64,000 bases of DNA from Nocardioides nitrophenolicus. GTDB lineage: Bacteria > Actinomycetota > Actinomycetes > Propionibacteriales > Nocardioidaceae. The DNA lies in contig NZ_JAFBBY010000001.1 in NCBI RefSeq assembly GCF_016907515.1, positions 2,232,001 to 2,296,000 of the forward strand, written 5' to 3'. A program made the position numbers and the translations under genes. Shown piece by piece: positions 1 through 64,000 of this stretch. Below the pieces are notes generated by a model. It did not search any database and was not told where the DNA came from. It worked only from the letters and a program-made list of their open reading frames with translations. Position 1 is the first letter of the stretch. Each line of letters opens with the position of its first letter.

Positions 1-249
1 GTCGACCGCCGCGGCCAGCCGGTCGACCAGCGCGGACGCCGACGCCCAGGACCGATGGGTCGCGGCGTAGCCGACGAGCGCGTCATAGGTCGTGGCGTCG
101 GCGTGCAGCGACTGTCGTTGCTCCTGCTGGACCGCGACCGTCGTCGAGCGCACCGTGGCCCAGGTGGCCGCGACGACCGCCACCAGCGCGATCACCGCGC
201 CCAGCAGGAAGAGCCGGACGAACAGGGAGCGGTGCCACGGGACCCTCAC
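1..249 (-). CDS. Sensor histidine kinase, N-terminal part (cut by window edge)
   Basis: A GTG at 249 opens a frame that runs off the left edge without a stop (83 codons seen). The product starts with a short basic segment (VRVPWHRSLFVR) followed by one strong membrane helix (LFLLGAVIALVAVVAA) and then a polar region rich in Gln and Ser, as in the extracytoplasmic sensor part of membrane histidine kinases. It starts only 7 bp after the stop of the OmpR-type regulator on the same strand, the usual regulator-kinase order, so a kinase is inferred from context; the catalytic domains are outside the window. Confidence 0.75.
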   Translation of the reverse strand, partial: MRVPWHRSLFVRLFLLGAVIALVAVVAATWATVRSTTVAVQQEQRQSLHADATTYDALVGYAATHRSWASASALVDRLAAAVD

Positions 250-256
250 CGGGTCG

Positions 257-934
257 TCACGTCGCGACCAGGGCGTAGCCGACGCCGTAGACGGTGCGGA
301 TCAAGGAGGCGTCGAGCTTCTTGCGGAGCTGGACGACGTGGACGTCGACGCTGCGCCGCGAGACGTACCCGTCCAGACCGTGCACCGCCCGCAGCAGCTG
401 GTCGCGGGTGAAGACGCGGCCCGGCTCGGAGGTCAGCGCGGCCAGCAGCGCGAACTCCCCGGGGGTCACCTCGACGTCCTCGCCGCGGAAGCTCACCGAG
501 TGCGTGGCCGGGGACACCGTCAGCGCGCCGACGGCGACCGGATGCGGCGAGGCCGTGGAGCTGAGCCGGGAACGACGCAGCAGCGACCGAGCCCGCGCCA
601 TCAGCTCGCGCGGGGAGTAGGGCTTGGTGAGGTAGTCGTCGGCGCCCAGGTCGAGTCCGAGCAGCAGGTCGTCCTCGCTGCGGCGCGCGGTCAGCATCAG
701 GATCGGCAGGTGCTCGGTGCCGGGCGAGCCGCGCAGGATCCGGCACACGTCCATGCCGTCGACCCGCGGCATCATCACATCGAGCACCAGCAGGTCGGGG
801 GTACGCCGGCGCACCTCGTCGAGCGCCGCCCGGCCGTCGCCGACGACCGTGACCTCATGCCCCTCGGCGACGGCGTAGCGACGGATCAGCTCCGCCTGCT
901 TGGGGTCGTCCTCGGCGACGACGATCCTGGACAT
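257..934 (-). CDS. OmpR/PhoB-type response regulator
   Basis: A 225-residue two-domain regulator. The receiver domain (about 1-120) carries the acidic pair EDD near residue 8, the phosphoacceptor in LLVLDVMMPRVDG and the lysine in DDYLTKPYSP. The C-terminal winged helix (about 130-225) ends with VDVHVVQLRKKLD and IRTVYGVGYALV, typical of OmpR DNA-binding domains. The ATG at 934 was chosen because it starts MSRIVVAEDD; longer in-frame starts only add low-complexity sequence. It probably regulates its own operon or the ABC exporter transcribed divergently from 1014, but no operator was recognised. Confidence 0.93.
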   Translation of the reverse strand: MSRIVVAEDDPKQAELIRRYAVAEGHEVTVVGDGRAALDEVRRRTPDLLVLDVMMPRVDGMDVCRILRGSPGTEHLPILMLTARRSEDDLLLGLDLGADDYLTKPYSPRELMARARSLLRRSRLSSTASPHPVAVGALTVSPATHSVSFRGEDVEVTPGEFALLAALTSEPGRVFTRDQLLRAVHGLDGYVSRRSVDVHVVQLRKKLDASLIRTVYGVGYALVAT

Positions 935-1013
935 CACTCGAGAATAGTGAACCTGACGGCGCCCCAACACGGCCCTGACAGGTTGCTCACATTCCCCCGG
1001 CAGGGTGCGCGTC

Positions 1014-1667
1014 ATGCAGATCTCCCCACCGACCTCCCCCTTCCTCGCCGCGCTGATCGGGCTCCTCCTGACCGGCTGCGGCGCCCGGGCCGACGAGCCG
1101 AGCGTCGCCAGCCTGCCCGCCGGTCCGGCCGGCTCGACCGGCGCCGCCACCACCACCGCCAGCAGCGGCACCACCGACGGCGCCACCGACGGCGACCTCG
1201 CCGGCCCCGGCACCGACGACTCGGGACCGACCCAGGGCCGGCCCCAGTTCCGCATGGACGACAGCCCACAGCGGCGCAGCGCCCTCCAGGTCGCCTACAA
1301 CCAGTGCCTGATCGACAACGGCGCGAAGGAGAACACCGGACGCGAGGGGGCAGCAGTCGCCGCCGCCCCGGGCGAGGACGCCGACGGCAATCCCGTCGGT
1401 CCCCTGGTCCTCGAACCCGTGCCCCCCGCGGCCAGCGCCGCCTGCCTGTCCAAGCTGCCGGTGATGCCGCCGGAGCTCAGCGCCGCGACCAACCCGGACT
1501 TCCACCGGCAGTCCCTGGACTACGTCGCCTGCATGCGTGAGGGCGGGCTGTACGTCGAGCTGCTCAACCACGACAACCTCGACTGGACCTACGCGGAGGG
1601 TCACTCGGTCCCCGAGAACAGCTACCAGCTGGAGGACGACTGCCTCCTCGAGGCGTTCGGCGGATGA
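1014..1667 (+). CDS. Secreted lipoprotein, first gene of an ABC exporter operon
   Basis: 217 residues. The N-terminus is a lipoprotein signal (LAALIGLLLTGC) with the lipidated Cys near residue 20, followed by a Thr/Ser/Gly/Ala-rich linker and a soluble domain with several further Cys residues and a C-terminal acidic stretch. The ATG at 1014 has AGGG about 8 bases upstream; a GTG at 1005 is possible. Its stop overlaps the next start (ATGA at 1664-1667), so it is coupled to the adaptor and the MacB-type transporter. No family was recognised; a role as the outer, substrate-handling part of the exporter is inferred from position only. Confidence 0.8.
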   Translation: MQISPPTSPFLAALIGLLLTGCGARADEPSVASLPAGPAGSTGAATTTASSGTTDGATDGDLAGPGTDDSGPTQGRPQFRMDDSPQRRSALQVAYNQCLIDNGAKENTGREGAAVAAAPGEDADGNPVGPLVLEPVPPAASAACLSKLPVMPPELSAATNPDFHRQSLDYVACMREGGLYVELLNHDNLDWTYAEGHSVPENSYQLEDDCLLEAFGG

Positions 1668-2740
1668 GGCGAGCTCAGCTCGCGGTGACGGCCGTCGTGG
1701 TGCTCGCGGTCACGGCCGGCACTGGCGGCTGGCTGCTCACCGGCCGCGACCCCGCACCCGCGACCGAGCACGACGCGAGCCGGCCGACCGTCGCCGTCGA
1801 GCAGGGCACGCTGCGTCAGCGCGTCCAGCTCACCGGCACGCTCGGCTACGGCACCCCGAGGACCGTGACCGGCGCCGGGGACGGCATCGTCACCTGGCTG
1901 CCCAGCGCCGGCGTCACCGTGGCCCGCGGCGGCCAGCTCTACCGGGTCGACGACGCGCCGGTCGCCCTGCTGTACGGCGAGCTGCCGCTCTATCGCGAGC
2001 TCGCCGAGCCGGTCCCGCCCGACCAGCCCGCCGACGACGCGCCGCCGCCACCTCCGGCGCAGCACCAGCGCGGCAATGACGTCGACCTCGTCGCCCGCAA
2101 CCTGGCGGCGCTCGGCTTCTACGACGGCCCGACCCGGGACGCGACGTACGCCGGCGCTCTCCTGTCGGCGGTCCGCGCCTGGCAGTCGGCGCGCGACGAG
2201 GAGCCCACCGGCGTGCTCGGGCCCGGCAACGTCCTCGTCAGCACCGGGCCGGTGCGCGTGGACAGCCTCACCGCGCAGGTCGGCGACCCGGCCGCCGCCC
2301 CCGTCCTGACGGTCACGACGACTGCCAAGGTGCTGACGCTCGACCTGCTCGAGACGGACGCCCAGGGTGTCGCGCCGGGCCGGAGGATCCGGGTGACCCT
2401 GGACGACGGAACGGTGGTCCGCACCGAGGTGCGGCACGTCGGCGCGCCGACGCCGTCCGACGACGGCGGACCGCCGACCGTCCCGGTGGTGGTCCGGCCC
2501 CGCAAGAGTGGCGCCCTGACCGGGGCCGCGCCGGGTCCGGTCACCGCCCTCCTGGTCACCGCCGCCCGCCATGACGTCCGGTATGTGCCGGTCACCGCGC
2601 TGCTCGCGCTCGCCGGGGGCGGCTACGCGCTGGAGCGCCCCGACGGCGCCCTCGTCCCGGTCGACATCGGGATGGTCGCGGACGGCGAGGTCGAGGTCGA
2701 TGGCATCGAGTCCGGCGCGTCGGTGGTGGTCGCGCGGTGA
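1664..2740 (+). CDS. Membrane-fusion (adaptor) protein with peptidoglycan-binding-like domain
   Basis: 358 residues with an N-terminal anchor (AVTAVVVLAVTAGTGGWLL), a first lipoyl/barrel half (TVAVEQGTLRQRVQLTGTL), and a central insertion containing a PG_binding_1-like segment (residues about 130-180: DLVARNLAALGFYDG ... AVRAWQSARDEEPTGVLGPG). The second barrel half and a C-terminal beta domain follow. This is the layout of Gram-positive HlyD/MacA-like adaptors that pair with MacB-type transporters. It overlaps both neighbours by 4 bp. The peptidoglycan-binding module suggests the adaptor is held against the wall, since there is no outer membrane to reach. Confidence 0.85.
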   Translation: MRRAQLAVTAVVVLAVTAGTGGWLLTGRDPAPATEHDASRPTVAVEQGTLRQRVQLTGTLGYGTPRTVTGAGDGIVTWLPSAGVTVARGGQLYRVDDAPVALLYGELPLYRELAEPVPPDQPADDAPPPPPAQHQRGNDVDLVARNLAALGFYDGPTRDATYAGALLSAVRAWQSARDEEPTGVLGPGNVLVSTGPVRVDSLTAQVGDPAAAPVLTVTTTAKVLTLDLLETDAQGVAPGRRIRVTLDDGTVVRTEVRHVGAPTPSDDGGPPTVPVVVRPRKSGALTGAAPGPVTALLVTAARHDVRYVPVTALLALAGGGYALERPDGALVPVDIGMVADGEVEVDGIESGASVVVAR

Positions 2741-3396
2741 GCGTCCTCGAGCTGGCCGGGGTGAGCAAGGCGTACGCCGGCGGCGTGGTCGCGCTGCGCG
2801 AGGTCGACCTGAGCATCGCTGCCGGCGAGGACCTGGCGATCGTCGGGCCGTCGGGCTCCGGCAAGTCGACCCTGCTGCACCTGATGGGCACGCTCGACCG
2901 GCCGAGCGCCGGCAGGATCCACCTCGCCGGTGAGGACGCGACCGCGCTGAGCGATGACGCCCTGTCGCGGCTCAGGTCCCGGTGGCTGGGCTTCGTCTTC
3001 CAGCAGTCGCACCTCACCGACCGGCTGACCGCGGTCGAGAACGTCGCCGTGGGGCTGCTGTACGCCGGAACCCCGCGCCGTCACCGCAGGGCCCTCGCCG
3101 AGGACGCGCTCGACCGCGTCGGCCTGGGCCACCGGCGCGACCATCTCCCGCACCAGCTCTCCGGCGGCGAACGGCAACGGGTCGGCATCGCCCGGGCTCT
3201 CGTCAACCGGCCGGCGCTGGTCCTCGCCGACGAGCCGACCGGCGCCCTGGACCAGAGCACCGGCCGCCAGGTGCTCGCGCTGTTCCGCGAGCTGCACGCC
3301 CAGGGCACCACCATCGCCCTGATCACCCACGACCCGACGGTGGCGGACACCTTCAGTCGGCGGGTCGAGATCCGGGACGGAAGGATCACGCCGTGA
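2737..3396 (+). CDS. ABC transporter ATP-binding protein (MacB/LolD type)
   Basis: 219 residues, full length for a MacB/LolD ATPase. Walker A is GPSGSGKST (about residue 38), the signature is LSGGERQRVGIARAL, Walker B is LVLADEPTGALD, and the switch histidine is in ITHDP. It starts with a GTG inside the stop of the adaptor gene and its own stop overlaps the permease start (GTGA), so stoichiometric coupled translation is expected. Drives a mechanotransmission-type exporter acting on substrates outside the membrane; the substrate is unknown. Confidence 0.95.
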   Translation: MSVLELAGVSKAYAGGVVALREVDLSIAAGEDLAIVGPSGSGKSTLLHLMGTLDRPSAGRIHLAGEDATALSDDALSRLRSRWLGFVFQQSHLTDRLTAVENVAVGLLYAGTPRRHRRALAEDALDRVGLGHRRDHLPHQLSGGERQRVGIARALVNRPALVLADEPTGALDQSTGRQVLALFRELHAQGTTIALITHDPTVADTFSRRVEIRDGRITP

Positions 3397-4550
3397 CCGA
3401 CGCACTGCACGAGGCCTGGCGCGGCGTCCGCGGCCGCCCCGGACGCGCCGTCCTGAGCGGCGTCGGGATCGCCCTGGGCATGGCGACGCTGGTCCTGGTC
3501 ACCGGCATCCCGGCCAGCGGGCAGGCCGACCTGGACCGCCGCCTCACCGCGCTGGGCACCGACCTCCTCGTCGCCCAGCCCTCCGCGGCCAGCGACGACG
3601 CGCCCGCCCTCCCCGAGCAGGCGGCGGCGATGGTACGCCGGATCGGGCCGGTGGAGGCGGCCAGCGCGGTCGCGAGCCTCGACGCCCGCGTCCGGCGTAC
3701 CCCGTTCGCCGATCCCAATGACACCGCCGGCATCGTGGCCCTGGCCGCCACCGGCGACCTGCTCGAGACGATCCGCGGTCGGCTCGCGAGTGGCGCCTTC
3801 CTCTCCACCCCCGAGCTGCCGACCGCCGTGCTCGGCGCCCAGGCCGCCGACTGGCTGGGCATCACGCGCCTCGATCCCGCGCGGCCACCCCAGATCGCGG
3901 TCGGCGACGCTTTCCTCGCCGTCGTCGGCATCCTCGCGCCGATGCCGCTGACGCCGGAGCTCGAGCAGGCCGTGCTGGTCGGCTGGGACGCCGCGCGCGA
4001 GCTCGGCTTCGACGGGCACCCCACCGTCGTCTACCTCCGCGCGGCCGAGAGCCGGGTCGAGTCGGTGCGCGACGTGCTGCCGGCCACCCTCAGCCCGGAG
4101 CTGCCCGGACTGGTCGGCGTGAGCCGGCCGAGCGACGCCCTGGCCGCCAAGCGCGCCACCCAGGGCACGTTCTCCGCGCTCTTCCTCGGTCTGGCCGGCG
4201 TCGCGCTCGCGGTGGGCGGCATCGGCGTCGCGAACACGATGATCGTCGGCGTGCTGGAACGTCGGCGCGAGATCGGGCTGCGCCGCGCGCTGGGCGCCCG
4301 CCGCAAGGACGTGCGACGGCAGTTCCTCACCGAGGCGATGCTGCTGTCGGTGCTCGGCGGCCTGACCGGCGTCGTCGCGGGCACGCTCGGCACGCTCGGG
4401 TTCGCGGCCGCGCGGGGCTGGCCACCCGTCGTACCGCTGACGGCTCTTGCGGGCGGACTGGCCGGGTCGGTGCTCGTCGGCGCGCTCGCCGGGCTCTATC
4501 CCGCCGTACGAGCCGCCCGGCTGCCCCCGACCGAGGCCTTGGCGACGTGA
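3393..4550 (+). CDS. MacB/FtsX-type ABC transporter permease
   Basis: 385 residues from the GTG at 3393. One helix lies near the N-terminus (AVLSGVGIALGMATLVLVTG), then a large extracytoplasmic domain (about 50-260), then three C-terminal helices including LFLGLAGVALAVGGIGVANTM, and the coupling-helix motif ERRREIGLRRALGARR. This is the four-helix FtsX-like topology of MacB permeases. It is the last gene of the four-gene coupled operon. MacB-like systems export peptides, antibiotics or lipoproteins; nothing here decides which. Confidence 0.93.
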   Translation: MTDALHEAWRGVRGRPGRAVLSGVGIALGMATLVLVTGIPASGQADLDRRLTALGTDLLVAQPSAASDDAPALPEQAAAMVRRIGPVEAASAVASLDARVRRTPFADPNDTAGIVALAATGDLLETIRGRLASGAFLSTPELPTAVLGAQAADWLGITRLDPARPPQIAVGDAFLAVVGILAPMPLTPELEQAVLVGWDAARELGFDGHPTVVYLRAAESRVESVRDVLPATLSPELPGLVGVSRPSDALAAKRATQGTFSALFLGLAGVALAVGGIGVANTMIVGVLERRREIGLRRALGARRKDVRRQFLTEAMLLSVLGGLTGVVAGTLGTLGFAAARGWPPVVPLTALAGGLAGSVLVGALAGLYPAVRAARLPPTEALAT

Positions 4551-4587
4551 CGGCGCGCCGGTGGAGCGAGCCGTGAGTCCTCAGCGG

Positions 4588-5352
4588 TCAGGGCTCCGTG
4601 CCCGGGGTGAGGTCGTCGTTGTACTTGTCCACCTTCCAGGCGCCGCCGACGCGGACCAGGTGAGCGGTGAAGCTCACGACCCCGTCAATGCGGTCCACGA
4701 CGGTGCTTTCGGGCTGAACCATCGCCGAGTTGCTCCAGATTGTCGCCATACCCGTGACCGTCGCCTCGTCGTCGGACATCACCGCCCGGACTCCGTCGAA
4801 GTCGTCGACCCCTCCGGTGATGATGTAGTCCGAGGTCGCGCTGGGGTCCGCTGCGGGCGAGCCGGGAGCCCCCTCTTCGAGGGTCAATCCTCGATAGCGC
4901 ACCTGCATGTCGTCGTTGATCGACATGAGCCAGCCGAGTTGCCTGCCCGTGAAGTACTGGGCCAACCGATGCCGACCGACCCCCTGGGCCTTTGCGACAC
5001 GAGACATGTCCAACCTTCGGAGATCCGGTCGGTCCGCCTTGGGGAAGTCGCCCGCAGGGTGGGCCGCCGCCGCGTTCTCGTCAGGATCGACCGAGGTGCC
5101 CTCGATCGAGCCGACCTGCTGCATCGCCTCCATCGCCTGCCGGGTCACCTCGGTCACGACCGGAGCCTGATCGTCGGCAGGAGCCGAACCAGAGGTGGCG
5201 ACGGCCCCGATGACGAGGGCGGGACCGCCCACCAGCACGCCCAACGCACCGGTGACTCGTACCCGCCGCTTCGCCCGGGGGTTCAGAACGCACCGCCCGC
5301 GAGAGCGACGACGTCGTACACCGTCGTGGACCGATGCGCATTGAGGCTCCAC
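4588..5352 (-). CDS. Membrane-anchored hypothetical protein
   Basis: Up to 254 residues. A basic N-terminus and one helix (VTGALGVLVGGPALVIGAVA) anchor a soluble domain of about 200 residues ending in an NTF2-like pattern (SFTAHLVRVGGAWKVDKYND), as seen in Mce-associated and other actinobacterial extracytoplasmic proteins. The start is uncertain: the ATG at 5352 would overlap the upstream small gene by 70 bp, and a CTG at about 5288 or a later start would avoid this. Third-position GC is somewhat lower than in neighbours. Function unknown. Confidence 0.7.
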   Translation of the reverse strand: MEPQCASVHDGVRRRRSRGRCVLNPRAKRRVRVTGALGVLVGGPALVIGAVATSGSAPADDQAPVVTEVTRQAMEAMQQVGSIEGTSVDPDENAAAAHPAGDFPKADRPDLRRLDMSRVAKAQGVGRHRLAQYFTGRQLGWLMSINDDMQVRYRGLTLEEGAPGSPAADPSATSDYIITGGVDDFDGVRAVMSDDEATVTGMATIWSNSAMVQPESTVVDRIDGVVSFTAHLVRVGGAWKVDKYNDDLTPGTEP

Positions 5353-5450
5353 AACTGCCCCATCGTGTGATCGCGGTACGCCGTGTGGCTGTTCGCGAGC
5401 GTTCCGGCGCGCACCCCGCTGGCCCGGGAGCCAACAAGCTGGTACTTCAT
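5283..5450 (-). CDS. Small 55-residue protein of unknown function
   Basis: A 56-codon frame starting with an ATG at 5450 that is preceded by a strong ribosome binding site (GGGAGG, 5 bases upstream). The product begins MKYQLVGSRASG and contains HTAYRDHTMGQLWSL; it has no membrane helix. Its stop lies at the point where the signal-anchor region of the next gene starts to be read, so the two may be translationally coupled. No family recognised. The strong RBS is the main support; it could be a leader peptide of the downstream gene. Confidence 0.45.
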   Translation of the reverse strand: MKYQLVGSRASGVRAGTLANSHTAYRDHTMGQLWSLNAHRSTTVYDVVALAGGAF

Positions 5451-5918
5451 TCAGCCCTCCCGAAACGTTGGTGGATCGACGCTAGCCCTTCGTCGGAAGG
5501 ACGGCGAGCGGTCACGTGGGAAGGCTGCGTGAACAGCCCCCCATAGGAGGTCAACCGTCAGCCGCTGCAGGCAGCTGGACCACAAGTGATCCGATGCCGG
5601 CGAGGGCCCAGGCTGCTCTCCGCGCTCGGCCTGTCCCTGTCTGCAGTCGAAGCACAGACGCCGTTCGTCGAGCCATGAGTTGCAGGCATCCAGCGCGAGC
5701 CCGAGAGCGGCCTGGTCGTGTTCGTGGAGGTCGCGTTCGGTGTGGTGCGCGATGTGGTCGCGCAGATGCGCGACCTGAACGCCGGCGACGGCCTCCTCGT
5801 CGCCAAGCCCGAGAACGATCTCGATCTGATGGTGGACGGTCGGGTAGTGGTAGCCGGACAGCCGCGGGTCGAGGTGAGCAAGGAGTTCGCCGAGCGTGGT
5901 CGGCAGGTGCTGATGCAT
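5451..5918 (-). CDS. Histidine-rich hypothetical protein
   Basis: 155 residues from the ATG at 5918, which has AGAAGGA about 8 bases upstream. The N-terminal two thirds is rich in His, Asp and Glu (HLRDHIAHHTERDLHEHDQ) and includes CFDC, so metal binding is possible. The C-terminal part is low in complexity and could be a read-through of a shorter gene. No homologous family recognised. It lies immediately downstream (in the direction of transcription) of the tRNA array and may belong to the same accessory segment. Confidence 0.5.
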   Translation of the reverse strand: MHQHLPTTLGELLAHLDPRLSGYHYPTVHHQIEIVLGLGDEEAVAGVQVAHLRDHIAHHTERDLHEHDQAALGLALDACNSWLDERRLCFDCRQGQAERGEQPGPSPASDHLWSSCLQRLTVDLLWGAVHAAFPRDRSPSFRRRASVDPPTFREG

Positions 5919-6064
5919 GGGGATTCCTTCTGCGGTTCGAGACGTGTGCGGGAGGAACCCCGCACTGATCTCGATGCCGCCACCCCGTTGATCGGCGGCA
6001 CGCACATCCCTCTGCACCCACGTCACCGGCCAGTCCCGTCCTGAGGACGCTCCGGCTCAACGAA

Positions 6065-6081
6065 CAACAGTGGACAGCATC
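6065..6081 (+). repeat. 17-bp inverted repeat, left copy (edge of tRNA array)
   Basis: CAACAGTGGACAGCATC on the plus strand, identical to the minus-strand sequence at 9872-9888. The two copies face each other across the main tRNA array (6084-9780). The right copy is part of a leader-like element upstream of the array; the left copy lies 2 bp beyond the 3' end of the last tRNA. Confidence 0.8.
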
Positions 6082-6083
6082 GG

Positions 6084-6157
6084 TGGAAGCCCCTGCCGGA
6101 CTCGAACCGGCGTGACGCGGGTTGCAGCCGCGTGCCTAGCCACTCGGCCAAGGGGCC
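6084..6157 (-). tRNA. tRNA-Cys(GCA)
   Basis: Anticodon loop CTGCAAC gives GCA. Acceptor GGCCCCT/AGGGGCT (first pair G-U), T-arm GCCGG/CCGGC, discriminator U and encoded CCA. Last tRNA of the array in the direction of transcription, separated from the rest by the HNH gene. Confidence 0.93.
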
Positions 6158-6216
6158 ATCGGGTGGCGCGACCTGCCGTCGATTCGGGAGTTCGACTCGG
6201 CGGCAGGCCGCACCGG

Positions 6217-6666
6217 TCATGCGAGGGAGGCCAACTGCGCCCTGGTGGGGACGTACGGCTCGAAGCGGAGCCGCATCCCGGCCTCGGCGGGGGTTCGGTC
6301 GGCCTTGCGGTTGTTGCAGGGCTCGCAGGCCGCCACGATGTTCAGCCAGGACCATTGGCCGCCTCGCGATGCGGGGATCACGTGGTCGAGGGTGCGAGCC
6401 TTGGCGCCGCAGTAGGCGCAGCGGTGGCCGTCGCGGATGAAGACGCCGCCGCGGTGCCAGCCAGCTGGGCGGTAGAGCCACGTGGGGCTGATGTACCGCA
6501 GGAGCCGGATGACGCGTGGCCATGGCCAGGGGCCTGCGGTGCGGTCTTCGTCGGCTTCTTCGATGGCGGCGACCTTGCGGGCGACCATGCGGATGGCCTG
6601 CTTGAAGGAGACCTTGCCGAGGGGTTCGTAGGAGGCGTTGAGCAGCGCCACGGTTGTTGCGGTCAC
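6217..6666 (-). CDS. HNH endonuclease inside the tRNA array
   Basis: 149 residues from the GTG at 6666, which has GGGAGG about 8 bases upstream (a GTG at 6675 is too close to it). The N-terminal segment ALLNASYEPLGKVSFKQAI is typical of actinobacterial and phage HNH proteins. The nuclease core has the zinc pairs CAYCG and CEPCN and the catalytic stretch LDHVIPASRGG, with the asparagine of the HNH motif in the following SWLN. Such proteins cut or nick DNA; many are homing or phage packaging enzymes. Its place between tRNA-Cys and tRNA-Arg(CCG), on the same strand, suggests it travelled with the array. The nuclease family is clear, its target is not. Confidence 0.92.
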   Translation of the reverse strand: MTATTVALLNASYEPLGKVSFKQAIRMVARKVAAIEEADEDRTAGPWPWPRVIRLLRYISPTWLYRPAGWHRGGVFIRDGHRCAYCGAKARTLDHVIPASRGGQWSWLNIVAACEPCNNRKADRTPAEAGMRLRFEPYVPTRAQLASLA

Positions 6667-6722
6667 CGCTGACACCTCCCTTCTCGTCTATGTGGGTGGG
6701 CGGTGGGTGTGCCTGCGCGGCG

Positions 6723-6796
6723 TGGAGCCCCCGCCCAGAGTCGAACTGGGGCAGCCCGGCGTCGGAGGCCAGGTGACGGATTCCGCCGTCGAGGGC
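6723..6796 (-). tRNA. tRNA-Arg(CCG), unusual D-arm
   Basis: Loop CTCCGAC gives CCG. Acceptor GCCCTCG/CGGGGGC, T-arm CCCAG/CTGGG, CCA encoded. The D region lacks a normal GG-containing loop: the best pairing is GACGG/CCGTC around CGGAAT. Confidence 0.82.
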
Positions 6797-6798
6797 AG

Positions 6799-6873
6799 TG
6801 GAACGGGCGACCGGAGTCGAACCGGCTCGACCGGTATGGAAGACCGGCATGCAACCACCAACACCTCGCCCGC
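6799..6873 (-). tRNA. tRNA-Gly(TCC)
   Basis: Loop CTTCCAT between CCGGT and ACCGG gives TCC. Acceptor GCGGGCG/CGCCCGT, T-arm GCCGG/CCGGT, CCA encoded. Only 2 bp separate it from tRNA-Arg(CCG). Confidence 0.88.
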
Positions 6874-6885
6874 GCGGTGGATGAC

Positions 6886-6963
6886 TGGAGCCCCTGACAG
6901 GAATCGAACCCGCGAAATCCCGCTTACAAGGCGGACCCACCAGCCAACAGGTGGAACAGGGGC
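6886..6963 (-). tRNA. tRNA-Thr(TGT)
   Basis: Loop CTTGTAA gives TGT. Acceptor GCCCCTG/CAGGGGC, CCA encoded; D-arm CCAC/GGTGG; T-arm with one mismatch (GCGGG/CCTGT). Confidence 0.88.
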
Positions 6964-6965
6964 GG

Positions 6966-7047
6966 GGTGACCGACGGGAGTCGAACCCGCTTCGCCCTTC
7001 CGGGCCCAGGGCCACCACCTGGTGAGCCACCGTTGCTCATCGGTCAC
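6966..7047 (-). tRNA. tRNA-His(GTG)-like gene with a class II variable arm
   Basis: Acceptor GTGACCG/CGGTCAC followed by C73, the bacterial histidine discriminator, D-arm GAGC/GCTC, anticodon stem CCAGG/CCTGG and loop TGGTGGC, which places GTG at 34-36 but G instead of U at 33. A 15-nt variable region (GCCC GGAA GGGC GAA) forms a hairpin, as in Ser/Leu/Tyr tRNAs and unlike normal tRNA-His. No encoded CCA, and the base before position 1 is U, not G-1. It is the only His-type gene of the array. Confidence 0.6.
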
Positions 7048-7049
7048 AG

Positions 7050-7121
7050 CGCCCTCGCCAGGACTCGAACCTGGATTTCCGGCTTCGTAGGCCGGTGTCG
7101 TGTCCGTTGGACCACGAAGGC
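7050..7121 (-). tRNA. tRNA-Arg(ACG)
   Basis: Loop CTACGAA gives ACG. Acceptor GCCTTCG/CGAGGGC, T-arm CCAGG/CCTGG. No encoded CCA. Confidence 0.92.
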
Positions 7122-7193
7122 AGGTGGCTGCTCGGGGTTCCCCCTCGGCCACCCGGTGGTGACCCCGCACGCAGCCGGTGCGGTCGTACGTCG

Positions 7194-7556
7194 TCAGGCT
7201 GCGGCGACCTTCTTCGGCCGTCCGCGCTGCCGGACCTTCTCGACGGGCTTGCCGCCCTCCAGGAGCACACCGCCCCAGACGCCCCACTCGTCGCGGCTGG
7301 TGCCGAGCAGGAGGCAGAGCCCCCGTGCTTCGCAGCCGCCGCAGAAGTCCCGCGCGACGGCGAGGGCCTCGTCGTCGGCCGGGTCGAAGACCTCCGGGTC
7401 CTCGTGGTCGACGCACCGCCACTGGATCGTGGCCTCGCGGGGTGTCGGGTGGTCGTACGCCACGGTGACGCCCTTGGTGTTGAGGATGCTCTCCGCAGAG
7501 TCGACCGTCTGGGTGGTCGCCGTGGTGGGGCGCATCCGTCCGTTCCTGATCTCCAT
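7194..7556 (-). CDS. WhiB-like iron-sulfur transcription regulator inside the tRNA array
   Basis: 120 residues from an ATG at 7556 with GAGGAG 6 bases upstream. The four cluster-ligand cysteines are visible: Cys48 in WRCVDHED, the CGGC pair (72 and 75) and Cys81 in ARGLCLLLG, spaced as in Wbl proteins. The Wbl turn follows (DEWGVWGGV), then a basic tail RQRGRPKK that contacts DNA. Wbl proteins hold a 4Fe-4S cluster, bind sigma factor region 4 and are found only in Actinobacteria and their phages. It sits between tRNA-Arg(ACG) and tRNA-Arg(CCT) on the same strand. A regulator of the array or of its parent element is inferred, not shown. Confidence 0.93.
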   Translation of the reverse strand: MEIRNGRMRPTTATTQTVDSAESILNTKGVTVAYDHPTPREATIQWRCVDHEDPEVFDPADDEALAVARDFCGGCEARGLCLLLGTSRDEWGVWGGVLLEGGKPVEKVRQRGRPKKVAAA

Positions 7557-7636
7557 GTGCTCCTCACCTCCTCGGTCCGTTCAGCAGCACGTGGTCTGTG
7601 GGGGGGGCGGGACCCGTCCGGTCCGGCGTCGTGGAG

Positions 7637-7712
7637 TGGTGCCTCCGGCCGGACTCGAACCGGCAACCTCTCGGGTAGGAGCCGAGCGCTCTGTCCGTTG
7701 AGCCACGGAGGC
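7637..7712 (-). tRNA. tRNA-Arg(CCT)
   Basis: Loop CTCCTAC between CTCGG and CCGAG gives CCT. Acceptor GCCTCCG/CGGAGGC, T-arm GCCGG/CCGGC, A73 and CCA encoded. Confidence 0.95.
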
Positions 7713-7723
7713 ATGGGGATGGG

Positions 7724-7798
7724 TACTCCGCCTGGGACTCGAACCCAGATTCATGCCCGATGAAGAGTCGGGTGCACGGCCGATTGTGCGAGCGGAGC
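7724..7798 (-). tRNA. tRNA-Lys(CTT)
   Basis: Loop CTCTTCA between CCCGA and TCGGG gives CTT, with C at 37. Acceptor GCTCCGC/GCGGAGT, D-arm GCAC/GTGC, T-arm CTGGG/CCCAG. No encoded CCA. Confidence 0.85.
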
Positions 7799-7819
7799 AA
7801 GAGCCCTCGGAGGGGCCGG

Positions 7820-7887
7820 TAGCGGGGCCGCGAGTCGAACGCAGACCGACGGGCTTATGAGACCCATGGCGTCACCCGACACCCGCT
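7820..7887 (-). tRNA. tRNA-Met(CAT)-like gene, short and degenerate
   Basis: Loop CTCATAA gives CAT, stem pairs TGGGT/GCCCG use two wobbles. Acceptor AGCGGGT/CCCCGCT has one mismatch. The total length is only about 68 nt because the D-arm is reduced to a stub. Could also be an Ile2-type (lysidine) tRNA or a decayed copy. Confidence 0.55.
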
Positions 7888-7915
7888 TCGTACGACGCGG
7901 CAACCCGCGTCGACG

Positions 7916-7991
7916 TGGCTGCGTGGGTAGGAATCGAACCTACGAGGGCGTGGTTCAGAGCCACGCTGGCCTTCCAACAGACCACCACGCA
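7916..7991 (-). tRNA. tRNA-Gln(CTG)
   Basis: Loop CTCTGAA between CGTGG and CCACG gives CTG. Acceptor TGCGTGG/CCACGCA, T-arm GTAGG/CCTAC, G73 and CCA encoded. Confidence 0.94.
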
Positions 7992-7999
7992 TCGTTGCG

Positions 8000-8071
8000 C
8001 TCCCCGACCAGGACTCGAACCTGGAACCGTCGTCTTAACAGGACGCTGCGCTGCCATTGCGCCACCGAGGA
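8000..8071 (-). tRNA. tRNA-Asn(GTT)
   Basis: Loop CTGTTAA gives GTT. Acceptor TCCTCGG/TCGGGGA, G73, T-arm CCAGG/CCTGG. No encoded CCA. Confidence 0.92.
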
Positions 8072-8097
8072 ATGACCGCCCGCACCGGGCGGGTATC

Positions 8098-8172
8098 TGG
8101 TGCCTCCGGCAGGTGTCGAACCCGCGCAGGTCCGCTGAGAAGGCGGGTGCCCATCCAGTAGGCGACGGAGGC
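8098..8172 (-). tRNA. tRNA-Arg(TCT)
   Basis: Loop CTTCTCA gives TCT. Acceptor GCCTCCG/CGGAGGC identical to tRNA-Arg(CCT) of the array; CCA encoded. The T-arm GCGGG/CCTGC has one mismatch. Confidence 0.88.
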
Positions 8173-8186
8173 AGGGGGGCCGGGGC

Positions 8187-8263
8187 TGGTGCTCCGCCTG
8201 GGACTCGAACCCAGATCCATGCCCGGGTAAAAGCCGGGTGCACGCCGATTGTGCGAGCGGAGC
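8187..8263 (-). tRNA. tRNA-Lys(TTT)
   Basis: Loop CTTTTAC between CCCGG and CCGGG gives TTT. Acceptor GCTCCGC/GCGGAGC; body closely similar to tRNA-Lys(CTT) at 7724, so the two probably arose by duplication. CCA encoded. Confidence 0.94.
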
Positions 8264-8269
8264 GAGAGG

Positions 8270-8342
8270 CCCCCAGGGCAGGACTCGAACCTGCGTCGAC
8301 CGGATTCAAAGTCCGGCTGCCCAGCCTCCAGAGCACCTGGGG
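8270..8342 (-). tRNA. tRNA-Gln(TTG)
   Basis: Loop CTTTGAA between CCGGA and TCCGG gives TTG. Acceptor CCCCAGG/CCTGGGG, T-arm GCAGG/CCTGC, G73. No encoded CCA. Confidence 0.93.
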
Positions 8343-8370
8343 TCACCGACACCCGAGCGGGGTGTCGCGG

Positions 8371-8443
8371 TGGGACCGGCTGGGATCGAACCAGCGACCT
8401 CCCGGGCTTCAACCGGGCGCACAACCTGCTGTGCTTCGGCCCC
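8371..8443 (-). tRNA. tRNA-Phe(GAA)
   Basis: Loop TTGAAGC between CCCGG and CCGGG gives GAA. Acceptor GGGGCCG/CGGTCCC, T-arm GCTGG/CCAGC, A73. No encoded CCA. Confidence 0.92.
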
Positions 8444-8456
8444 ATGAAGGGGAAGT

Positions 8457-8532
8457 TGGTCGGCCTGGAGGGACTCGAACCCCCGCACGTACGGTGTGTA
8501 AGACCGCTGCTCTGCCGCTGAGCCACAGGCCG
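8457..8532 (-). tRNA. tRNA-Val(TAC)
   Basis: Loop CTTACAC gives TAC. Acceptor CGGCCTG/CAGGCCG, A73 and CCA encoded. Confidence 0.93.
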
Positions 8533-8568
8533 GTGACCGGCCCGACCAGAGTGGTTGGACTGGATCGG

Positions 8569-8641
8569 TCGGAATGGTCGGGCTCGAACCGACGACCTCG
8601 GGGTCCCGGACCCCGCGCGCTTCCTGCTGCGCCACATTCCG
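8569..8641 (-). tRNA. tRNA-Pro(CGG), C33
   Basis: Stem CGGGG/CCCCG with loop TCCGGGA gives CGG, but position 33 is C where nearly all tRNAs have U. Acceptor CGGAATG/CATTCCG. No encoded CCA. Confidence 0.88.
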
Positions 8642-8642
8642 T

Positions 8643-8720
8643 TGGTCGACCAGGGAGGATTTGAACCTCCGACCGCCTCGTTATCAGCGAGGTGCCCACA
8701 CCGGACCGGGCTCCTGGTCG
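8643..8720 (-). tRNA. tRNA-Ile(GAT)
   Basis: Loop CTGATAA between CCTCG and CGAGG gives GAT. Acceptor CGACCAG/CTGGTCG, CCA encoded. T-loop TTCAAAT differs from the TTCGANT of its neighbours. Only 1 bp from tRNA-Pro(CGG). Confidence 0.94.
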
Positions 8721-8721
8721 T

Positions 8722-8796
8722 TGGTCGGAATGGTCGGGCTCGAACCGACGACCTCTCGGTCCCCGACCGAGTGCGCTACCGCTGCGCCACATCCCG
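8722..8796 (-). tRNA. tRNA-Pro(GGG), C33
   Basis: Stem CTCGG/CCGAG with loop TCGGGGA gives GGG; position 33 is C. Acceptor CGGGATG/CATTCCG, CCA encoded. The 3' half is nearly identical to tRNA-Pro(CGG). Confidence 0.9.
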
Positions 8797-8797
8797 A

Positions 8798-8873
8798 TGG
8801 TCGGTGCGGCCGGGCTCGAACCGGCGTCCTCCCGGTCCCAGGCCGGGCGCGCTTCCTGCTGCGCTACGCACCG
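8798..8873 (-). tRNA. tRNA-Pro(TGG), C33
   Basis: Stem CCCGG/CCGGG with loop CCTGGGA gives TGG; position 33 is C. Acceptor CGGTGCG/CGCACCG, CCA encoded. Confidence 0.9.
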
Positions 8874-8874
8874 T

Positions 8875-8962
8875 TGGTACCCACCCCCGGACTCGAACCG
8901 GGACGCCCCGAGGGGCACCAGGACCTGAGCCTGGCGCGTCTACCTGGTTCCGCCAGGCGGGC
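8875..8962 (-). tRNA. tRNA-Leu(CAG)
   Basis: Class II tRNA. Stem CCAGG/CCTGG with loop CTCAGGT gives CAG. Variable arm TGCCCCTCGGGGCG, acceptor GCCCGCC/GGTGGGT, CCA encoded. Confidence 0.93.
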
Positions 8963-8976
8963 ATGCTTCTACTGCG

Positions 8977-9048
8977 AGCAGACGGCGGGGATCGAACCCG
9001 CTCCTCCGGCATGGCAAGCCGGTGTGCTGCCAGGTGCACCTCGTCCGC
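8977..9048 (-). tRNA. tRNA-Gly(GCC)
   Basis: Loop TTGCCAT between CCGGC and GCCGG gives GCC. Acceptor GCGGACG/CGTCTGC, D-arm GTGC/GCAC, U73. No encoded CCA. Confidence 0.92.
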
Positions 9049-9079
9049 GAACCCCGGGTTGGCCGCCGGGTCGGCTGGG

Positions 9080-9151
9080 TGGAGACCGTCGGAATCGAAC
9101 CGACCGCACGGACCGTGCAAAGGTCTGTCGCCCCCTTGGAACATGGGCCCC
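9080..9151 (-). tRNA. tRNA-Ala(TGC)
   Basis: Loop TTTGCAC gives TGC. Acceptor GGGGCCC/GGTCTCC carries one mismatch, the first anticodon-stem pair is A-C, and the D-arm pairs poorly, so activity is doubtful. No encoded CCA. Confidence 0.75.
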
Positions 9152-9180
9152 CGCGTGGTCCTCACGTGGACCAGTCGTCG

Positions 9181-9266
9181 TACCCACCGAGGGAGTCGAA
9201 CCCTCACGCGCGCGTGGCGCACACGGCTCTCAACCGTGCCTGTCTACCTGGTTCCAGCAGGTGGGT
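9181..9266 (-). tRNA. tRNA-Leu(GAG)
   Basis: Class II tRNA. Stem CACGG/CCGTG with loop TTGAGAG gives GAG. Acceptor ACCCACC/GGTGGGT. No encoded CCA. Confidence 0.92.
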
Positions 9267-9267
9267 G

Positions 9268-9361
9268 TGGTGCTCTCGGTGGGAGTCGAACCCACACGCC
9301 ACGAGGGCGCCGCTACTTGAGAATCCGTCAGGCTGCCACTACCTCATGGGGCGAGTCGAGC
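9268..9361 (-). tRNA. tRNA-Leu-like class II gene, probable anticodon CAA, damaged stems
   Basis: A class II body with T-arm GTGGG/CCCAC, variable arm around CGCC CTCG TGGCG and CCA encoded. The most Leu-like loop is CTCAAGT (anticodon CAA), but its stem GGATT/AGCGG has only two good pairs. The acceptor GCTCGAC/CGAGAGC pairs at only four positions; a register shifted by two gives GGTGCTC/GAGCACC. It shares its first base with tRNA-Glu. Confidence 0.55.
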
Positions 9362-9432
9362 ACCGTGGACGGGGATCGAACCCGCGCGGCCCGCTTTGAA
9401 AGAGCGGATGGGCAGCCAGCAGCCACCACGGC
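9361..9432 (-). tRNA. tRNA-Glu(TTC)
   Basis: Loop CTTTCAA between CCGCT and AGCGG gives TTC. Acceptor GCCGTGG/CCACGGT, G73. No encoded CCA. Confidence 0.92.
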
Positions 9433-9437
9433 AAGCG

Positions 9438-9509
9438 CGCTCCCGAGGAGAATCGAACTCGCGACCTTCCGCTCGACAGGCGGCAGCGCTGCCTCTGCGC
9501 CACGGGAGC
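9438..9509 (-). tRNA. tRNA-Asp(GTC)
   Basis: Loop CTGTCGA between CCGC and GCGG gives GTC. Acceptor GCTCCCG/CGGGAGC, G73; T-arm has one mismatch. No encoded CCA. Confidence 0.9.
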
Positions 9510-9515
9510 ATCGTG

Positions 9516-9600
9516 CGGAAGGCGGAGGAGTCGAACCCCATGGCCGTGGCCACGACCCAGGTAGCAAGCGGGCACCGGGACCTCCCCTGCGTCACCTTCC
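9516..9600 (-). tRNA. tRNA-Ser(GCT)
   Basis: Class II tRNA. Loop TTGCTAC gives GCT, with a C-C mismatch closing the loop (CCCGC/CTGGG). Variable arm TGGCC AC GGCCA, acceptor GGAAGGT/GCCTTCC, G73. Confidence 0.82.
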
Positions 9601-9605
9601 ATCTG

Positions 9606-9693
9606 CGGAGGAGGCGAGGATCGAACTCGCACGCCCCGTAGGGCCTTCCGTTTTCGAGACGGCTGCCGTCGCCTGCCATCGGCTGGCTCCTCC
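9606..9693 (-). tRNA. tRNA-Ser(CGA)
   Basis: Class II tRNA. Loop CTCGAAA between CCGT and ACGG gives CGA. Acceptor GGAGGAG/CTCCTCC, T-arm GCGAG/CTCGC, G73. Confidence 0.92.
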
Positions 9694-9698
9694 ATGCG

Positions 9699-9780
9699 TG
9701 CGCCGGGCAGGACTCGAACCTGCGATGCCCGAAGGCGACGGGGTTACAACCCGCTGCAATAGCCGCTATGCGACCGACGC
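9699..9780 (-). tRNA. tRNA-Tyr(GTA)
   Basis: Class II tRNA. Stem GCGGG/CCCGT with loop TTGTAAC gives GTA. Acceptor GCGTCGG/CCGGCGC, A73. First tRNA of the contiguous array. Confidence 0.92.
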
Positions 9781-9871
9781 GTGTGCCGCAGCGCTTGGCC
9801 CCACGACGTCTCCGCCGTGGTCGCTGCGGCGGCAGGACGCCGCTCCCCGAGCTGGGGTCCGGCTCCTGCCT

Positions 9872-9895
9872 GATGCTGTCCACTGTTGAGTTCGC
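9872..9895 (-). promoter_or_regulatory. BoxA-like leader element upstream of the array (right copy of 17-bp repeat)
   Basis: On the minus strand this reads GAACTCAACAG followed by TGGACAGCATC. GAACTCAACAG-type sequences are common in actinobacterial stable-RNA leaders, where they act as antitermination or processing signals (established for rRNA leaders; inferred here). A related copy (ACTCAACAGCAGCATC) precedes tRNA-Trp at 10110-10127. The 254-bp stretch 9781-10034 around it has no gene. Its only other feature is a minus-strand hairpin CCCCGCC/GGTGGGG with loop GAAC at about 9904-9921, which could terminate the tRNA-Trp transcript. Confidence 0.5.
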
Positions 9896-10034
9896 CCCCA
9901 CTCCCCACCGTTCGGCGGGGTCTGGGTCGGGATCGGCTTCCCACGGCCCTTCGACCGTTAGCCCGGTGCCTCGATGCGGCCAGACCTCTCGGCCTGGTCG
10001 CGGGTCCGGTGCCCGTGGGACCTTCCACGATTCG

Positions 10035-10107
10035 CATGGGCGGAGGGACTCGAACCCCCAGCCGCCGGTTTTGGAGACCGGTGCGCTACCAGTTGCGCTA
10101 CGCCCAT
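10035..10107 (-). tRNA. tRNA-Trp(CCA)
   Basis: Loop CTCCAAA between CCGGT and ACCGG gives CCA. Acceptor ATGGGCG/CGCCCAT, G73. Stands alone 254 bp upstream of the contiguous array and has its own leader-like element. Confidence 0.93.
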
Positions 10108-10151
10108 TCGATGCTGCTGTTGAGTTGTCGCGACTACCCCTGACATGACGA

Positions 10152-10196
10152 AAGGGCCGCTCCTGCGAGACGTCTGCCTCGGCTGGAGCGGCCCTT
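10152..10196 (-). terminator. Strong hairpin terminator
   Basis: A perfect 12-bp stem (AAGGGCCGCTCC / GGAGCGGCCCTT) with a 21-nt loop, followed on the minus strand by TTTCGTC. It lies 29 bp after the stop of the 65-residue gene and before tRNA-Trp. Hairpins of this AAAGGGCC/GGCCCTTT style are common in actinophage genomes. Confidence 0.8.
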
Positions 10197-10225
10197 CCCG
10201 TGTCTGGGTCTGGGTGCTGGTGCAC

Positions 10226-10423
10226 TCAGGTCACGGGCGGCTCCAGGCGCTCCGACGGCAGCCACTGGTGGCCATTGGTCGACTCGATACCGAAGGTGGC
10301 GACAGGTCGCTTCGCGACCTTCAGCTCGACGGACGTCACGGAGGCAGCACACATCGCACGATCCGCGTTCCCGCGGACCGTGACACTGAGGCTGCGATAC
10401 CTGCGCACGTTCCCGTCCTTCAT
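10226..10423 (-). CDS. Small 65-residue protein, possibly phage-derived
   Basis: 65 residues starting MKDGNVRRYRSLSVTV. Third codon positions are mostly G or C, a GAGGG lies 10 bases before the ATG, and a strong terminator follows the stop; together these support a real gene. The sequence is mixed in charge with no membrane segment and ends in HQWLPSERLEPPVT. I do not recognise the family. Position next to the tRNA array, size and terminator style suggest a remnant of the mobile element that delivered the array. Confidence 0.55.
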   Translation of the reverse strand: MKDGNVRRYRSLSVTVRGNADRAMCAASVTSVELKVAKRPVATFGIESTNGHQWLPSERLEPPVT

Positions 10424-11154
10424 CTCCGCCGAGCCCTCATGGCCCGTTCACCATCAACGATAGAGAACCCCACCGAAACGGCCTAACGACTTTTCGTGCG
10501 CATCCAGCTGTGTCCCACGAGCCGACGAGGGAGGCTGGTTGAGCGGCCCCGCCAGGGTCTGTCCCGCGAGCCCAAACTTGTCGGCACCACCGAGCGGAGT
10601 GCACCCGGTCTCGGGCACCGGAGCCGGGCGTGCCAAGGCCGCGATCAAGTACGCCGAGGGAGACCACCGGGCGATCCTCTACCCGACCCAGCACTGTTAG
10701 TGCGGACGATGGCAACAGCGTTCGACGCCGCCGTCGACCTCGCGCATGTCATCGAGCGGCTGGAGTCCACCGCCATCGCCGGGAATCCGACAGGTCCCCG
10801 GCATCAACCCGTGGGTCACCCCAGTCTCGGGTTGATCAGGCGGGTGAGGGCTGAGGGCTGACTGGTGGCCAGCGAGGGTCTGGAGCGAGACGGGCCCGAC
10901 GGGCCGCCCACGTCGCTGGCCCTCCTCGGGAACTTGGGATTCTTCGCGTCGGCGCTTCATCCAGAGGGCGCCTTTCCGCTACTCGATTTCTCTCCTGCCC
11001 CCGTGGATGCCCCTTCGTGGGTCTCGCCCGGTTGGCGAGGCCGCTTGCGTGTTGCTCCGACGACAGGAGTGTGGCGCGCAGGTGGGTCAGATGACGGTGG
11101 GAGATCGGCGCGAGTGATCGGCGCACTGGCGAGCTAGCGATGCTAGAGATGCCG
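10424..11154. other. 731-bp gene-poor stretch between the array and tRNA-Thr
   Basis: No convincing gene. A plus-strand fragment at 10591-10698 (GTG CAC ... TAG) reads like coding sequence (GRAKAAIKYAEGDHRAILYP) but has no start region or RBS. Another at about 10700-10800 (FDAAVDLAHVIERLESTAIA) is also protein-like. These look like broken pieces of former genes, as expected at a decayed integration site beside a tRNA gene. A possible minus-strand promoter for the 65-residue gene (TTAGGC, 18 bp, TATCGT) lies near 10464-10493. Confidence 0.45.
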
Positions 11155-11185
11155 GCAGGTCAGAGGCAATGTGCCTCTGACCTGC
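11155..11185 (-). terminator. Terminator of tRNA-Thr
   Basis: A perfect 14-bp stem with loop ATG (GCAGGTCAGAGGCA / TGCCTCTGACCTGC), 5 bp beyond the 3' end of tRNA-Thr. Confidence 0.85.
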
Positions 11186-11190
11186 TGGGA

Positions 11191-11266
11191 TGGAGCCGCC
11201 TGTCGGAATCGAACCGACGACCTAATCATTACGAGTGATTCGCTCTACCGACTGAGCTAAGGCGGC
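11191..11266 (-). tRNA. tRNA-Thr(CGT), canonical housekeeping copy
   Basis: Loop CTCGTAA between AATCA and TGATT gives CGT. Acceptor GCCGCCT/AGGCGGC, D-arm GCTC/GAGC, T-arm GTCGG/CCGAC, CCA encoded. All conserved bases are in place, in contrast to several array tRNAs. It has its own terminator. Confidence 0.97.
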
Positions 11267-11330
11267 GCGCCGCCCGAGGGCGACCGCGGAAGCATACCGG
11301 CGTCGGGGAGACAGCGGCGAATCGGCCCGG

Positions 11331-11492
11331 TCAGGCGGCGCGGACGATGCGCTCCTCGACGTGGCTCTGGGGGCTGCCGCACCAGCAGGTGAAGTGGACG
11401 AGGAAGCCCTCGGGACCGTTGTCGATGCCGGTCAGCTGCTCGGGGAAGATCAGCTCGCGGCGGCCGCAGGCGGGGCAGTCGTGGGTGAACAT
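11331..11492 (-). CDS. 53-residue zinc-ribbon protein
   Basis: A 54-codon frame with ATG at 11492 and GGAGG 6 bases upstream. The product has two cysteine pairs: CPAC after MFTHD, and CWC after VHFT, consistent with one zinc ribbon; the C-terminus is acidic then basic (SHVEERIVRAA). Small zinc-ribbon proteins of this type are common and mostly uncharacterised in Actinobacteria. It lies divergently to the LysR gene. Too short for standard ORF listing, but the RBS, codon usage and Cys spacing support it. Confidence 0.8.
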   Translation of the reverse strand: MFTHDCPACGRRELIFPEQLTGIDNGPEGFLVHFTCWCGSPQSHVEERIVRAA

Positions 11493-11583
11493 CGGAGGCC
11501 TCCTTCGGGCGTCTCGGGTGGGCGCCCTTCCATGGTCCGACGGTGGGCGCTCAAGGGGTAGGCTCTCTTTCCAGCCAGTCCCA

Positions 11584-11596
11584 TAGGGAATCCCTA
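11584..11596. promoter_or_regulatory. Candidate LysR operator (T-N11-A palindrome)
   Basis: TAGGGAATCCCTA is a 6-bp perfect inverted repeat around one base and fits the T-N11-A rule of LysR-type sites. It ends 11 bp before the LysR start codon, immediately before its AGAGGAGG ribosome site, which suits autorepression. Confidence 0.5.
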
Positions 11597-11607
11597 GAGG
11601 AGGTCGG

Positions 11608-12525
11608 ATGCTGTCGCTGCATCAGCTGACCTGCTTCCTCGCGACCTACGAGCACCGATCGCTGACCCGGGCGGCCGAGGAGCTGGGCTATGCGCAGCCG
11701 TCGGTCTCGGAGCAGGTGCGGGGACTCGAACGATCGCTGGGGGTGCAGCTGTTCCGGCGGGTCGGGCGGGGCGTGGTGCCGACGACGGCGGCAGACACCT
11801 TCCGGCCGCACGCGGAGAAGGTGCTGGCGGCCGCCGACGAGGCGCAGCGGGCGGTCGCGAGCATCCGGTCGCTGGAGACGGGGACGATCAGGTTCGGGAT
11901 GTTCGGCGTCGCACGGCTGTACGGCGGCGCGGACCTGGTGGCCGACGTGCTGGAGCGCTACCCGGGGGTCCGGGTGGAGCTGGTGGGCCGGCACTCGATG
12001 GACGTGCAGGAGAACCTGCGCCGCGGGCGGCTGGAGGCGGCGGTGATCGCGGTGGCGGGTCTGTCGAGCGAGGGGATGACGATCACGCCGATCGCGCGCG
12101 ACGAGCTGGTCTACGTCTCGGCCGACCCCAGCCGGCTGACCGGGCCGGTGACCGCGAAGCGGCTGGCCGAGGCGTCCCTGGTCATGCCGGAGAGCACCTA
12201 TCGCGACTCCGACTCGGGGCGGATCGTGCTACGGCAGATGCTGCACGAGGCCGGCTACAACCCGAGCACCCGGATCGAGGTCGAGGACGTCGAGAACGCC
12301 ATCGAGCTGGTCGGGCGTGGGCTCGCCGACACCGTCACCAACAAGGCCGCGGCCGTGCAGCTGGTGCCCCGGCTCGCGCCGAACGCCGGCTGGGTGTCGC
12401 TGCGGCCCCGGATCTACGACACGATGGCGATCGTGCACCGGGCGGGCGCGACCCTGTCGCCCGCCGCGCGGCTGATGATCGAGCTCGCCACCCAGCGGAT
12501 CCGGGGGATCATGGAGCCGGTGTGA
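11608..12525 (+). CDS. LysR-family transcriptional regulator
   Basis: 305 residues. The N-terminal helix-turn-helix (about 1-60) is typical: LHQLTCFLATYEHRSLTRAA, YAQPSVSEQVRGLERSLG, LFRRVGRGVVPT. The rest is the two-lobed periplasmic-binding-like effector domain (IRFGMFGVARLYG at about 92). The start is the ATG at 11608 with AGGAGG 7 bases upstream. No obvious target gene lies divergently except the zinc-ribbon gene; the downstream hydrolase is convergent. The effector is unknown. Confidence 0.95.
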   Translation: MLSLHQLTCFLATYEHRSLTRAAEELGYAQPSVSEQVRGLERSLGVQLFRRVGRGVVPTTAADTFRPHAEKVLAAADEAQRAVASIRSLETGTIRFGMFGVARLYGGADLVADVLERYPGVRVELVGRHSMDVQENLRRGRLEAAVIAVAGLSSEGMTITPIARDELVYVSADPSRLTGPVTAKRLAEASLVMPESTYRDSDSGRIVLRQMLHEAGYNPSTRIEVEDVENAIELVGRGLADTVTNKAAAVQLVPRLAPNAGWVSLRPRIYDTMAIVHRAGATLSPAARLMIELATQRIRGIMEPV

Positions 12526-12538
12526 GCCTCACTGGTGG

Positions 12539-14095
12539 TCAGCAGGTGAGCCCGTCCTGGGGCACGGTCCCGTCGATGAGGTAGGCGTGGACGGCGTCGT
12601 CGACGCAGCTGTTGGCCTTGTTGTAGGCGGTGTGCCCGTCGCCGTCGCGACTGACCAGGACCGCCGAGTCGAGCTGCTCGGCCATCGCCACCGCCTCGGC
12701 GTACGGCGTCGCGGGGTCACGGGTGGTGCCGAGCACCACGATCGGCGCGGCGCCGGAGCCGTCGATCTTCAGGTCGGGCTCGTCGGTGGAGGTGAACGGG
12801 ATGCCGTTGCAGGCGGTGAGGCCCCAGGCGAAGACGTCGCCGAAGGTGGGCGATGCCTTCTCGAAGTCGGGGAACTGCGCGGGGACCTCGTCGGGCGTGA
12901 TCGACCACGGGTCGTCGAGGCAGTTGATGACCGAGATCGCCTCGAGACTGTTGTCGGTGTAGGCGCCGTTGACCCGTGAGCCGTAGAAGTCGGAGAGCTG
13001 CAGCAGGGTCGAGCCGTCGCCGTCGAGCGCCTCCTTGAGCCCGTCGTCGAGGTAGGGCCAGTTGTCCTTGCTGTACAGCGGCAGGATCAGGCCGTAGAAC
13101 GCCAGCCCCACGGTCAGCTCGCGGCCCTCGGTGTCGCTGGTCTTCAACGGCGTCGCGTCGATCTCGGCGAGCAGGTCCTTGATCGTCTTCAGACCGGCGT
13201 CGACGCTGTCGCCCAGGAAGCAGTCGCCGTCGTCGACGCAGCTCTGGAGGTAGGACCGCAGCGCCGTCTCGAAGCCCTTGGCCTGGCTCAGCGCCCCGTC
13301 ACGCGGCGAGAGGGACGGGTCGACCGCGCCGTCGAGGACCATCCGGCCGACCTTGTCGGGGAACAGCTCGGCGTACGTCGCCCCGAGGCGGGTGCCGTAG
13401 GAGAAGCCGAAGTAGTCGAGCTGGTCCTCCTCCAGCGCGGCGCGCAGCACGTCCATGTCGCGGGCGGCCTCGACGGTGCTGACGTGGCCACCGACCGCGC
13501 CGGAGCGGGCCTGGCAGCCGGACCAGAACTCCTGGGAGTTCTCCTTCGCGGTCTCGACCTCCTCGGGCGTGTCGGGGTCGGGGTCGGCGGCGACGTAGGC
13601 GTCGAGGGCGTCGTCGCTGAGGCAGTCGACCGGCGCGGAGTCACCCGTGCCGCGCGGGTCGAAGCCCACGATGTCGTACGACGACCGGAGCGCGTCGGCG
13701 AAGTAGAAGTCGGCGTCCTTGGCGGTGTCCGTGCCGGGGGCACCGGGACCACCCGGGTTGACGACGAGGGAGCCGATCCGGTCGCCGGTGGCCCGCCGAC
13801 GCTCGACGGCGAGCTTGATCGAGCCCGCGCCCGGGTTCTGGTAGTCGATCGGCACGTCGAGGGTGCCGCACTCGTCGTCGTCGCAGCGGGTCCAGGTGAT
13901 CTTCTGGGCGTAGAAGTCCTCGAGGCTGCGCCCGTCGGGGCCCTCGGGAGTCGCCGGGTCGGAGGCCCGCGGGGTGGCCGGGTCCCGATCGTCGGAGTCG
14001 TCGCCCCCGAGCAGCACGATGCCGATGCCGACGGCTCCGGCCAGCACCAGGGCCCACACGGTGACGACCGCGACGATCAGGGTCCGCTTGCTCAC
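12539..14095 (-). CDS. Secreted alpha/beta hydrolase, tripeptidyl-aminopeptidase-like
   Basis: 518 residues. A membrane/signal segment (VVTVWALVLAGAVGIGIVLL) is followed by an Asp/Pro-rich linker and an alpha/beta-hydrolase of the SCO7095/TAP type. Visible motifs are the oxyanion region VVNPGGPGAPG, the nucleophile in GFSYGTRLG (Ser about 245), the acid in TTRDPATPY and the histidine in GDGHTAYN. A TAP_C-like domain ends the protein. Such enzymes remove N-terminal tripeptides or hydrolyse small esters outside the cell. A hydrolase at this place next to holB and tmk is also found in Streptomyces, so it belongs to the core neighbourhood. Confidence 0.93.
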   Translation of the reverse strand: MSKRTLIVAVVTVWALVLAGAVGIGIVLLGGDDSDDRDPATPRASDPATPEGPDGRSLEDFYAQKITWTRCDDDECGTLDVPIDYQNPGAGSIKLAVERRRATGDRIGSLVVNPGGPGAPGTDTAKDADFYFADALRSSYDIVGFDPRGTGDSAPVDCLSDDALDAYVAADPDPDTPEEVETAKENSQEFWSGCQARSGAVGGHVSTVEAARDMDVLRAALEEDQLDYFGFSYGTRLGATYAELFPDKVGRMVLDGAVDPSLSPRDGALSQAKGFETALRSYLQSCVDDGDCFLGDSVDAGLKTIKDLLAEIDATPLKTSDTEGRELTVGLAFYGLILPLYSKDNWPYLDDGLKEALDGDGSTLLQLSDFYGSRVNGAYTDNSLEAISVINCLDDPWSITPDEVPAQFPDFEKASPTFGDVFAWGLTACNGIPFTSTDEPDLKIDGSGAAPIVVLGTTRDPATPYAEAVAMAEQLDSAVLVSRDGDGHTAYNKANSCVDDAVHAYLIDGTVPQDGLTC

Positions 14096-14121
14096 ACTCA
14101 GCTCCTCGGGATCGGCTCAGG

Positions 14122-15273
14122 TCACCGCTGCGGCGCCTGCAATGCCACCATCATCGACTCCAGGGCCAAGGCCACCGGCACGTTGAACTCCAGCATCTGC
14201 TCGCGCGCGGCGAAGATCCACCCGATCCGGCGCAGGTTGAGCTCGGGCGTGGAGCTGGCCACGATCGCCTCGACCTGGTCGCGGATCTCCTCGTTGACCA
14301 GCGCGCCGGGAGCGCCGCTGGCGAGCGCGATCGCGTCGCGGTAGACCGACATCAGGTCGGTCAGCCCACGGTCGACGACGTCGAGGTGCCGGCGCTTGGC
14401 GCGGGTGCGCTGGCCCTTCTCGAGAGCGGCGAGCGCGGGAGCGTACTCCCGGGGTCGCCGGCCGCGCTCGACCACACCGTAGGCCGCGTCGAGGTCGGTC
14501 TTCTCCCGGGCGTCGAGCTCGGCGGTGATCGCGTCGGCCTCGTCCTTCGCGCTCGACGCGAGCCGGGTGGCGGCGTCCATGCAGCGCCCCAGGCTGGTGA
14601 GCCGGGCCGGCATCGAGACCACCTCCTGGCGGCGGGTGCGCACCGCCTCGTCGAACGCGAGGGCCCGGGCCCGGCCGATGTGGCCCTGACTCGCCCGGGC
14701 GGCGTAGAACGCCAGCGGCTCGCCGACGCCGCGCGCGACCAGGAAGCCGGCGACCTCCTCGGCCGTCGGCGTCGAGAGGGTCACCAGGCGACAGCGGGAC
14801 CGGATCGTCGGCAGCACGTCCTCGACGGTCGGCGCGCAGAGCATCCACAGGGTGCGGCCGTTGGGCTCCTCGATCGCCTTGAGCAGCGCGTTGCAGGCCT
14901 GCTCGGTGAGCCGGTCGGCGTCCTCGACGATCAGGATCTGCCACCGGTCGCCCATCGGGCTGAGCGAGGCCCGCCGGACCAGGTCGCGCACCTCGTCGAC
15001 GCCGATGGAGAGCTTCTCGGTGCGGACCACGGACACGTCGGCGTGAGAGCCGGCGAGGACCGTGCGGCAGTCGTGGCAGCCGTCGGGGCAGTCGGGCCCG
15101 ACCCCGCCCTGGGCACACTGCAGCGCGGCCGCGAAGGCGATCGCCGCATTGGACCGCCCCGAGCCCGGCGGGCCGGTGAACAGCCAGGCGTGGGTCATCC
15201 CCTGGCCGGCGACCGCCAGCTCGAGCGCGGTGATGACATGGCGCTGCCCGACGAGGGTGTCCCAGACGGTCAT
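14122..15273 (-). CDS. holB: DNA polymerase III subunit delta'
   Basis: 383 residues from the ATG at 15273, which overlaps the tmk stop by 4 bp. AAA+ clamp-loader features: Walker A variant FTGPPGSGRSN, a zinc module with four Cys (CAQGG, CPDGCHDC), Walker B-like ILIVEDADRL, sensor 1 near LWMLCAPTVEDVLPTIRSRC (arginine finger SRC). The P-loop lysine is replaced by Arg (GSGRS), as expected for a delta' subunit that does not hydrolyse ATP. Loads the sliding clamp during replication. Confidence 0.95.
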   Translation of the reverse strand: MTVWDTLVGQRHVITALELAVAGQGMTHAWLFTGPPGSGRSNAAIAFAAALQCAQGGVGPDCPDGCHDCRTVLAGSHADVSVVRTEKLSIGVDEVRDLVRRASLSPMGDRWQILIVEDADRLTEQACNALLKAIEEPNGRTLWMLCAPTVEDVLPTIRSRCRLVTLSTPTAEEVAGFLVARGVGEPLAFYAARASQGHIGRARALAFDEAVRTRRQEVVSMPARLTSLGRCMDAATRLASSAKDEADAITAELDAREKTDLDAAYGVVERGRRPREYAPALAALEKGQRTRAKRRHLDVVDRGLTDLMSVYRDAIALASGAPGALVNEEIRDQVEAIVASSTPELNLRRIGWIFAAREQMLEFNVPVALALESMMVALQAPQR

Positions 15274-15944
15274 GACCCGCTCCTCGTGGCTCGCATCAGC
15301 AGCGGCTCGACCCGGGCGGCGATCCGGTCGGCGATCTCCTGGATCGGGGCCCGGGCGTCGATCACGGCGTAGTGGTCGGGATTGCGGGAGGCGAGGTCGA
15401 GGAAGGACTGCCGCACCCGCTGGTGGAACTCCAGGCCCTCCCCCTCGATCCGGTCGCGCTCCTCGAACCGCCCCAGGCCCGCCTCCGGCTCCAGGTCGAG
15501 GACGACGGTCAGGTGGGGCCGCAGGTCGCCGGTCGCCCAGCGGGAGACGTCCTCGAGCTCGTCGCGGTCCAGCGCCCGGCCGGCGCCCTGGTAGGCGAGG
15601 GTGGAGTCGACGTAGCGGTCGGTGATGACCACCTCGCCGCGGGCCAGCGCCGGGCGCACCAGGGTCTCGACGTGCTCGGACTTGTCGGCGAGGTAGAGCA
15701 GGAACTCGGTCTTGTGGGCCAGCTCGCCGGTCTCGGGGCTGAGCACGATCCGCCGCATCTCCCGCCCGACCGGGGTGTCGCCCGGCTCGTGGGTGAGCCG
15801 CACGGCGTAGCCCGCCGCGGCCAGCCGGTCGCGCAGCAGCCGGGACTGGGTGGACTTGCCGCCGCCCTCGCCGCCCTCGAAGCAGACGAAGACCCCGGTC
15901 TCGGCGTACGCGCCGGGCCAGCGGGGGTGGGAGGGGATGGTCAC
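15270..15944 (-). CDS. tmk: Thymidylate kinase
   Basis: 224 residues. P-loop FEGGEGGGKST, the DR(Y/S) motif in VITDRYVDSTLAYQGAG, and a LID-like segment EERDRIEGEG. Converts dTMP to dTDP in dTTP synthesis. The enzyme has a Gly rather than Arg at the second P-loop variable position, and basic residues lie in the LID, as in E. coli-type enzymes. The start used has no perfect RBS, but shorter starts would lose part of the first strand. Coupled to holB by a 4-bp overlap. Confidence 0.96.
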   Translation of the reverse strand: MTIPSHPRWPGAYAETGVFVCFEGGEGGGKSTQSRLLRDRLAAAGYAVRLTHEPGDTPVGREMRRIVLSPETGELAHKTEFLLYLADKSEHVETLVRPALARGEVVITDRYVDSTLAYQGAGRALDRDELEDVSRWATGDLRPHLTVVLDLEPEAGLGRFEERDRIEGEGLEFHQRVRQSFLDLASRNPDHYAVIDARAPIQEIADRIAARVEPLLMRATRSGS

Positions 15945-16060
15945 GAGGTGAACCTACGAGACGGGTACGACACAAGCCACCGGAGGGTGGGACGACGTAC
16001 CGTGCCGGCGGGCTCGCTCCGAGTGGAGTGACGCCGGTTTCGGCGGGACTTGACGCGCAG

Positions 16061-16104
16061 TTCTGTCACTTGTCGGGCGTTGCAACGGCCGACAAGTGAC
16101 AGAA
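16061..16104. repeat. 44-bp inverted repeat with nested palindrome
   Basis: A perfect 16-bp inverted repeat (TTCTGTCACTTGTCGG / CCGACAAGTGACAGAA) surrounds a 12-bp centre that contains the palindrome CGTTGCAACG. It lies in the 199-bp gap between tmk and topA, overlaps the next palindrome by 3 bp, and is too elaborate for a simple terminator. It may be a REP-like intergenic repeat. Confidence 0.75.
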
Positions 16105-16125
16105 TCGCCGGTCGACCGGCGATTC
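16102..16125. terminator. 24-bp perfect palindrome after topA
   Basis: Two perfect 12-bp arms (GAATCGCCGGTC and its complement) with no loop bases, 18 bp beyond the topA stop. Can act as a terminator for topA; together with the adjacent 44-bp element it forms a double hairpin. Confidence 0.6.
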
Positions 16126-16143
16126 CTGCACCCCCGCGCGGCC

Positions 16144-18852
16144 TCAGGACTTCTTGGCCGACTTCTTCGCAGCGGTCTTCTTGGCGGTCGTCTTCTTCGC
16201 GGCCGTCTTCTTGGCCGGCGTCTTCTTCGCGGCGGTCTTCTTCGCCCCCCGCTTGGCCGCCTTCTTCGCCGGTCCCTTCGCCCGCCGCTCGGCGAGCAGC
16301 TCGGCCGCCCGCTCCAGCGTGATCGCCTCGACCGAGTCGTCCTTGCGCAGCGTGGCGTTGTACTCGCCGTCGGTGACGTACTCGCCGAACCGCCCGGCCT
16401 TCACGACCACCGGCTGCCCCGAGACCGGGTCGTTGCCGAGCTCCTTGAGCGGCGGGGCGGCGGCGGCGCGGCCGCGCTGCTTGGGCTGGCTGTAGATCTT
16501 GAGCGCCTCGTCGAGGGTGATCCCGAAGATCTGGTCCTCGCTGGTCAGCGAGCGGGAGTCGGTGCCCTTCTTCAGGTACGGGCCGTAGCGGCCGTTCTGG
16601 GCGGTGATCTCCTCGCCGTCCTCGCCGACGCCGACCACGCGCGGCAGCGCGAGCAGCTTGACGGCGTCGTCGAGGGTTACCGTGTCGAGGGACATCGACT
16701 TGAACAGCGAGCCGGTGCGCGGCTTCGCCGACTTCGGCGCGTCCTCGGGGAGCACCTCGGTGACGTAGGGGCCGAACCGGCCGTTCTTGGCCACGACCTG
16801 CAGGCCGGTCTCGGGATGGACGCCGAGGTCGATCTCCTCGCCGGCGGGGTTGGCGAGCAGCTCGACGGCCTTGGCGACGGTCAGCTCGTCGGGCGGCAGG
16901 TCGTCGGGGACGTTGGCGCGCTTGGCGAACGGAGCGCCGTCGTCGCCGGGGCCCTCGAGGTAGGGGCCGTACTTGCCGACGCGCAGGTGGATCCCGTCGT
17001 CCTCGCTGCCGACCGGGAAGGTCGCGAGCTCCTTGGCGTCGATGTCGCCGAGGTCGTCGACGAGCCGCTTCAGGCCGGCGAGCTGGTCGGAGCCGTAGTA
17101 GAACTCGGTCAGCTCCGCGACCCGGCTCTTGTCGCCGCGGGCGATGTCGTCGAGGACGTCCTCCATGCCGGCGGTGAACTGGTAGTCGATCAGCCGAGTG
17201 AAGTGCTCGGTCAGCAGCCGCACCACCGAGAACGCGATCCACGCCGGCACCAGGGCGGTGCCCTTCTTGTAGACGTACCCGCGGTTCAGGATGGTCCCGA
17301 TGATCGAGGCGTACGTCGAGGGCCGGCCGATCTGGCGGTCCTCGAGCTCCTTGATCAGCGTGGCCTCGGTGTAGCGCGCCGGCGGCTTGGTCTCGTGCCC
17401 GTTGGCGGACAGCGACGCGGCGGAGACCGCGTCCCCCTCCTGCAGGTTGGGCAGGCGGGTCTCCTGGTCGTCCTTGGCGGCGTTGTCGTCGGTGCCTTCG
17501 ACGTAGGCCTTGAGGAAGCCGTGGAAGGTGATCACGCGCCCGGACGCGGAGAACACCACGTCCTCGCCGCTGCTGGCCGCGCCGCCGAGCCGGATGGTCA
17601 CCGACTGGCCGACGGCGTCCTTCATCTGCGAGGCGACGGTGCGCATCCAGATCAGCTCGTAGAGCCGGAACTGGTCGCCGGTGAGGCCGGTCTGCGCCGG
17701 GGTGCGGAAGGAGTCACCGGCGGGCCGGATCGCCTCGTGCGCCTCCTGGGCGTTCTTGACCTTGCTGGCGTAGGTGCGGGGGGCGTCGGGCAGGTACTCG
17801 GCGCCGTACAGCTCCTGCACCTGCGAGCGCGCCGCGCCGATGGCGCTGCCCGACAGCGTGGTGCTGTCGGTACGCATGTAGGTGATGAAGCCGTTCTCGT
17901 AGAGCCGCTGCGCCACGCTCATCGTCACCGAGGCGCTCATCCCGAGCTTGCGGCTGGCCTCCTGCTGGAGCGTGGTGGTGCGGAAGGGCGGGTACGGCGA
18001 GCGGCGGTAGGGCTTGGCCTCGACCGAGCGGACGTCGTACGTCGTGTCGGCGAGCGCCGCGACGAGCGCCTCGGCGCGCCGCTGGTCGAGGTGGACGACG
18101 TCGGCCTTGGCCTTGAGCTGTCCGTCCTGCCCGAAGTTGGAGCCGGACGCGACGCGGGTGCCGTCGACGCTGTGGATCTTGGCGGGGAACATCCGCTGGT
18201 CGTGCTTGCTGCCGGCGTCGAAGGTGCCCTCGAGGTCCCAGTAGGAGGCGACCTTGAAGGCCATCCGCTCCTTCTCGCGGTCGACCACGAGCCGGGTCGC
18301 GACCGACTGCACGCGGCCCGCGGACAGCCCGGACATGACCTTGCGCCACAGCACCGGCGAGACCTCGTAGCCGTAGAGGCGGTCGAGGAGCCGGCGGGTC
18401 TCCTGGGCCTCGACGAGGTCCATGTCGAGCTCGCGCGGGTTGGCGGCGGCCTCCTGGATGGCGGCCTTGGTGATCTCGTGGAAGACCATCCGCTTGACCG
18501 GGATGTTCTTCGGCTTCAGCTCGTCGAGCAGGTGCCAGGCGATCGCCTCGCCCTCGCGGTCCTCATCGGTGGCGAGGAACAGCTCGTCGGCGTCCTTGAG
18601 CAGACTCTTGAGCTTGGAGATGTGGGACTTCTTGTCGCGGGGCACGACGTAGTAGGGCTCGAACCCGTTCTCCACGTCGATCGCCAGCCGACCCCACGGC
18701 TTGTCCTTGATCTTCGCCGGGGTGTCGGCCGCGTTGTTGGGGAGGTCACGGATGTGGCCGATCGACGACTCGACGACGTAGCCGTCGCCGAGGTAGCCGC
18801 CGATGGTGCGGGCCTTGGCCGGCGACTCGACGATGACCAACTTGTGGGACAC
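16144..18852 (-). CDS. topA: DNA topoisomerase I
   Basis: 902 residues. TOPRIM motifs (KLVIVESPAKA at the start, LATDEDREGEAIAWHL near 115), the active-site tyrosine region FITYMRTDSTTLS (about 325), and gyrase-like arches. Instead of zinc fingers the C-terminus has repeated TopoI_C_Rpt units (NGRYGPYLKKG, KAGRFGEYVTDG) and a long Lys/Ala tail (repeats of AKKTAAKKT) that in mycobacterial and Streptomyces enzymes gives processivity. Relaxes negative supercoils. Length and domain order are normal for Actinobacteria. Confidence 0.98.
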   Translation of the reverse strand: MSHKLVIVESPAKARTIGGYLGDGYVVESSIGHIRDLPNNAADTPAKIKDKPWGRLAIDVENGFEPYYVVPRDKKSHISKLKSLLKDADELFLATDEDREGEAIAWHLLDELKPKNIPVKRMVFHEITKAAIQEAAANPRELDMDLVEAQETRRLLDRLYGYEVSPVLWRKVMSGLSAGRVQSVATRLVVDREKERMAFKVASYWDLEGTFDAGSKHDQRMFPAKIHSVDGTRVASGSNFGQDGQLKAKADVVHLDQRRAEALVAALADTTYDVRSVEAKPYRRSPYPPFRTTTLQQEASRKLGMSASVTMSVAQRLYENGFITYMRTDSTTLSGSAIGAARSQVQELYGAEYLPDAPRTYASKVKNAQEAHEAIRPAGDSFRTPAQTGLTGDQFRLYELIWMRTVASQMKDAVGQSVTIRLGGAASSGEDVVFSASGRVITFHGFLKAYVEGTDDNAAKDDQETRLPNLQEGDAVSAASLSANGHETKPPARYTEATLIKELEDRQIGRPSTYASIIGTILNRGYVYKKGTALVPAWIAFSVVRLLTEHFTRLIDYQFTAGMEDVLDDIARGDKSRVAELTEFYYGSDQLAGLKRLVDDLGDIDAKELATFPVGSEDDGIHLRVGKYGPYLEGPGDDGAPFAKRANVPDDLPPDELTVAKAVELLANPAGEEIDLGVHPETGLQVVAKNGRFGPYVTEVLPEDAPKSAKPRTGSLFKSMSLDTVTLDDAVKLLALPRVVGVGEDGEEITAQNGRYGPYLKKGTDSRSLTSEDQIFGITLDEALKIYSQPKQRGRAAAAPPLKELGNDPVSGQPVVVKAGRFGEYVTDGEYNATLRKDDSVEAITLERAAELLAERRAKGPAKKAAKRGAKKTAAKKTPAKKTAAKKTTAKKTAAKKSAKKS

Positions 18853-18897
18853 GGGGACCTTCTCTACTACTCGTGCGCTGCCTGATTCGGCGGTTCA

Positions 18898-19110
18898 CGG
18901 TAGCGCGTGGTGTCGAGCGGCGTCGCGAGCGGCGTCCAGAGTGGTCGTCCGCAAGGCGGAGGAGGGAGGCGGGACGGAGTCCCGACGACCGACGACAACG
19001 CCACGGCCGGCCGCTCTGGGCGCCGCGCAGCAGGCGGTCGACACCACGCGCTGCCGGGAGGTAGCGCGTGGTGTCCAGTACCCATTCGCCTGGAGTCCAG
19101 AGTGGGCGGT
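18898..19110. repeat. MITE-like imperfect inverted repeat plus a third half copy
   Basis: Left arm 18899-18945 (GGTAGCGCGTGGTGTCGAG ... GCGGCGTCCAGAGTGG) and right arm 19008-19054 are about 80% identical in inverted orientation and enclose a 60-bp G-rich centre. A third, direct half copy follows at 19060-19105 (GGTAGCGCGTGGTGTCCAG ... GAGTCCAGAGTGGGC). The element fills the 259-bp gap between topA and the DUF2510 gene; no gene lies in it. Probably a dispersed non-autonomous repeat. Confidence 0.7.
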
Positions 19111-19111
19111 G

Positions 19112-20191
19112 TCAGCCCACCTCGAGCTGGCCGAACACCGCCTCGTTGGCGCTGATCAGGTCGTCGTGGCCGAGTGTGGCCATGCCGATGTAGATGCCGT
19201 ACGTCGCCGGGTCGCCGGTGTCGACCACGACCACGTCGGTCAGGTCACCCTCGGCCTGGACCTCGGGGGTGTCGACCCGCACCTCCGCGGTGATCCGGTA
19301 CGCCGGCTTGCCGTCGACGGTGATCTTCTCGTTGACCTTGTCGGTGCGGCCGGTGAAGCCGCTGTAGACGTCCTCGTCGCTCGTCAGGCACTGCATCACG
19401 ACCTCGGCCGCGGTCGCGATGTCGTCGAAGCCGTTGGCGCGCGGCAGCCCGCCGACGCCGGTCAGGCTGATCCAGCTCTCCTCGACCTGGGTGTACTGGA
19501 GCACGAACGCGTTCGCGAACGCGAACGACACCTGGTCCCCCGTCGCCAGCTGGTACGCCGGGTCGCGCGGGATGGTCAGCCCGCCGCCGCTCAGCTCGGT
19601 GGCGGCCGGGTCCGGCTCGGCAGCAGGGGCCGGGGAGCCACCGGTGCACTGGATGCCGGTGGGCTTGACCGTGCTGGAGGAGCCGTCGGTCGGCTCGGGG
19701 TCGCCGGACTTGTCGGTCGGGTCGGCCTTGTCGGTCTGCGAGCTGTCGTCGTCGGCCTTGCGGTCGCCGTCGTCGTCGCCGGTGAGGGCGCGGACGCCGA
19801 AGAAGCCGCCGACGCCGAGCAGCACCAGCGCGACCACCGCGGCGATCACGATGACGACCGTCTTGTTGCCGCCGCCGCCGCCACCCGGGGCGGGGGTGGG
19901 GCTCCACTGCTGGGGCTGGCCGCCGCCGTAGCCACCGCCGTAGCCACCCCCGTAGTCACCGCCGTAGCCCGCGGGCGGGGCGGGCGCGGCAGGCGGCGGG
20001 GTCGGGGCGGGCGGGGTCGGGACCGCGCCGTACTGCGTCGGGGCGGCAGGCGGCGGGCTCGCCGGCGGCTCGGCCGGGCGGGCGCCGGACGAGGGCTGGG
20101 AGGTGGTCATCTGGCTCCACGCCTGACCGTCCCAGTAGCGGTAGGTGTCGGGCGCCCCTGCGGGGTCGGGGTACCAGCCTGCGTTCGTCAC
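19112..20191 (-). CDS. DUF2510 membrane protein
   Basis: 359 residues. The N-terminal DUF2510 motif (AGWYPDPAGAPDTYRYWDG, 4-22) is followed by a Pro/Gly/Tyr-rich linker to about 110 (GGDYGGGYGGGYGGGQ), one membrane helix (VVIVIAAVVALVLLGVGGFF) and an Asp/Lys/Ser-rich stalk leading to a soluble extracytoplasmic domain. DUF2510 proteins are widespread in Actinobacteria; the domain is thought to act on the cytoplasmic side. Function unknown. Convergent or divergent partners give no further clue. Confidence 0.88.
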   Translation of the reverse strand: MTNAGWYPDPAGAPDTYRYWDGQAWSQMTTSQPSSGARPAEPPASPPPAAPTQYGAVPTPPAPTPPPAAPAPPAGYGGDYGGGYGGGYGGGQPQQWSPTPAPGGGGGGNKTVVIVIAAVVALVLLGVGGFFGVRALTGDDDGDRKADDDSSQTDKADPTDKSGDPEPTDGSSSTVKPTGIQCTGGSPAPAAEPDPAATELSGGGLTIPRDPAYQLATGDQVSFAFANAFVLQYTQVEESWISLTGVGGLPRANGFDDIATAAEVVMQCLTSDEDVYSGFTGRTDKVNEKITVDGKPAYRITAEVRVDTPEVQAEGDLTDVVVVDTGDPATYGIYIGMATLGHDDLISANEAVFGQLEVG

Positions 20192-20200
20192 GGGACCAGC

Positions 20201-21697
20201 CTACGAGTCCGCCGGGCTCAGGAAGCCCTCGGCGACCAGCTCGGCCAGCTCGGGCAGGTAGACCTCGCGCAGGCTGGCCGGGTCCCGCTCCAGCAGGTGA
20301 CCCACCGCGTCGACGAGCTGACCGAGCGGCAGCTCGCCGTCGCAGGCGCCCGCCACGGCGGCGACCACGGTGTCGACCTGGCGGGCGCGCCGGAAGCCGC
20401 GCTGCTGGCGCAGCACGATCGCCGCCGGGTCCTCGGCGCCGACCGGACCGCTGGTCTCCTGGATCACGTCCTCGCGGATCACCAGCCGGGTGTCGGCGTC
20501 CAGCGCGCCCGCGGCCCGCGCGGAGTCCGCCCAGGCCCCGATGGCCGGCGCGATCGGCTGCTCGACGTCGTAGGGCCACTCCAGGAGGTCCCGGGTCAGC
20601 GTGCCTGGAGCCGCGCCCGCCCGGCGGCGCAGGTTGACCCAGCCGAACCCGATGCCGCCGACCCCCTGCTCCTCGAGCCAGGACAGCCAGGTGTCGTAGC
20701 GGTGGGCGTACGACGCCGGGTCGCCACCCGTCGCCGGGTGGTGGCCGGCATCCTTGAGCCAGAGCTCGACGTACGACGCCGGGTCGAGCACCTCGCGCTG
20801 CACCACCAGCGCGTCGCACTCGTCGGGCAGCCAGGTCGCCAGCCGCTCGTCCCAGGGCCGGTCGCGGTCGATCACCCAGTTGGCGAGCACCTGGCACCAG
20901 CCGCCGTCGGTGAGGTGGTCGGGCGCGGTGCGCACGATGTGCTCGACGACCTGGTCGCCGGGCAGCCCCGAGTCGCGGTAGACCAGCCGCTCGCCGGTCG
21001 CCGGCGAGATCACGAACGGCGGATTGGTCGCGATCAGGTCGAACCGCTCGCCGGCCACCGGCGCGAAGAACGAGCCGTCGCGGACGTCGATCTTGTCGTC
21101 CACGTCGTTGAGCGCCGCGTTGAACCGCGCCATCGCCAGCGCTCGCTGGTTGACGTCGGTCGCCACCACCCGGTCGCTGTGGGTGGCCAGGTGGAGGGCC
21201 TGGACGCCGCAGCCGGTGCCGAGGTCAAGCGCGGTGCCGACGTCGTGGCGGAGGGTCAGCTGGGCCAGGCTGGACGACGCCGGGCTGATCCCGAGCACGT
21301 AGTCGCCGGTGACCCGCGTCGCGATCCCGTCGAGCCCGGGCGTCAGGTCGCTGACGACCCACAGGTCGCCCTCCTCGCTGGCGTAGGGCCGCACGTCCAG
21401 CCGCGCGGCCACCTCACCGACGCTCTGCGCCAGCGCCCCCGCGTTGGCCAGCCTGTCGACCAGGCCCGGCAGCGCGCGCTCGGCCTCGTCGACCGACACC
21501 GAGGTCTGGAGCAGGAACAGCCGCACCAGCGTGGCCAGCGGACTCCCGTCCGTCGTACGCCGGCGGCCGGGCGTGGTCTCGTTGCGCGAGAGCGCCTGGT
21601 GGGCCTCCGGGCCGAGCAGCTCGCTGACCGCGTCGTAGGTGAAGTCGGCGGCGAGCAGGGCGTCGCGCAGCGGGGCGGCGAGGGAGAGCGGCAGCAC
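20201..21697 (-). CDS. Class I SAM-dependent methyltransferase with N-terminal accessory domain
   Basis: 498 residues. The SAM-binding motif I is DLGTGCGVQALHLA (about 155) and the substrate loop is ATNPPFVISP (about 225), so the enzyme belongs to the NPPF group that methylates amide or base nitrogens (PrmC/RlmG-like). The N-terminal 140 residues are an uncharacterised helical domain typical of the actinobacterial version. The C-terminal third is a separate domain. Substrate (release factor, ribosomal RNA or DNA) cannot be decided from the sequence. Confidence 0.88.
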   Translation of the reverse strand: MLPLSLAAPLRDALLAADFTYDAVSELLGPEAHQALSRNETTPGRRRTTDGSPLATLVRLFLLQTSVSVDEAERALPGLVDRLANAGALAQSVGEVAARLDVRPYASEEGDLWVVSDLTPGLDGIATRVTGDYVLGISPASSSLAQLTLRHDVGTALDLGTGCGVQALHLATHSDRVVATDVNQRALAMARFNAALNDVDDKIDVRDGSFFAPVAGERFDLIATNPPFVISPATGERLVYRDSGLPGDQVVEHIVRTAPDHLTDGGWCQVLANWVIDRDRPWDERLATWLPDECDALVVQREVLDPASYVELWLKDAGHHPATGGDPASYAHRYDTWLSWLEEQGVGGIGFGWVNLRRRAGAAPGTLTRDLLEWPYDVEQPIAPAIGAWADSARAAGALDADTRLVIREDVIQETSGPVGAEDPAAIVLRQQRGFRRARQVDTVVAAVAGACDGELPLGQLVDAVGHLLERDPASLREVYLPELAELVAEGFLSPADS

Positions 21698-21720
21698 GGG
21701 ACAACGCTAGTCGGCGGGGC

Positions 21721-22925
21721 TCAGCGGCGGATCTTGACCTTCGTCGCACCTCCCGTCACGGTCGCGAGCGCCTTGGTGACCGGCTTCTTGCGGATCACCT
21801 TCAGGCCCTTCGTGGTGAGCGTGACCTTGACCTTCGCCCGGCCGCCCGCCGGGACGAGATAGGCCGTGGACTTGGCGATCGGCTTGCCCTTGACGGCCAG
21901 GCTCAGGACGCCCGAGCACGGGGTGGCGCTGAGGCAGGTGACCGTGAGCCGCACCTTCTTCTTGACGACCCGCACGCCCTTCTTGGGCGCCTTCACCGTC
22001 GCCGTACCGGCCGGGGCGCCGGCCCCGGCGGGGACGAACCGGGCCAGGCCGCTCAGCCGGGTGGTGTAGACGGTTCCGGCCGCGTCGATCGACATGCCCT
22101 GGTAGTCCCACAGCAGACTCAGACCGTGGTTGGTGCGCGAGACGAGGCCGCCGGACGGCGTGAACTCGGTGAGCGCGTACTTGTCGAACACCACGACGTT
22201 GCCCTGCGGCGTGAGGTCGACGGCGTACGGCACATCGAGCTGCCCGGGGTTCTGGCCGGGCTGTCCGAATCCACCGAGGTAGGCGCCGGCCAGGTTGAAC
22301 CGCTGGACCCGGTGATTCCAGTAGTCGGCGACATAGACGCTGCCGTCGGCGGCGACGACCACGTCGTCGGGCCGGTCCAGCTGGCCCGGGCCCGCTCCCG
22401 AGGAGCCGATGTTGCGCAGCCAGGCGCCGGAGGCGGAGAACACCTCGACCCGATCGGTGCTGGCGTTGGTGACCAGCACCTCCCCCGTCGGGGCGATCGC
22501 GACGCCGAGCGCGACGGCCTCGTCGGAGAGGGTGTAGCTGCGTCCGGTGGGGTTGCCGGCGGCGGTGTACGCGACCACCGAGGGGCTGCCGGTGTCGGCG
22601 TCGGTGAGGTAGAGCGTCCCGTCCGGTCCGACCTCGACGGACTGCACGTGGCTCAGACCGCTCGGCGTGAAGGAGCCCAGCAGGCCGCCCGACGCGGAGA
22701 AGTGGTTGACCGTCGAGTGGCCGTCGACCGACCACAGCGTGCCGTCGGGGGCGACCGCCACGTCGTCGTCGGCGACGGCGTCCCAGGAGGCGGCCAGGAC
22801 GTAACCGGCGCTGCCGGCGAGGGCCGGGGGCGCGGTCGCGACCGAGCCGAGCCGAGCACCAGCGTCAGCACCGCTCCCAGCATCCCGAGAGACATGAACC
22901 GCTTGCCCACCGAACCCCACCTCAC
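21721..22925 (-). CDS. NHL-type beta-propeller secreted protein, frameshifted in its signal peptide
   Basis: From a GTG at 22925 the frame encodes a signal peptide (MSLGMLGAVLTLVLGS) and then runs into nonsense; the mature protein is read in another frame up to 21721. The shift occurs at three tandem copies of CCGAG (22842-22856). With two copies the reading is continuous and gives LVLGSVATAPPALAGSAG, a proper signal with an ALA-type cleavage site. The mature part has NHL blades (LDRPDDVVVAADGSVYVADY) and a C-terminal Lys-rich Ig-like domain (KKVRLTVTCLSATPCSG). Secreted or surface protein; ligand unknown. Sequencing error, pseudogene or slippage-controlled expression are all possible. Confidence 0.78.
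22842..22856. repeat. Pentanucleotide repeat (CCGAG)3
   Basis: Three exact tandem copies of CCGAG inside the signal-peptide coding region of the propeller gene. The copy number decides the reading frame: two copies restore the open frame, three break it. Confidence 0.9.
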
Positions 22926-22983
22926 CTCGACCGACTGTCGCCAGGGCCCTCGTCCCCGACGAGAGCCGCGGCAAACCTCCGGC

Positions 22984-23433
22984 TCACTCAGCCTTCGCGG
23001 AACGTCGATCGAGACGCCCCGCCAGCACCGGGATCACGATCGCCGCGGCGGTCAGATGCAGCGCCATCAGGCACAGCGCCGAGGCGAGGTCGAACCCGAA
23101 GGTCGCGTCCGGCACGAGCGAGAGCACGGTGAGCGCGACCGTCACCCGCACGAAGGTCGACCGCGGGCGGCGCGCCCGGCGGGCGAGGACGGCCGCCAGG
23201 CCGACGCCGATCAGCGAGAACACCAGCGTCAGCTGGGTGAACCCGAGGATCGGGATCGACGCACCGCTCTGGTCGGCGAAGGAGACACCGGCCGCCGACG
23301 CGAGCGCGGCCAGGACGCTGGTGGTGGCGGCCGCGCCCACGGCCGCGGCGACGCCGTGCTTCCAGACGGTACGCCGGGCGGTGACGGTGTCGTCGACGGT
23401 GGCGGTGGCGGGGTGCTGAAGGGTGGTGGACAT
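22984..23433 (-). CDS. DUF6069-like four-helix membrane protein
   Basis: 149 residues with four predicted helices: GVAAAVGAAATTSVLAALAS, LTQ-type helix at about 65-85 (LTLVFSLIGVGLAAVLA), VRVTVALTVLSLVPDATFGF and ALCLMALHLTAAAIVIPVLA. The arrangement matches small DUF6069 membrane proteins common in Actinobacteria. GAGGAG lies 6 bases before the ATG at 23433. It is divergent from the YCII gene at 23632. Function unknown. Confidence 0.82.
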   Translation of the reverse strand: MSTTLQHPATATVDDTVTARRTVWKHGVAAAVGAAATTSVLAALASAAGVSFADQSGASIPILGFTQLTLVFSLIGVGLAAVLARRARRPRSTFVRVTVALTVLSLVPDATFGFDLASALCLMALHLTAAAIVIPVLAGRLDRRSAKAE

Positions 23434-23631
23434 CGCTGCTCCTCGTGGTGTGGCGGCGGGCCGGGAGGCCTGCCTCTGCCCACACGACGAGCGCGGTCGC
23501 GCCGATACGACAGTCGGCGCCGAGAAAGACCCGCGGAGATTCCGGGCTGGCGGCTGTCGGATCGGTGTGGTGGCGTTCGTGGTGAGGGCACAGGCAGGTC
23601 ATCGGGACCGGCCGGAACGAGGAGTGACGAG

Positions 23632-23997
23632 ATGACGACGTACCTGATGTCGGTGCACGGCCCCATCGAGCAGACCGACGAGTTCCACGGCTATGGATCC
23701 GCGGAGGAGATGGAGCAGTCCTTCGCCGAGACGGGCGCCTTCAACGACCGGCTCAAGGCCGACGGCTACTGGGTCTTCGCCGGCGGCCTCGCCCCCGCGA
23801 CCACCGCCACCGTGGTCGACGGGCAGGGCGAGGCGCCGGTGATGACCGACGGGCCGTACCTGGAGACCAAGGAGGCGATCGCCGGCTTCTGGGTGATCGA
23901 GGTGCCCGACCTCGACGTGGCGCTGCGGCTGGCCGCGGAGGCGTCGCGGGCGTGTCGGGGCACGGTCGAGGTCCGCCCGTTCGACGGGCTCGCCTGA
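23632..23997 (+). CDS. YCII/DGPF-domain protein
   Basis: 121 residues. The family signature DGPYLETKEAIAGFWVIEV (about 83-101) and the N-terminal TYLMSVHGP are clear. YCII-family proteins have a ferredoxin-like fold; DGPF versions usually sit beside ECF sigma factors, but none is present here. Starts at an ATG with a GGAG element about 12 bases upstream. Role unknown, possibly small-molecule binding or catalysis. Confidence 0.9.
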   Translation: MTTYLMSVHGPIEQTDEFHGYGSAEEMEQSFAETGAFNDRLKADGYWVFAGGLAPATTATVVDGQGEAPVMTDGPYLETKEAIAGFWVIEVPDLDVALRLAAEASRACRGTVEVRPFDGLA

Positions 23998-24014
23998 CCC
24001 TGCCCCGATCCCGC

Positions 24015-25391
24015 CTAGCGGACGGTGACCTTCACCTTGCCGCCGGCGGGAAGGACCGCCGCGTCGCCGGCGTAGCTCACGACCAGCTTGTGCTTGCCGG
24101 CCTTGAGCTTCTTCAGGCGCACGACGACCGTCCCGCCGGCGAGGGTGCCGGTGCCGACGACCTTGCCCTTCTCGGTGACGGTCACGGTGCCGGTCGCGCC
24201 GCGCGCCGAGGTCACGCTCACCTTCAGCTTGCCCCGCTTGCCGGCGCGCAGCTTGCCCTTCGGCTTCGCCTTCACCGTCGCGCTGGCCTTGATCGCCGTG
24301 ATCGCGCCGCCGAGCGAGCTGCTGCCCGACAGTCCACCCGGCGCGCCACCCCCCGTGCTGCCGAGCGGCCCGGTGCCCGCCGACGCGCCGCTGCCGGAGG
24401 CCCCGACGGTGAACGACTGCCAGGCGCCGTACGTCGGGCTGCCGCCGGTCGGCGTGAAGAAGCCGCGCCAGTAGTAGGTCGCGCCCGGGGCGAGGGCTGG
24501 GAACTCCGGCTCGTCCCAGTCTGTCCACAAGTAGGTCGCCGCGTGAGAGCCGCACGCCGCCGAGCCGCAGGCGATCCCCTTGGTCCAGCCGGTCACCTGG
24601 TCCTGGCTGAGCTGCACGCCCATGGTGCCGGAGGTGTTGTTGGTGATCGCCTGGAAGGAGGAGTAGAAGCCGTACCGCGTGGGCGTGCTGTTGTCGCCGC
24701 CGACCGCCGAGGTCACCGTCGACGGGGTGTCGTAGAGCACCTGGTGCGGCGAGCCCGGCTGCCCGGTGCCACCGGGCCCGAAGACGTAGATCGGCGCCTG
24801 CAGGTTGAGCGTGGCGTCGTTGTTGCCGTCGATCGTCTTGACCGCGATCTGCAGGGTCGCGCCCGACAGCGGCTGGGTCGCCTTCACCGGGAACTGGAAC
24901 TCCCAGTGGTGCCCCTGGGCCACTCCCCACAGCCCGGAGTCCTGGTTGTTGTAGTAGCTGCCGCCCGACAGGTTCCCCCAACCGGGGCAGTTGCCCTGCG
25001 GCGCCGCGCCCCCACTGCCGTCGTACCCACACCGGATCTGCTGCGAGGTGTCGAAGGTGACGCCCGACGGCAGCGAGATCGTCGGGTAGAAGTAGGTGCC
25101 GCCCGAGCACGGGTTGCCCATCCCGTAGAAGGCGTAGTGGATCCAGAAGGTCTGTCCCACCGCCGGCACCCCGCTGTCCGGATCGGCCCAGTAGCCCGCA
25201 TAGGCGCCGGCCCCGGCCTCGACGTACGGCGTCCCTTGGATCAGGCCGAAGCAGTTCACCACCTGCGTGTACTTGATCCCGCCGTCGTACCACCCTCCTG
25301 GCTCGTCGGCCGAGGCGGGCGCGGGTCGGAGCAGGCCGGTCCCGAGAAGGAGAGCGACGAGGACGGCGAGGAGGCGCAGGGTTCTGGTCAC
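24015..25391 (-). CDS. Secreted protein with C-terminal Ig-like repeat domain
   Basis: 458 residues. Signal peptide LLAVLVALLLGTGLLRPAPASA, then an aromatic- and Gly-rich domain of about 300 residues with several Cys pairs (NCFGLIQG, GIACGSAACGSH), then a Gly/Ser-rich linker and a Lys-rich Ig-like domain (KLKVSVTSARGATGTVTVTE) of the Big_5/PapD-like type ending in KVKVTVR. No family known to me for the main domain. The C-terminal domain links it to the propeller genes on both sides. Extracellular, probably cell-wall associated. Confidence 0.82.
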   Translation of the reverse strand: MTRTLRLLAVLVALLLGTGLLRPAPASADEPGGWYDGGIKYTQVVNCFGLIQGTPYVEAGAGAYAGYWADPDSGVPAVGQTFWIHYAFYGMGNPCSGGTYFYPTISLPSGVTFDTSQQIRCGYDGSGGAAPQGNCPGWGNLSGGSYYNNQDSGLWGVAQGHHWEFQFPVKATQPLSGATLQIAVKTIDGNNDATLNLQAPIYVFGPGGTGQPGSPHQVLYDTPSTVTSAVGGDNSTPTRYGFYSSFQAITNNTSGTMGVQLSQDQVTGWTKGIACGSAACGSHAATYLWTDWDEPEFPALAPGATYYWRGFFTPTGGSPTYGAWQSFTVGASGSGASAGTGPLGSTGGGAPGGLSGSSSLGGAITAIKASATVKAKPKGKLRAGKRGKLKVSVTSARGATGTVTVTEKGKVVGTGTLAGGTVVVRLKKLKAGKHKLVVSYAGDAAVLPAGGKVKVTVR

Positions 25392-25464
25392 CCTGCCATT
25401 GCCTCAGCCCGCCGACCCCGGCGCGTCAGGGTCCGACCCCAATGTTGGGGCCGGACCCGGGCGG

Positions 25465-26904
25465 TCAGCGGGTGAGCTTGGCCTTCTTGGTGCTCTGCGC
25501 GCCGGTCGCCGCGGTGAGCACGACCTTCACCTTCACCGCCCTGCTGCGCGCCAGCACCTTGCGGCCGGCCTTGGTGAGCTTGACGCTCACCTTCCCGCTG
25601 CTGCCGGCCGGTACGGCGTAGCCGCCGGCAGCGACCTTCTTCTTGCCGGCCTTGACCACGACGCTCCCCGAGCAGGCGAGCAGGCCGTCGCCGCACGAGA
25701 CCGTGAGCGTCGCCTTCTTGCGCTTCTTGTCCGCCTTGATCTTCTTCTTCGCGGTCACGGGTGGCTGAGCGTGCGGGATGAGCTGGGAGTTGGCGCCGAC
25801 GTTGACGTTGGTGACCCACAGGCTCTCCCGCGGGACCCGCACGATCGAGTTGTTGGTCTCGTCGGTGAACCAGATCGCGCCGTCGGCGCCGTAGGTGAGC
25901 GAGGTCGGCGCGTAGTTGCCGACCTGGACGATCGCGCCGACCCCGGCCGGGTTCACGTGCCCGATGCCCTTGGCCGCACCCACGCTGGTGAACCACACAT
26001 TCCCGTCAGCGCCGGTGACCAGGCTGCGCGGCGCCGTGCGGTCGCCCGTGCGGATGGTGCCGACCTGGCCGTTGTCGGCGACCCAGCCCACGTCGCCGTC
26101 GCCGGGCGAGGTGAACCACGTGCCGGACGAGGAGCGACCGAACCAGACCTTGCCGGTCGGACCGGTCGCGACCGAGTACGGATAGCTGACGCCCGGCGGC
26201 AACGGGTAGGCCACCCCGCCGTTGCCCGCGGCGTTGACCTGGATCAGATTGTCGCTGTCCTGGCACCACATCAGGCCGTCGCGACCGCGGCCGAGCGCGC
26301 CGTCGCACTCGGGGGCGTTGGCGTCCCAGGAGTCGGCCTCGCCGGTGAGCGGGATCCGGACGATCCCGTCCTGGTCGAAGGACATGCTGGCCCACGCCGC
26401 CCCCGGACCCACGCGGATCTGCCTGCCGTACGGGTAGTCGTAGGTCCAGGTCGTCCCGGACAAGGTCGCCGGGGAGAGCCGCGAGATCTTCCAGCCCTGG
26501 TCCCAGATCACCCACACCCGTCCGGCCGAGTCGATGTCGAGGTCGATCACCCAGCTGTCGGAGCTCGACTGCGGCGGGAGGTTGTACTCGGTGATGACGC
26601 CGCCGGGTGTGATCCGACCGATCCGGTTCTTGTCACGCTCGGTGAACCACATGTCGCCGTTGGGGGCCGTCGTGATCCGGCCCAGCCCGGCCGCGCTGGT
26701 CGGGACCGGGAAGACCTGGACGGCGCCCGACCTCGCCGCCGGCCGCGGCGCCGTCCGTTGCGCGACGGTGAGACGGGTCGGTTCGCCGCCGCCATCGCCA
26801 CCGCCATCGGCGGCGGCTGCCGGGGGTAGGCCGAGCCCGGCGCACACGAGCGCGAGCACGCCCGCCGCCACCGCCTTCCTTCGGATCGGGGCAGATCGCG
26901 TCAT
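25465..26904 (-). CDS. Secreted beta-propeller protein, Vgb (streptogramin lyase)-like
   Basis: 479 residues from the ATG at 26904. Signal peptide AVAAGVLALVCAGLGLPPAAAA. Propeller blades have the Vgb pattern: ITTAPNGDMWFTERDKNRIG, LVTGADGNVWFTSVGAAKG, LTYGADGAIWFTDETNN. The C-terminal 130 residues are a Lys-rich beta domain (KKATLTVSCGDGLLACSGSV). The propeller resembles virginiamycin B lyase, but that enzyme is cytosolic and single-domain, so lyase activity is doubtful here. Paralogue of the next gene. Confidence 0.85.
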   Translation of the reverse strand: MTRSAPIRRKAVAAGVLALVCAGLGLPPAAAADGGGDGGGEPTRLTVAQRTAPRPAARSGAVQVFPVPTSAAGLGRITTAPNGDMWFTERDKNRIGRITPGGVITEYNLPPQSSSDSWVIDLDIDSAGRVWVIWDQGWKISRLSPATLSGTTWTYDYPYGRQIRVGPGAAWASMSFDQDGIVRIPLTGEADSWDANAPECDGALGRGRDGLMWCQDSDNLIQVNAAGNGGVAYPLPPGVSYPYSVATGPTGKVWFGRSSSGTWFTSPGDGDVGWVADNGQVGTIRTGDRTAPRSLVTGADGNVWFTSVGAAKGIGHVNPAGVGAIVQVGNYAPTSLTYGADGAIWFTDETNNSIVRVPRESLWVTNVNVGANSQLIPHAQPPVTAKKKIKADKKRKKATLTVSCGDGLLACSGSVVVKAGKKKVAAGGYAVPAGSSGKVSVKLTKAGRKVLARSRAVKVKVVLTAATGAQSTKKAKLTR

Positions 26905-27052
26905 CGGGTGCGCTCCTTCGGACGGGGCGCGGCACGAGGCGCCCGGGACGACATGCGGGCGCGCCACCTACCCCGTCCGACGGTCGGCACTCTCGAGCGA
27001 GCACATCCCTGCGCAGAACGTCGATTCAGTGGTCAGGTCGGGCCTGAGGGGG

Positions 27053-28480
27053 TCAGCGCACCTTGCGGATCGGTGAGTCCACCGCGGCGCAGCCGGCCTT
27101 GGCCTTGGCGCGCACGAAGTACCTGCCCTTGGGCAGGCGGGACTTCGCGACGGTCACCTTGAACCCGCCCGACACCTTGGCCTTGCCCTTCGCCACGAGC
27201 ACGGACTTCTTGCCCTTGGCCCGGCGGACCTGGACCTTGCCGGCGACACAGCTCGGCGACGCGGCACTGACCGTGCCGACGAAGATCCGCTTCGCCCCCT
27301 TCTTCTTGACCCTGAACGCGACCATCCGGCTCTGGACCCCGGAACCCGCGCCCACGTCGACGTTCGTGCTCTGGAGGGCACTGGTCGGGACCCGCACGAT
27401 CGCGTTGTTCACGTCGTCGGTGAACCAGACGGCTCCGTCCGGGCCGAAGGTCAGGCCGCGCGGCTGCCAGCTCCCGACCTGGGTGACCGCGCCCATCCCG
27501 GCGGCGTTGACGTGCCCGATGCCCTTCGCGACCCCGATCGAGACGAACCACATGTTGCCGTCGGGACCGAGCCGCAGGGACCGCGGCGCCACCTTCTGGC
27601 CGACGGGGATCACGTGCGCGTCGGAGCTGCCGAGGTCGAACCAGCCGACGCTGCCGTTGCCCGGGGAGTAGAACATGCTGCCGCCGTTGTCGCGACCGAA
27701 CCAGATCGCGCCGTTCGCACCGGCGGCGAGCGAGTACGGGTAGGTCGCGTCCTGGGGCAGCGGGTAGGCCTGGGTCGAGGTGCCGTCCGGGCTGATCCGC
27801 TTGACGTTGGTCTCGACGTCCTTGGTGCACCACATGGTGCCCTGCGCGCCGCGAGCGATCTCGTTCTCGCAGGCCGGGTTGTTGCTGACCTGGACGGCTC
27901 CGTTGACGATCCGCGCGACGCCGTGGGTGTCGTAGCCAAGGGTGATCCACGGGGTCGCGCCGTCCGGTCCGATCCGCAGGTGCTGGCCCCGGGGGTACGC
28001 CGAGATCTCCAGGTTCGTGACGCCCGTCTGGCCCTGGTCCGGATAGAAGCCGAGGACGTAGCGGCCGCTGTTGTAGAGCACCCACACCTTGCCGTCGGCC
28101 GCCACGTCGACGTCCTTGACCGTGCTGTACTCGTTGTCGGCATACAGCGTCCACTCGGTGAAGCTGCCGTTCGTCTTGAGCCGCCCGACCCGACCGGCCC
28201 AGCCCGACGCGGAGTTGCTGTCGGGCTTGGCGTTGCGCTCGGTGAACCAGAGGTCACCGTTGGGCGCCGTGGTGATCCGGCCCAGCCCGGCACCGCCGGT
28301 CGGCACGTTGTACGCCGTCGTCCCGTCCGCCTGCGCCTGCCCGACCACCCGATCGTGGCGGACGACGCCCGGAGTCGGGTCGTCGCGGCCGTCCGCGTGC
28401 GCCACCGGGGCCAGCGTCATCAGGCCGAGCGTCACGGCCATGACCATCGCCCGGCCGACCCGAGCACGTCGCATCGTCAT
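27053..28480 (-). CDS. Secreted beta-propeller protein, paralogue of the preceding gene
   Basis: 475 residues. Signal peptide AMVMAVTLGLMTLAPVAHA. Shares blade sequences with the gene at 25465 (GAGLGRITTAPNGDLWFTER, AKGIGHVNAAGMGAVTQVG, GAVWFTDDVNNAIVRVP), so the two arose by duplication. The C-terminal domain is again Lys-rich with a Cys pair (ASPSCVAGKVQVRRAKGKKS) and ends in a conserved basic motif. Probably a secreted or wall-bound recognition protein. Confidence 0.85.
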   Translation of the reverse strand: MTMRRARVGRAMVMAVTLGLMTLAPVAHADGRDDPTPGVVRHDRVVGQAQADGTTAYNVPTGGAGLGRITTAPNGDLWFTERNAKPDSNSASGWAGRVGRLKTNGSFTEWTLYADNEYSTVKDVDVAADGKVWVLYNSGRYVLGFYPDQGQTGVTNLEISAYPRGQHLRIGPDGATPWITLGYDTHGVARIVNGAVQVSNNPACENEIARGAQGTMWCTKDVETNVKRISPDGTSTQAYPLPQDATYPYSLAAGANGAIWFGRDNGGSMFYSPGNGSVGWFDLGSSDAHVIPVGQKVAPRSLRLGPDGNMWFVSIGVAKGIGHVNAAGMGAVTQVGSWQPRGLTFGPDGAVWFTDDVNNAIVRVPTSALQSTNVDVGAGSGVQSRMVAFRVKKKGAKRIFVGTVSAASPSCVAGKVQVRRAKGKKSVLVAKGKAKVSGGFKVTVAKSRLPKGRYFVRAKAKAGCAAVDSPIRKVR

Positions 28481-28541
28481 GGCGCCGACCTACCCCGGCC
28501 TCCTTCTCAGGAAACCATCGCCTGTTGCGAAACTGGCGAGG

Positions 28542-29318
28542 TCAATGGACGCGGGCGGCACGCAGGATCCCGCGACCCGCGACCTTGGTGCGGTAGCGGT
28601 GGGAGGTGCGGGCGCCGTACTCGATGGTGGTGGCGGCGCCGTACTCGCCCAGGGTGGCGTCGTACCAGGCGGTGAGGGTCGGGGCGTCGGTTCCCGACGG
28701 GTTGCCGACGCCGAGGTAGCGGCGTGGCAGGTGCAGGAACCGGGCCAGCCGCCTCTCCCACTTCCCGTGGCCGCCGCGCCCGATCGCCCGCAGCGGCTGG
28801 TGGATCGAGGCGATCAGGTCCGGCTGGACCTGGCTCAGGAAGGCGATCATAGCCTTCGTCTCCGGCTCGCTCGCCGGTCGCGGACCGCCCCAGTAGCGGG
28901 TGCCGCGGCGGGCGCCGGACCAGCCGTCGGTCGGCCAGTTGCGGTTCAGGTCGACGCCACGGCCGTTGGTGCGGGAGCCGCGCGCGTTGCCGTCGGGGTT
29001 CATGGTCGGCACCACCCAGACCCCGGTGCCGGGGCGCGGGTGGGCGTGGTCGCGGATCCAGCGGGCGGTGGCGATCCCGTCCTTCTCGTCGCCATGCATC
29101 TGGCCGAGCACCAGCAGGACGTGCGGCGCGCCCTCCTCGCCACGGTAGTACGCGCGGATCGGGCGGCCGCGGGCCGAGGTGCCGATCACGACCGAGCTCT
29201 CGACGTACGACGTCGTGGCGGCGCTCGCGGGGGCGGCGCTCGTCGGGGCCGGGACGACGAGGACCGCGCCGGCGACGACCACCAGGGTCGCCGCCAGCGC
29301 GGTCAGGAGTCGACGCAT
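28542..29318 (-). CDS. Secreted M14-family zinc carboxypeptidase
   Basis: 258 residues. Signal peptide LTALAATLVVVAGAVLVVP. Zinc ligands and catalytic residues are visible: HGDE in LGQMHGDEKDG (about 75), NPDGNARGSRTNGRGVDLNR with the substrate-binding Asn/Arg, the third ligand in ASIHQP (about 170) and the catalytic Glu in TTIEYG (about 240). A short M14 domain typical of murein-peptide amidases (MpaA-like) rather than digestive carboxypeptidases. Likely trims wall peptides or scavenged peptides outside the cell. Confidence 0.92.
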   Translation of the reverse strand: MRRLLTALAATLVVVAGAVLVVPAPTSAAPASAATTSYVESSVVIGTSARGRPIRAYYRGEEGAPHVLLVLGQMHGDEKDGIATARWIRDHAHPRPGTGVWVVPTMNPDGNARGSRTNGRGVDLNRNWPTDGWSGARRGTRYWGGPRPASEPETKAMIAFLSQVQPDLIASIHQPLRAIGRGGHGKWERRLARFLHLPRRYLGVGNPSGTDAPTLTAWYDATLGEYGAATTIEYGARTSHRYRTKVAGRGILRAARVH

Positions 29319-29328
29319 CCCGAGCCGG

Positions 29329-31641
<2,313 letters not shown>

Positions 31642-31967
31642 ACGACTGCCTCCTGGGGGGTTCAGGTTCGGCCACGGGGGCCAGGTCTGAGATCGTGCCC
31701 GGAGTCTACGCAGAGTGTGGCGCAGAACACATGGAGGTTGTGACGTGGCTCACATGAGTTCGGCGAGTTTCGTCGACTACTCGCGTGGTCTGTGCCGAGC
31801 AGCGGGAGGGCCGGATCGCGCAGCGAGCCACACCGGTCCGGAAGGGGTCTCCGTCGCGCCGCCCGCCGTTTCTGCACGGAGGAGCGAGCGAGGAACGAGG
31901 GAGCGCGCGGGGGAGGAAGAAACGGCGCCGAAGGCGGCGCGACCTGCCGGAGCGAAGCGACGGCGAA
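31642..31967. promoter_or_regulatory. 326-bp intergenic region with hppA promoter
   Basis: Holds the hppA control region: a minus-strand -10-like TAGACT at 31703-31708 and the Crp-type site at 31739-31754. The part nearest the STAS gene (about 31875-31960) is a low-complexity run of GAGCGAGCGAGGAACGAGG type with no gene. Confidence 0.5.
31739..31754. promoter_or_regulatory. Crp/GlxR-type operator upstream of hppA
   Basis: TGTGACGTGGCTCACA matches TGTGA-N6-TCACA without a mismatch. Its centre is about 40-50 bp upstream of the predicted hppA -10 and transcription start, a usual activator position. Confidence 0.7.
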
Positions 31968-32297
31968 TTAAACGATGGCGTCGGCCGAGTCGTGGATCAC
32001 GAAGACCTTGGCCAGCCCGGTGATCTTGAAGATCTTGAGCAGCCGGTCGGCGTTGCAGACCAGCTCGAGCGAGCCGTCGTGGGCGCGGACCTTCTTCAGG
32101 CCGCCGACCAGGACACCGAGGCCCGTGGAGTCGAGGAACTCGACCGCCTGCATGTCGACGACGATCTGGTACGTGCCGCCCGCCACGAGCTCGGTGATGG
32201 TGTCGCGGAGCTTCGGGGCGGTGTAGACGTCGATCTCGCCACCCACGGCGACGACGGTGCGCCCACCGACCTCGCGCGTCGACAGTGTCAGATTCAC
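31968..32297 (-). CDS. bldG: STAS-domain anti-anti-sigma factor, BldG-like
   Basis: 109 residues from a GTG at 32297 with GGTGAGG upstream. The STAS phosphorylation site is in [18 protein letters not shown] (Ser about 57), and the fold pattern [18 protein letters not shown] is complete. In Streptomyces an orthologous gene (bldG) occupies the same place between hppA and the helicase, hence the name. BldG-type proteins are phosphorylated by anti-sigma kinases and release sigma factors for stress response or development. The adjacent anti-sigma gene found in Streptomyces is absent here. Confidence 0.88.
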
Positions 32298-32432
32298 GAC
32301 CTCACCCCGGGCTAGATTTTTCTCCGTCTGGTGGCACTTATCAAACCATGCCCGGCGCGCGCACGCGCAAGGAGCGGACATCCCGTCGGTATGCCTGCGG
32401 TTTGTGTCGGGGGTCCGAGAGACAATCGAACG

Positions 32433-34796
32433 GTGACCGCCCAGCCCGATCTCGACGTCGCGCCGACCCGGCGACGCGACCCCGAGGCACTGCTCGACCG
32501 GCTGGTCGCGCTGCCCTCGCGGGCGGACCGACTGACCCATCGCGCCCAGGTTCCCGCGCGGTCCGCGCGGACCGCGGCCTGGCCGGCGTGGGCCGATCCG
32601 GACGTCGTCGCGGCGTACTCCGCGCGCGGCGTCGCCCTGCCCTGGCAGCACCAGGTGGCCGCCGCCGAGGCCGCCCACCGAGGTGCGCACGTCGTGGTCG
32701 CGACCGGCACGGCATCCGGCAAGTCGCTCGCGTACCTCCTGCCCGCCCTCTCCGACGTCCGTGCCGCCCGCGGGCCCCGGGGACAGCGCGGCGCGTCGGT
32801 GCTCTACCTCGCGCCCACCAAGGCGCTGGCCCACGACCAGTGGGCGGCGATCCGCGACCTGGGGGTCGACGTACGGGTGGCGACGCACGACGGCGACTCC
32901 ACTCCCGAGGAGCGGGAGTGGACCCGCGACCACGCCGAGTACGTCCTCTCCAACCCCGACATGCTGCACCGCTCCCTGCTGCCCGGCCACGAGCGCTGGA
33001 CCTCGTTCTTCCGGTCGCTGCGCTATGTGGTGATCGACGAGTGCCACCACTACCGCGGCGTGTTCGGGGCCCACGTCGCCCAGATCGTGCGTCGGCTGCG
33101 GCGGATCTGCGCGTTCCACGGAGCCTCGCCGACCTTCGTGCTGGCGTCCGCCACGGTCGCGGACCCCGATCTCACCGCCCGCCGGATGACCGGGCTCGAC
33201 GTGGTCGCGGTGACCGAGGACGGCTCGCCCCGTGGCGCGCTCGCGCTCGGGCTGTGGGAGCCGCCGCTGACGTCGTACCAAGGGGAGAACGGCGCACCGG
33301 TCCGCCGCCCCGCCACCGCCGAGACCGCCGACCTGCTCGCCGACCTGGTGGTCGACGACGTCCGCACCCTCGCCTTCGTGCGCTCCCGCCACGGCGTCGA
33401 GACCGTGGCCCGGCGCGCCGGCGAGCTGGTCGAGGAGGTCGACCCGTCGCTGGCCGGCCGGGTCGACTCGTACCGCGGTGGCTACCTGCCCGAAGAGCGC
33501 CGCGCGCTCGAGCGGGCCCTGCGCAGCGGGCGGCTTCTCGGCATGGCCGCCACCAATGCGCTCGAGCTCGGCATCGACATCAGCGGGCTCGACGCCGTCG
33601 TGGTCACCGGATATCCCGGTACCCGCGCGGCCTTCTGGCAGCAGGTCGGTCGAGCCGGGCGCGACGGCGGCGGCGCGCTCGGGCTGTTCGTGGCCCGCGA
33701 CGACCCGCTCGACACCTATCTCGTCCACCACCCCGAGGCACTGCTCGGCCGACCGGTCGAGGGCACCGTCTTCGACACCGACAACCCCTACGTCCTCGGA
33801 CCCCACCTGTGCGCGGCCGCGCAGGAGCTGCCCGTCACGGTGGCCGACGCGCCGCTGTTCGGCCCCCGGATGCGCGAGGTCCTCGGCTCGCTCGTCGAGC
33901 GCGGACTGCTGCGCCGCCGCGCGGCCGGCTGGTACTGGACCGACCGGGCCCGGGCCGCCGACCTCGCCGACATCCGCTCCGCCGGCGGCGCCCAGGTGCA
34001 GCTCGTCGAGGCCGACACCGGCCGCGTGGTCGGCACCGTCGACGGCGGCCGCGCCCACAGCACCGCCCACCAGGGCGCCGTCTACCTCCACCGCGGCGAG
34101 ACCTGGCTCGTCGAGTCACTCGACCTCGACGAGCACGTCGCCACCCTGCGCCGCGCCGACGTCGACCACACCACCACCGCTCGCGACGTCACCGACATCG
34201 AGATCGTCGAGGAGCGCGAGCACGTCGACTGGGGGCCCTGCCGGGTCACGTTCGGCACCGTCGAGGTGACCAGCCGGGTCACGTCCTACCTGCGTCGGCG
34301 GACCCGCACCGGCGAGGTGATCGACGAGAAGCCGCTCGACCTCCCCGCCCGCACCCTGTCGACCGCCGCGGTCTGGTGGACCGTGCCGGACTCCGTCGTC
34401 GCCGAGCTGCTCAGCGGCTCCGGGCTCACCCCCGCCGACCTGCCCGGCGCCGCCCACGCCGCGGAGCACTGCTCCATCGGCCTCCTTCCACTGTTCGCGA
34501 CCTGCGACCGCTGGGACATCGGCGGCGTCTCGACCGCCCGCCACCCCGACACCGGCGTCCTCACCGTCTTCGTCCACGACGGCCACCCCGGCGGCGCGGG
34601 CTTCGCCGAGCGCGGCTACCTCACCGCCGCCGCCTGGCTGCGCGCCACCCGGGCCACGATCGCGGCCTGCGAATGCGCGACCGGGTGCCCGTCGTGCATC
34701 CAGTCGCCGAAGTGCGGCAACGGCAACGACCCGCTCGACAAGGCCGGCGCCGTCGTACTGCTGGACGCACTGCTGCGGGAGGCGCCGATCTCCTAG
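32433..34796 (+). CDS. DEAD/DEAH helicase with C-terminal DUF1998 zinc domain (MrfA/YprA family)
   Basis: 787 residues from the GTG at 32433. Motif I is [17 protein letters not shown], motif Ia [13 protein letters not shown], motif II IDECHHY, motif III LASATV, motif [11 protein letters not shown]. The C-terminal domain has the four-Cys cluster [19 protein letters not shown] of DUF1998, the MZB domain. Bacillus MrfA of this family unwinds DNA in mitomycin cross-link repair; the actinobacterial members are probably 3'-5' DNA helicases in repair. Divergent from the STAS gene. Upstream in-frame starts lack an RBS. Confidence 0.94.
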
Positions 34797-34873
34797 CCGC
34801 CCCACGGAGTCGGCTGGGCCGGGGTGGGCACGGGGTCGGCGCGATTCGGGTCGAGTCCGAGTAGCCTGCCGAC

Positions 34874-35185
34874 ATGCTGCTCCTCGGACTGGTCGTCCTG
34901 GTCGTCGGTGTGATCGGGCTGGTGCTCAGCTTCTTCGGCGCCAGCATCGACTACAAGCACCGGTCCGCCGAGATCCTCAACTGGGACGTCGCGCCCGGGA
35001 CGCTCGTGCTGTGGGGCGCCGTCTCCACGCTGCTGGTCGTGCTCGGCCTGTGGATGATGAAGGCCGGCGCGAAGCAGGGCTGGAAGCGCCGCAAGGAGCA
35101 GAAGCGGCTCTCCGAGCTGTCCGAGAAGCTGGACCAGGTGGAGCTGGACCGCCGGCGGAACGAGCTGGCGGACGACGAGGGCTGA
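34874..35185 (+). CDS. Small membrane protein with C-terminal coiled coil
   Basis: 103 residues: helix 1 LLLGLVVLVVGVIGLVLSFF, a short polar loop, helix 2 LVLWGAVSTLLVVLGLWMM, then a highly charged tail (KRRKEQKRLSELSEKLDQ) predicted to form a coiled coil in the cytoplasm. No known family. The ATG is close to the start of helix 1; codon bias supports coding. Same strand as the helicase, 77 bp downstream, with the Tad cluster convergent. Confidence 0.8.
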   Translation: MLLLGLVVLVVGVIGLVLSFFGASIDYKHRSAEILNWDVAPGTLVLWGAVSTLLVVLGLWMMKAGAKQGWKRRKEQKRLSELSEKLDQVELDRRRNELADDEG

Positions 35186-35209
35186 CGAGCGCCGCGGGCG
35201 GCCGTCGAG

Positions 35210-35578
35210 TCACGGGCCGCGGGCGGTGGCGGGGCCGGCGCGGGCCGTGGCGGACAGGTCGTGGGTCTGACCGAGCCAGCGAGGTCCGGGGACGCGGACT
35301 TCGACGGTGACGTCGAGGTCGTCGACCCAGCAGGAGACGAGTCGAGCGCCGTTGGCGCGGGCGATGTCGACGGCGGCCGCGCAGGGACCCGGTGAGGCGG
35401 CGGTCGCGCCACCAGTGGCGAGGCTGGTGGCGGAGGCGAGGGCGGCCAGGTCAGCGGCGGCCTGGGCGCGGCGATGGGCGACGACGAGTGCACCGACGAC
35501 GCCGGCGGCGGCACCGGTGAGGAGCAGTACGCCGGCCATGGCGACGGTGAGGACGGTGGCGGCACCCCGCTGGCTCAT
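35210..35578 (-). CDS. TadE-like/Rv3654c-family pilus-locus protein
   Basis: 122 residues. The N-terminus is a TadE-like prepilin segment: QRGAATVLTVAMAGVLLLTG with helix to about residue 35 (VVGALVVAHRRAQAAADLAAL, the AADLAALA motif of Tad/TadG-like proteins), followed by a small beta domain with two Cys. Last gene of the Tad operon and coupled to the TadE gene by a 4-bp overlap. Likely a minor pseudopilin or secreted assembly factor. Confidence 0.85.
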   Translation of the reverse strand: MSQRGAATVLTVAMAGVLLLTGAAAGVVGALVVAHRRAQAAADLAALASATSLATGGATAASPGPCAAAVDIARANGARLVSCWVDDLDVTVEVRVPGPRWLGQTHDLSATARAGPATARGP

Positions 35579-36003
35579 CGGTCCGCTTCCCGTGGCCCGT
35601 CGGCGCCGGGCTCGGTGAGCGCGACGGCGTCGGCGCGCAGTGTGGCGCCCGGGATCGCGCCGAACAGCCCGCCAGGTCCGCGGATCCGCCCCCGGGCGCG
35701 GACCACGACGCGATCCCCGGAGCGGGAGATGGACAGCCGGGTGCCGGGTGGCGCGACCTGTTCGCCGAGGGCGAGCGCGGCTGCTGCGTCGTCGCCGCGC
35801 GCGAGGGCACGGGCGGTCTCGCGGGCGGCGTCGAGGGTGCGGATCTGGCCGACCGCGACCGCGAGCAGCCAGGCCAGGCCCGCGGTGACGGCCAGCAGCA
35901 CGGGCAGGGCCAGGGCCAGCTCGGCCGTCACCGCGCCACGCTGGCCACCGCTCCGGCCACGGAGCCCGGCGCGGACGCGGCGCCCGGCAAGACGGCGGCG
36001 CAC
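35575..36003 (-). CDS. TadE-family pseudopilin
   Basis: 142 residues from a GTG at 36003. A basic N-terminus (RRRLAGRRVRAGLRG) leads to the TadE motif RGAVTAELALALPVLLAV, in which cleavage before the hydrophobic helix with Glu+5-like spacing is typical; then a soluble domain ending in ADGPREADR. TadE-type proteins are minor pilins or assembly factors of Tad pili. Longer starts overlap the DUF4244 pilin gene. Confidence 0.85.
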   Translation of the reverse strand: MRRRLAGRRVRAGLRGRSGGQRGAVTAELALALPVLLAVTAGLAWLLAVAVGQIRTLDAARETARALARGDDAAAALALGEQVAPPGTRLSISRSGDRVVVRARGRIRGPGGLFGAIPGATLRADAVALTEPGADGPREADR

Positions 36004-36031
36004 CGCCGTCCGGCGCTCCCGGGAGCGGGGG

Positions 36032-36211
36032 TCAGCCGAGCCCGAGCAGCTTGAGCACATGGTCGAAGAGCGTCTTGATCAGCTTGTCGCCGAAGCCACC
36101 GGTGAGCAGCTTGAAGAGCAGGCCGGCGAATCCGGCCGCGGCTGCGGTGGCGACGGCGTACTCGGCGGTCGTGACGCCGCGTTCGGAGGGGCGAGGGGTG
36201 GGCAGGGACAA
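36032..36211 (-). CDS. DUF4244 Flp-type pilin
   Basis: 59 residues from a TTG at 36211 with GGAGAG 5 bases upstream. The sequence is pilin-like: short basic leader, then RGVTTAEYAVATAAAAGFAG with the conserved Glu, one helix, and a tail DKLIKTLFDHVLKLLGLG. It is the expected size and position of the major Flp pilin in actinobacterial Tad loci (Rv3656c in M. tuberculosis). Too short for ORF-length filters, but context makes it secure. Confidence 0.85.
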   Translation of the reverse strand: MSLPTPRPSERGVTTAEYAVATAAAAGFAGLLFKLLTGGFGDKLIKTLFDHVLKLLGLG

Positions 36212-36262
36212 GGGTCTCTCCGTTCGTGAAGGGCCGCGGGATCGCGGCTGTGGGACGAGATT

Positions 36263-36293
36263 GGGGGATGGGGGTGGAGAGGGCGGGGTGGGG
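36263..36293 (+). other. G-quadruplex-forming run in the pilin leader
   Basis: G5-AT-G5-TGGAGA-G3-C-G4-T-G4 on the plus strand, within the 172-bp gap between tadC and the pilin gene (36212-36383). The whole gap is purine-rich on the plus strand and holds no gene. The coding (minus) strand is C-rich here. Confidence 0.55.
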
Positions 36294-36383
36294 CGAGACG
36301 GGGCTGTGGAGAGGGAGCGGGAGAGGGGGTGGTTGGGGAGGACGAGTGGCTGGGGGTGGTGCAGATGTGGCTTGTGGGGTGAC

Positions 36384-37127
36384 TCAAGGCGCGATGGTGG
36401 TGGCGAGCGAGACGGCGAGCGGGACGATGCCGAGGAGGAGGAAGGAGGGGAGCAGGCAGACGCCCAGGGGGACGGCGGCCCGGACCCCCACGGCTCGGGC
36501 CCGGTCCTCGACCTCGGCCCGGGCGCGAGCCCCGAGCTCGTCGGCGAGCGCCTCGACGGCGCCGACCACGGGCGCGCCGGTGCGGTGGGCTCGGCCGAGT
36601 GCGCGGCCCAGTGGAGCGAGGTCCGGATCGTCGGCGAGGCGGGTCCAGGTCGCGGCGGCGTCACCGCCGAGGCGCAGCCGGGCGGAGACGTCGGCGAGGC
36701 GCTCGGCGGCCGGACCGGGGAGCGCGCGGCAGACCAGCTCGATCGCGTCGGCGGGAGCCGCGCCCGAGCGGAGGGCCGCGGCGAGGAGGGTGACGACGTG
36801 GGGCAGGTCGCGGCGTACCTGCTCGCGGCGCAGCCGCACCGCCTTCGGCTCCGTCCGAGCCGCCGCGGCGGCGACCGCAGCCCCGACCACGACTCCGGCG
36901 GGGAGCGCGAGCGGCCCACCGAGCAGCGCGGCCGCGCCGGAGCCGGCGAGCAGCGCCCAGAGCAGCCGGGCACGACGGAGGAGCCCGTCGCCGGCGCCCG
37001 GGTGAGGAGACGGGTTCGCGAGGACGCGCGTCGCATCGGGGACGACCATGGCAGCGGTCGGACGGGGCAGCAGGCCGAGGAGCGCGCCGAGACCGGCGAG
37101 CAGACCGACCAGCGCCGCCTCACCCAT
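36384..37127 (-). CDS. tadC: TadC-type inner-membrane pilus assembly protein
   Basis: 247 residues from an ATG at 37127 that overlaps tadB by 8 bp. N-terminal helices (LLAGLGALLGLLP; LWALLAGSGAAALLGGPLAL), a T2SSF domain in the middle (LPHVVTLLAAALRSGAAPADAI) and a C-terminal helix pair (AAVPLGVCLLPSFLLLGIVPL). Pairs with TadB as the platform on which the TadA ATPase works. Confidence 0.9.
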   Translation of the reverse strand: MGEAALVGLLAGLGALLGLLPRPTAAMVVPDATRVLANPSPHPGAGDGLLRRARLLWALLAGSGAAALLGGPLALPAGVVVGAAVAAAAARTEPKAVRLRREQVRRDLPHVVTLLAAALRSGAAPADAIELVCRALPGPAAERLADVSARLRLGGDAAATWTRLADDPDLAPLGRALGRAHRTGAPVVGAVEALADELGARARAEVEDRARAVGVRAAVPLGVCLLPSFLLLGIVPLAVSLATTIAP

Positions 37128-37905
37128 GGCGTTCGATGTCGCGGGCGATGGCCTCGATCCAGACCAGGCCGGCGTACCCGGCGGCCAGTCCGCCGACGAG
37201 GCAGGCCAGGCCGCGGGGCTGCCCGAGCAGGAAGCGCAGCGGGTCCGCGCCCGCCCCCGACCCGAGCACCAGGGCGAGTCCGGGCAGGGCGGCGAGCAGC
37301 CGGGCGGTCGCGCGCGCCGAGGCCAGCTCGCCTCCGACGATCCGACGGGTGCGCTCCCCCGCCCGGAGGTCGGCGGCGACCCGGGCGAGCGTGTCGGCGA
37401 GCCCGTGACCGGTGCGGTGCGCGACCTGCCAGGCGCCGGCCACCACCCGGAGCGCATCGCCACCCGGCGCCGCGGCGAGGGAGCGGAACGAGGCCACGAC
37501 ATCGCCACCGGCCCGGGCCGCGCGGGCGGCGGGGGCGACGAGCGGCCACTCGACAGCGGCCCGGTCGAGGGCGGCGGCCGGGGTCTGGCCCGCGGCGAGC
37601 TCGGAACGGAGCGCGTCGCAGAGGTCGACCACCCGATGCCGTACGTCGGTCGCGGCCCGGTCGCGACGTCGAGCGGAGACCGCGCGCACGACCGCGACGG
37701 TGAGCGCGAGACCGAGCAGCGGCAGGACCAGCCCGGCGGTGGAGCCGTGGGCCAGCACGCTCACCGTCGCGGCGGCGCCCGCCGTGAGGAGCACGGGTCC
37801 GTGACCCCGTGGGGCCGCCGAGGTGGCGCGGAGCCGAGGTGGGCCCGGCGTCAGCAGGAGCAGGGCGCCGGCGGCGAGCGCCGCGACCAGGAGTGCGGCC
37901 ATCAC
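37120..37905 (-). CDS. tadB: TadB-type inner-membrane pilus assembly protein
   Basis: 261 residues. Starts MMAALLVAALAAGALLLLTP; T2SSF domain at about 95-215 with VVDLCDALRSELAAGQTPAAAL and a C-terminal helix (CLVGGLAAGYAGLVWIEA). Half-sized compared with full T2SS GspF, as usual for TadB. Overlaps tadA by 4 bp, so one operon. Confidence 0.92.
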   Translation of the reverse strand: MMAALLVAALAAGALLLLTPGPPRLRATSAAPRGHGPVLLTAGAAATVSVLAHGSTAGLVLPLLGLALTVAVVRAVSARRRDRAATDVRHRVVDLCDALRSELAAGQTPAAALDRAAVEWPLVAPAARAARAGGDVVASFRSLAAAPGGDALRVVAGAWQVAHRTGHGLADTLARVAADLRAGERTRRIVGGELASARATARLLAALPGLALVLGSGAGADPLRFLLGQPRGLACLVGGLAAGYAGLVWIEAIARDIERHG

Positions 37906-39071
37906 CGGCTCCCGTCGAGCAGGTCGCGGAGCCGGCCGGAGCCCGGGCCGGCGCTGGGTGCGCCGGCGGTGTCGAAGGCGACCGCGACCTCGGTCCGGGC
38001 GAGACCGCCCGCCGCTCCGACGACCACCCCGAGCTCGCCGAGCCGGCGGCGGCCGGAGCCTCGGTCACGGCGGAGGTGAAGGACGACGTCGAGGCCGGCG
38101 ACCAGCTGGCTGTGGGCAGCCTCACGAGGCAGGCCGGCGCCGAGGGCGAGCGCCTCGATGCGGGCAGGGACGTCGGCGGCGGAGTTGGCGTGGAGGGTGC
38201 CGCACCCGCCCTCGTGGCCCGTGTTCATCGCGGCGAGGAGATCGACCACGGCGGCGTCGCGGACCTCGCCGACGACGAGACGGTCAGGACGCATCCGCAG
38301 CGCCTGGCGGACCAGGTCGCGCAGCGCGACCGCGCCGGCGCCCTCCAGGTTGGCCGGGCGCGCCTCGAGGCCGACCAGCTGGGGATGGTCCGGGCGCAGC
38401 TCGGCGGCGTCCTCGACGACCACGATCCGCTCGCCCGGATCGACGGCGCCGAGGAGCGCGGCCAGCAGCGTGGTCTTGCCGCTGCCGGTGCCCCCGGTCA
38501 CGAGGAACGAGAGCCGGGCGTCGACCACCCGCCGGACCAGCTCGACTCCGGCGTCGCTGAGCATGCCGGCGGCGTGCAGCTCGGCCAGGCCGAAGCCGCC
38601 GCGGCGCGGGATCCGCAGCGAGATGGCGGTGCCGGGCTGGGCGAGCGGAGCGAGCAGCGCGTGACAGCGGGTGCCGTCGGGCAGCCGGACGTCGGCCCAG
38701 GGAGCGGCGTCGTCGAGCCGTCGGCCACCGCCGGCCACCAGTCGCTGCGCCAGGCGACGGCAGGACTCCTCGCTGGCCAGGACGACCTCGGTCGCCTCCA
38801 CGCCGTGGCCCCGGTCGATCCGCACCGGCCCGGGACCATTGACCAGGACGTCGGTGACGCCCGGCAGCCCGAGCAGCGGCTCCAGCGGACCCGCGCCGAT
38901 CACGTCGCGACGCAACGCCTCGTAGACCGCGAGCACCGTCGCGTCGCCGACCGGACGACCAGCGGCGCGCAGCGCGTCGGCGACCCGGTGCGGGCCGAGC
39001 TCGCCCGGCGTGCGGGCCAGACGGGCACGCACGTCCTCCACCAGGCCGGAGACGTCGGGATCGCCGATCAC
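37902..39071 (-). CDS. tadA: TadA/CpaF-type secretion ATPase
   Basis: 389 residues from a GTG at 39071. CpaF features: VTDVLVNGPGPVRIDRGHG (about 85), Walker A in VTGGTGSGKTTLLAALL (about 190), Asp box RIVVVEDAAELRPDHPQLVG, Walker B LRMRPDRLVVGEVRD and His box NTGHEGGCGTLHANSAADV. Hydrolyses ATP to extrude Flp pilin through TadB/TadC. Coupled to the CpaE-like gene by a GTGA overlap. Confidence 0.95.
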   Translation of the reverse strand: MIGDPDVSGLVEDVRARLARTPGELGPHRVADALRAAGRPVGDATVLAVYEALRRDVIGAGPLEPLLGLPGVTDVLVNGPGPVRIDRGHGVEATEVVLASEESCRRLAQRLVAGGGRRLDDAAPWADVRLPDGTRCHALLAPLAQPGTAISLRIPRRGGFGLAELHAAGMLSDAGVELVRRVVDARLSFLVTGGTGSGKTTLLAALLGAVDPGERIVVVEDAAELRPDHPQLVGLEARPANLEGAGAVALRDLVRQALRMRPDRLVVGEVRDAAVVDLLAAMNTGHEGGCGTLHANSAADVPARIEALALGAGLPREAAHSQLVAGLDVVLHLRRDRGSGRRRLGELGVVVGAAGGLARTEVAVAFDTAGAPSAGPGSGRLRDLLDGSR

Positions 39072-40159
39072 GCCGCGATCCCGACGGCGGGCGTGTCGAG
39101 GACCTGCGCCGCAGCCCGCGCCAGCGGACCGCGCAGCGAGCGCAGCGGCCCGAAGCCGAGGTCCACCGACTCCGCGAGCGCACGCTGGTCGCGCATCTGG
39201 ACGCGCACCGGCAGCCCCACCGCCCGCGCGACCTCCGCCGCGGCGAAGGACTCGCCGCGCAGCACGACGCCGGGGGCGGCGTGGTCGAGGAACCGGGCGC
39301 GCATCCGAGCGGCGCCGGCCACTCCGACGACGCTGCCGAGGGTCACCACGAGCAGCTCGTCGCAGCGGGCGGCGACCTCGTCGATCAACGGGTCGGGCGA
39401 GCGGGGCAGGTCGACGACGACGACCTGGTGCCCGCGACGGGCGGCCGACAGCGCCTCGCGCACCGCGAACGCCTGCAGGCTCTGGGGCCGCCCGCCGACG
39501 TACCACGACAGCACGCCCAGACTCCCCCGCCGCGGCAGGGCCTCGCGCAGCGAGCGCGCGGAGAGCCGGCCGGTGGTCTGGCACAGCGCGTCCCAGCGGA
39601 AGCCCTCGCACCGCTCGAGGCCGAGCATCCGATCGAGACCGGGCCCCTGCGAGTCGCAGTCGACGACGACGGCGTCGCCGGAGCGGGCGGCCCACTGGCC
39701 GAGGGCGCAGGCGAAGGTGGTCGCGCCCGCGCCGCCCGTGCCGCCGATCACCCCGATCACCCGGGCGCGGTCGGGCTGGCGTTCGGTGAGGTCGGCGAGC
39801 AGCTCCACCAGCCAGCCGGCGCAGGCGGGCACCTCGAGGACGTTCTCGGCGCCGAGGTCGAGCGTGGTGCGGAACAGCTGGTCGGGCGGACGGGGACCGC
39901 TGACGACATAGCTGCGCGGACGGGGCTCGGGGGCGACCTGGACCATCGCGGCCGCGAGGTCGGCGCCGACGAGGACGACCGGCGCGTGGCTCCACGAGAC
40001 CAGGGCGGTCAGCGGGTCGCGCGCGATCGTCGGGGCCACGTCGGCCGCGGCGGCGAGCGGCAGCAGCTCGGCCAGCAGGTCGTCATCGGCGGTCACCACC
40101 AGGGGAGGCACGTCCGCGGGACGGGCGTGCGGGGTCGGACTGGGTCGGTTGTGGGTCAT
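39068..40159 (-). CDS. ssd: CpaE/Ssd-like MinD-family protein
   Basis: 363 residues from the ATG at 40159. An N-terminal receiver-like domain without phosphoacceptor (to about 130) precedes a deviant Walker A (IGVIGGTGGAGATTFACALG; the Lys is missing) and a Walker A'/B VVVDCDSQGPGLD. In M. tuberculosis the homologous Rv3660c (Ssd) is linked to septum regulation; in Tad systems CpaE localises the pilus. First gene of the Tad operon. No prepilin peptidase is encoded in the operon. Confidence 0.92.
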   Translation of the reverse strand: MTHNRPSPTPHARPADVPPLVVTADDDLLAELLPLAAAADVAPTIARDPLTALVSWSHAPVVLVGADLAAAMVQVAPEPRPRSYVVSGPRPPDQLFRTTLDLGAENVLEVPACAGWLVELLADLTERQPDRARVIGVIGGTGGAGATTFACALGQWAARSGDAVVVDCDSQGPGLDRMLGLERCEGFRWDALCQTTGRLSARSLREALPRRGSLGVLSWYVGGRPQSLQAFAVREALSAARRGHQVVVVDLPRSPDPLIDEVAARCDELLVVTLGSVVGVAGAARMRARFLDHAAPGVVLRGESFAAAEVARAVGLPVRVQMRDQRALAESVDLGFGPLRSLRGPLARAAAQVLDTPAVGIAA

Positions 40160-40300
40160 GACCAGGTTCTCGCCAGGCCCCGTCCCGACCATGCGAGGAC
40201 CGCGACGGCCTGGGGACGAAGGCACCACGGGGGCGGGCTGTGGACGAGCGAGGGCGGCGCGGGAGACGGGTGGGGCCCATGGGATCCCTAGACTGGAGCC

Positions 40301-41110
40301 ATGGCCTTCGCGGGTACGCCGCCCACCGCCGCGTTCTTCGACCTCGACAAGACGATCATCGCCAAGTCGAGCGTGCTGGCCTTCAGCAAGCCCTTCCAGG
40401 CCGGCGGTCTGATCTCCCGGCGCGCGGTGCTGCGCTCGGCGTACGCCCAGTTCGTCTTCATGGTCGGCGGTGCGGACCACGACCAGGTCGAGAAGATGCG
40501 GCAGTTCATGTCGCAGCTCACCGCCGGGTGGGATGTCGCGACGGTCCGCGAGATCGTCGCCGACACGCTGCACAACATCGTCGACCCCCTCGTGTACGAC
40601 GAGGCGGTCCGCCTCATCGACGAGCACCACGCCGCGGGCCGCGACGTCGTCATCGTCTCGACGTCGGGCAGCGAGGTGGTCGAGCCGATCGGCGCGCTGC
40701 TCGGCGCCGACCGGGTGGTCGCCACCCGGCTCAAGGTCGAGGACGGCCACTACACCGGGGAGATCGAGTACTACGCCTACGCGGAGGAGAAGGCGAACGC
40801 GATCCTCGAGCTGGCAGAGAGCGTCGGGTACGACCTGGCGAACAGCTACGGCTACTCCGACTCGGTGACCGACGTACCCATGCTCGAGGTGGTCGGACAT
40901 CCGCACGCGGTCAACCCCGACAAGGAGCTGCGCAAGATCGCGGCCGCGAAGGGCTGGCCGGTGCTGGTGTTCACCCGGCCGGTCGCGCTGCAGTCGCGCC
41001 TGCACCTGCCGCCGCCGAAGCCGACCCTCGCCGCCCTCGCCGTGGGCGGTGTCGTCGCGGTCGGCGCCGCGGTCTGGCTCGGCGCCCGACGGCGCTCGCT
41101 CAGCGCCTGA
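40301..41110 (+). CDS. HAD-IB family phosphatase (Rv3661-like)
   Basis: 269 residues. Motif I FFDLDKTIIAKSS (nucleophile Asp14 and Asp16), motif II VIVSTSGS, Lys in RLKVEDGHYTG region, motif III YGYSDSVTDVPML. The last 40 residues are a membrane helix (ALAVGGVVAVGAAVWLGA). HAD-IB members include SerB and lysophospholipid phosphatases; the C-terminal helix argues for a membrane substrate. Divergent from the Tad operon, the same arrangement as Rv3660c/Rv3661. The promoter has TAGACT just upstream of the ATG. Confidence 0.93.
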   Translation: MAFAGTPPTAAFFDLDKTIIAKSSVLAFSKPFQAGGLISRRAVLRSAYAQFVFMVGGADHDQVEKMRQFMSQLTAGWDVATVREIVADTLHNIVDPLVYDEAVRLIDEHHAAGRDVVIVSTSGSEVVEPIGALLGADRVVATRLKVEDGHYTGEIEYYAYAEEKANAILELAESVGYDLANSYGYSDSVTDVPMLEVVGHPHAVNPDKELRKIAAAKGWPVLVFTRPVALQSRLHLPPPKPTLAALAVGGVVAVGAAVWLGARRRSLSA

Positions 41111-41344
41111 CCAGCGGCCCGAGACGTCTGCCCCCAACCGGCCAGCGTTCCCCGTCGGCACCGAAAAGACAACCCTTGAAGGTCGCCGGACAGCGGCGTA
41201 CAAAGGACATCAAGAACTCAAGAGCAACACGTGGTCCCGGTACCCACGCGGCGATCTACCCTTCTGAATTGGGCGCTTGCGTCCGGAAGACTTCCGGAGC
41301 AGTTGTTGATGGTGCACGCCTGGTAGCCATGATCACGTGTCAGC

Positions 41345-41381
41345 GGTGGCACCCGAGACACTCGATGGCTCGGGTGCCACC
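41345..41381. terminator. Bidirectional terminator
   Basis: A perfect 13-bp stem (GGTGGCACCCGAG / CTCGGGTGCCACC) with an 11-nt loop in the 311-bp gap 41111-41421 between convergent genes. Apart from this hairpin I see nothing in that gap; its left part is slightly AT-rich. Confidence 0.85.
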
Positions 41382-41421
41382 TGCATTTGCCGACCTTCTC
41401 GACCCGCTCGACCTACTCGAC

Positions 41422-42150
41422 CTACTCGATGTCGCGCACCAGCGGGCTCGCCTCCGCGGCGGCCGACCAGGCCTCGACGGCGTACAGCAGCCAGGAGTGC
41501 ATGCCGGCCCGGCCGCCACTGGCCCAGCCGCGGAGGTTGGACTCGTACTCCGCGCGCAGGGCGAGGTGCGCGGCCTCCGGTACGACGAGCGACTTCTCGT
41601 CGACGCCGCGGGCGGCCGCGACCAGCCGCTCGGTCGCGCGCGCCACGATCCCGTTGTGGGAGCCGAACGGCGCGGCGGTGACCAGCTCGGCATGCACGAC
41701 GGCCGCGACCGCGAGGGCCGGGGCCTCGGTCGGCGCCGTGATCAGCTCGGCGATGCCGCGCAGCCGGGACGCCGCCTCGCCGTCGCGGGGCCGGCCGAGC
41801 AGCTCGTCGGGCAGCACGCCGCGGGCCGCGAGGGTGTGCATCCGCGCGAGGGCCTGGATCGGCTGACGACGGACGACGGGCACCAGGGAGAGCAGCTCGG
41901 TCGCCAGGCGTACGGCGTCGGCCGCGATCTCGTCGCCGTCGCCGGCCCGGACCTCGGCGAGCGTCGACGCCGAGCCCTCGAGGACGGCGCTGGCGTGGGC
42001 GCCGCGCAGCAGCGACTCGGCGGTCAGCTCCGGGCTGGTCCGCCGCAGGCCGCGGTCGCGGAGCACCACGTCGATGCCGTCGCGGGCGCCGGCGAAGCCG
42101 GACGGGACGCCCTCGAGGGAGATCAGCCAGGCGTGCGGGTCGGTGGTCAC
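41422..42150 (-). CDS. Fic-like protein with degenerate active site
   Basis: 242 residues. Residues about 40-70 (AHASAVLEGSASTLAEVRAG) resemble the Fic inhibitory/N-terminal region, and about 160-185 reads HAELVTAAPFGSHNGIVARA, which aligns with the Fic loop HPFxxGNGRxxR. The catalytic His position and GNGR are altered (TAAPFGSHNGIVAR keeps PF, GxxN and R). The protein may therefore not AMPylate, or may use a different reaction. It lies next to VapBC but is probably an old chromosomal gene, since similar genes accompany the Tad/HAD locus in other Actinobacteria. Confidence 0.75.
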   Translation of the reverse strand: MTTDPHAWLISLEGVPSGFAGARDGIDVVLRDRGLRRTSPELTAESLLRGAHASAVLEGSASTLAEVRAGDGDEIAADAVRLATELLSLVPVVRRQPIQALARMHTLAARGVLPDELLGRPRDGEAASRLRGIAELITAPTEAPALAVAAVVHAELVTAAPFGSHNGIVARATERLVAAARGVDEKSLVVPEAAHLALRAEYESNLRGWASGGRAGMHSWLLYAVEAWSAAAEASPLVRDIE

Positions 42151-42160
42151 GGAGGAAGCG

Positions 42161-42184
42161 TAGAAGGGTAGAAAGGTAGAAAGT
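42161..42184 (+). promoter_or_regulatory. Three 8-bp direct repeats upstream of vapB
   Basis: TAGAAGGG, TAGAAAGG, TAGAAAGT in a row with an exact 8-bp period, 41-64 bp before the vapB ATG. A -10-like TAGAGT lies at 42201-42206. Candidate operator for autoregulation by the VapBC complex. Confidence 0.5.
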
Positions 42185-42224
42185 GTCGGGGGTGTAAGGG
42201 TAGAGTGCGGTCAGGAGGTCCGGC

Positions 42225-42497
42225 ATGAGCCTGAACATCAAGAACGAGCGGGTGCACGCGCTGGCGCGGGAGGCTGCCCGGATCACCGGGAAGAGTCAGA
42301 CGAGCGTGATCGAGGAGGCGCTGGTGAAGCTGTTGGCGGAGTACGGCCTCGATCCGGTCGAGGCCGACCGGAAGCGGCGGATGGATGCGGTCACTCAGAT
42401 CGCGCTGGAGTGGCAGGACCTACCCGTGCTCGACGGTGAGGATCGCATTCGCGAGGTCGAGGATCTGTACGACACCGAGACCGGGCTGCCCGTCTGA
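42225..42497 (+). CDS. vapB: VapB-type antitoxin
   Basis: 90 residues. The first 50 form a ribbon-helix-helix or AbrB-like DNA-binding part typical of Rv0623-like VapB (LNIKNERVHALAREAARITG, SVIEEALVKLLAEYG). The C-terminal acidic tail (EDRIREVEDLYDTETGLP) would cover the VapC active site. Stop and vapC start overlap in TGATG. Binds its own promoter, probably at the 8-bp repeats. Confidence 0.93.
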   Translation: MSLNIKNERVHALAREAARITGKSQTSVIEEALVKLLAEYGLDPVEADRKRRMDAVTQIALEWQDLPVLDGEDRIREVEDLYDTETGLPV

Positions 42498-42883
42498 TGA
42501 TCATCGACAGCTCGGCATTGATAGCGATCCTTCGCGACGAGCCAGAACGCGAGCAGTTCGCCGAGCTCCTCCTCAGCGAGCCCAGCAAGATCTCAGCCGC
42601 CAACTGGTTCGAAGCCGCCATGGTCGCGGACAGCTCCCGGGTCCGCGCCGGAGATCGGCTCGATCGACTCATCGACGTCACGGGCCTGACGATCGAGCCG
42701 GTCACCGAGGCGCACGCCCGCGCCGCTCGGATAGCGTTCCGCCGCTATGGCAGGGGCTCGGGCTCTCGCGCCCGGCTCAACTTCGGCGACTGCTTCGCCT
42801 ACGCCCTGTCTGCGACCTCGGGCGAACCACTGCTCTACAAGGGGGAGGACTTCACGCACACTGACATCCTCAGCGCCGTCTGA
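42497..42883 (+). CDS. vapC: VapC-type PIN-domain ribonuclease toxin
   Basis: 128 residues. PIN acidic residues are in place: Asp4 in MIIDSSALIAIL, Glu about 40 in NWFEAAMV, Asp about 98 in NFGDCFAYALS and Asp about 117 in KGEDFTHTD. VapC toxins cleave tRNA or rRNA; in a genome with two tRNA sets, tRNA targeting is an interesting but untested possibility. All catalytic residues are intact, so the toxin should be active. Confidence 0.94.
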   Translation: MIIDSSALIAILRDEPEREQFAELLLSEPSKISAANWFEAAMVADSSRVRAGDRLDRLIDVTGLTIEPVTEAHARAARIAFRRYGRGSGSRARLNFGDCFAYALSATSGEPLLYKGEDFTHTDILSAV

Positions 42884-42934
42884 GGCCCGCGTGCCTCCGC
42901 GATCCGGAGCCGCTCCCGCCGTACGCTCGCCCCG

Positions 42935-43858
42935 ATGGCTACCGACTCCACTCCCGACGCACCCGGCCTCTGCTTCGGCAGCGTGGCCGAGGCCTACGAC
43001 CGCGGACGCCCCGGCTACCCGCGCGAGGCCGTGGCGTGGGTCGCGGGCGAGGAGCCGCTGGCGATCCTCGAGCTGGGGGCCGGGACCGGCAAGCTGACCG
43101 AGCACCTGGTCGCCCTCGGACACGACGTGCACGCGACCGACCCGGACCCGCGGATGCTGGACCGGCTCGGGACCCGGCTGCCGGAGCTGCGCGTCTCGCA
43201 GACGGCGGCCGAGGAGATCCCTGCGGCGGACGCGACGTACGACCTGGTGATCGCGGCCGACGCCGACGCGTGGTTCGACAGCGACCGGGCGCTGCCGGAG
43301 ATCGCGCGCGTCCTCAAGCGGGGCGGGACGTTCGCGGTGGTGCGCAACATGCGCGACGAGCGGATCCCCTGGGTCAAGCGGCTGGGCAACCTGATCGGAC
43401 ACCACGCCACTGGCGAGGGCATCGGCGAGGCGATCGACTCCTCGCCGTACTTCGGGCCGGCGGAGGAGTCGTTCTTCAAGCACTGGCAGGTGATCGACCG
43501 AGCGTCGGTCCAGGACCTCGCGCGCTCGCTGCCCGACGTCGCCGGTCTCGACCGGGCGGGGCAGGACGCGAAGGTCCAGGAGGTGCTGGCGTTCTACGAC
43601 GACTTCGGTCGCGGCATGGACGGCATGCAGCTGCCCTGGGTGACCGAGTGCTTCCGGGCGGTGGTCGGGATCCAGCCGAAGACGATCCGGCAGGAGCCCA
43701 CCCCCACGCCGAGCGCGACGACGGCCGGGGAGCCCGCCGCCGAGGAGGCGCCTGACCGCGACGTGGTCGGCGAGGACACCGTGCCGGTGGCGCTGGCGCC
43801 CGCGGTCGAGCCGCCGGCCGACGACGACTCGGGCATGCTGCTCATCGACTTCCGCTGA
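42935..43858 (+). CDS. Class I SAM-dependent methyltransferase
   Basis: 307 residues. SAM motif ILELGAGTGKLTEHLVALGH (about 40-60), acidic loop VHATDPDPRML, and ERVLKRGGTF-like motif IARVLKRGGTFAVVRNM. The last 70 residues are a Pro/Ala/Glu-rich extension not needed for catalysis. Starts with ATG at 42935; 51 bp after vapC but not obviously part of that operon. Related to UbiE/COQ5-like small-molecule methyltransferases; substrate unknown. Confidence 0.9.
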   Translation: MATDSTPDAPGLCFGSVAEAYDRGRPGYPREAVAWVAGEEPLAILELGAGTGKLTEHLVALGHDVHATDPDPRMLDRLGTRLPELRVSQTAAEEIPAADATYDLVIAADADAWFDSDRALPEIARVLKRGGTFAVVRNMRDERIPWVKRLGNLIGHHATGEGIGEAIDSSPYFGPAEESFFKHWQVIDRASVQDLARSLPDVAGLDRAGQDAKVQEVLAFYDDFGRGMDGMQLPWVTECFRAVVGIQPKTIRQEPTPTPSATTAGEPAAEEAPDRDVVGEDTVPVALAPAVEPPADDDSGMLLIDFR

Positions 43859-43904
43859 CGCCGGTCGACGCCCATCACGGCGCCGGGTGCGGCACCATGG
43901 GCGG

Positions 43905-45026
43905 ATGCGAGGCGGGCGGTGGTGGCGCCGGGACCACCTGGGGACGGATGCGGACCGGGCCGCGTTCCGGGCCCTGCACCAGGCGTCGCTGGCGGCGCCG
44001 GCGCTCCGCGAGGGGCTGACCAGCGCCAGTGCGGAGCGGGCGATCCGACATCTGCGCGCGCTGCTGGGGACACCGGCGCTGGCGATCACCGACACCGAGG
44101 CGGTGCTGGCCTGGGACGGGGTGGGCGACCACCACCTCGACCAGGCGGCGGTCGAGGGGCTGCTGGCGATCGAGAAGGGCAGCACCCGCACGGTCGACCG
44201 CGACCAGCTCGGCTGCTCGGTGGGCGGCTGCCCGGTGCGGACCGGGGTGGTGAGTCCGCTCGTGGTCGAGGGTCGGGTGCTGGGCACGGTGCAGGCGTTC
44301 GCGCCGACGCCGACGGCGGGCCTGGTGCGGGCGACCGAGGAGGTGGCGGAGTGGGTGTCGGGGCAGCTGGAGCTGGCCGAGCTCGACGCCCACCGCAACC
44401 GGATGATCGAGGCCGAGGTGCGCGCGCTGCGGGCCCAGATCAGTCCGCACTTCGTCTACAACTCGCTCAACGCGATCGCGAGCTTCGTGCGCACCGACCC
44501 GGACCGGGCGCGCGAGCTGCTGCTGGAGTTCGCGGACTTCACCCGGTACTCCTTCCGTCGCCACGGCGACTACACCACGCTGGCCGAGGAGCTGCGCTCG
44601 ATCGAGCGCTACCTCCTCCTCGAGCAGGCACGCTTCGGGGACCGGCTCCAGGTGACACTCAACATCGCGCCGGAGGTGCTGCCGGTCGTCGTCCCGTTCC
44701 TGTGCATCCAGCCGCTCGTCGAGAACGCCGTGCGCCACGGCCTCGAGGGCGCCGACCAGACCGGGCATCTCACGATCCTCGCCCACGACCGGGGACACGA
44801 GGCGGTGCTGGAGGTCGAGGACAACGGGGTCGGCGAGGACCCGGAGCGGGTACGCCGGGCGCTGGCCGGCGACAGCGAGCTCGACTCCGTGGGCCTAGGG
44901 AACGTGGACGCCCGGCTGCGCGCGAGCTTCGGTGACGACTACGGTCTGGTCGTGGAGACCGCTCCGGGGGCCGGGACCAAGGTGATCGTGCGGGTGCCGA
45001 AGTTCGCGCCGGGCGTGAGCGCATGA
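43905..45026 (+). CDS. LytS-type sensor histidine kinase with GAF-like domain
   Basis: 373 residues from an ATG at 43905 (a GTG at 43887 is also possible). A GAF-like input domain covers about 40-160 and contains GCSVGGCPVRTG, a Cys pair that might bind a ligand or metal. The kinase part is of the His_kinase (PF06580) type: RAQISPHFVYNSLNAIASFV (His about 182), and ATPase motifs CIQPLVENAVRHGLE and DNGVGEDP with GLGNVDARL. It lacks membrane helices, so it senses a cytoplasmic signal. Coupled (ATGA) to the LytTR regulator. Confidence 0.93.
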   Translation: MRGGRWWRRDHLGTDADRAAFRALHQASLAAPALREGLTSASAERAIRHLRALLGTPALAITDTEAVLAWDGVGDHHLDQAAVEGLLAIEKGSTRTVDRDQLGCSVGGCPVRTGVVSPLVVEGRVLGTVQAFAPTPTAGLVRATEEVAEWVSGQLELAELDAHRNRMIEAEVRALRAQISPHFVYNSLNAIASFVRTDPDRARELLLEFADFTRYSFRRHGDYTTLAEELRSIERYLLLEQARFGDRLQVTLNIAPEVLPVVVPFLCIQPLVENAVRHGLEGADQTGHLTILAHDRGHEAVLEVEDNGVGEDPERVRRALAGDSELDSVGLGNVDARLRASFGDDYGLVVETAPGAGTKVIVRVPKFAPGVSA

Positions 45027-45775
45027 GCGCGCCGGGCGGCGGCCTGCGCGTGCTCGTCGTCGACGACGAGCGACCCGCGCTCGACGAGCTGAGCTACCTG
45101 CTCGACGCCGACGACCGGGTGGGCGAGGTGATCGCCTGCCAGTCGGCCACCGACGGGCTGCGGATCCTGCGCGAGCGCGAGGTCGACTGCGTCTTCCTCG
45201 ACATCCAGATGCCGGGCCTGACCGGCCTGGAGCTGGCGGAGGTGCTCGGCCGGTTCAAGCAGCCGCCGCCGGTGGTGTTCGTGACCGCCCACGAGCAGCA
45301 TGCGGTCGATGCCTTCGACCTGCACGCCGTCGACTACGTGCTCAAGCCGGTGCGGCCCGAGCGCCTCGCCGAGGCCGTACGCCGCGTGCTCGGCGGCGCC
45401 TCCCCGGCCCCGGCCGCGGCGGACGCCCAGGTCGCGGTGGAGCGCGGCGGCGTCACGAGGTTCGTGGATCGCGCCGACATCACGCACGTGGAGGCGCAGG
45501 GCGACTACGCCCGGCTGCACACCATCGCGGGCGACGGCTACCTGGTCCGGGTCCCGCTGACGACGCTGGAGGAGGAGTGGGCGGAGGCCGGGTTCCACCG
45601 GATCCACCGGTCCCTGCTGGTGGCGCTGGCGCACGTGACCGAGGTGCGCAGCGACGCCGGCCGCACCTCGGTCGTGGTGGGCGGCAGGTCCGGTGGCACC
45701 GAGCTGCCGGTGAGCCGGCGCCACACCCGCGGGCTGCGCGACGTCCTGGTCCGCCGGGCCCGCGCGGGAGGCTGA
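45023..45775 (+). CDS. LytTR-type response regulator
   Basis: 250 residues. Receiver domain RVLVVDDERPALDELSYLL (Asp11/12), phosphoacceptor in CVFLDIQMPGLTG, Lys in VDYVLKPVRP. LytTR DNA-binding domain from about 135 (FVDRADITHVEAQGDYARLH, FHRIHRSLLVALAHVTEV). Pairs with the LytS-type kinase and, by position, controls the symporter operon 20 bp downstream. Confidence 0.95.
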   Translation: MSAPGGGLRVLVVDDERPALDELSYLLDADDRVGEVIACQSATDGLRILREREVDCVFLDIQMPGLTGLELAEVLGRFKQPPPVVFVTAHEQHAVDAFDLHAVDYVLKPVRPERLAEAVRRVLGGASPAPAAADAQVAVERGGVTRFVDRADITHVEAQGDYARLHTIAGDGYLVRVPLTTLEEEWAEAGFHRIHRSLLVALAHVTEVRSDAGRTSVVVGGRSGGTELPVSRRHTRGLRDVLVRRARAGG

Positions 45776-45793
45776 GATGCGCGGGAGGTCGAG

Positions 45794-46174
45794 ATGACCG
45801 AGCGGGTGCGGGTCACCGGGCCGCCGCGGCACACCCCGGCCGGGAGGGCGGCGAGCCGGCTCGGCGACGTGCACGAGCAGACCGCGCTGGGTGACGTCTA
45901 CCTCCGCTCGCTGCTGCGCGCCCAGCTCGGCCTGGCCGCCGGGCTGCTCGCGCTGCTGGCCGTGACGCTGGGCGTGCTCCCCCTCGCCTTCCACCTGGCG
46001 CCGGCGCTGGCCGACGTGCGCCCGCTCGGGATCCCGCTGCCGTGGCTGGTGCTCGGCGTCCTCGTCCATCCCTTCCTGCTGCTGCTCGCCTGGCGCTACG
46101 TCCGCAGCGCGGAGCGCAACGAGCAGGTCTTCGCCGACCTGGTCGGCGGGGAGAGCGGACCCGGGGAGGACTGA
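45794..46174 (+). CDS. Small two-helix membrane protein paired with symporter
   Basis: 126 residues with helix 1 AGLLALLAVTLGVLPLAFHL and helix 2 LPWLVLGVLVHPFLLLLAWRY, a DUF485-like or MctB-like arrangement. Its stop overlaps the symporter ATG (TGATG). Small partners of this kind occur with ActP/MctC-type acetate/pyruvate symporters. The N-terminus is polar and the true start could be a few codons later. Confidence 0.82.
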   Translation: MTERVRVTGPPRHTPAGRAASRLGDVHEQTALGDVYLRSLLRAQLGLAAGLLALLAVTLGVLPLAFHLAPALADVRPLGIPLPWLVLGVLVHPFLLLLAWRYVRSAERNEQVFADLVGGESGPGED

Positions 46175-47670
46175 TGGAGCGCGCCGACGTCCCGGGCCTG
46201 GTCGCGGTCGTGCTGGTCACGGTCGCGACGCTGGCGATCGGCACCTGGGGGCTGCGCTTCTCCCGCACCACGAGCGACTTCTTCGTCGCCTCCCGGACGG
46301 TGCGGCCGGGACTGAACGCGTCGGCGATCGGCGGGGAGTACCTCTCCGCCGCGTCCTTCCTCGGCATCGCCGGGCTGCTGCTAGTCGGCGGTGCCGACAT
46401 GCTGTGGTACCCGGTGGGCTGGACCGCCGGCTACCTCGTGCTCCTGGTGCTGGTGGCCGCGCCGCTGCGCCGCTCGGGTGCCTACACGCTGCCCGACTTC
46501 GCCGAGGCCCGGCTCGGCTCGCGGACCGTGCGCGCGGCCTGCTCGCTGCTGGTCGTCGGCATCGGCTGGCTGTACCTGATCCCGCAGTTCGAGGGCGCCG
46601 GCATCACGCTGCGCTCCGCGATCGGCGCGCCCGAATGGGTCGGCGTGCTGGTGGTGGCGGCGATCGTGCTCGCCAACGTGACGTCGGGCGGGATGCGGTC
46701 GGTGACCTTCGTCCAGGCCTTCCAGTACTGGCTCAAGCTGACCGCGCTGCTCGTTCCCGCCGCCGTGCTGGTCGCGGTCTGGTGGGGCGACGGCCGACCG
46801 GGCGGCGCCGGCGGCGGCGACTGGTCCTACCCGGTGGCGGGCGACGGCGGGGTCGGGCTGTACACGACGTACTCGCTGATCGTGGGACTCTTCCTCGGGA
46901 CGATGGGGCTGCCGCACGTGGTGGTGCGCTTCTACACCAACCCCGACGGCCGCGCCGCCCGGCGTACGACGGTCGCGGTGCTCGCGCTGCTCGGGCTGTT
47001 CTACCTCTGGCCGCCGGTGTACGCCGCCCTCGGCCGCGTGTACGGCGACCGGCTGGTCGCCGAGGGCCGCTCGGACGTGCTGGTGCTGGAGCTGCCGCGG
47101 GCGATGCTCGACGGGGTGGGCGGCGACGTACTGACCGGGCTGGTCACCGCCGGCGCGTTCGCGGCCTTCCTGTCGACCTCCTCCGGGCTGGCGATCGCGG
47201 TCGCGGGCGTGCTCACCCAGGACGTGACGAGCCGGCTGGTCAGCGAGCAGCGAGGGGTGGCGGCCTTCCGGCTCGCGGCCATGGTGGCGGTGGTGATCCC
47301 GGTGCTGGCGGCGCTGCTGGTCCGCAATGTCGGCGTGGCGCAGTCGGTGGGGCTGGCGTTCGCAGTGGCCGCGTCGACCTTCTGCCCGCTGCTCGTGCTC
47401 GGCATCTGGTGGCGCCGGCTCACCGACGCCGGCGCCCTCGCCGGACTGGCCGCCGGCGGCCTCGGCGCCGGGGGCGCGGCGATCGCGACCCTGGCCGGCT
47501 ACGCGCCTGGCGGGTGGGCGGGCGCGCTGCTCGGCCAGCCGGCCGCGTGGAGCGTGCCGCTGGCGGTGCTGGTGATGGTCACCGTCTCCCTCGCGACCGC
47601 GGACCGGGAGCCGGCGCACGCCCGCCGCTTCCTGGTGCGGCTGCACACACCGGAGTCACTCAGCCGCTGA
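46174..47670 (+). CDS. Sodium/solute symporter (SSS family), ActP/MctC-like monocarboxylate transporter
   Basis: 498 residues, about 13 helices. SSS features: SRTVRPGLNASAIGGEYLSA near residue 45 (sodium and substrate site on the first broken helix), GMRSVTFVQAFQYWLKL and GLPHVVVRFYTNPD as in ActP/MctC proteins. Imports acetate, pyruvate or similar acids with Na+ or H+. A cytosolic LytS/LytTR pair directly upstream suggests induction by such acids. Its 3' end overlaps the convergent MFS gene by 11 bp. Confidence 0.93.
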   Translation: MERADVPGLVAVVLVTVATLAIGTWGLRFSRTTSDFFVASRTVRPGLNASAIGGEYLSAASFLGIAGLLLVGGADMLWYPVGWTAGYLVLLVLVAAPLRRSGAYTLPDFAEARLGSRTVRAACSLLVVGIGWLYLIPQFEGAGITLRSAIGAPEWVGVLVVAAIVLANVTSGGMRSVTFVQAFQYWLKLTALLVPAAVLVAVWWGDGRPGGAGGGDWSYPVAGDGGVGLYTTYSLIVGLFLGTMGLPHVVVRFYTNPDGRAARRTTVAVLALLGLFYLWPPVYAALGRVYGDRLVAEGRSDVLVLELPRAMLDGVGGDVLTGLVTAGAFAAFLSTSSGLAIAVAGVLTQDVTSRLVSEQRGVAAFRLAAMVAVVIPVLAALLVRNVGVAQSVGLAFAVAASTFCPLLVLGIWWRRLTDAGALAGLAAGGLGAGGAAIATLAGYAPGGWAGALLGQPAAWSVPLAVLVMVTVSLATADREPAHARRFLVRLHTPESLSR

Positions 47671-48868
47671 CCACCGCCGCCTCAGGTACGTCGAGCGCCC
47701 GCCGCAGCTCGCCGCCCGGCGCCTTCGCCGCCAGGGCGAGCACCACGAGCCCGAGCACGGTGATGCCGGCGCCCGCCCACAGCGGCGAGGTGTACCCGAG
47801 GCCGGCGGCGAGGGTAAGGCCGCCGAGCCAGGCACCGAGGGCGTTGCCGAGGTTGAAGGCGGCGATGTTGGCGCCGGAGGCCAGGGTGGGCGCGGTGCTG
47901 GCGAAGTGCATCACCCGCATCTGCAGGCCGGGCACCGTGGCGAAGCCGACGCCGCCCATCAGCAGCAGCGAGAGGACGGTCAGTGGCTTGCTGCCGGCGG
48001 TGAGTGCGAACGCGACGAGCACGACGGTGAGCGCGGCGAGGACGACGAGCAGGGTGCGGGCCAGGTCCCGGTCGGCCGCACGGCCGCCCGCCACGTTCCC
48101 GACGAACAGCCCGACGCCGAACAGCACGAGCAGCCACGGGACCGTGCCGGCGGCGAAGCCGCTCACCTCGGTGAGGGTGAACGCGATGTAGGTGAAGCCG
48201 CCGAACATGCCGCCGAAGCCGAGGACGGTGACCACGATCGAGAACCAGACCTGGGGGCTGCGGAAGGCGGCGAGCTCGGTGCGGGCGCTCGTCGTACCGG
48301 ACCTCCCGTCGGCGTCGGCGCCGCGGGCGGCCGGGACGAGGGCGGCGATGCCGGCGAAGGCGAGCACGCCGATGACGGTGATCGCCCAGAAGGTGGCGCG
48401 CCAGCCGGCGGCCTGGCCGAGGAAGGTGCCGAGCGGGACGCCGAGGACGTTGGCGAGGGTGAGCCCGCCGAACATGAAGGCGATCGCGCTGGCCCGCCGC
48501 TCGGGGGCGACCAGGCCGGCGGCGACGACGGAGCCGATGCCGAAGAAGGCGCCGTGGCACAGCGCGGCGACGACGCGGCCGGTCATCATCGTGGCGTAGT
48601 CGGGGGCGACGGCGGAGATCAGGTTGCCGAGGATGAAGAGCACCATCAACCCGAGCAGCGCGGTCTTGCGCGGCACCCGAGTGAGGGCGAGGGTCAGCGC
48701 GATGGCGCCGACGGCGACGCTGAGCGCGTAGCCGGAGATGAGGTAGCCGGCGGTGGTCTCGGTGACGGCGAAGTCGTCCGCGACCTCGGGCAGCAGGCCC
48801 ATGATCACGAACTCGGTGAGGCCGATCCCGAACCCGCCGATGGCGAGGGCGAGGAGTGCGACAGGCAT
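47660..48868 (-). CDS. MFS efflux transporter (DHA1-like)
   Basis: 402 residues, 12 helices. Motifs of drug/sugar efflux MFS proteins: LTEFVIMGLLPEVADDFAV at the N-terminus, RVPRKTALLGLMVLFILGN (motif A), and MTGRVVAALCHGAFFGIGSV. Related to arabinose efflux permease AraJ and Cmx-type chloramphenicol exporters. It is divergent from a MarR regulator with operator-like palindromes between them, so it is probably repressed by that regulator and induced by a drug or aromatic acid. Confidence 0.92.
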   Translation of the reverse strand: MPVALLALAIGGFGIGLTEFVIMGLLPEVADDFAVTETTAGYLISGYALSVAVGAIALTLALTRVPRKTALLGLMVLFILGNLISAVAPDYATMMTGRVVAALCHGAFFGIGSVVAAGLVAPERRASAIAFMFGGLTLANVLGVPLGTFLGQAAGWRATFWAITVIGVLAFAGIAALVPAARGADADGRSGTTSARTELAAFRSPQVWFSIVVTVLGFGGMFGGFTYIAFTLTEVSGFAAGTVPWLLVLFGVGLFVGNVAGGRAADRDLARTLLVVLAALTVVLVAFALTAGSKPLTVLSLLLMGGVGFATVPGLQMRVMHFASTAPTLASGANIAAFNLGNALGAWLGGLTLAAGLGYTSPLWAGAGITVLGLVVLALAAKAPGGELRRALDVPEAAVVSG

Positions 48869-48907
48869 GAGGCTTCCTGGTGGTGACGTGGGCAGATAGT
48901 CCGCGTA

Positions 48908-48955
48908 TGCACTAGTTGCACACGCTGCCTATTTATAGTTGCACGCGCGCACTAT
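48908..48955. promoter_or_regulatory. MarR-type operators between MFS and marR genes
   Basis: Two palindromes: TGCACTAGTTGCA at 48908-48920 and the 21-bp imperfect inverted repeat ATAGTTGCA ... GCACTAT at 48935-48955. Both share a (T)AGTTGCA core. A -10-like TATGCT for marR lies at 48970-48975. Confidence 0.6.
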
Positions 48956-48999
48956 CCGCGCAACCCAGGTATGCTGGAGGCCGGCTGACAGGAGGACCC

Positions 49000-49449
49000 A
49001 TGGGCATCGCCGACGACGCGGTCGAGATCCGCACCCAGGGCTGGCGCACGCTCGCCGCCCTGCACGGGCTGATCGAGACCGCCCTGGAGAAGGCGCTGCA
49101 GCGCGACCACGACCTCTCGGTCGTCGAGTTCACCGTCCTCGACGCGCTCAGCCGCCAGGACGGCTGGCACATGCGGATGCAGCAGCTGGCCCGCGCGGCC
49201 GCGCTGTCCGCCTCCGCGACCACCCGGCTGGTCACCCGGCTCGAGAACCGCGGCCTGCTCACCCGGATCCTGTGCGCCGACGACCGGCGCGGGATCTACA
49301 CCGAGCTCACCCCCGCGGGACGGGCCCTGCTGGAGAAGGCGCGCCCGCTGCACGACGACGTGCTGCGTACGACGCTGGACCAGGCCGGCGAGGTCCCCGA
49401 GCTCGCCGGCCTGGTCCGCTTCGTCGGGACGGTCAGTCCCGTCGCCTGA
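49000..49449 (+). CDS. MarR-family transcriptional regulator
   Basis: 149 residues from the ATG at 49000, with AGGAGG 6 bases upstream. Winged-helix region: LSVVEFTVLDALSRQ, MRMQQLARAAALSASATTRLV, wing LCADDRRGIYTELTPAG. The signature Asp-Asp-Arg-Arg is present. It should repress the divergent MFS transporter gene. Confidence 0.94.
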   Translation: MGIADDAVEIRTQGWRTLAALHGLIETALEKALQRDHDLSVVEFTVLDALSRQDGWHMRMQQLARAAALSASATTRLVTRLENRGLLTRILCADDRRGIYTELTPAGRALLEKARPLHDDVLRTTLDQAGEVPELAGLVRFVGTVSPVA

Positions 49450-49455
49450 CCGGGG

Positions 49456-50910
49456 CTACGGCAGCTCGGTCGAGCCGAGGTCGAACTGCCATTCACGGTA
49501 GTAGCCCTCGCCGAGGTCGAGGCGCGAGCCGCCGAAGATCCGCCCGGTCTCCGGGTCGCGGACCCCGTCGAGCACCCGTCCGCCGGTGAACAGCGCGACC
49601 ACGTGCGGACGCTGGCTGGTCGGGCACACCAGGGTGACCTCGAGCTGCTCGGGACCACCGACCTCGATGGAGTAGCCGGTGCCCTCGAGCGGCACCCGCA
49701 GGTCCGCCCACAGCTCGGACTGGTCGTACGCCGCGGCGGCGTCGAAGGTGCACGTCCCCGCCCGGGAGGCGGTGTAGTCGCCCGAGGCCGACTCGAGCTC
49801 GTAGAACACCTTGCCGTCGAACTCCTTCTGCCTCACCAGGGTCATCCGCAGCCGCCAGGTCGCGATGTCGACCGCGCCCGCGCCGTAGTCGTTGTAGGTG
49901 GTGCCGGACAGGGTGCCGAACCACCGCTCGGGCAGCTGCTCGCCCCGGCAGGAGCGGGTCACCTCCGCGGTGCAGACGTCCGGATCGGTCGGCGAGTTCT
50001 CCGGTCCGCCGGGCGCCCCGCCGTTGCACACGTCGCGGCCCGGTCCGCCGTCGCAGACGTCGATGCCGAAGCCGCCGTTGAGCTCGATGTCGTCACCACC
50101 GCCTCCGGAGATCCGGTCGTTCCCGTCGCCGCCCGAGATGACGTCCGGCTCCGGACCGCCGTGCAGCTCGTCGTCGCCGCCCTGGCCGTCGAGCGTCGTG
50201 CGCGCCCATGCGGTCTTGAGCACGTCATTTCCCTCGCCGCCGTACAGCGCCTGGCCGTCGGCGCCGGTCGCCATCGTATCCGCGCCGTCCTCGCCGTAGC
50301 CGGCGCCGCCCGCGCCGGGGCCGAGGGTGATCACGTCGTTCCCGGGGCCACCGCGCAGCACGTCGGTGCCCTCACCGCCGTCGACGGTGTCGTCGCCCGC
50401 ACCGCCGGTCACCAGGCGGTCGTCCCCGCCTCCCGCCATGATCCGGTCGTTGCCGGGCCCACCGTCGATGGTGTCCGGGAACGGCCCACCCTCGAGCACG
50501 TCGTCGCCGGCGCCGCCGTCGAGGAGCGTCGCGGCGCGCGTCGTCCGCAGGACGTCATTGCCCGCACCGCCATACAGCCCGGTGTCGTCGGCCTCGGCGA
50601 CCAGCAGGTCGCGGCCCGCGTCGCCGAACAGCAGCCCGCCCTTGCCGGGACCCGACCGGATCCGGTCGTTGCCGCCGCCACCGCAGATGACGTCGCGACC
50701 GCCCTTGCCGTCGATCCGGTCGTTGCCGCCCCGGCCGACGATGACGTCGCGCCCCGGGGTGCCCGTGATCCGGTCAGCCTTGTTGGTGCCGACGATGGTC
50801 GCCTTCAGGCCGCCGCAGCGTGGCTTCGCGGCCTCGGCGCCGGCGGTGATGCCGATGCTCGCCGGCAGCGCGAGCGCCAGGGCGAGGACGGGGAGGAGGG
50901 TTCGTCTCAT
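49456..50910 (-). CDS. Secreted RTX-type calcium-binding repeat protein
   Basis: 484 residues from the ATG at 50910. Signal peptide LLPVLALALALPASIGITAG. Residues about 40-310 hold at least 20 nonapeptide RTX repeats (GRGGNDRIDGKGGRDVI, GGAGNDVLRTT, GGDGNDRISGGGGDDI), which bind calcium and fold outside the cell. The last 170 residues form a non-repeat domain with four Cys (WRLRMTLVRQKEFDG; AGTCTFDA; VTLVCPTS). No type I secretion gene is nearby; export is via Sec. Tandem CAAG repeats with 11-bp spacing precede it. Confidence 0.92.
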   Translation of the reverse strand: MRRTLLPVLALALALPASIGITAGAEAAKPRCGGLKATIVGTNKADRITGTPGRDVIVGRGGNDRIDGKGGRDVICGGGGNDRIRSGPGKGGLLFGDAGRDLLVAEADDTGLYGGAGNDVLRTTRAATLLDGGAGDDVLEGGPFPDTIDGGPGNDRIMAGGGDDRLVTGGAGDDTVDGGEGTDVLRGGPGNDVITLGPGAGGAGYGEDGADTMATGADGQALYGGEGNDVLKTAWARTTLDGQGGDDELHGGPEPDVISGGDGNDRISGGGGDDIELNGGFGIDVCDGGPGRDVCNGGAPGGPENSPTDPDVCTAEVTRSCRGEQLPERWFGTLSGTTYNDYGAGAVDIATWRLRMTLVRQKEFDGKVFYELESASGDYTASRAGTCTFDAAAAYDQSELWADLRVPLEGTGYSIEVGGPEQLEVTLVCPTSQRPHVVALFTGGRVLDGVRDPETGRIFGGSRLDLGEGYYREWQFDLGSTELP

Positions 50911-50932
50911 GCGCCGAGGATCGGCGCCCGCG

Positions 50933-50958
50933 CTTGTCGCCGGCTTGCGGCCGGCTTG
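50933..50958 (-). promoter_or_regulatory. SARP-type box upstream of the RTX gene (three repeats)
   Basis: On the minus strand three CAAG cores occur exactly 11 bp apart (GCCCAAG CCGG CCGCAAG and then CCGG CGACAAG). Heptamers with 4-bp spacers are the classic SARP binding architecture. Start codon of the RTX gene lies 22 bp beyond. Confidence 0.55.
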
Positions 50959-50990
50959 GGCCCGGTTCATGGAGATGGTCGGACCGGCCG

Positions 50991-51008
50991 TTCCAAGCGG
51001 ATTCCAAG
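50991..51008 (+). promoter_or_regulatory. SARP-type box upstream of the lipoprotein operon
   Basis: TTCCAAG-CGGA-TTCCAAG: two identical heptamers 11 bp apart, followed by the -10-like CCTAGCGT at 51018-51024. Same core (TCCAA) and similar downstream sequence as the box at 56365. Confidence 0.62.
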
Positions 51009-51081
51009 TGGCTCGTCCTAGCGTCCCACAGCCGGATCGCCGTGGGGACGATCCGGCCACCCGACCCCTCAAGGAGCTCCC

Positions 51082-51786
51082 GTGACGCATCCCGCCCGCC
51101 TGCTCGTCGGCCCGGCAGCCCTGATGCTCGCCCTGAGCCTCGCCGCCTGCGGTCAAGACTCTGCTGACGAGGGCGCCGCCGGTTCGAAGGACTCGCCAAG
51201 TGCCACACCCACCAGCGCACCGCCCGCACCGACCGCTTCCAGCTCCCAACCGACCGCGACCGAGCCGACCTCGATCCCCGACTACCTCGACCAGGAGGGC
51301 ATCGAGCAGACGCTGCTCACCCGGGACGACACCGACGGGCTGACTCTCGATCTCCCGGTCCCCGACGGCTGGAGCTCGACGGACGCCTTCGCCGATGCGG
51401 CGCCCTTCGGGGCGATCGCTCTGGACGCCGCCGCCGAGCCCGCCAACCCGCCGCGGATCCTGGCCATCCTCGCCCGCCTCGACGGGGACGCCGACCCGGC
51501 GAAGATCCTGGCGTACGCACCTAGCGAGCTTCAGTCGCTCCCCGGTTTCACCCCGCTCTCGATGGGCGACCCGAGCACGCTCAGCGGGTTCGACGCCGTC
51601 CAGGTCGGCGGCACCTACACCGAGGACGACCAAGAGCTGGTGATCGCTCAGAAGACCGTGGCCATCTCCTCCGCCCGGGGCCTCTATGTGCTGCAGCTCA
51701 ACGCGTACGCACCCAGCGCCGAGGTCGACGCCCTGATCGCCGCGATGGCGGTGATCGACGAGCAGACCACGATCACCGCCCCGTGA
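51082..51786 (+). CDS. LpqN/LpqT-like lipoprotein
   Basis: 234 residues from a GTG at 51082 (AAGGAG 7 bases upstream). Lipobox LSLAACG with Cys about 25, then a Pro/Ser/Thr-rich linker and a mostly beta domain (LDLPVPDGWSSTDAFADAAP ... LLYVLQ-type strand GLYVLQLNAYAP) matching Mycobacterium LpqN/LpqT-type proteins. Anchored at the outer face of the membrane. Coupled (GTGA overlap) to the metallopeptidase. Confidence 0.85.
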   Translation: MTHPARLLVGPAALMLALSLAACGQDSADEGAAGSKDSPSATPTSAPPAPTASSSQPTATEPTSIPDYLDQEGIEQTLLTRDDTDGLTLDLPVPDGWSSTDAFADAAPFGAIALDAAAEPANPPRILAILARLDGDADPAKILAYAPSELQSLPGFTPLSMGDPSTLSGFDAVQVGGTYTEDDQELVIAQKTVAISSARGLYVLQLNAYAPSAEVDALIAAMAVIDEQTTITAP

Positions 51787-53135
51787 GCGCCCCGAGGCGC
51801 GGTGCCGCTCTGCTCGTCGCCGCCGCGCTCCTTCTCGCGGCCTGCGGCGAGGACGGCGACGCGGCACCTCCCTCCGGACCACCGTCCGGCCCGTCCGTCG
51901 AGATCTCCGGAGACGCCGCGGCGCCGGTCAACCGGCTCGCCGTGACGGCGATCGCCGACCTGCGCGCGTTCTGGAAGGAGATGTACCCGAAGCTCTACGG
52001 CGACGACTACACCGACGTCGCCGGCGGCCTGTACGCGCTGACGCCGGACTCGACGGAGGGTCCGGAGTGCGCCGACAGCTACGAGGACGTCCGGGGCAAC
52101 GCCTTCTACTGCAGGCTGGATGACTCGGTCGCCTGGGATGCCGACGCGCTGCTGCCCCATCTCCGTGAGAGGTACGGCGATCTCGTCATCCCGATCGTGC
52201 TCGCGCACGAATGGGGGCACGCCATGCAGCAGCGCTCCGGTTTCTTCGACCAGAACCGGCTGACCGTGTCGTCCGAGCTGCAAGCCGACTGCTTCGCAGG
52301 CTCGTGGGCCCGGCACGCCCAGGAGCAGCGACTGTTCGAGGTCACGGACGCCGATCTCGACCTCGCGCTGGCCGGCATCCTCGACCTGCGCGACACACCC
52401 GGCACCGCCAGCGTCGATCCCTCCGCCCACGGCAGCGGGTTCGACCGGGTCGCCGCGTTCCAGGACGGCTTCGACCGGGGCGTCGACACCTGTCGGTCGT
52501 ACGCCGACGGGTACCCGGTCGTGTTGGAGCTTCCGTTCACCGACGCCGAGGACGCGGCGCGGGCGGGCAACGCGCCGTACGAGCAGATCGTGGCCGGCGT
52601 CCCGTACGACCTGGAGGACTTCTGGACCCAGCTCTATCCCGAACTGGCCGACGGCGCACCATGGACGCCGTTGAGCCGATACCAGCCGTTCGACCCGGCC
52701 GCCCCACCGTCGTGCGGTGACGCGGACACCTCGGCATACGTACTGTTCTACTGCGTGCCCGACGACTATGTCGGCTTCGACCATGTCACCGCGATGCCAC
52801 GCATCTACGCGCAGGCGGGCGACTACGCTGTGGCCACCCTCCTCGCCACCCAATGGGGACTGGCGGCGCTGACCCGGGCCGGCGTCGAGGTCGACGTCGA
52901 GGAGTCGACGAGGATCACGGACTGCTTCGCTGGCGGCTACACGGCCAGCGTGATCCTGCACAACCGTGCGGCCACCAGCTCGTTCAGCATCTCGCCGGGC
53001 GATCTGGACGAGGGGATCAAGGCGCTGCTGGTATTCCGCGGCGATGGCGACCCGGACCGCCAGGGTGCCGGCTATGACCGGGTCAAGGCGTTCCGGCAGG
53101 GCGTCATCGACGGTGCCGCGTCGTGCATCCGGTGA
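51783..53135 (+). CDS. Lipoprotein zinc metallopeptidase with duplicated, inactive second half
   Basis: 450 residues. Lipobox LLLAACGED. Residues about 45-245 form a YpfJ-like neutral zinc metallopeptidase domain: HEWGHAMQQ (about 142-150) with the third ligand in SELQADCFAGSW. Residues about 250-450 repeat the same fold (DLEDFWTQLYPELAD; FYCVPDDYVGFD; ITDCFAGGYTAS; GYDRVKAFRQGV) but HEXXH is replaced by ATQWGLAAL. So the gene is an internal tandem duplication with one active and one degenerate half, which may serve as a binding or regulatory domain. A membrane-anchored protease. Confidence 0.9.
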   Translation: MSAPRRGAALLVAAALLLAACGEDGDAAPPSGPPSGPSVEISGDAAAPVNRLAVTAIADLRAFWKEMYPKLYGDDYTDVAGGLYALTPDSTEGPECADSYEDVRGNAFYCRLDDSVAWDADALLPHLRERYGDLVIPIVLAHEWGHAMQQRSGFFDQNRLTVSSELQADCFAGSWARHAQEQRLFEVTDADLDLALAGILDLRDTPGTASVDPSAHGSGFDRVAAFQDGFDRGVDTCRSYADGYPVVLELPFTDAEDAARAGNAPYEQIVAGVPYDLEDFWTQLYPELADGAPWTPLSRYQPFDPAAPPSCGDADTSAYVLFYCVPDDYVGFDHVTAMPRIYAQAGDYAVATLLATQWGLAALTRAGVEVDVEESTRITDCFAGGYTASVILHNRAATSSFSISPGDLDEGIKALLVFRGDGDPDRQGAGYDRVKAFRQGVIDGAASCIR

Positions 53136-53236
53136 GGGAGGAGCCGAGCGGGCCGGCCGGCGAGCGGCAGCCGCGTCATCGGTACGACGAACCCGATCAC
53201 CGACCGCGTCCCACGCCACCCGGTCGACCCGGACCT

Positions 53237-56200
53237 TCACCTTCGACCCCATCGACCAGGCGGGCGGTCGGCCGGCGGTAGCGCCTGGCTTCCACCTGGC
53301 CAGCGCTCGGCGATCTGTCGGTCCCAGACATGCTCCCCGGTCGCCTCCGCCACGCGGTGGGCCCGTGCGACCAGCTGCCGGGCCTGGTCCTCACTGCCCT
53401 GGGCTTGCTCGATGTCGGCGAGCAGGCACAAGAAGAGAGGCGACATCGCGGACGTGCCGTCGAAACTGTAGTCATCGAGCGCCTGTCGTGCCGTGGCCGC
53501 CGCGCTGCCGGCGGGATCAGGCAGCGCCGTGCGAGTGCGGGCCCAGATGGCGATGATCCGGGCGACCGCGGCCCACTGCTCACTGCCGGCTTCAGCGAAC
53601 TCGCGCTCGACCTGCTCGGCGAGCTCCGCGGTGCCGGCCACGACCCCGAGGATTGCCGCGCACTCGACCTCCGTGAGCCGGGTGACCAGCTGGTTGAAGA
53701 CGTCGCCATGGGTGCGGCCCATCTCCGACGCCTCACGCAGATGGGCGGCAGCCGCCTCCGCGCGGCCACGCGAAGCTTCACCGAGCGCCATCCAGCACAG
53801 CACCCGTGGGTGGAAGAAGTGCAGCGGGTCGGTCAGCAGCTCGGGTGGCGCGAAGGTGTGGATGAGATGCCGCCCGACGGCGACCAGCTCGTCGACCTCA
53901 CCTCGCAGGAAGGCGCTCATCACCTGCGCGAGATCGCTGACCAGGCCCACGTCGGGATCGCCTGAGGCGGCGTATTCGTCTCGCAGGCCGCGGGCGATCA
54001 GGTCCGCCTCCGCGATCCGGCCGTGGGCACAGTCCATCAGGCACTGCATCGCGATGGCGCTGTAGAACCCGCGTCCCCGGTGGGACTGCCCGATCTCGAA
54101 CGCCCGGCGCACCGCGACACTGGCGGAACCACCCGCGAACCCCTCGAGGATGGTCTCGGCGGCGGCGAGGTGCAGCCAGAGGGTGATCTGGCGGTCGAGA
54201 TGCGTGGGCTCCACGGGGAGCCGCTCACTGGCCTGAAGGCCGTACTCACACAGGACCGCGACGTCGGCGTACGCCGACCGGTCCAGCGCGCGGCCGAGCA
54301 CCTGCTCGATCAAAGCCGCACCCGTCGCGGCGTCGAGGGCGACGCCCGCCCGCCAGGCGTGCTCGGCCGTCGCCAGCGCATCCTCGTAGGCGGCGGTGCC
54401 GGCCCGACCACCGCGAACGGCCGCGATCGCGGCGTGCACCTCGGCTCGCCCCGCGTCGGAGAGCCCGACGAGCAGTGCGTCACGCACCAGCCCGTGGCCG
54501 AACCGGTAGCTGCTCGGCCGCTGGTCGTGCTCATCGAGCAGGCCACGCCGGTGGGCCGGGAGGAGATGAGAACGAACGACCGAGATCGGCAGCTCGACCA
54601 CGTCGGCGAGGTCGGCGACGTCGAACTCCAGCCCGATCACCGCGGCCGCGCGAAGCACCCGCTGGGCGGTGTCGTCGAGCTCCGCGAGCCGCCGGCCCAC
54701 GACGCCCACGACGCTGGCAGGGGTGCCGAGGCCTGAGTCCGCGGTGCCGAGGGCGCGGGCCAGCTCCTTGACGTAGAAAGGGTTCCCGGCCGCCCGGCTC
54801 CAGACCCGGGCGCCCACCTCGGGTGGCAGCGGCCCTTCGGCCGCCGCCTCGGCGAGCCGTCGGCCGGAGGTGCTGTCGAGCCCACCGAGATGCACGATTC
54901 GCCGGTCGCCGGCGCGGGCCAATCGTGCGAAGGCGTCCGCGTTCATCGGGCGGTCAGCGCCGAAGTACGCCCAGGTGGCGATCACCTGCACGGGAAGCGA
55001 CGGCACCTGAGCGGCCAGCAGGAGCAGCGCCTCGATGGAGTCGTCGTCGGCGTTCTGCAGATCGTCGATGACGAGCAGCAGCGGGCGGTTCACCGACAGC
55101 ACCCGCAGCGCCCGGACCACGCCCTCGGCCAAGGCGAAGCCGGTCGCGGGCACCCGGACCACGGGGTCGTCGTTCCATTCGGGCACGAGCGCATCGACCA
55201 CACCGGGCAGCTCCGCGGCGACCAGCCCGCGACCGACGTCGTCCCGGTCGCCGCCGAGTCGGCGCAGGGCCTGGATCCAGGTCCACATCAGCGGCAGCCG
55301 GACTCCGGCAGGATGCGACGCCCAGACGACGGCCATTCCCTCAGCCCGGGCGCGGTCCGCGGCGATCTGGACCAGGGCGGTCTTGCCGATGCCGCTCTCC
55401 CCCGTCACCAGGAGCAGCCCGGAGGCGCGAGCCCGCACGACGTCGTCGAGGCCGGCGAGCTCGGCGTCACGACCGACGAAGGGCAGCGGTGCCAGCGCTG
55501 CCAGGGGACCGGCAGGGGACCGGACCTCCGGGCCACCGGGCCCGCCGGCGGCGGGCAACGTACCCTCGCGGATCCGGCGGGCGAGCGTGCGCAGTCCCTC
55601 ACCCGGCTCGGTGCCGAGCTCGGCGTCCAGAACGCTGGCCGCCCGGTCGAAGGCCCGGAGCGCGTCGGCGGTCCGACCGGACCGGTGCAGCGCCAGCATC
55701 AGATGTCCCCAGAGCCGCTCCTGCAGCGGGTGGGCGATCAGGCCGGCCTCGATCTCGGGCACCAGCTCCGCGCCACCGCCGAGCTGGAGAGCGGCGTCAT
55801 ACCGGGCCTCGAGCGCGGACGTCAGGAGCGACGCGAGACGGACCGACTCGGCCCGGGCGAACTCTAGGTCGGCGAACTCACCGAACGGGTCGCCGCGCCA
55901 CAGCGCCAAGGCCGCGTCGGCCTGATGGCGTGCACTGGTCGCGTCGCCGCGCACGAGCGCGTCCCGGGCCGCACCGACGAGCTCCTCGAAGCGGGCGAGG
56001 TCGACGCTGTCCTCGGGATGCAGGTCGAGCTGGTAGCCGTGAGGGCGGGCGACCACGCGGACTCCGTCGGCGCTGGCCGGGTCGAGCGCACGGCGCAGGT
56101 TGGTGACATAGGAGCGGATCGACGCGAGTGCCTTGGCGGGCTGTTGATCCGGCCAGACCGCTTCGATGATCCGGTCGAGGGTGACCACGCGCCCGGGGCT

Positions 56201-56305
56201 GGCCAGCAGCACGGCGAGGACGCAACGCTGCTTGGGTCCACCGAGCTGGACCGGCACGCCGGAGACGCGGGCCTCGAGCACGCCCGAGAGGTAGTAGTCG
56301 ACCAT
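53237..56305 (-). CDS. SARP-type regulator with AAA-like ATPase and TPR region (AfsR/LAL-like)
   Basis: 1022 residues from an ATG at 56305. Order: winged helix (MVDYYLSGVLEARVSGVPV, AVWPDQQPAKALASIRSYV), bacterial transcriptional activator domain (about 100-245, LAVARFEELVGAARDALV type), ATPase with P-loop LLLVTGESGIGKTALVQIA (about 315), sensor LLLVIDDLQNADDDSIEALL, and a long C-terminal helical-repeat region (about 600-1000). Lacks a LuxR domain. SARP proteins bind 11-bp-spaced direct repeats and activate RNA polymerase. It is divergent from the sortase fusion gene and, with the repeats found, is the likely activator of this module. Confidence 0.92.
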   Translation of the reverse strand: MVDYYLSGVLEARVSGVPVQLGGPKQRCVLAVLLASPGRVVTLDRIIEAVWPDQQPAKALASIRSYVTNLRRALDPASADGVRVVARPHGYQLDLHPEDSVDLARFEELVGAARDALVRGDATSARHQADAALALWRGDPFGEFADLEFARAESVRLASLLTSALEARYDAALQLGGGAELVPEIEAGLIAHPLQERLWGHLMLALHRSGRTADALRAFDRAASVLDAELGTEPGEGLRTLARRIREGTLPAAGGPGGPEVRSPAGPLAALAPLPFVGRDAELAGLDDVVRARASGLLLVTGESGIGKTALVQIAADRARAEGMAVVWASHPAGVRLPLMWTWIQALRRLGGDRDDVGRGLVAAELPGVVDALVPEWNDDPVVRVPATGFALAEGVVRALRVLSVNRPLLLVIDDLQNADDDSIEALLLLAAQVPSLPVQVIATWAYFGADRPMNADAFARLARAGDRRIVHLGGLDSTSGRRLAEAAAEGPLPPEVGARVWSRAAGNPFYVKELARALGTADSGLGTPASVVGVVGRRLAELDDTAQRVLRAAAVIGLEFDVADLADVVELPISVVRSHLLPAHRRGLLDEHDQRPSSYRFGHGLVRDALLVGLSDAGRAEVHAAIAAVRGGRAGTAAYEDALATAEHAWRAGVALDAATGAALIEQVLGRALDRSAYADVAVLCEYGLQASERLPVEPTHLDRQITLWLHLAAAETILEGFAGGSASVAVRRAFEIGQSHRGRGFYSAIAMQCLMDCAHGRIAEADLIARGLRDEYAASGDPDVGLVSDLAQVMSAFLRGEVDELVAVGRHLIHTFAPPELLTDPLHFFHPRVLCWMALGEASRGRAEAAAAHLREASEMGRTHGDVFNQLVTRLTEVECAAILGVVAGTAELAEQVEREFAEAGSEQWAAVARIIAIWARTRTALPDPAGSAAATARQALDDYSFDGTSAMSPLFLCLLADIEQAQGSEDQARQLVARAHRVAEATGEHVWDRQIAERWPGGSQALPPADRPPGRWGRR

Positions 56306-56364
56306 CGCTCCCGATCCATGCTTCCGTCCGGGCGGCACCGAGCCTACCGTCGTCCGGACCGACA

Positions 56365-56382
56365 TCTCCAACGGTTCTCCAA
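56365..56382 (+). promoter_or_regulatory. SARP-type box between the SARP and sortase-fusion genes
   Basis: TCTCCAA-CGGT-TCTCCAA: identical heptamers exactly 11 bp apart, followed by a -10-like CCTACCGT at 56392-56399. It lies 48 bp before the sortase-fusion start. Confidence 0.65.
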
Positions 56383-56429
56383 ACCCGTGCTCCTACCGTC
56401 ACGCGTCACCGCCGTTCGAAGGAGGTCCG

Positions 56430-58928
56430 TTGATTTCACGCGGGATGCGTACGTCCCTGTCGACCGTGCTCGCCGGGAGCATCATCCTGACGGGCGTCGG
56501 CTGGGTCGCGGCGTCGCCGGCGCTCGCCGCTCCGGTGCCCACGCTCGACATGTACTTCACGCCGTCCGGGATCAGCGCGGGGCAGTCGGCCGCGCTGGTC
56601 TTCGACATCACCAACGTGACCGGACTGCCGGAGCATGAGGACTGGGGACTCACCGCCGTGCTGCCGACCGGCCTGGTCCCAGAAATCTCGTTCGGCTCCA
56701 GCACGACCTGTGCCGCGGCGCACATCGTCACCAACAGCACGACCGGACGGATCGTGGTCGACAGTGGCCGGATCAACGCCGGCACGGCGTCCTGCCAAGT
56801 CGTGGTGACCGTCGGCTCCGATGGCACCGCGCTGGGCCTGCTCGGCGTCACCGCCGCCGCCACGGAGGTCACCGGACTCGGCGTACCACCCGACGACGCG
56901 CGGATCTTCGTCGCCGGCCTGGCCCGTGACGCCGCTACCACCCACGTCGGACAGCCGGTGGACATCGACGTCCGCGACAACGACATCGCCATGCCACCGG
57001 AGACCTGGGGTCAGCCCCTCCTCACCACCGCACCGACGAACGGCGACGCGTCGGTCAACGCGAACGGCACCGTTCGCTACACCCCGCATCCCGGCTTCTC
57101 CGGTGACGACACGCTCCGCTACCACGCCTGCAGCAGCGCCAACACCACGTGTGACTTCTCCTCGGCGACGATCACCGTGCAGAACGTCTTCGTCGGCTCC
57201 GGCAGCGTCACGACACCGCAGAACATCGTGGTCGAGATCCCTCTCGATGACATCCTGCACACCAACGGCCGACCGCTCGACCCGACGACCGTCACCGAGG
57301 ACACCGCACCCGCCCACGGCATGCTCGCCATCGACCCGGTCACCGGCGCGGTGGACTACGCGCCGGCGCCGGGATACAGCGGAGCCGACACCTTCCGGAT
57401 CCAGGTCTGCGACACCTCCGTCCCGACTCAGTGCGCGCCCGGCCGGGTCGACGTGGTCGTCGGGACCAACCAGGTGACGGCGATCGACGACGTCGCCGCC
57501 ACCGACGCGGCCGTCCCGGTCATCACCCGGGTCCTCGACAATGACGGCTCGGCGTCGGGGCAGCCCTGGGCGCCGCTCGAGGTGACCGACCCGCCGGCGA
57601 ACGGCAGCACGACCGTCCATCCGGACGGCACCATCACCTACCTGCCGGACGCCGGCCACAGCGGGCTCGACCACTACACATACCGCGCGTGCGACACCTC
57701 CACCCCGGTGCCCGTGTGCGACACCGCCCGGGTCGACGTCACGGTCCGCAACGTCTTCGTGCCCGGTCCCGGACTCACCACCGTCGAGGACACCGCCGTC
57801 GAGGCAGCGTTGGCGGACCTGGTCACCACGACCGGCCGGCCGCTGAACCCGCAGCGGGCCAGCCTGGTCACCGGTCCGGGACACGGCCAGGTCTCCGTAG
57901 ATCCCACGACGGGCGCGGTGCGCTACACCCCCGCCGCCGGACACGTCGGGAGCGACGAGTTCGTGCTGAACGTCTGCGACACGGCCTATCCGGTGATCTG
58001 CCGCGACCTCCCGGTGCCGGTCACCGTGACCGCACTCGGCCGACCGGTGCTCACGACCTCGGCGGCGGAGTCGGTCGCGCTCCCGGTCGACGCCCGTGGT
58101 CGCACCGGCTCGGTGAAGCTGACCGACCAGGTCACCATCACCGGCCTGCGACCCGGCGCCGGGAGCACGGGCACCGCGACGCTCTACGGCCCGACCTCGC
58201 AGCGCTCGGCAGCCGCCTGCAGTCCCAGCAACCTCGTGGCGACGGTGTCCTTCGCCGCGCACGACGGCACCCTGACGACGCCCCCGGTCACGGTCTCTCG
58301 CCCCGGCCACTACACCTGGGTCGTCACCACCGCCGCGGACGCACTCAACGAGTCCGCCGGCCACGGCTGCGGACTCGCGACCGAGACCACGCTGGTGCAC
58401 CGGCCGGACTATGGGCCGATCCGGGTCGAGACCGGCTTCGACGGAGTCGCGGAGCCGGGTGAGCGCGCCGGTCGTCGCACGCGGCCGGCCCGGGTGTCGA
58501 TCACGGAGATCGGCCTGTCCGCGCGGCTGGACCCAGTGGGCCTGCGCCGAGGCGCCATGGTGATCCCCGACGCCGTCGCCCGCGGCGGCTGGCTGACCCG
58601 GTCCGCCGTACCGGGCGAGAAGGTGGGCACCACCGTCCTCGCCGGGCATGTATCGGACCGGCACGACCGCCCGGGGGCGTTCGGCCGGCTGGCCCGCGCG
58701 AGGCGGGGGCAGCTCGTGAAGGTCCGCGGCGCCGACGGCTCGCTGCACCGCTACCGAATCGTCAGGATCCGCCGACCCGCACGCGGGCAGCCGATCGACG
58801 CCGCTCTCACGACCACCTCCGGCGCCCACCGGCTGGTCCTGGTGACCTGCGTCGATGCCGTCCACCGGGCTGACGGCAGCTTCCACTATCGCCGGAACCT
58901 GATCGTGGTGGCGAGACCCGTGCGGTGA
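56430..58928 (+). CDS. Cadherin-like repeat surface protein fused to a class F sortase domain
   Basis: 832 residues from a TTG at 56430 with AAGGAGG upstream (an ATG at 56445 is possible). Signal peptide TVLAGSIILTGVGWVAASPA. One N-terminal adhesin-like domain, then at least four Ig/cadherin-like repeats of about 100 residues (NGTVRYTPHPGFSGDDTLRY; DGTITYLPDAGHSGLDHYTY) to about 520, a spacer domain, and from about 680 a sortase: the TLxGH-type histidine in TTVLAGHVSDRHD, the cysteine in LVLVTCVDAV and the arginine in FHYRRNLIVV. The triad is complete and class F-like. A sortase joined to its own repeat protein is unusual. Confidence 0.88.
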   Translation: MISRGMRTSLSTVLAGSIILTGVGWVAASPALAAPVPTLDMYFTPSGISAGQSAALVFDITNVTGLPEHEDWGLTAVLPTGLVPEISFGSSTTCAAAHIVTNSTTGRIVVDSGRINAGTASCQVVVTVGSDGTALGLLGVTAAATEVTGLGVPPDDARIFVAGLARDAATTHVGQPVDIDVRDNDIAMPPETWGQPLLTTAPTNGDASVNANGTVRYTPHPGFSGDDTLRYHACSSANTTCDFSSATITVQNVFVGSGSVTTPQNIVVEIPLDDILHTNGRPLDPTTVTEDTAPAHGMLAIDPVTGAVDYAPAPGYSGADTFRIQVCDTSVPTQCAPGRVDVVVGTNQVTAIDDVAATDAAVPVITRVLDNDGSASGQPWAPLEVTDPPANGSTTVHPDGTITYLPDAGHSGLDHYTYRACDTSTPVPVCDTARVDVTVRNVFVPGPGLTTVEDTAVEAALADLVTTTGRPLNPQRASLVTGPGHGQVSVDPTTGAVRYTPAAGHVGSDEFVLNVCDTAYPVICRDLPVPVTVTALGRPVLTTSAAESVALPVDARGRTGSVKLTDQVTITGLRPGAGSTGTATLYGPTSQRSAAACSPSNLVATVSFAAHDGTLTTPPVTVSRPGHYTWVVTTAADALNESAGHGCGLATETTLVHRPDYGPIRVETGFDGVAEPGERAGRRTRPARVSITEIGLSARLDPVGLRRGAMVIPDAVARGGWLTRSAVPGEKVGTTVLAGHVSDRHDRPGAFGRLARARRGQLVKVRGADGSLHRYRIVRIRRPARGQPIDAALTTTSGAHRLVLVTCVDAVHRADGSFHYRRNLIVVARPVR

Positions 58929-58929
58929 C

Positions 58930-59613
58930 TCAGGCGCTCGCGGCGGCCACGGCCGGCGCCAGGGCGAGCGCCCGCTCGACGACCAGGTCGACCACTCGCG
59001 GGTGCGGGCCGATGACGTCGGCGACGACGCTCGCGCCGGCTGCGAGGGCGTCGTGCCGAGCCTTGCGGTGGAAGTGCCCCGTCGCGAGCAGGTACGGCGA
59101 CACGGCGTCCCCGGGCCGGACCACCTCCGGGAGCCGGGGACCGTTGCCGGACAACGTGGCGAGCCGGACCGGCGCGCCCCAGGCGTGGGCGAGCAGGTGG
59201 GTGGCGGCGTCGAGGTCGGCGACGGCGGCGGGATCGGTGGAGCCGGCCGCGACCAGGACCACCGGTCGGCCGGGGGTGGCGCCGGCGGCGCGCAGCCGGT
59301 CGACCTGGGCGGCGGCGAGCAGCCGGTCGGGGCCGAGGGCGCGGCCGAGTCGGATCGCTCGGTCCGCTGCGGCGAGGACGGCCGGCAGGTCCTGGCGCAG
59401 GTGGTAGCCGGTCGAGAGCAGCAGCGGCACGGCCACCGCGGGGGTCGGGGTCGCGGCGGCGACCTCGGCGAAGAGCGGCGCGCACAGCTCGACGTACGAC
59501 GTGGTGGCGGGCCACCCGAGGCGCTCGGCGGCGGCCGCGGTCAGGGCGCGGGCCACCTCGTTGCCGGCGGGGGTGCGGGTGCCGTGGGCGACGGTGACCA
59601 GGCGAGGCGTCAC
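58930..59613 (-). CDS. CbiX/SirB-like sirohydrochlorin chelatase-type protein
   Basis: 227 residues from a GTG at 59613 that overlaps the uroporphyrinogen-synthase gene. N-terminal chelatase histidine VTVAHGTRTPAGN (about 7-20) and a second-half motif YLLATGHFHRKARHD with the other metal-handling His residues. CbiX/SirB enzymes insert Fe or Co into sirohydrochlorin. In this operon it can supply iron insertion for the siroheme of NirB. Confidence 0.9.
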   Translation of the reverse strand: MTPRLVTVAHGTRTPAGNEVARALTAAAAERLGWPATTSYVELCAPLFAEVAAATPTPAVAVPLLLSTGYHLRQDLPAVLAAADRAIRLGRALGPDRLLAAAQVDRLRAAGATPGRPVVLVAAGSTDPAAVADLDAATHLLAHAWGAPVRLATLSGNGPRLPEVVRPGDAVSPYLLATGHFHRKARHDALAAGASVVADVIGPHPRVVDLVVERALALAPAVAAASA

Positions 59614-60722
59614 GGCGCGACCGCCAGCCGGTAGCCGCGCTTGACGACGGTCTGGACGCAGCGGGTGCCGAGGGCGGCCCGGAGTCGGGCGACGGCCATC
59701 TCGACGGCGTGCTCGGAGCCGGCGGTGCCGGAGGGCAGCGCGGCGAGCAGGTCGCGGCGGGAGACGACGGTGCCGGGGTTGACCAGCAGCGCCTGCAGCA
59801 CGGCGTACGGCGCTGGGGAGAGCTTGACCTCGGCACCGTCGAGCAGCACGGCGTCGCCGTGGAGGAGCAGGGTGTGGCCGGCGACGTCGAGGCTGGTGCC
59901 ACCGGCGCGCGAGGGCAGCTCGACCTCGAGCTGCTTGACCATCGCGGCCAGCCGGGAGCGCTCGGGATAGATCGACGGCACGCCCCACATCTCGAAGGCG
60001 GCGGCGGTGACCGGTCCGACGCAGGCGGCGATCACGTCGGCCTGGAAGGCGCCGACGACCTCGTCCCGGTGCCCGGTGGTGCCGGCGGCCTCCATCATCG
60101 CGGCGATCGCCGGGGCCGCGGTGAAGGTGACGGCGTCGACCCGGCGCTCGGCGATGTCCTCGATCAGCCCGAACATCGGCTCGGGGTCGGCGGCCCCCTC
60201 GACCCGGTAGACGGCGACCGTGGTGACCTCGGCACCGAGGCGGCGCAACGCGTGCGCGGCCATCGAGAGCGACTGGCCGTGCTCCTGGACGACGATTCGC
60301 AGGCCGGTGAGGTCGCGGCCGCGCAGGTGGGCGAGCACGTCCTCGAACTCCTCCGACTCCGGCGACCACAGCTCGCGCAGCCCGAGCCGGCGCAGCGCGC
60401 CGACGCTCTTCGGTCCCCGCGCCAGGATCTCGGCACCGGCCACGTGCGCGGTCAGGTCGGCGAGCAGCCCCCAGCGCTCCGCCGCGCCGAACCAGGACTT
60501 CAGGCCGATGCCCGTCGTCGCGACGAAGATGTCGACCGGCTGCGCGAGGACCTGCTCGGTCGCGGCCAGCAGCGCGGGCTCGTCGATCCGGTTCGGGTCG
60601 ACGGACAGGGCCGGGGCGTGGACCACGCTCGCACCCCGGCGCTCCAGCAGCGCGACCTGCTCCTCCGCGCGGCGCGCCGCGGTCACGCCGATCCTGAAGC
60701 CGGACAGGGGAAGCTCGCTCAC
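59610..60722 (-). CDS. hemD: Uroporphyrinogen-III synthase fused to a winged-helix DNA-binding domain
   Basis: 370 residues. Residues about 1-260 are a HemD domain (FRIGVTAARRAEEQVALLER, TTGIGLKSWF, AVTFTAAPAIAAMM). Residues about 275-370 form an OmpR-like winged helix (SPAPYAVLQALLVNPGTVVS, VEMAVARLRAALG, VVKRGYRLAV). This bifunctional form accompanies nitrite reductase genes in Actinobacteria. Closes uroporphyrinogen III, and may also regulate the operon. Overlaps nirB by 4 bp. Confidence 0.93.
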   Translation of the reverse strand: MSELPLSGFRIGVTAARRAEEQVALLERRGASVVHAPALSVDPNRIDEPALLAATEQVLAQPVDIFVATTGIGLKSWFGAAERWGLLADLTAHVAGAEILARGPKSVGALRRLGLRELWSPESEEFEDVLAHLRGRDLTGLRIVVQEHGQSLSMAAHALRRLGAEVTTVAVYRVEGAADPEPMFGLIEDIAERRVDAVTFTAAPAIAAMMEAAGTTGHRDEVVGAFQADVIAACVGPVTAAAFEMWGVPSIYPERSRLAAMVKQLEVELPSRAGGTSLDVAGHTLLLHGDAVLLDGAEVKLSPAPYAVLQALLVNPGTVVSRRDLLAALPSGTAGSEHAVEMAVARLRAALGTRCVQTVVKRGYRLAVAP

Positions 60723-63571
60723 GACTCGATTGTCTCGCGCCGGCCGCCGACGACCACCATGCCGTCGACCACGCGGACCTCATAGCTCGGTACGACGACC
60801 GCCGGGTCGTCGAGGCAGACACCGGTGCGCAGGTCGAAGCGCTGCTTGAGCAGCGGGCTGGCCACGAACACGACGTCCGTGTCGTCGCGGGTGGTGCTGC
60901 CGACGATGCCGCGCGAGAGCACGGACGCCTGGCCGAACGGATCCAGGTTGGCGAGCGCGAACACCTCGTCGTCGTGGGTCCGGAAGACGGCGACCTCCTC
61001 GCCGCCGACCAGCGCGACCACGCCGGACTCGCGCTGCACCTGCTCCAGGCGGCACACGGCGGTGCCGAGAGTGAGCGTGGTGGTCGTCGGGCGGACCTCC
61101 TCGCGGAAGGCGACCGCGGGCTGAGGTGCGCCGGGGGCGTTGACGAAGGACACGAACCGGCTCAGCTTCGCGGGGTCCTCGATGGTCGCCCGCCACTCGT
61201 CGAAGTAGGAGTCGACATGGCGCGCCATGCTCGCCTCCAGCTCCGCGGCGAGGCCGAGCGCGTCGTCGACGACCACCTCGCGGACCCGGTCCAGGCCGCC
61301 GATCTCGTCGAGCCAGGTGGCGGTGCGCTGCAGCCGGTCGGCGGTGCGGATGTAGTACATGAGGAAGCGGTCGAGATAGCGGATCAGCTCCTCGCGACTC
61401 ACGTCGCCGGCGAGCAGCTGGGCGTGGGCGGGGACCGCACCGCCGTTGCCGCCGACGTACAGGTTCCAGCCCTTCTCGGTGGCGATCACGCCGAAGTCCT
61501 TGCCCCGTGCCTCCGCGCACTCGCGGGCGCAGCCGGAGACCCCGCCCTTGAGCTTGTGCGGCGAGCGCAGCCCGCGGTAGCGCAGCTCCAGCTCGATCGC
61601 GAGCGCGACCGAGTCCTGCACGCCGTACCTGCACCAGGTCGACCCGACGCAGGACTTCACGGTGCGCAGCGACTTGCCGTAGGCGTGGCCGGACTCCATG
61701 CCGGCGTCGACCAGCCGCCTCCAGATCGCCGGCAGGTCCTCCATCCGCGCGCCGAACAGGTCGATCCGCTGCCCGCCGGTGATCTTGGTGTAGAGCCCGT
61801 AGTCGCGGGCGACCTCGCCGATCACGATCAGCTTGTCGGGGGTGATCTCGCCGCCCGGGATCCGCGGGACCACCGAGTAGGTGCCATTGCGCTGCAGGTT
61901 GGCGAGATAGGCGTCGTTGGTGTCCTGCAGGGTCGCGTTCGCGCCCTCGAGGACGTGGTGGTTGAGCAGGCTGGCGAGGATCGAGGCGACCGCCGGCTTG
62001 CAGATGTCGCAGCCGCGCCCCCGGCCGTGGCCCTCGACGATGTCGTCGAAGCGCTGGTAGCCGTGGACGGCCACCACCTCGAACAGCTCCTGGCGGGTCA
62101 TCGCGAAGTGCTCGCACAGCGACCTGTCGACGACCTTGCCGACCGAGGCGAAGTGGTCCTCGACGATCTTCTTCACCACGGTCTTGCAGGAGCCGCAGGT
62201 GGAGCCGGCCTTGGTGCACGCGGTCACGCAGGACGGGCTGTCGCAGGTGCCGCCGTCGGCGACCGCGGCGACGATCTCGGCCTTGGTGACGTCATTGCAC
62301 GAGCAGACCTGCGCGTCGTCGGGCAGGCCCAGCTCGGGAGCACCACCGCGCGCCGCGGGGAGGATCAGCTCCTCGGGGTTGTCGGGCAGCTCGATGCCGG
62401 AGCCGACCAACGGCCGCAGCACGCCGTACGACGACGCGTCGCCGACCAGGATGCCGCCCAGCAGCTCGTAGCCACCGCTCGCGAGCTCCTTGACGACGAG
62501 CTTCTTGTAGACGCCGGCCACCGCGTCGGCGTACACGACCTCGAGGGCGTCCTCGTCGCTGGCGAAGGCGTCGCCGAAGGAGGCGACGTCGACGCCGAGC
62601 AGCTTGAGCTTGGTCGACATGTCGGCCCCGGTGAAGGAGCCGGCGGCGCCGCCGAGCAGGGCGTCGACGACCACCTCGGCCATCGCGTAGCCGGGTGCGA
62701 CCAGGCCGTACATCCGCCCACCCGGGGCGGCGCACTCGCCGATCGCCCAGATGTGCTCGTCGCTGGTGCGGCAGTGCTCGTCGACCAGGATGCCGCCCCG
62801 TTCGGCGATGTCGAGGTCGGCGGCCCGGCCGAGCGCGTCGCGGGGGCGGATGCCGGCGGAGAAGACGACCAGGTCGACGTCGAGCGGGTTGCGGTCCTTG
62901 AGCGCGAGCCCGGCGACCTTGTCCCTGCCGAGCACCGCCTCGGTCAGCGCGCCGGTGTGCACGGTCAGGCCGAGGGTCTCGATGTGGCGGTTGAGCGTCG
63001 AGCCCGCGGCGTCGTCGATCTGGACCGCCATCAGCCGGGGCGCCAGCTCCACGACATGGGTCTCCAGGCCCAGCTGGTGCAGGGCGTTGGCCGCCTCCAG
63101 GCCGAGCAGCCCGCCGCCGATCACCGCACCCACCTTGGCCTTCCGCGCCGCCGCACGGATCGCCTCGAGGTCCTCGATGGTGCGGTAGACGAAGACGTTC
63201 CCGAGGTCCCGGCCCGGCACCGGCGGCACGAACGGGACGGCGCCGGTCGCCAGCACCAGCTCGTCGTAGTGCAGGTCCTCGCCGCTCGCGAGCGTGATCA
63301 CCCGCTGCCGCGGGGAGATCGCCACCACCTCGGCATTGAGCCGGAGGGAGACCCGCGGGTCGTCGTAGCCACCGCGGGGAAGGAGGGACAGCGCCTCCGC
63401 GCCCCGCTCGAAGAAGGAGGTGAGCGCCACCCGGTCGTACGCCGGGCGCGGCTCCTCGCCGAGGACCGTGATGTCGTGGGTCTCGGTGAGCCCGCGCTCG
63501 ATCGCCGCCTGCACGAAGCGGTGACCGACCATGCCGTGGCCGACGACCACCAGTTGCCTGCGCTGGTTCAT
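60719..63571 (-). CDS. nirB: Nitrite reductase large subunit fused to NirD-like small subunit
   Basis: 950 residues, about 100 longer than usual NirB. FAD/NAD domain (QLVVVGHGMVGHRFVQ; second GAVIGGGLLGLEAANAL), BFD-like 2Fe-2S domain (VCSCNDVTKAEI ... CGSCKTVV), siroheme/4Fe-4S domain with CVGSTWCRYGVQ and GCARECAEARG. The last ~100 residues are NirD-like (VALVGGEEVAVFRTHDDEVF, LANLDPFGQASVLSRGI, KQRFDLRTG), a Rieske-type fold lacking cluster ligands. Reduces nitrite to ammonium with NADH in the cytoplasm. Starts 3 bp after the next gene upstream. Confidence 0.96.
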   Translation of the reverse strand: MNQRRQLVVVGHGMVGHRFVQAAIERGLTETHDITVLGEEPRPAYDRVALTSFFERGAEALSLLPRGGYDDPRVSLRLNAEVVAISPRQRVITLASGEDLHYDELVLATGAVPFVPPVPGRDLGNVFVYRTIEDLEAIRAAARKAKVGAVIGGGLLGLEAANALHQLGLETHVVELAPRLMAVQIDDAAGSTLNRHIETLGLTVHTGALTEAVLGRDKVAGLALKDRNPLDVDLVVFSAGIRPRDALGRAADLDIAERGGILVDEHCRTSDEHIWAIGECAAPGGRMYGLVAPGYAMAEVVVDALLGGAAGSFTGADMSTKLKLLGVDVASFGDAFASDEDALEVVYADAVAGVYKKLVVKELASGGYELLGGILVGDASSYGVLRPLVGSGIELPDNPEELILPAARGGAPELGLPDDAQVCSCNDVTKAEIVAAVADGGTCDSPSCVTACTKAGSTCGSCKTVVKKIVEDHFASVGKVVDRSLCEHFAMTRQELFEVVAVHGYQRFDDIVEGHGRGRGCDICKPAVASILASLLNHHVLEGANATLQDTNDAYLANLQRNGTYSVVPRIPGGEITPDKLIVIGEVARDYGLYTKITGGQRIDLFGARMEDLPAIWRRLVDAGMESGHAYGKSLRTVKSCVGSTWCRYGVQDSVALAIELELRYRGLRSPHKLKGGVSGCARECAEARGKDFGVIATEKGWNLYVGGNGGAVPAHAQLLAGDVSREELIRYLDRFLMYYIRTADRLQRTATWLDEIGGLDRVREVVVDDALGLAAELEASMARHVDSYFDEWRATIEDPAKLSRFVSFVNAPGAPQPAVAFREEVRPTTTTLTLGTAVCRLEQVQRESGVVALVGGEEVAVFRTHDDEVFALANLDPFGQASVLSRGIVGSTTRDDTDVVFVASPLLKQRFDLRTGVCLDDPAVVVPSYEVRVVDGMVVVGGRRETIES

Positions 63572-63574
63572 CTC

Positions 63575-64000
63575 TCAGGAGCCTTTCGTGACGAGGGCGG
63601 GACGGCTGCTGAGCAGCTGGCGGACGGTGCTCGCGCAGCCACCGCAGCCGGTGGTCGCGCGGGTGGTGTCGCGGACCTGCTCCAGCGAGGAGCAGGCCCG
63701 GATCCGGCCGGCGGTGACGCCGGCACAGGCACACACCTCGGCGTCGTCGGGCAGCGCCGGGGCCTTGCCGACCCCGGGAGCCCGCTCGGGCAGGAGCAGC
63801 GCGCCCGGCTCGTGCGGCCCGAGGACGGTGCGCCGGTCGAAGTGCTGGGTGATCAGGCCGACCCGGGACAGGTCGCCCACCAAGGTGGCCGCGACGATCC
63901 GGCCGTCACGGACCACCAGGCGGCGGTGCGAGCCCGCGACCGGGTTCGCGACCTCGACCACCTCGCCGCCGGCGGCGAGCTCGGCCGCGGCGTCCCCGAG
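63575..64000 (-). CDS. FAD-dependent oxidoreductase with BFD domain, C-terminal part (cut by window edge)
   Basis: The frame is open to the right edge. Visible: an NirB/NasB-like C-terminal oxidoreductase portion (VRDGRIVAATLVGDLSRVGL) and a BFD-like 2Fe-2S domain with CACAGVTAG and TTGCGGCASTV. Similar proteins are electron-transfer subunits of assimilatory nitrate reductase or nitrite reductase. Heads the nitrite operon as far as can be seen; it ends 3 bp before nirB. Confidence 0.85.
   Translation of the reverse strand, partial: LGDAAAELAAGGEVVEVANPVAGSHRRLVVRDGRIVAATLVGDLSRVGLITQHFDRRTVLGPHEPGALLLPERAPGVGKAPALPDDAEVCACAGVTAGRIRACSSLEQVRDTTRATTGCGGCASTVRQLLSSRPALVTKGS

Follow-up and report, generated by a model that had tools for sequence, protein, structure and literature searches.

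A whiB7-type leader points to an inducible backup role for a redundant tRNA array in Nocardioides

Introduction

A close described counterpart is the trn operon of Anabaena PCC 7120, a 26-tRNA array beside the housekeeping set that is reported to be silent in growth, to be induced by translation-targeting antibiotics, and to be derepressed together with rtcB and two HNH genes in a trcR mutant (PMC10272220). In mycobacteria, the tRNA array units G1-G5 (≥20 tRNAs, ≥2 per kb) often have an HNH gene inside and show isotype redundancy; no WhiB, leader or attenuator is named in the parts of that report available to us (PMC5966550). Separately, the whiB7/wblC attenuator is described as a GAAAWY box 3 nt before the -35, attenuation through a uORF and an AT-hook WhiB protein (PMC7157823, PMC10287673). 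The WblC regulon is reported to include six tRNA genes (PMC7157823), and upon VapC5 cleavage of tRNA-Ser whiB7 was the most induced transcript (PMC10287673).

Here we describe a tRNA array from Nocardioides nitrophenolicus, within a stretch of 64,000 nucleotides (the window). Like the Anabaena operon, as described in the excerpts consulted, it is a redundant array; an HNH gene lies inside it, related leaders stand at rtcB in a few other genomes, and a relative of the window HNH protein (38.6% identity) is encoded on a Nostoc plasmid directly before a 24-tRNA array. The phyla differ, however, and so does the regulator, the RHH repressor TrcR in Anabaena and a WhiB with a uORF attenuator in Nocardioides, where the leader itself precedes WhiB, HNH and tRNA genes. 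The array leader has the GAAAWY box, predicted uORF attenuation and AT-hook WhiB in common with the whiB7/wblC system as published in the sections seen, but the genes that it precedes are those of a 4-kb tRNA array and not of resistance, and the leader peptides differ. Of mobile arrays, that of Microbacterium phage Cece (33 tRNAs by ARAGORN in the stretch examined, same HNH family, adjoining RNA ligases) differs in tRNA order and spacing, and two plasmid arrays differ in tRNA order; all three are without AACTCAA[CT]AG.

The array and its protein genes

Between 6084 and 10107 ARAGORN called 28 tRNA genes, every one of them on the minus strand, at about 7 per kb, and these alone cover 20 of the 20 amino acids, bearing out an earlier note on this DNA. 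At 28 genes in 4.02 kb the locus falls within the definition of a tRNA array unit (PMC5966550, as far as available). Three further tRNA-like genes found by eye (Ser-GCT, Arg(CCG)-like and degenerate Leu(CAA)-like) give the 31 on one strand that the note had counted in 4 kb. Rfam at gathering score found 19 tRNAs across the window, 18 of them inside the array, and a permissive scan of 5.4-12 kb added weaker ones. The genes are listed 5' to 3' along the minus strand, called by ARAGORN unless marked; the first, canonical and the 29th ARAGORN gene of the window, lies outside the array and looks like an ordinary host gene.

11191..11266, minus, host tRNA-Thr (cgt), upstream of the cassette
10034..10107, minus, tRNA-Trp (cca)
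9698..9780, minus, tRNA-Tyr (gta)
9605..9693, minus, tRNA-Ser (cga)
9516..9600, minus, tRNA-Ser (gct), by eye, no ARAGORN call
9437..9509, minus, tRNA-Asp (gtc)
9360..9432, minus, tRNA-Glu (ttc)
about 9268..9350, minus, degenerate tRNA-Leu(CAA)-like gene, 5' end uncertain, by eye
9180..9266, minus, tRNA-Leu (gag)
9078..9151, minus, tRNA-Ala (tgc), G3:U70 retained
8976..9048, minus, tRNA-Gly (gcc)
8875..8962, minus, tRNA-Leu (cag)
8798..8873, minus, tRNA-Pro (tgg), C33
8722..8796, minus, tRNA-Pro (ggg), C33
8643..8720, minus, tRNA-Ile (gat)
8567..8641, minus, tRNA-Pro (cgg), C33
8457..8532, minus, tRNA-Val (tac)
8369..8443, minus, tRNA-Phe (gaa)
8268..8342, minus, tRNA-Gln (ttg)
8187..8263, minus, tRNA-Lys (ttt)
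8098..8172, minus, tRNA-Arg (tct)
7999..8071, minus, tRNA-Asn (gtt)
7916..7991, minus, tRNA-Gln (ctg)
7818..7887, minus, tRNA-Met (cat), minimal D arm
7720..7799, minus, tRNA-Lys (ctt)
7637..7712, minus, tRNA-Arg (cct)
7194..7556, minus, WhiB protein, 120 aa, WhiB7-like (Pfam Whib 29.2 bits, cut-off 23.6)
7049..7121, minus, tRNA-Arg (acg)
6964..7047, minus, tRNA-His (gtg), long variable arm, G33
6886..6963, minus, tRNA-Thr (tgt)
6799..6873, minus, tRNA-Gly (tcc)
6723..6796, minus, tRNA-Arg(CCG)-like gene, by eye, no ARAGORN call
6217..6675, minus, HNH endonuclease, 152 aa (Pfam HNH_5 52.3 bits, above cut-off)
6084..6157, minus, tRNA-Cys (gca)

The Ser-GCT gene has a counterpart of 86% identity in genome G042, and ARAGORN calls Arg(CCG) at the place corresponding to the Arg(CCG)-like gene in G237, just before HNH; the window gene has T73, unlike host Arg(CCG). 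The His, Met (70 nt) and third Leu genes are aberrant, as the note had said, while the two genes that it took to share a base do not do so in the ARAGORN coordinates, which set Thr and His end to end (6963/6964). C33, G33 and the missing U8 of some window tRNAs could mean decay, which counts against the backup operon proposed below.

The HNH and WhiB genes placed inside the array by the note both exceed their Pfam cut-offs. The WhiB protein has the four Cys and GVWGG (G[VI]WGG) of its family and a C-terminal AT-hook, RGRPKK. Its best PDB profile match is WhiB7 (E 1.7e-12, as against 1.9e-6 or weaker for other WhiB chains), which together with the RGRP AT-hook places it, as judged from sequence, in the WhiB7 subfamily; BLAST against four host WhiB proteins separated them less clearly, with a slightly better score for a paralogue other than WhiB7. 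In three genes of this WhiB family an in-frame stop is present.

A redundant and divergent tRNA set

Outside the array, 45 distinct tRNA genes occur in the host genome, a single contig of 5.8 Mb. Because all 28 anticodons (28/28) occur among them, the array is a redundant second set, near-complete as the note had proposed and not the sole tRNA set of the organism. It is also divergent: median identity between array and host genes of the same anticodon is 69%, and the anticodon loop is unlike the host's in 21 of 28. Discriminator bases agree in the 20 array/host pairs of one anticodon compared.

Stem pairing was counted across related loci, minus six misread or doubtful rows. Among 731 stem-pair cells, 626 were unchanged, 21 were changed on one side, 77 had changes on both sides that kept the pair, and 7 were broken; 500 shuffles gave a mean of 99 broken pairs (minimum 82) and 24 compensatory changes. 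This pattern confirms, at the level of sequence, that the array tRNA genes are not chance likenesses. Rescue of translation after tRNA cleavage, also suggested in the note, stays plausible since the array loops diverge like those reported for phage tRNAs, which are thought thereby to escape anticodon nucleases (PMC10264068, in the part available).

A conserved leader precedes the array

Upstream of the array, outside 6084-10107, there is a conserved leader that the earlier note overlooked. Its features, and those of the rRNA-leader type that follow, are:

10457..10495, minus, WblC/WhiB7-type promoter, by match to the published S. coelicolor WblC consensus
10495-10490, minus, promoter box GAAAAG, then 3 nt
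10486-10481, minus, promoter element TTAGGC, then 18-nt spacer
10462-10457, minus, promoter element TATCGT
10226..10423, minus, uORF, 65 aa, ...YRS...NADRAMCAA...LEPPVT*, by similar ORF ends and peptide similarity across loci
10235..10246, minus, antiterminator strand CTGGAGCCGCCC, end of uORF
10148..10197, minus, intrinsic terminator hairpin (attenuator), by fold energy and covariation
10117..10126, minus, first copy of AACTCAACAG, rRNA-leader-like, just 5' of tRNA-Trp
9893..10020, minus, conserved stretch, probably structured, that separates tRNA-Trp from the main rRNA-leader-like element (3-locus alignment)
9871..9894, minus, main rRNA-leader-like element CGAACTCAACAGTGGACAGCATCA, by sequence common to rRNA leaders
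6065..6081, plus, perfect inverted copy of 9872-9888

The window promoter scores 10/13 against the consensus, a score reached by 34 of 431 control windows (7.9%), so that the promoter evidence comes from the leader set and not from the window copy alone: 18 of 21 leaders score at least 11, compared with 6 of 431 ORF-upstream control windows. As a set, the leaders show the GAAAWY-N3-TKGM-16..19-TANNNT pattern of the WhiB7/WblC regulon. The host whiB7 promoter scores 11/13; in its leader, inspection by eye shows a uORF whose end lies near CCTGGAGCC, ahead of a terminator-like hairpin.

In 33 of 36 leaders the uORF stop has an offset of 17-22 relative to the start of the model, as against 3.0% of random windows. 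At the end of the uORF, 11 of the 12 positions of the antiterminator strand can pair with the 5' arm of the terminator; the predicted antiterminator fold of 10172-10250 (-35.7 kcal/mol, z -3.4) and the terminator hairpin (-41.1 kcal/mol, z -6.2) are mutually exclusive, as in a uORF-controlled attenuator. The covariation of the attenuator in 17 leaders was matched by 0 of 500 shuffles, and stems from the outer parts of the terminator because most stem pairs are invariant. Model R1 is also matched weakly by antisense strands and by a hairpin downstream of host whiB7.

Further downstream, GAACTCAACAGTG is common to the main rRNA-type element and both host rRNA leaders; the element would correspond to a boxC/NusA site, with putative NusA binding. 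It is present in most longer arrays and absent from the shortest. G100, G172, G237 and G477 lack it and G033 has it in altered form, which speaks against the proposed backup operon. In the adjoining, probably structured region both sides change in 4 of 52 predicted pairs. The inverted copy could close a 17-bp leader-trailer helix with 9872-9888, of which G056 retains 16 of 17 pairs, G-U included.

Distribution and genomic setting

Related leaders lie upstream of ordered subsets of the array in other Nocardioides, a second genus and another family; random scatter of the genes in relatives, which the note had named among the refuting outcomes, is not seen. Several related arrays are cut down to few tRNAs, at the least to two, and locus L078 has WhiB and HNH without tRNAs; tRNA-Arg(ACG) is retained in 8 of 9 array loci compared. 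The leader stands upstream of 19 of 20 array-type WhiB genes, its attenuator directly upstream of HNH in five genomes, and it precedes some solo HNH genes and, in three genomes, the RNA ligase gene rtcB; in three genomes tRNA-Arg(ACG) is directly 5' of an interrupted or partial rtcB. Outside the model-building set, 12 of 14 family matches adjoin a tRNA, WhiB, HNH or rtcB gene, and two model matches (G202, G232) are without promoter, uORF or cassette gene. These counts are not independent because the leaders are related by descent. The model R2 leader was found at 0 of 30 scanned rtcB loci, the host's included, and at 0 of 11 other HNH loci; a stress-type promoter was present at 11 of 11 other HNH loci examined. 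The 10/13 score of the window promoter, the host rtcB without a leader, the reduced arrays, the shared descent of the leaders, the two bare model matches, the invariance of most terminator pairs, the weak R1 matches elsewhere and the WhiB genes with in-frame stops are points against a backup operon.

The note's proposal that a phage or conjugative element delivered the array finds no support here: no phage or conjugation genes occur among the neighbours scanned (about 6 kb to the left and 10 kb to the right of the array), and none of these genes is an integrase, structural or conjugation gene of the kind that would mark a prophage or integrative element. In a genome search confined to tyrosine integrases (PF00589) the nearest lay more than 1 Mb away, and no att-like repeats of ≥12 nt were found. 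The database search that the note recommended returned no 'phages' or 'plasmids' record covering 80% of the array, and a viral_contigs search found no relative of the array WhiB. G042 has its cassette downstream of the same tRNA-Thr gene, at whose 3' end homology with the window stops; in G000, G042, G172 and G237 no more than about 1.2 kb separates the cassette from the 3' end of a host-type tRNA.

Discussion

With a probability of roughly 0.68, we read the array as an inducible backup tRNA operon that stalled ribosomes or the loss of tRNA would release. This reading draws on what the sequence itself shows (a redundant array, compensatory stem changes, the promoter match, the uORF with its two exclusive folds, and conservation and linkage of the leader), together with the Anabaena, WblC and VapC5 precedents. 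The promoter would start a leader RNA carrying the uORF; in normal translation ribosomes would cover the uORF 3' end, so that the terminator forms and transcription stops. Ribosomes stalled in the uORF, the natural trigger being perhaps a drug, starvation or tRNA loss, would instead leave its 3' end to pair with the terminator 5' arm, allowing read-through. The rRNA-type element may then help RNA polymerase, by antitermination, along some 4 kb of RNA that is structured and for the most part untranslated; the divergent tRNAs, once charged, would refill the tRNA pool, and the operon's own WhiB would reinforce its promoter.

Alternatively, the array could be a relic, born on a phage or plasmid, captured long ago and now decaying by deletion, with a leader that is baggage or serves WhiB and HNH only. 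The reduced loci, the aberrant His, Met and Leu(CAA) genes, and the arrays with the same HNH family on phage Cece and several plasmids would fit this, but compensatory changes far exceed broken pairs (77 to 7), discriminator bases and G3:U70 are kept, and the rRNA-type element persists in most longer arrays; we consider it unlikely. Decidedly less likely is a set that still serves a mobile element and, during infection or transfer, makes good host tRNAs cleaved by nucleases of the VapC, PrrC or colicin-D-like kind. The unlike anticodon loops, the phage-tRNA literature (PMC10264068 and PMC11555353, as far as available) and the position of the G042 cassette agree with it, whereas the distant tyrosine integrase, the lack of att-like repeats and of array-wide matches in 'phages' and 'plasmids', and a leader recurring at scattered genes of bacterial genomes do not. 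An HNH-driven homing element landing in tRNA genes, with the tRNAs as passengers, is very improbable. In its favour, no array gene is more widespread in mycobacteria than HNH (PMC5966550, in the part seen) and cassettes lie close to tRNA 3' ends, yet homing leaves unexplained the attenuator directly upstream of HNH, and other HNH loci have stress-type promoters. Codon supplementation in fast growth, free of stress control, is scarcely credible, for although all amino acids are covered, each ARAGORN-called anticodon is already in the host, and promoter and attenuator are of stress type.

A theme of replacement and repair would join the backup operon because the leader also precedes rtcB in a few genomes and RtcB mends cut tRNA. 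Rather tentatively, and at somewhat less than even odds when taken as a whole, the Nocardioidaceae, together with one or more further families of their order, may have a dedicated tRNA-damage response in which replacement tRNAs, RtcB and HNH come under the control of a WhiB7-like regulator and uORF attenuators that turn them on, each unit with its own leader. tRNA-Arg(ACG) would be central, tRNA loss would be sensed via the ribosome, and the response would be convergent with the cyanobacterial TrcR regulon.

The reason why bacteria keep up large redundant tRNA arrays has so far been unclear, and the control region suggests a specific answer: if it is true, the arrays stay silent until translation fails and are then released. 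The leaders, standing before tRNAs, a WhiB7-like regulator, HNH and sometimes an RNA ligase, hint at a programme of replacement and repair, and the occurrence of tRNA array, rtcB and HNH together in cyanobacteria, where the regulator is unrelated, suggests that it had more than one origin. Anticodon-nuclease attack, antibiotic stress and phage defence would then be joined in one circuit.

The tRNA array and its protein genes

The earlier note described a tRNA array that covers all 20 amino acids and contains HNH and WhiB genes, and this description holds. ARAGORN finds 28 tRNA genes between 6084 and 10107, on the - strand only, with 20/20 amino acids represented; three further tRNA-like genes (Ser-GCT, an Arg(CCG)-like gene and a degenerate Leu(CAA)-like gene) are recognised by eye. 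The Ser-GCT gene has a counterpart, 86% identical, in G042 (G-numbers denote relative genomes, L-numbers the loci or records compared), and G237 has an Arg(CCG) gene at the place corresponding to that of the Arg(CCG)-like gene. At the gathering score Rfam returns 18 array tRNAs together with the host tRNA-Thr at 11194-11266, and a permissive scan adds more. The genome is one contig of 5,815,017 bases. Two protein genes lie inside the array:

6217-6675, - strand (that of the array), HNH gene
7194-7556, - strand (that of the array), WhiB gene

The array WhiB has the same four cysteines, GVWGG and C-terminal RGRPKK hook as the host WhiB7. A profile of five array WhiBs has its best match to WhiB7 structures (E 1.7e-12), with other WhiB chains at 1.9e-6 or weaker; comparison of the array WhiB with four host WhiB proteins by BLAST was not decisive.

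Redundancy and structure of the array tRNAs

Beyond the array, the host genome contains 45 distinct tRNA genes with 43 anticodons, among which are 28/28 of the array anticodons. Array genes have a median identity of 69% (range 54-79%) to the host genes that share their anticodons, and the anticodon loop is the same as the host's in 7/28 array tRNAs. The redundancy of the array, together with these divergent anticodon loops, argues against codon supplementation and fits with replacement of damaged tRNAs.

The stems of the array tRNAs are almost intact (acceptor 6-7 pairs, anticodon stem 4-5, T stem 4-5, with Lys-CTT framed one base off in this check). The discriminator base is identical in 20/20 compared array/host pairs sharing an anticodon, and tRNA-Ala retains G3:U70. 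Several genes have U8 replaced, 3/3 tRNA-Pro genes (8567-8873) have C33 instead of U33, tRNA-His combines G33 with a long variable arm, and tRNA-Met (7818-7887) has a tiny D arm. This minimal D arm, which is unusual for a bacterial tRNA, is strongly conserved in the relatives L062, L063, L066 and L099, where it reads GUC-GGGA-GAC.

Stem pairs were compared for tRNAs that occur in two or more of nine loci, single-locus tRNAs being excluded. With six misread or doubtful rows removed, 626 of the 731 pair cells are unchanged, 21 differ on one side only, 77 differ on both sides and remain paired, and 7 are broken; shuffling the 3' letters of this set gives a mean of 99 broken pairs (minimum 82) and of 24 double changes (maximum 33). 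With all rows kept, the corresponding figures for 850 pair cells are 703, 26, 100 and 21, and some rows of the comparison may be replacements rather than descendants. As read from the sequences, this pattern bears the mark of selection for tRNA structure, which acted in the past if not today.

A leader with a probable promoter, a uORF and a predicted attenuator

Upstream of the first array tRNA, tRNA-Trp, and outside the stretch described in the earlier note, lies a leader that is common to the array loci and has diverged in G092 and G094. The published WblC consensus (GAAAWY, 3 nt, TKGM, 16-19 nt, TANNNT; PMC7157823) was picked after the leaders had already been inspected, and a promoter scored against it reaches at least 10 of 13 in 19/21 leaders and at least 11 in 18/21; the window's own scores 10. 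Among 431 control windows upstream of long ORFs, 34 score at least 10 and 6 at least 11, and among 4000 random windows 6.2% and 1.3% do so, the pool including leader loci. The two leaders that fail are those of G202 and G232; since these also have no uORF or cassette gene, their matches to R1, a covariance model of five leaders, were taken as false, and both were excluded from A8, from R2 (a second model, from 17 leaders) and from the uORF set of 36 leaders.

In those 36 leaders a uORF stop lies close to where the model match begins, at an offset of 17-22 in 33/36; in random windows an ORF ends within the wide range in 22.6% and at offset 17-22 in 3.0%, a test that is not fully independent, the first columns of the model containing the uORF end. 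An ADRAMCAA / AVRALGAA-type motif is common to many array and WhiB leader peptides of two genera, and many leader peptides have a terminal EPP(L/V) or similar string; the peptides of HNH and rtcB (RNA ligase) leaders differ from the array and WhiB ones. The Arg codon of the uORF was considered as a sensor of tRNA-Arg(ACG) and set aside as no more than suggestive: in the uORF motifs compared it is mostly CGT or CGC, with one CGG (G233).

The window's terminator is strong (-41.1 kcal/mol, z -6.2), and in an alternative fold its 5' arm pairs with the uORF end (11/12 pairs, -35.7 kcal/mol, z -3.4). Across 17 aligned leaders 93.1% of the attenuator cells are paired, compared with 86.7% after shuffling, and 11 pairs have both sides changed; the observed level is reached by 0/500 shuffles. 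Kinship inflates this test, most terminator stem pairs are invariant and the leaders had been aligned by fitting to the model. The host whiB7 leader was rejected as an RNA homologue. At the host whiB7 locus the R1 match lies downstream of the gene and nowhere else, so the likeness to the whiB7 leader is limited to the arrangement.

A further element resembles rRNA leaders. On both strands of the window plus six array loci (0.37 Mb), the motif AACTCAA[CT]AG occurs 6 times, always shortly before array tRNAs, compared with 4 times in a 1.18 Mb control; G042 has one additional copy, G100, G172, G237 and G477 have none, and G033 has one base altered. The leaders of both host rRNA operons and of the window's array contain GAACTCAACAGTG, which we take to be the NusA-binding boxC of rRNA operons, its letters not having been confirmed by the literature search. 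At the array end (6065-6081) the element recurs, inverted and without mismatch, and G056 keeps 16/17 of these pairs; the two could form an rRNA-like leader-trailer helix. The region between tRNA-Trp and this element (9893-10020, - strand; ~130-150 nt) is conserved, also in G033 and G056, and is probably structured; no convincing Rfam match was found for it.

Other genes behind the leader

R1 gave 19 matches in 18 of 341 family genomes, and 12/14 of those outside the model-building set adjoin a tRNA, array-type WhiB, HNH or rtcB gene. R2 matched 12 of 391 order genomes, 12/12 with neighbours of this kind; nine of them had already been used for the model, and the new ones are G015, G052 and G477. 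The leader stands upstream of 19/20 array-type WhiB genes found in the genus (the exception is G078; weakest E-value 0.0047), three of these 19 loci having served in building the models.

Directly before HNH the leader is found in G039, G114, G111, G015 and G052, and before rtcB the attenuator is found only in G111, G052 and G039. Neither gene is a general bearer of it: R2 matches 0/11 other examined HNH loci and 0/30 of the best rtcB loci, the host's included. A promoter scoring at least 10 is present at 11/11 of those HNH loci. It is also present at 26/30 rtcB upstreams, but over 400 nt against the control's 330, and with the palindrome GGAAATGCG..CGCATTTCC as a confounder; elsewhere in the genus, too, many rtcB genes (L181-L210) have a similar palindrome, probably an operator, near the promoter.

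In G192, G064 and G051 (L216, L218, L219) a tRNA-Arg(ACG) directly precedes an rtcB match that is partial or split, and the promoter there is array-like by eye. Split rtcB matches occur in L217, L218 and L220, where inteins or other insertions are possible. Solo HNH upstreams (L070, L071, L072, L074, L075, L076) have in common an untranslated stretch like GCCTTCGTGGCCGAACGGAAATACGG and a small hairpin, possibly a tRNA-Arg remnant.

Relatives and origin of the array

HNH relatives occur in 60/196 same-genus genomes. Array tRNAs adjoin HNH or WhiB in G100, G033, G056, G094 and G092, and G172 has a His-like tRNA remnant next to one of them. In G033 the array comprises seven tRNAs called by ARAGORN and has the leader. 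The array loci of G042 and G237 were found via the leader, as was that of G477, from another family, in which the leader is followed only by Trp, Phe, Gln-CTG and Met; HNH and WhiB were not found in this locus of ~3 kb. The tRNAs of the relative loci form ordered subsets of the window's order, as in G056 (Trp, Leu-GAG, Leu-CAG, Met, WhiB, Arg-ACG, His, Gly-TCC, HNH, Cys). The first array gene of G042 (L163 6762-6847) is Tyr-like, but its anticodon is GTC and its variable arm is long; it may be a missense tRNA or a pseudogene. Flanking genes are unlike between loci except for generic ABC/LysR matches and the pairs G092/G094 and window/G042; the latter have abhydrolase, LysR and tRNA-Thr(CGT) in common at 82-84% identity, until the 3' end of tRNA-Thr.

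Delivery by a phage or conjugative element, as previously suggested, was not borne out: no record in 'phages' or 'plasmids' covers 80% of the array (blastn with the array, tblastn with HNH). No att-like repeats of at least 12 nt were found at four tRNA borders, and no tyrosine integrase near the array. In viral_contigs there are six weak HNH relatives and no relative of the array WhiB. Of eight plasmid HNH relatives whose surroundings were inspected, six (L134, L135, L136, L238, L241 and L242, as against L239 and L240) lie in a stretch with 17-40 tRNAs, L134 and L135 having been preselected by also matching array DNA. In the small number of plasmid and phage arrays compared, the tRNA orders are unlike the window's, with no order in common with mycobacterial plasmids. 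RNA ligases are annotated in or beside tRNA arrays of a Variovorax plasmid (L242 3428-4489) and a Microbacterium phage (L137 11023-12096, 14365-15579).

Discussion

Mycobacterial tRNA arrays with HNH are already known (PMC5966550). In Anabaena, PMC10272220 describes a silent 26-tRNA operon, repressed by TrcR and induced by translation-targeting antibiotics, with derepression of rtcB and two HNH genes in a trcR mutant. In M. abscessus, according to PMC10287673, whiB7 is the most induced transcript upon VapC5 cleavage of tRNA-Ser(CGA). Literature searches for a tRNA array with WhiB or with Nocardioides, or for RtcB with WhiB7, returned nothing on the present arrangement, judged by title and abstract start and with subscription papers mostly outside coverage.

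A homing nuclease, a defence effector and an RNA-processing factor are all candidate identities for the HNH protein; a purely homing role is less likely because stress-type promoters recur at HNH.

From its sequence and that of its relatives, the array is probably an inducible backup operon, to which we give a probability of roughly 0.7. During normal growth attenuation would keep the operon off; ribosome stalling would release it, yielding spare tRNAs and more WhiB. More tentatively, and at somewhat less than even odds, there may be a wider tRNA-damage regulon.
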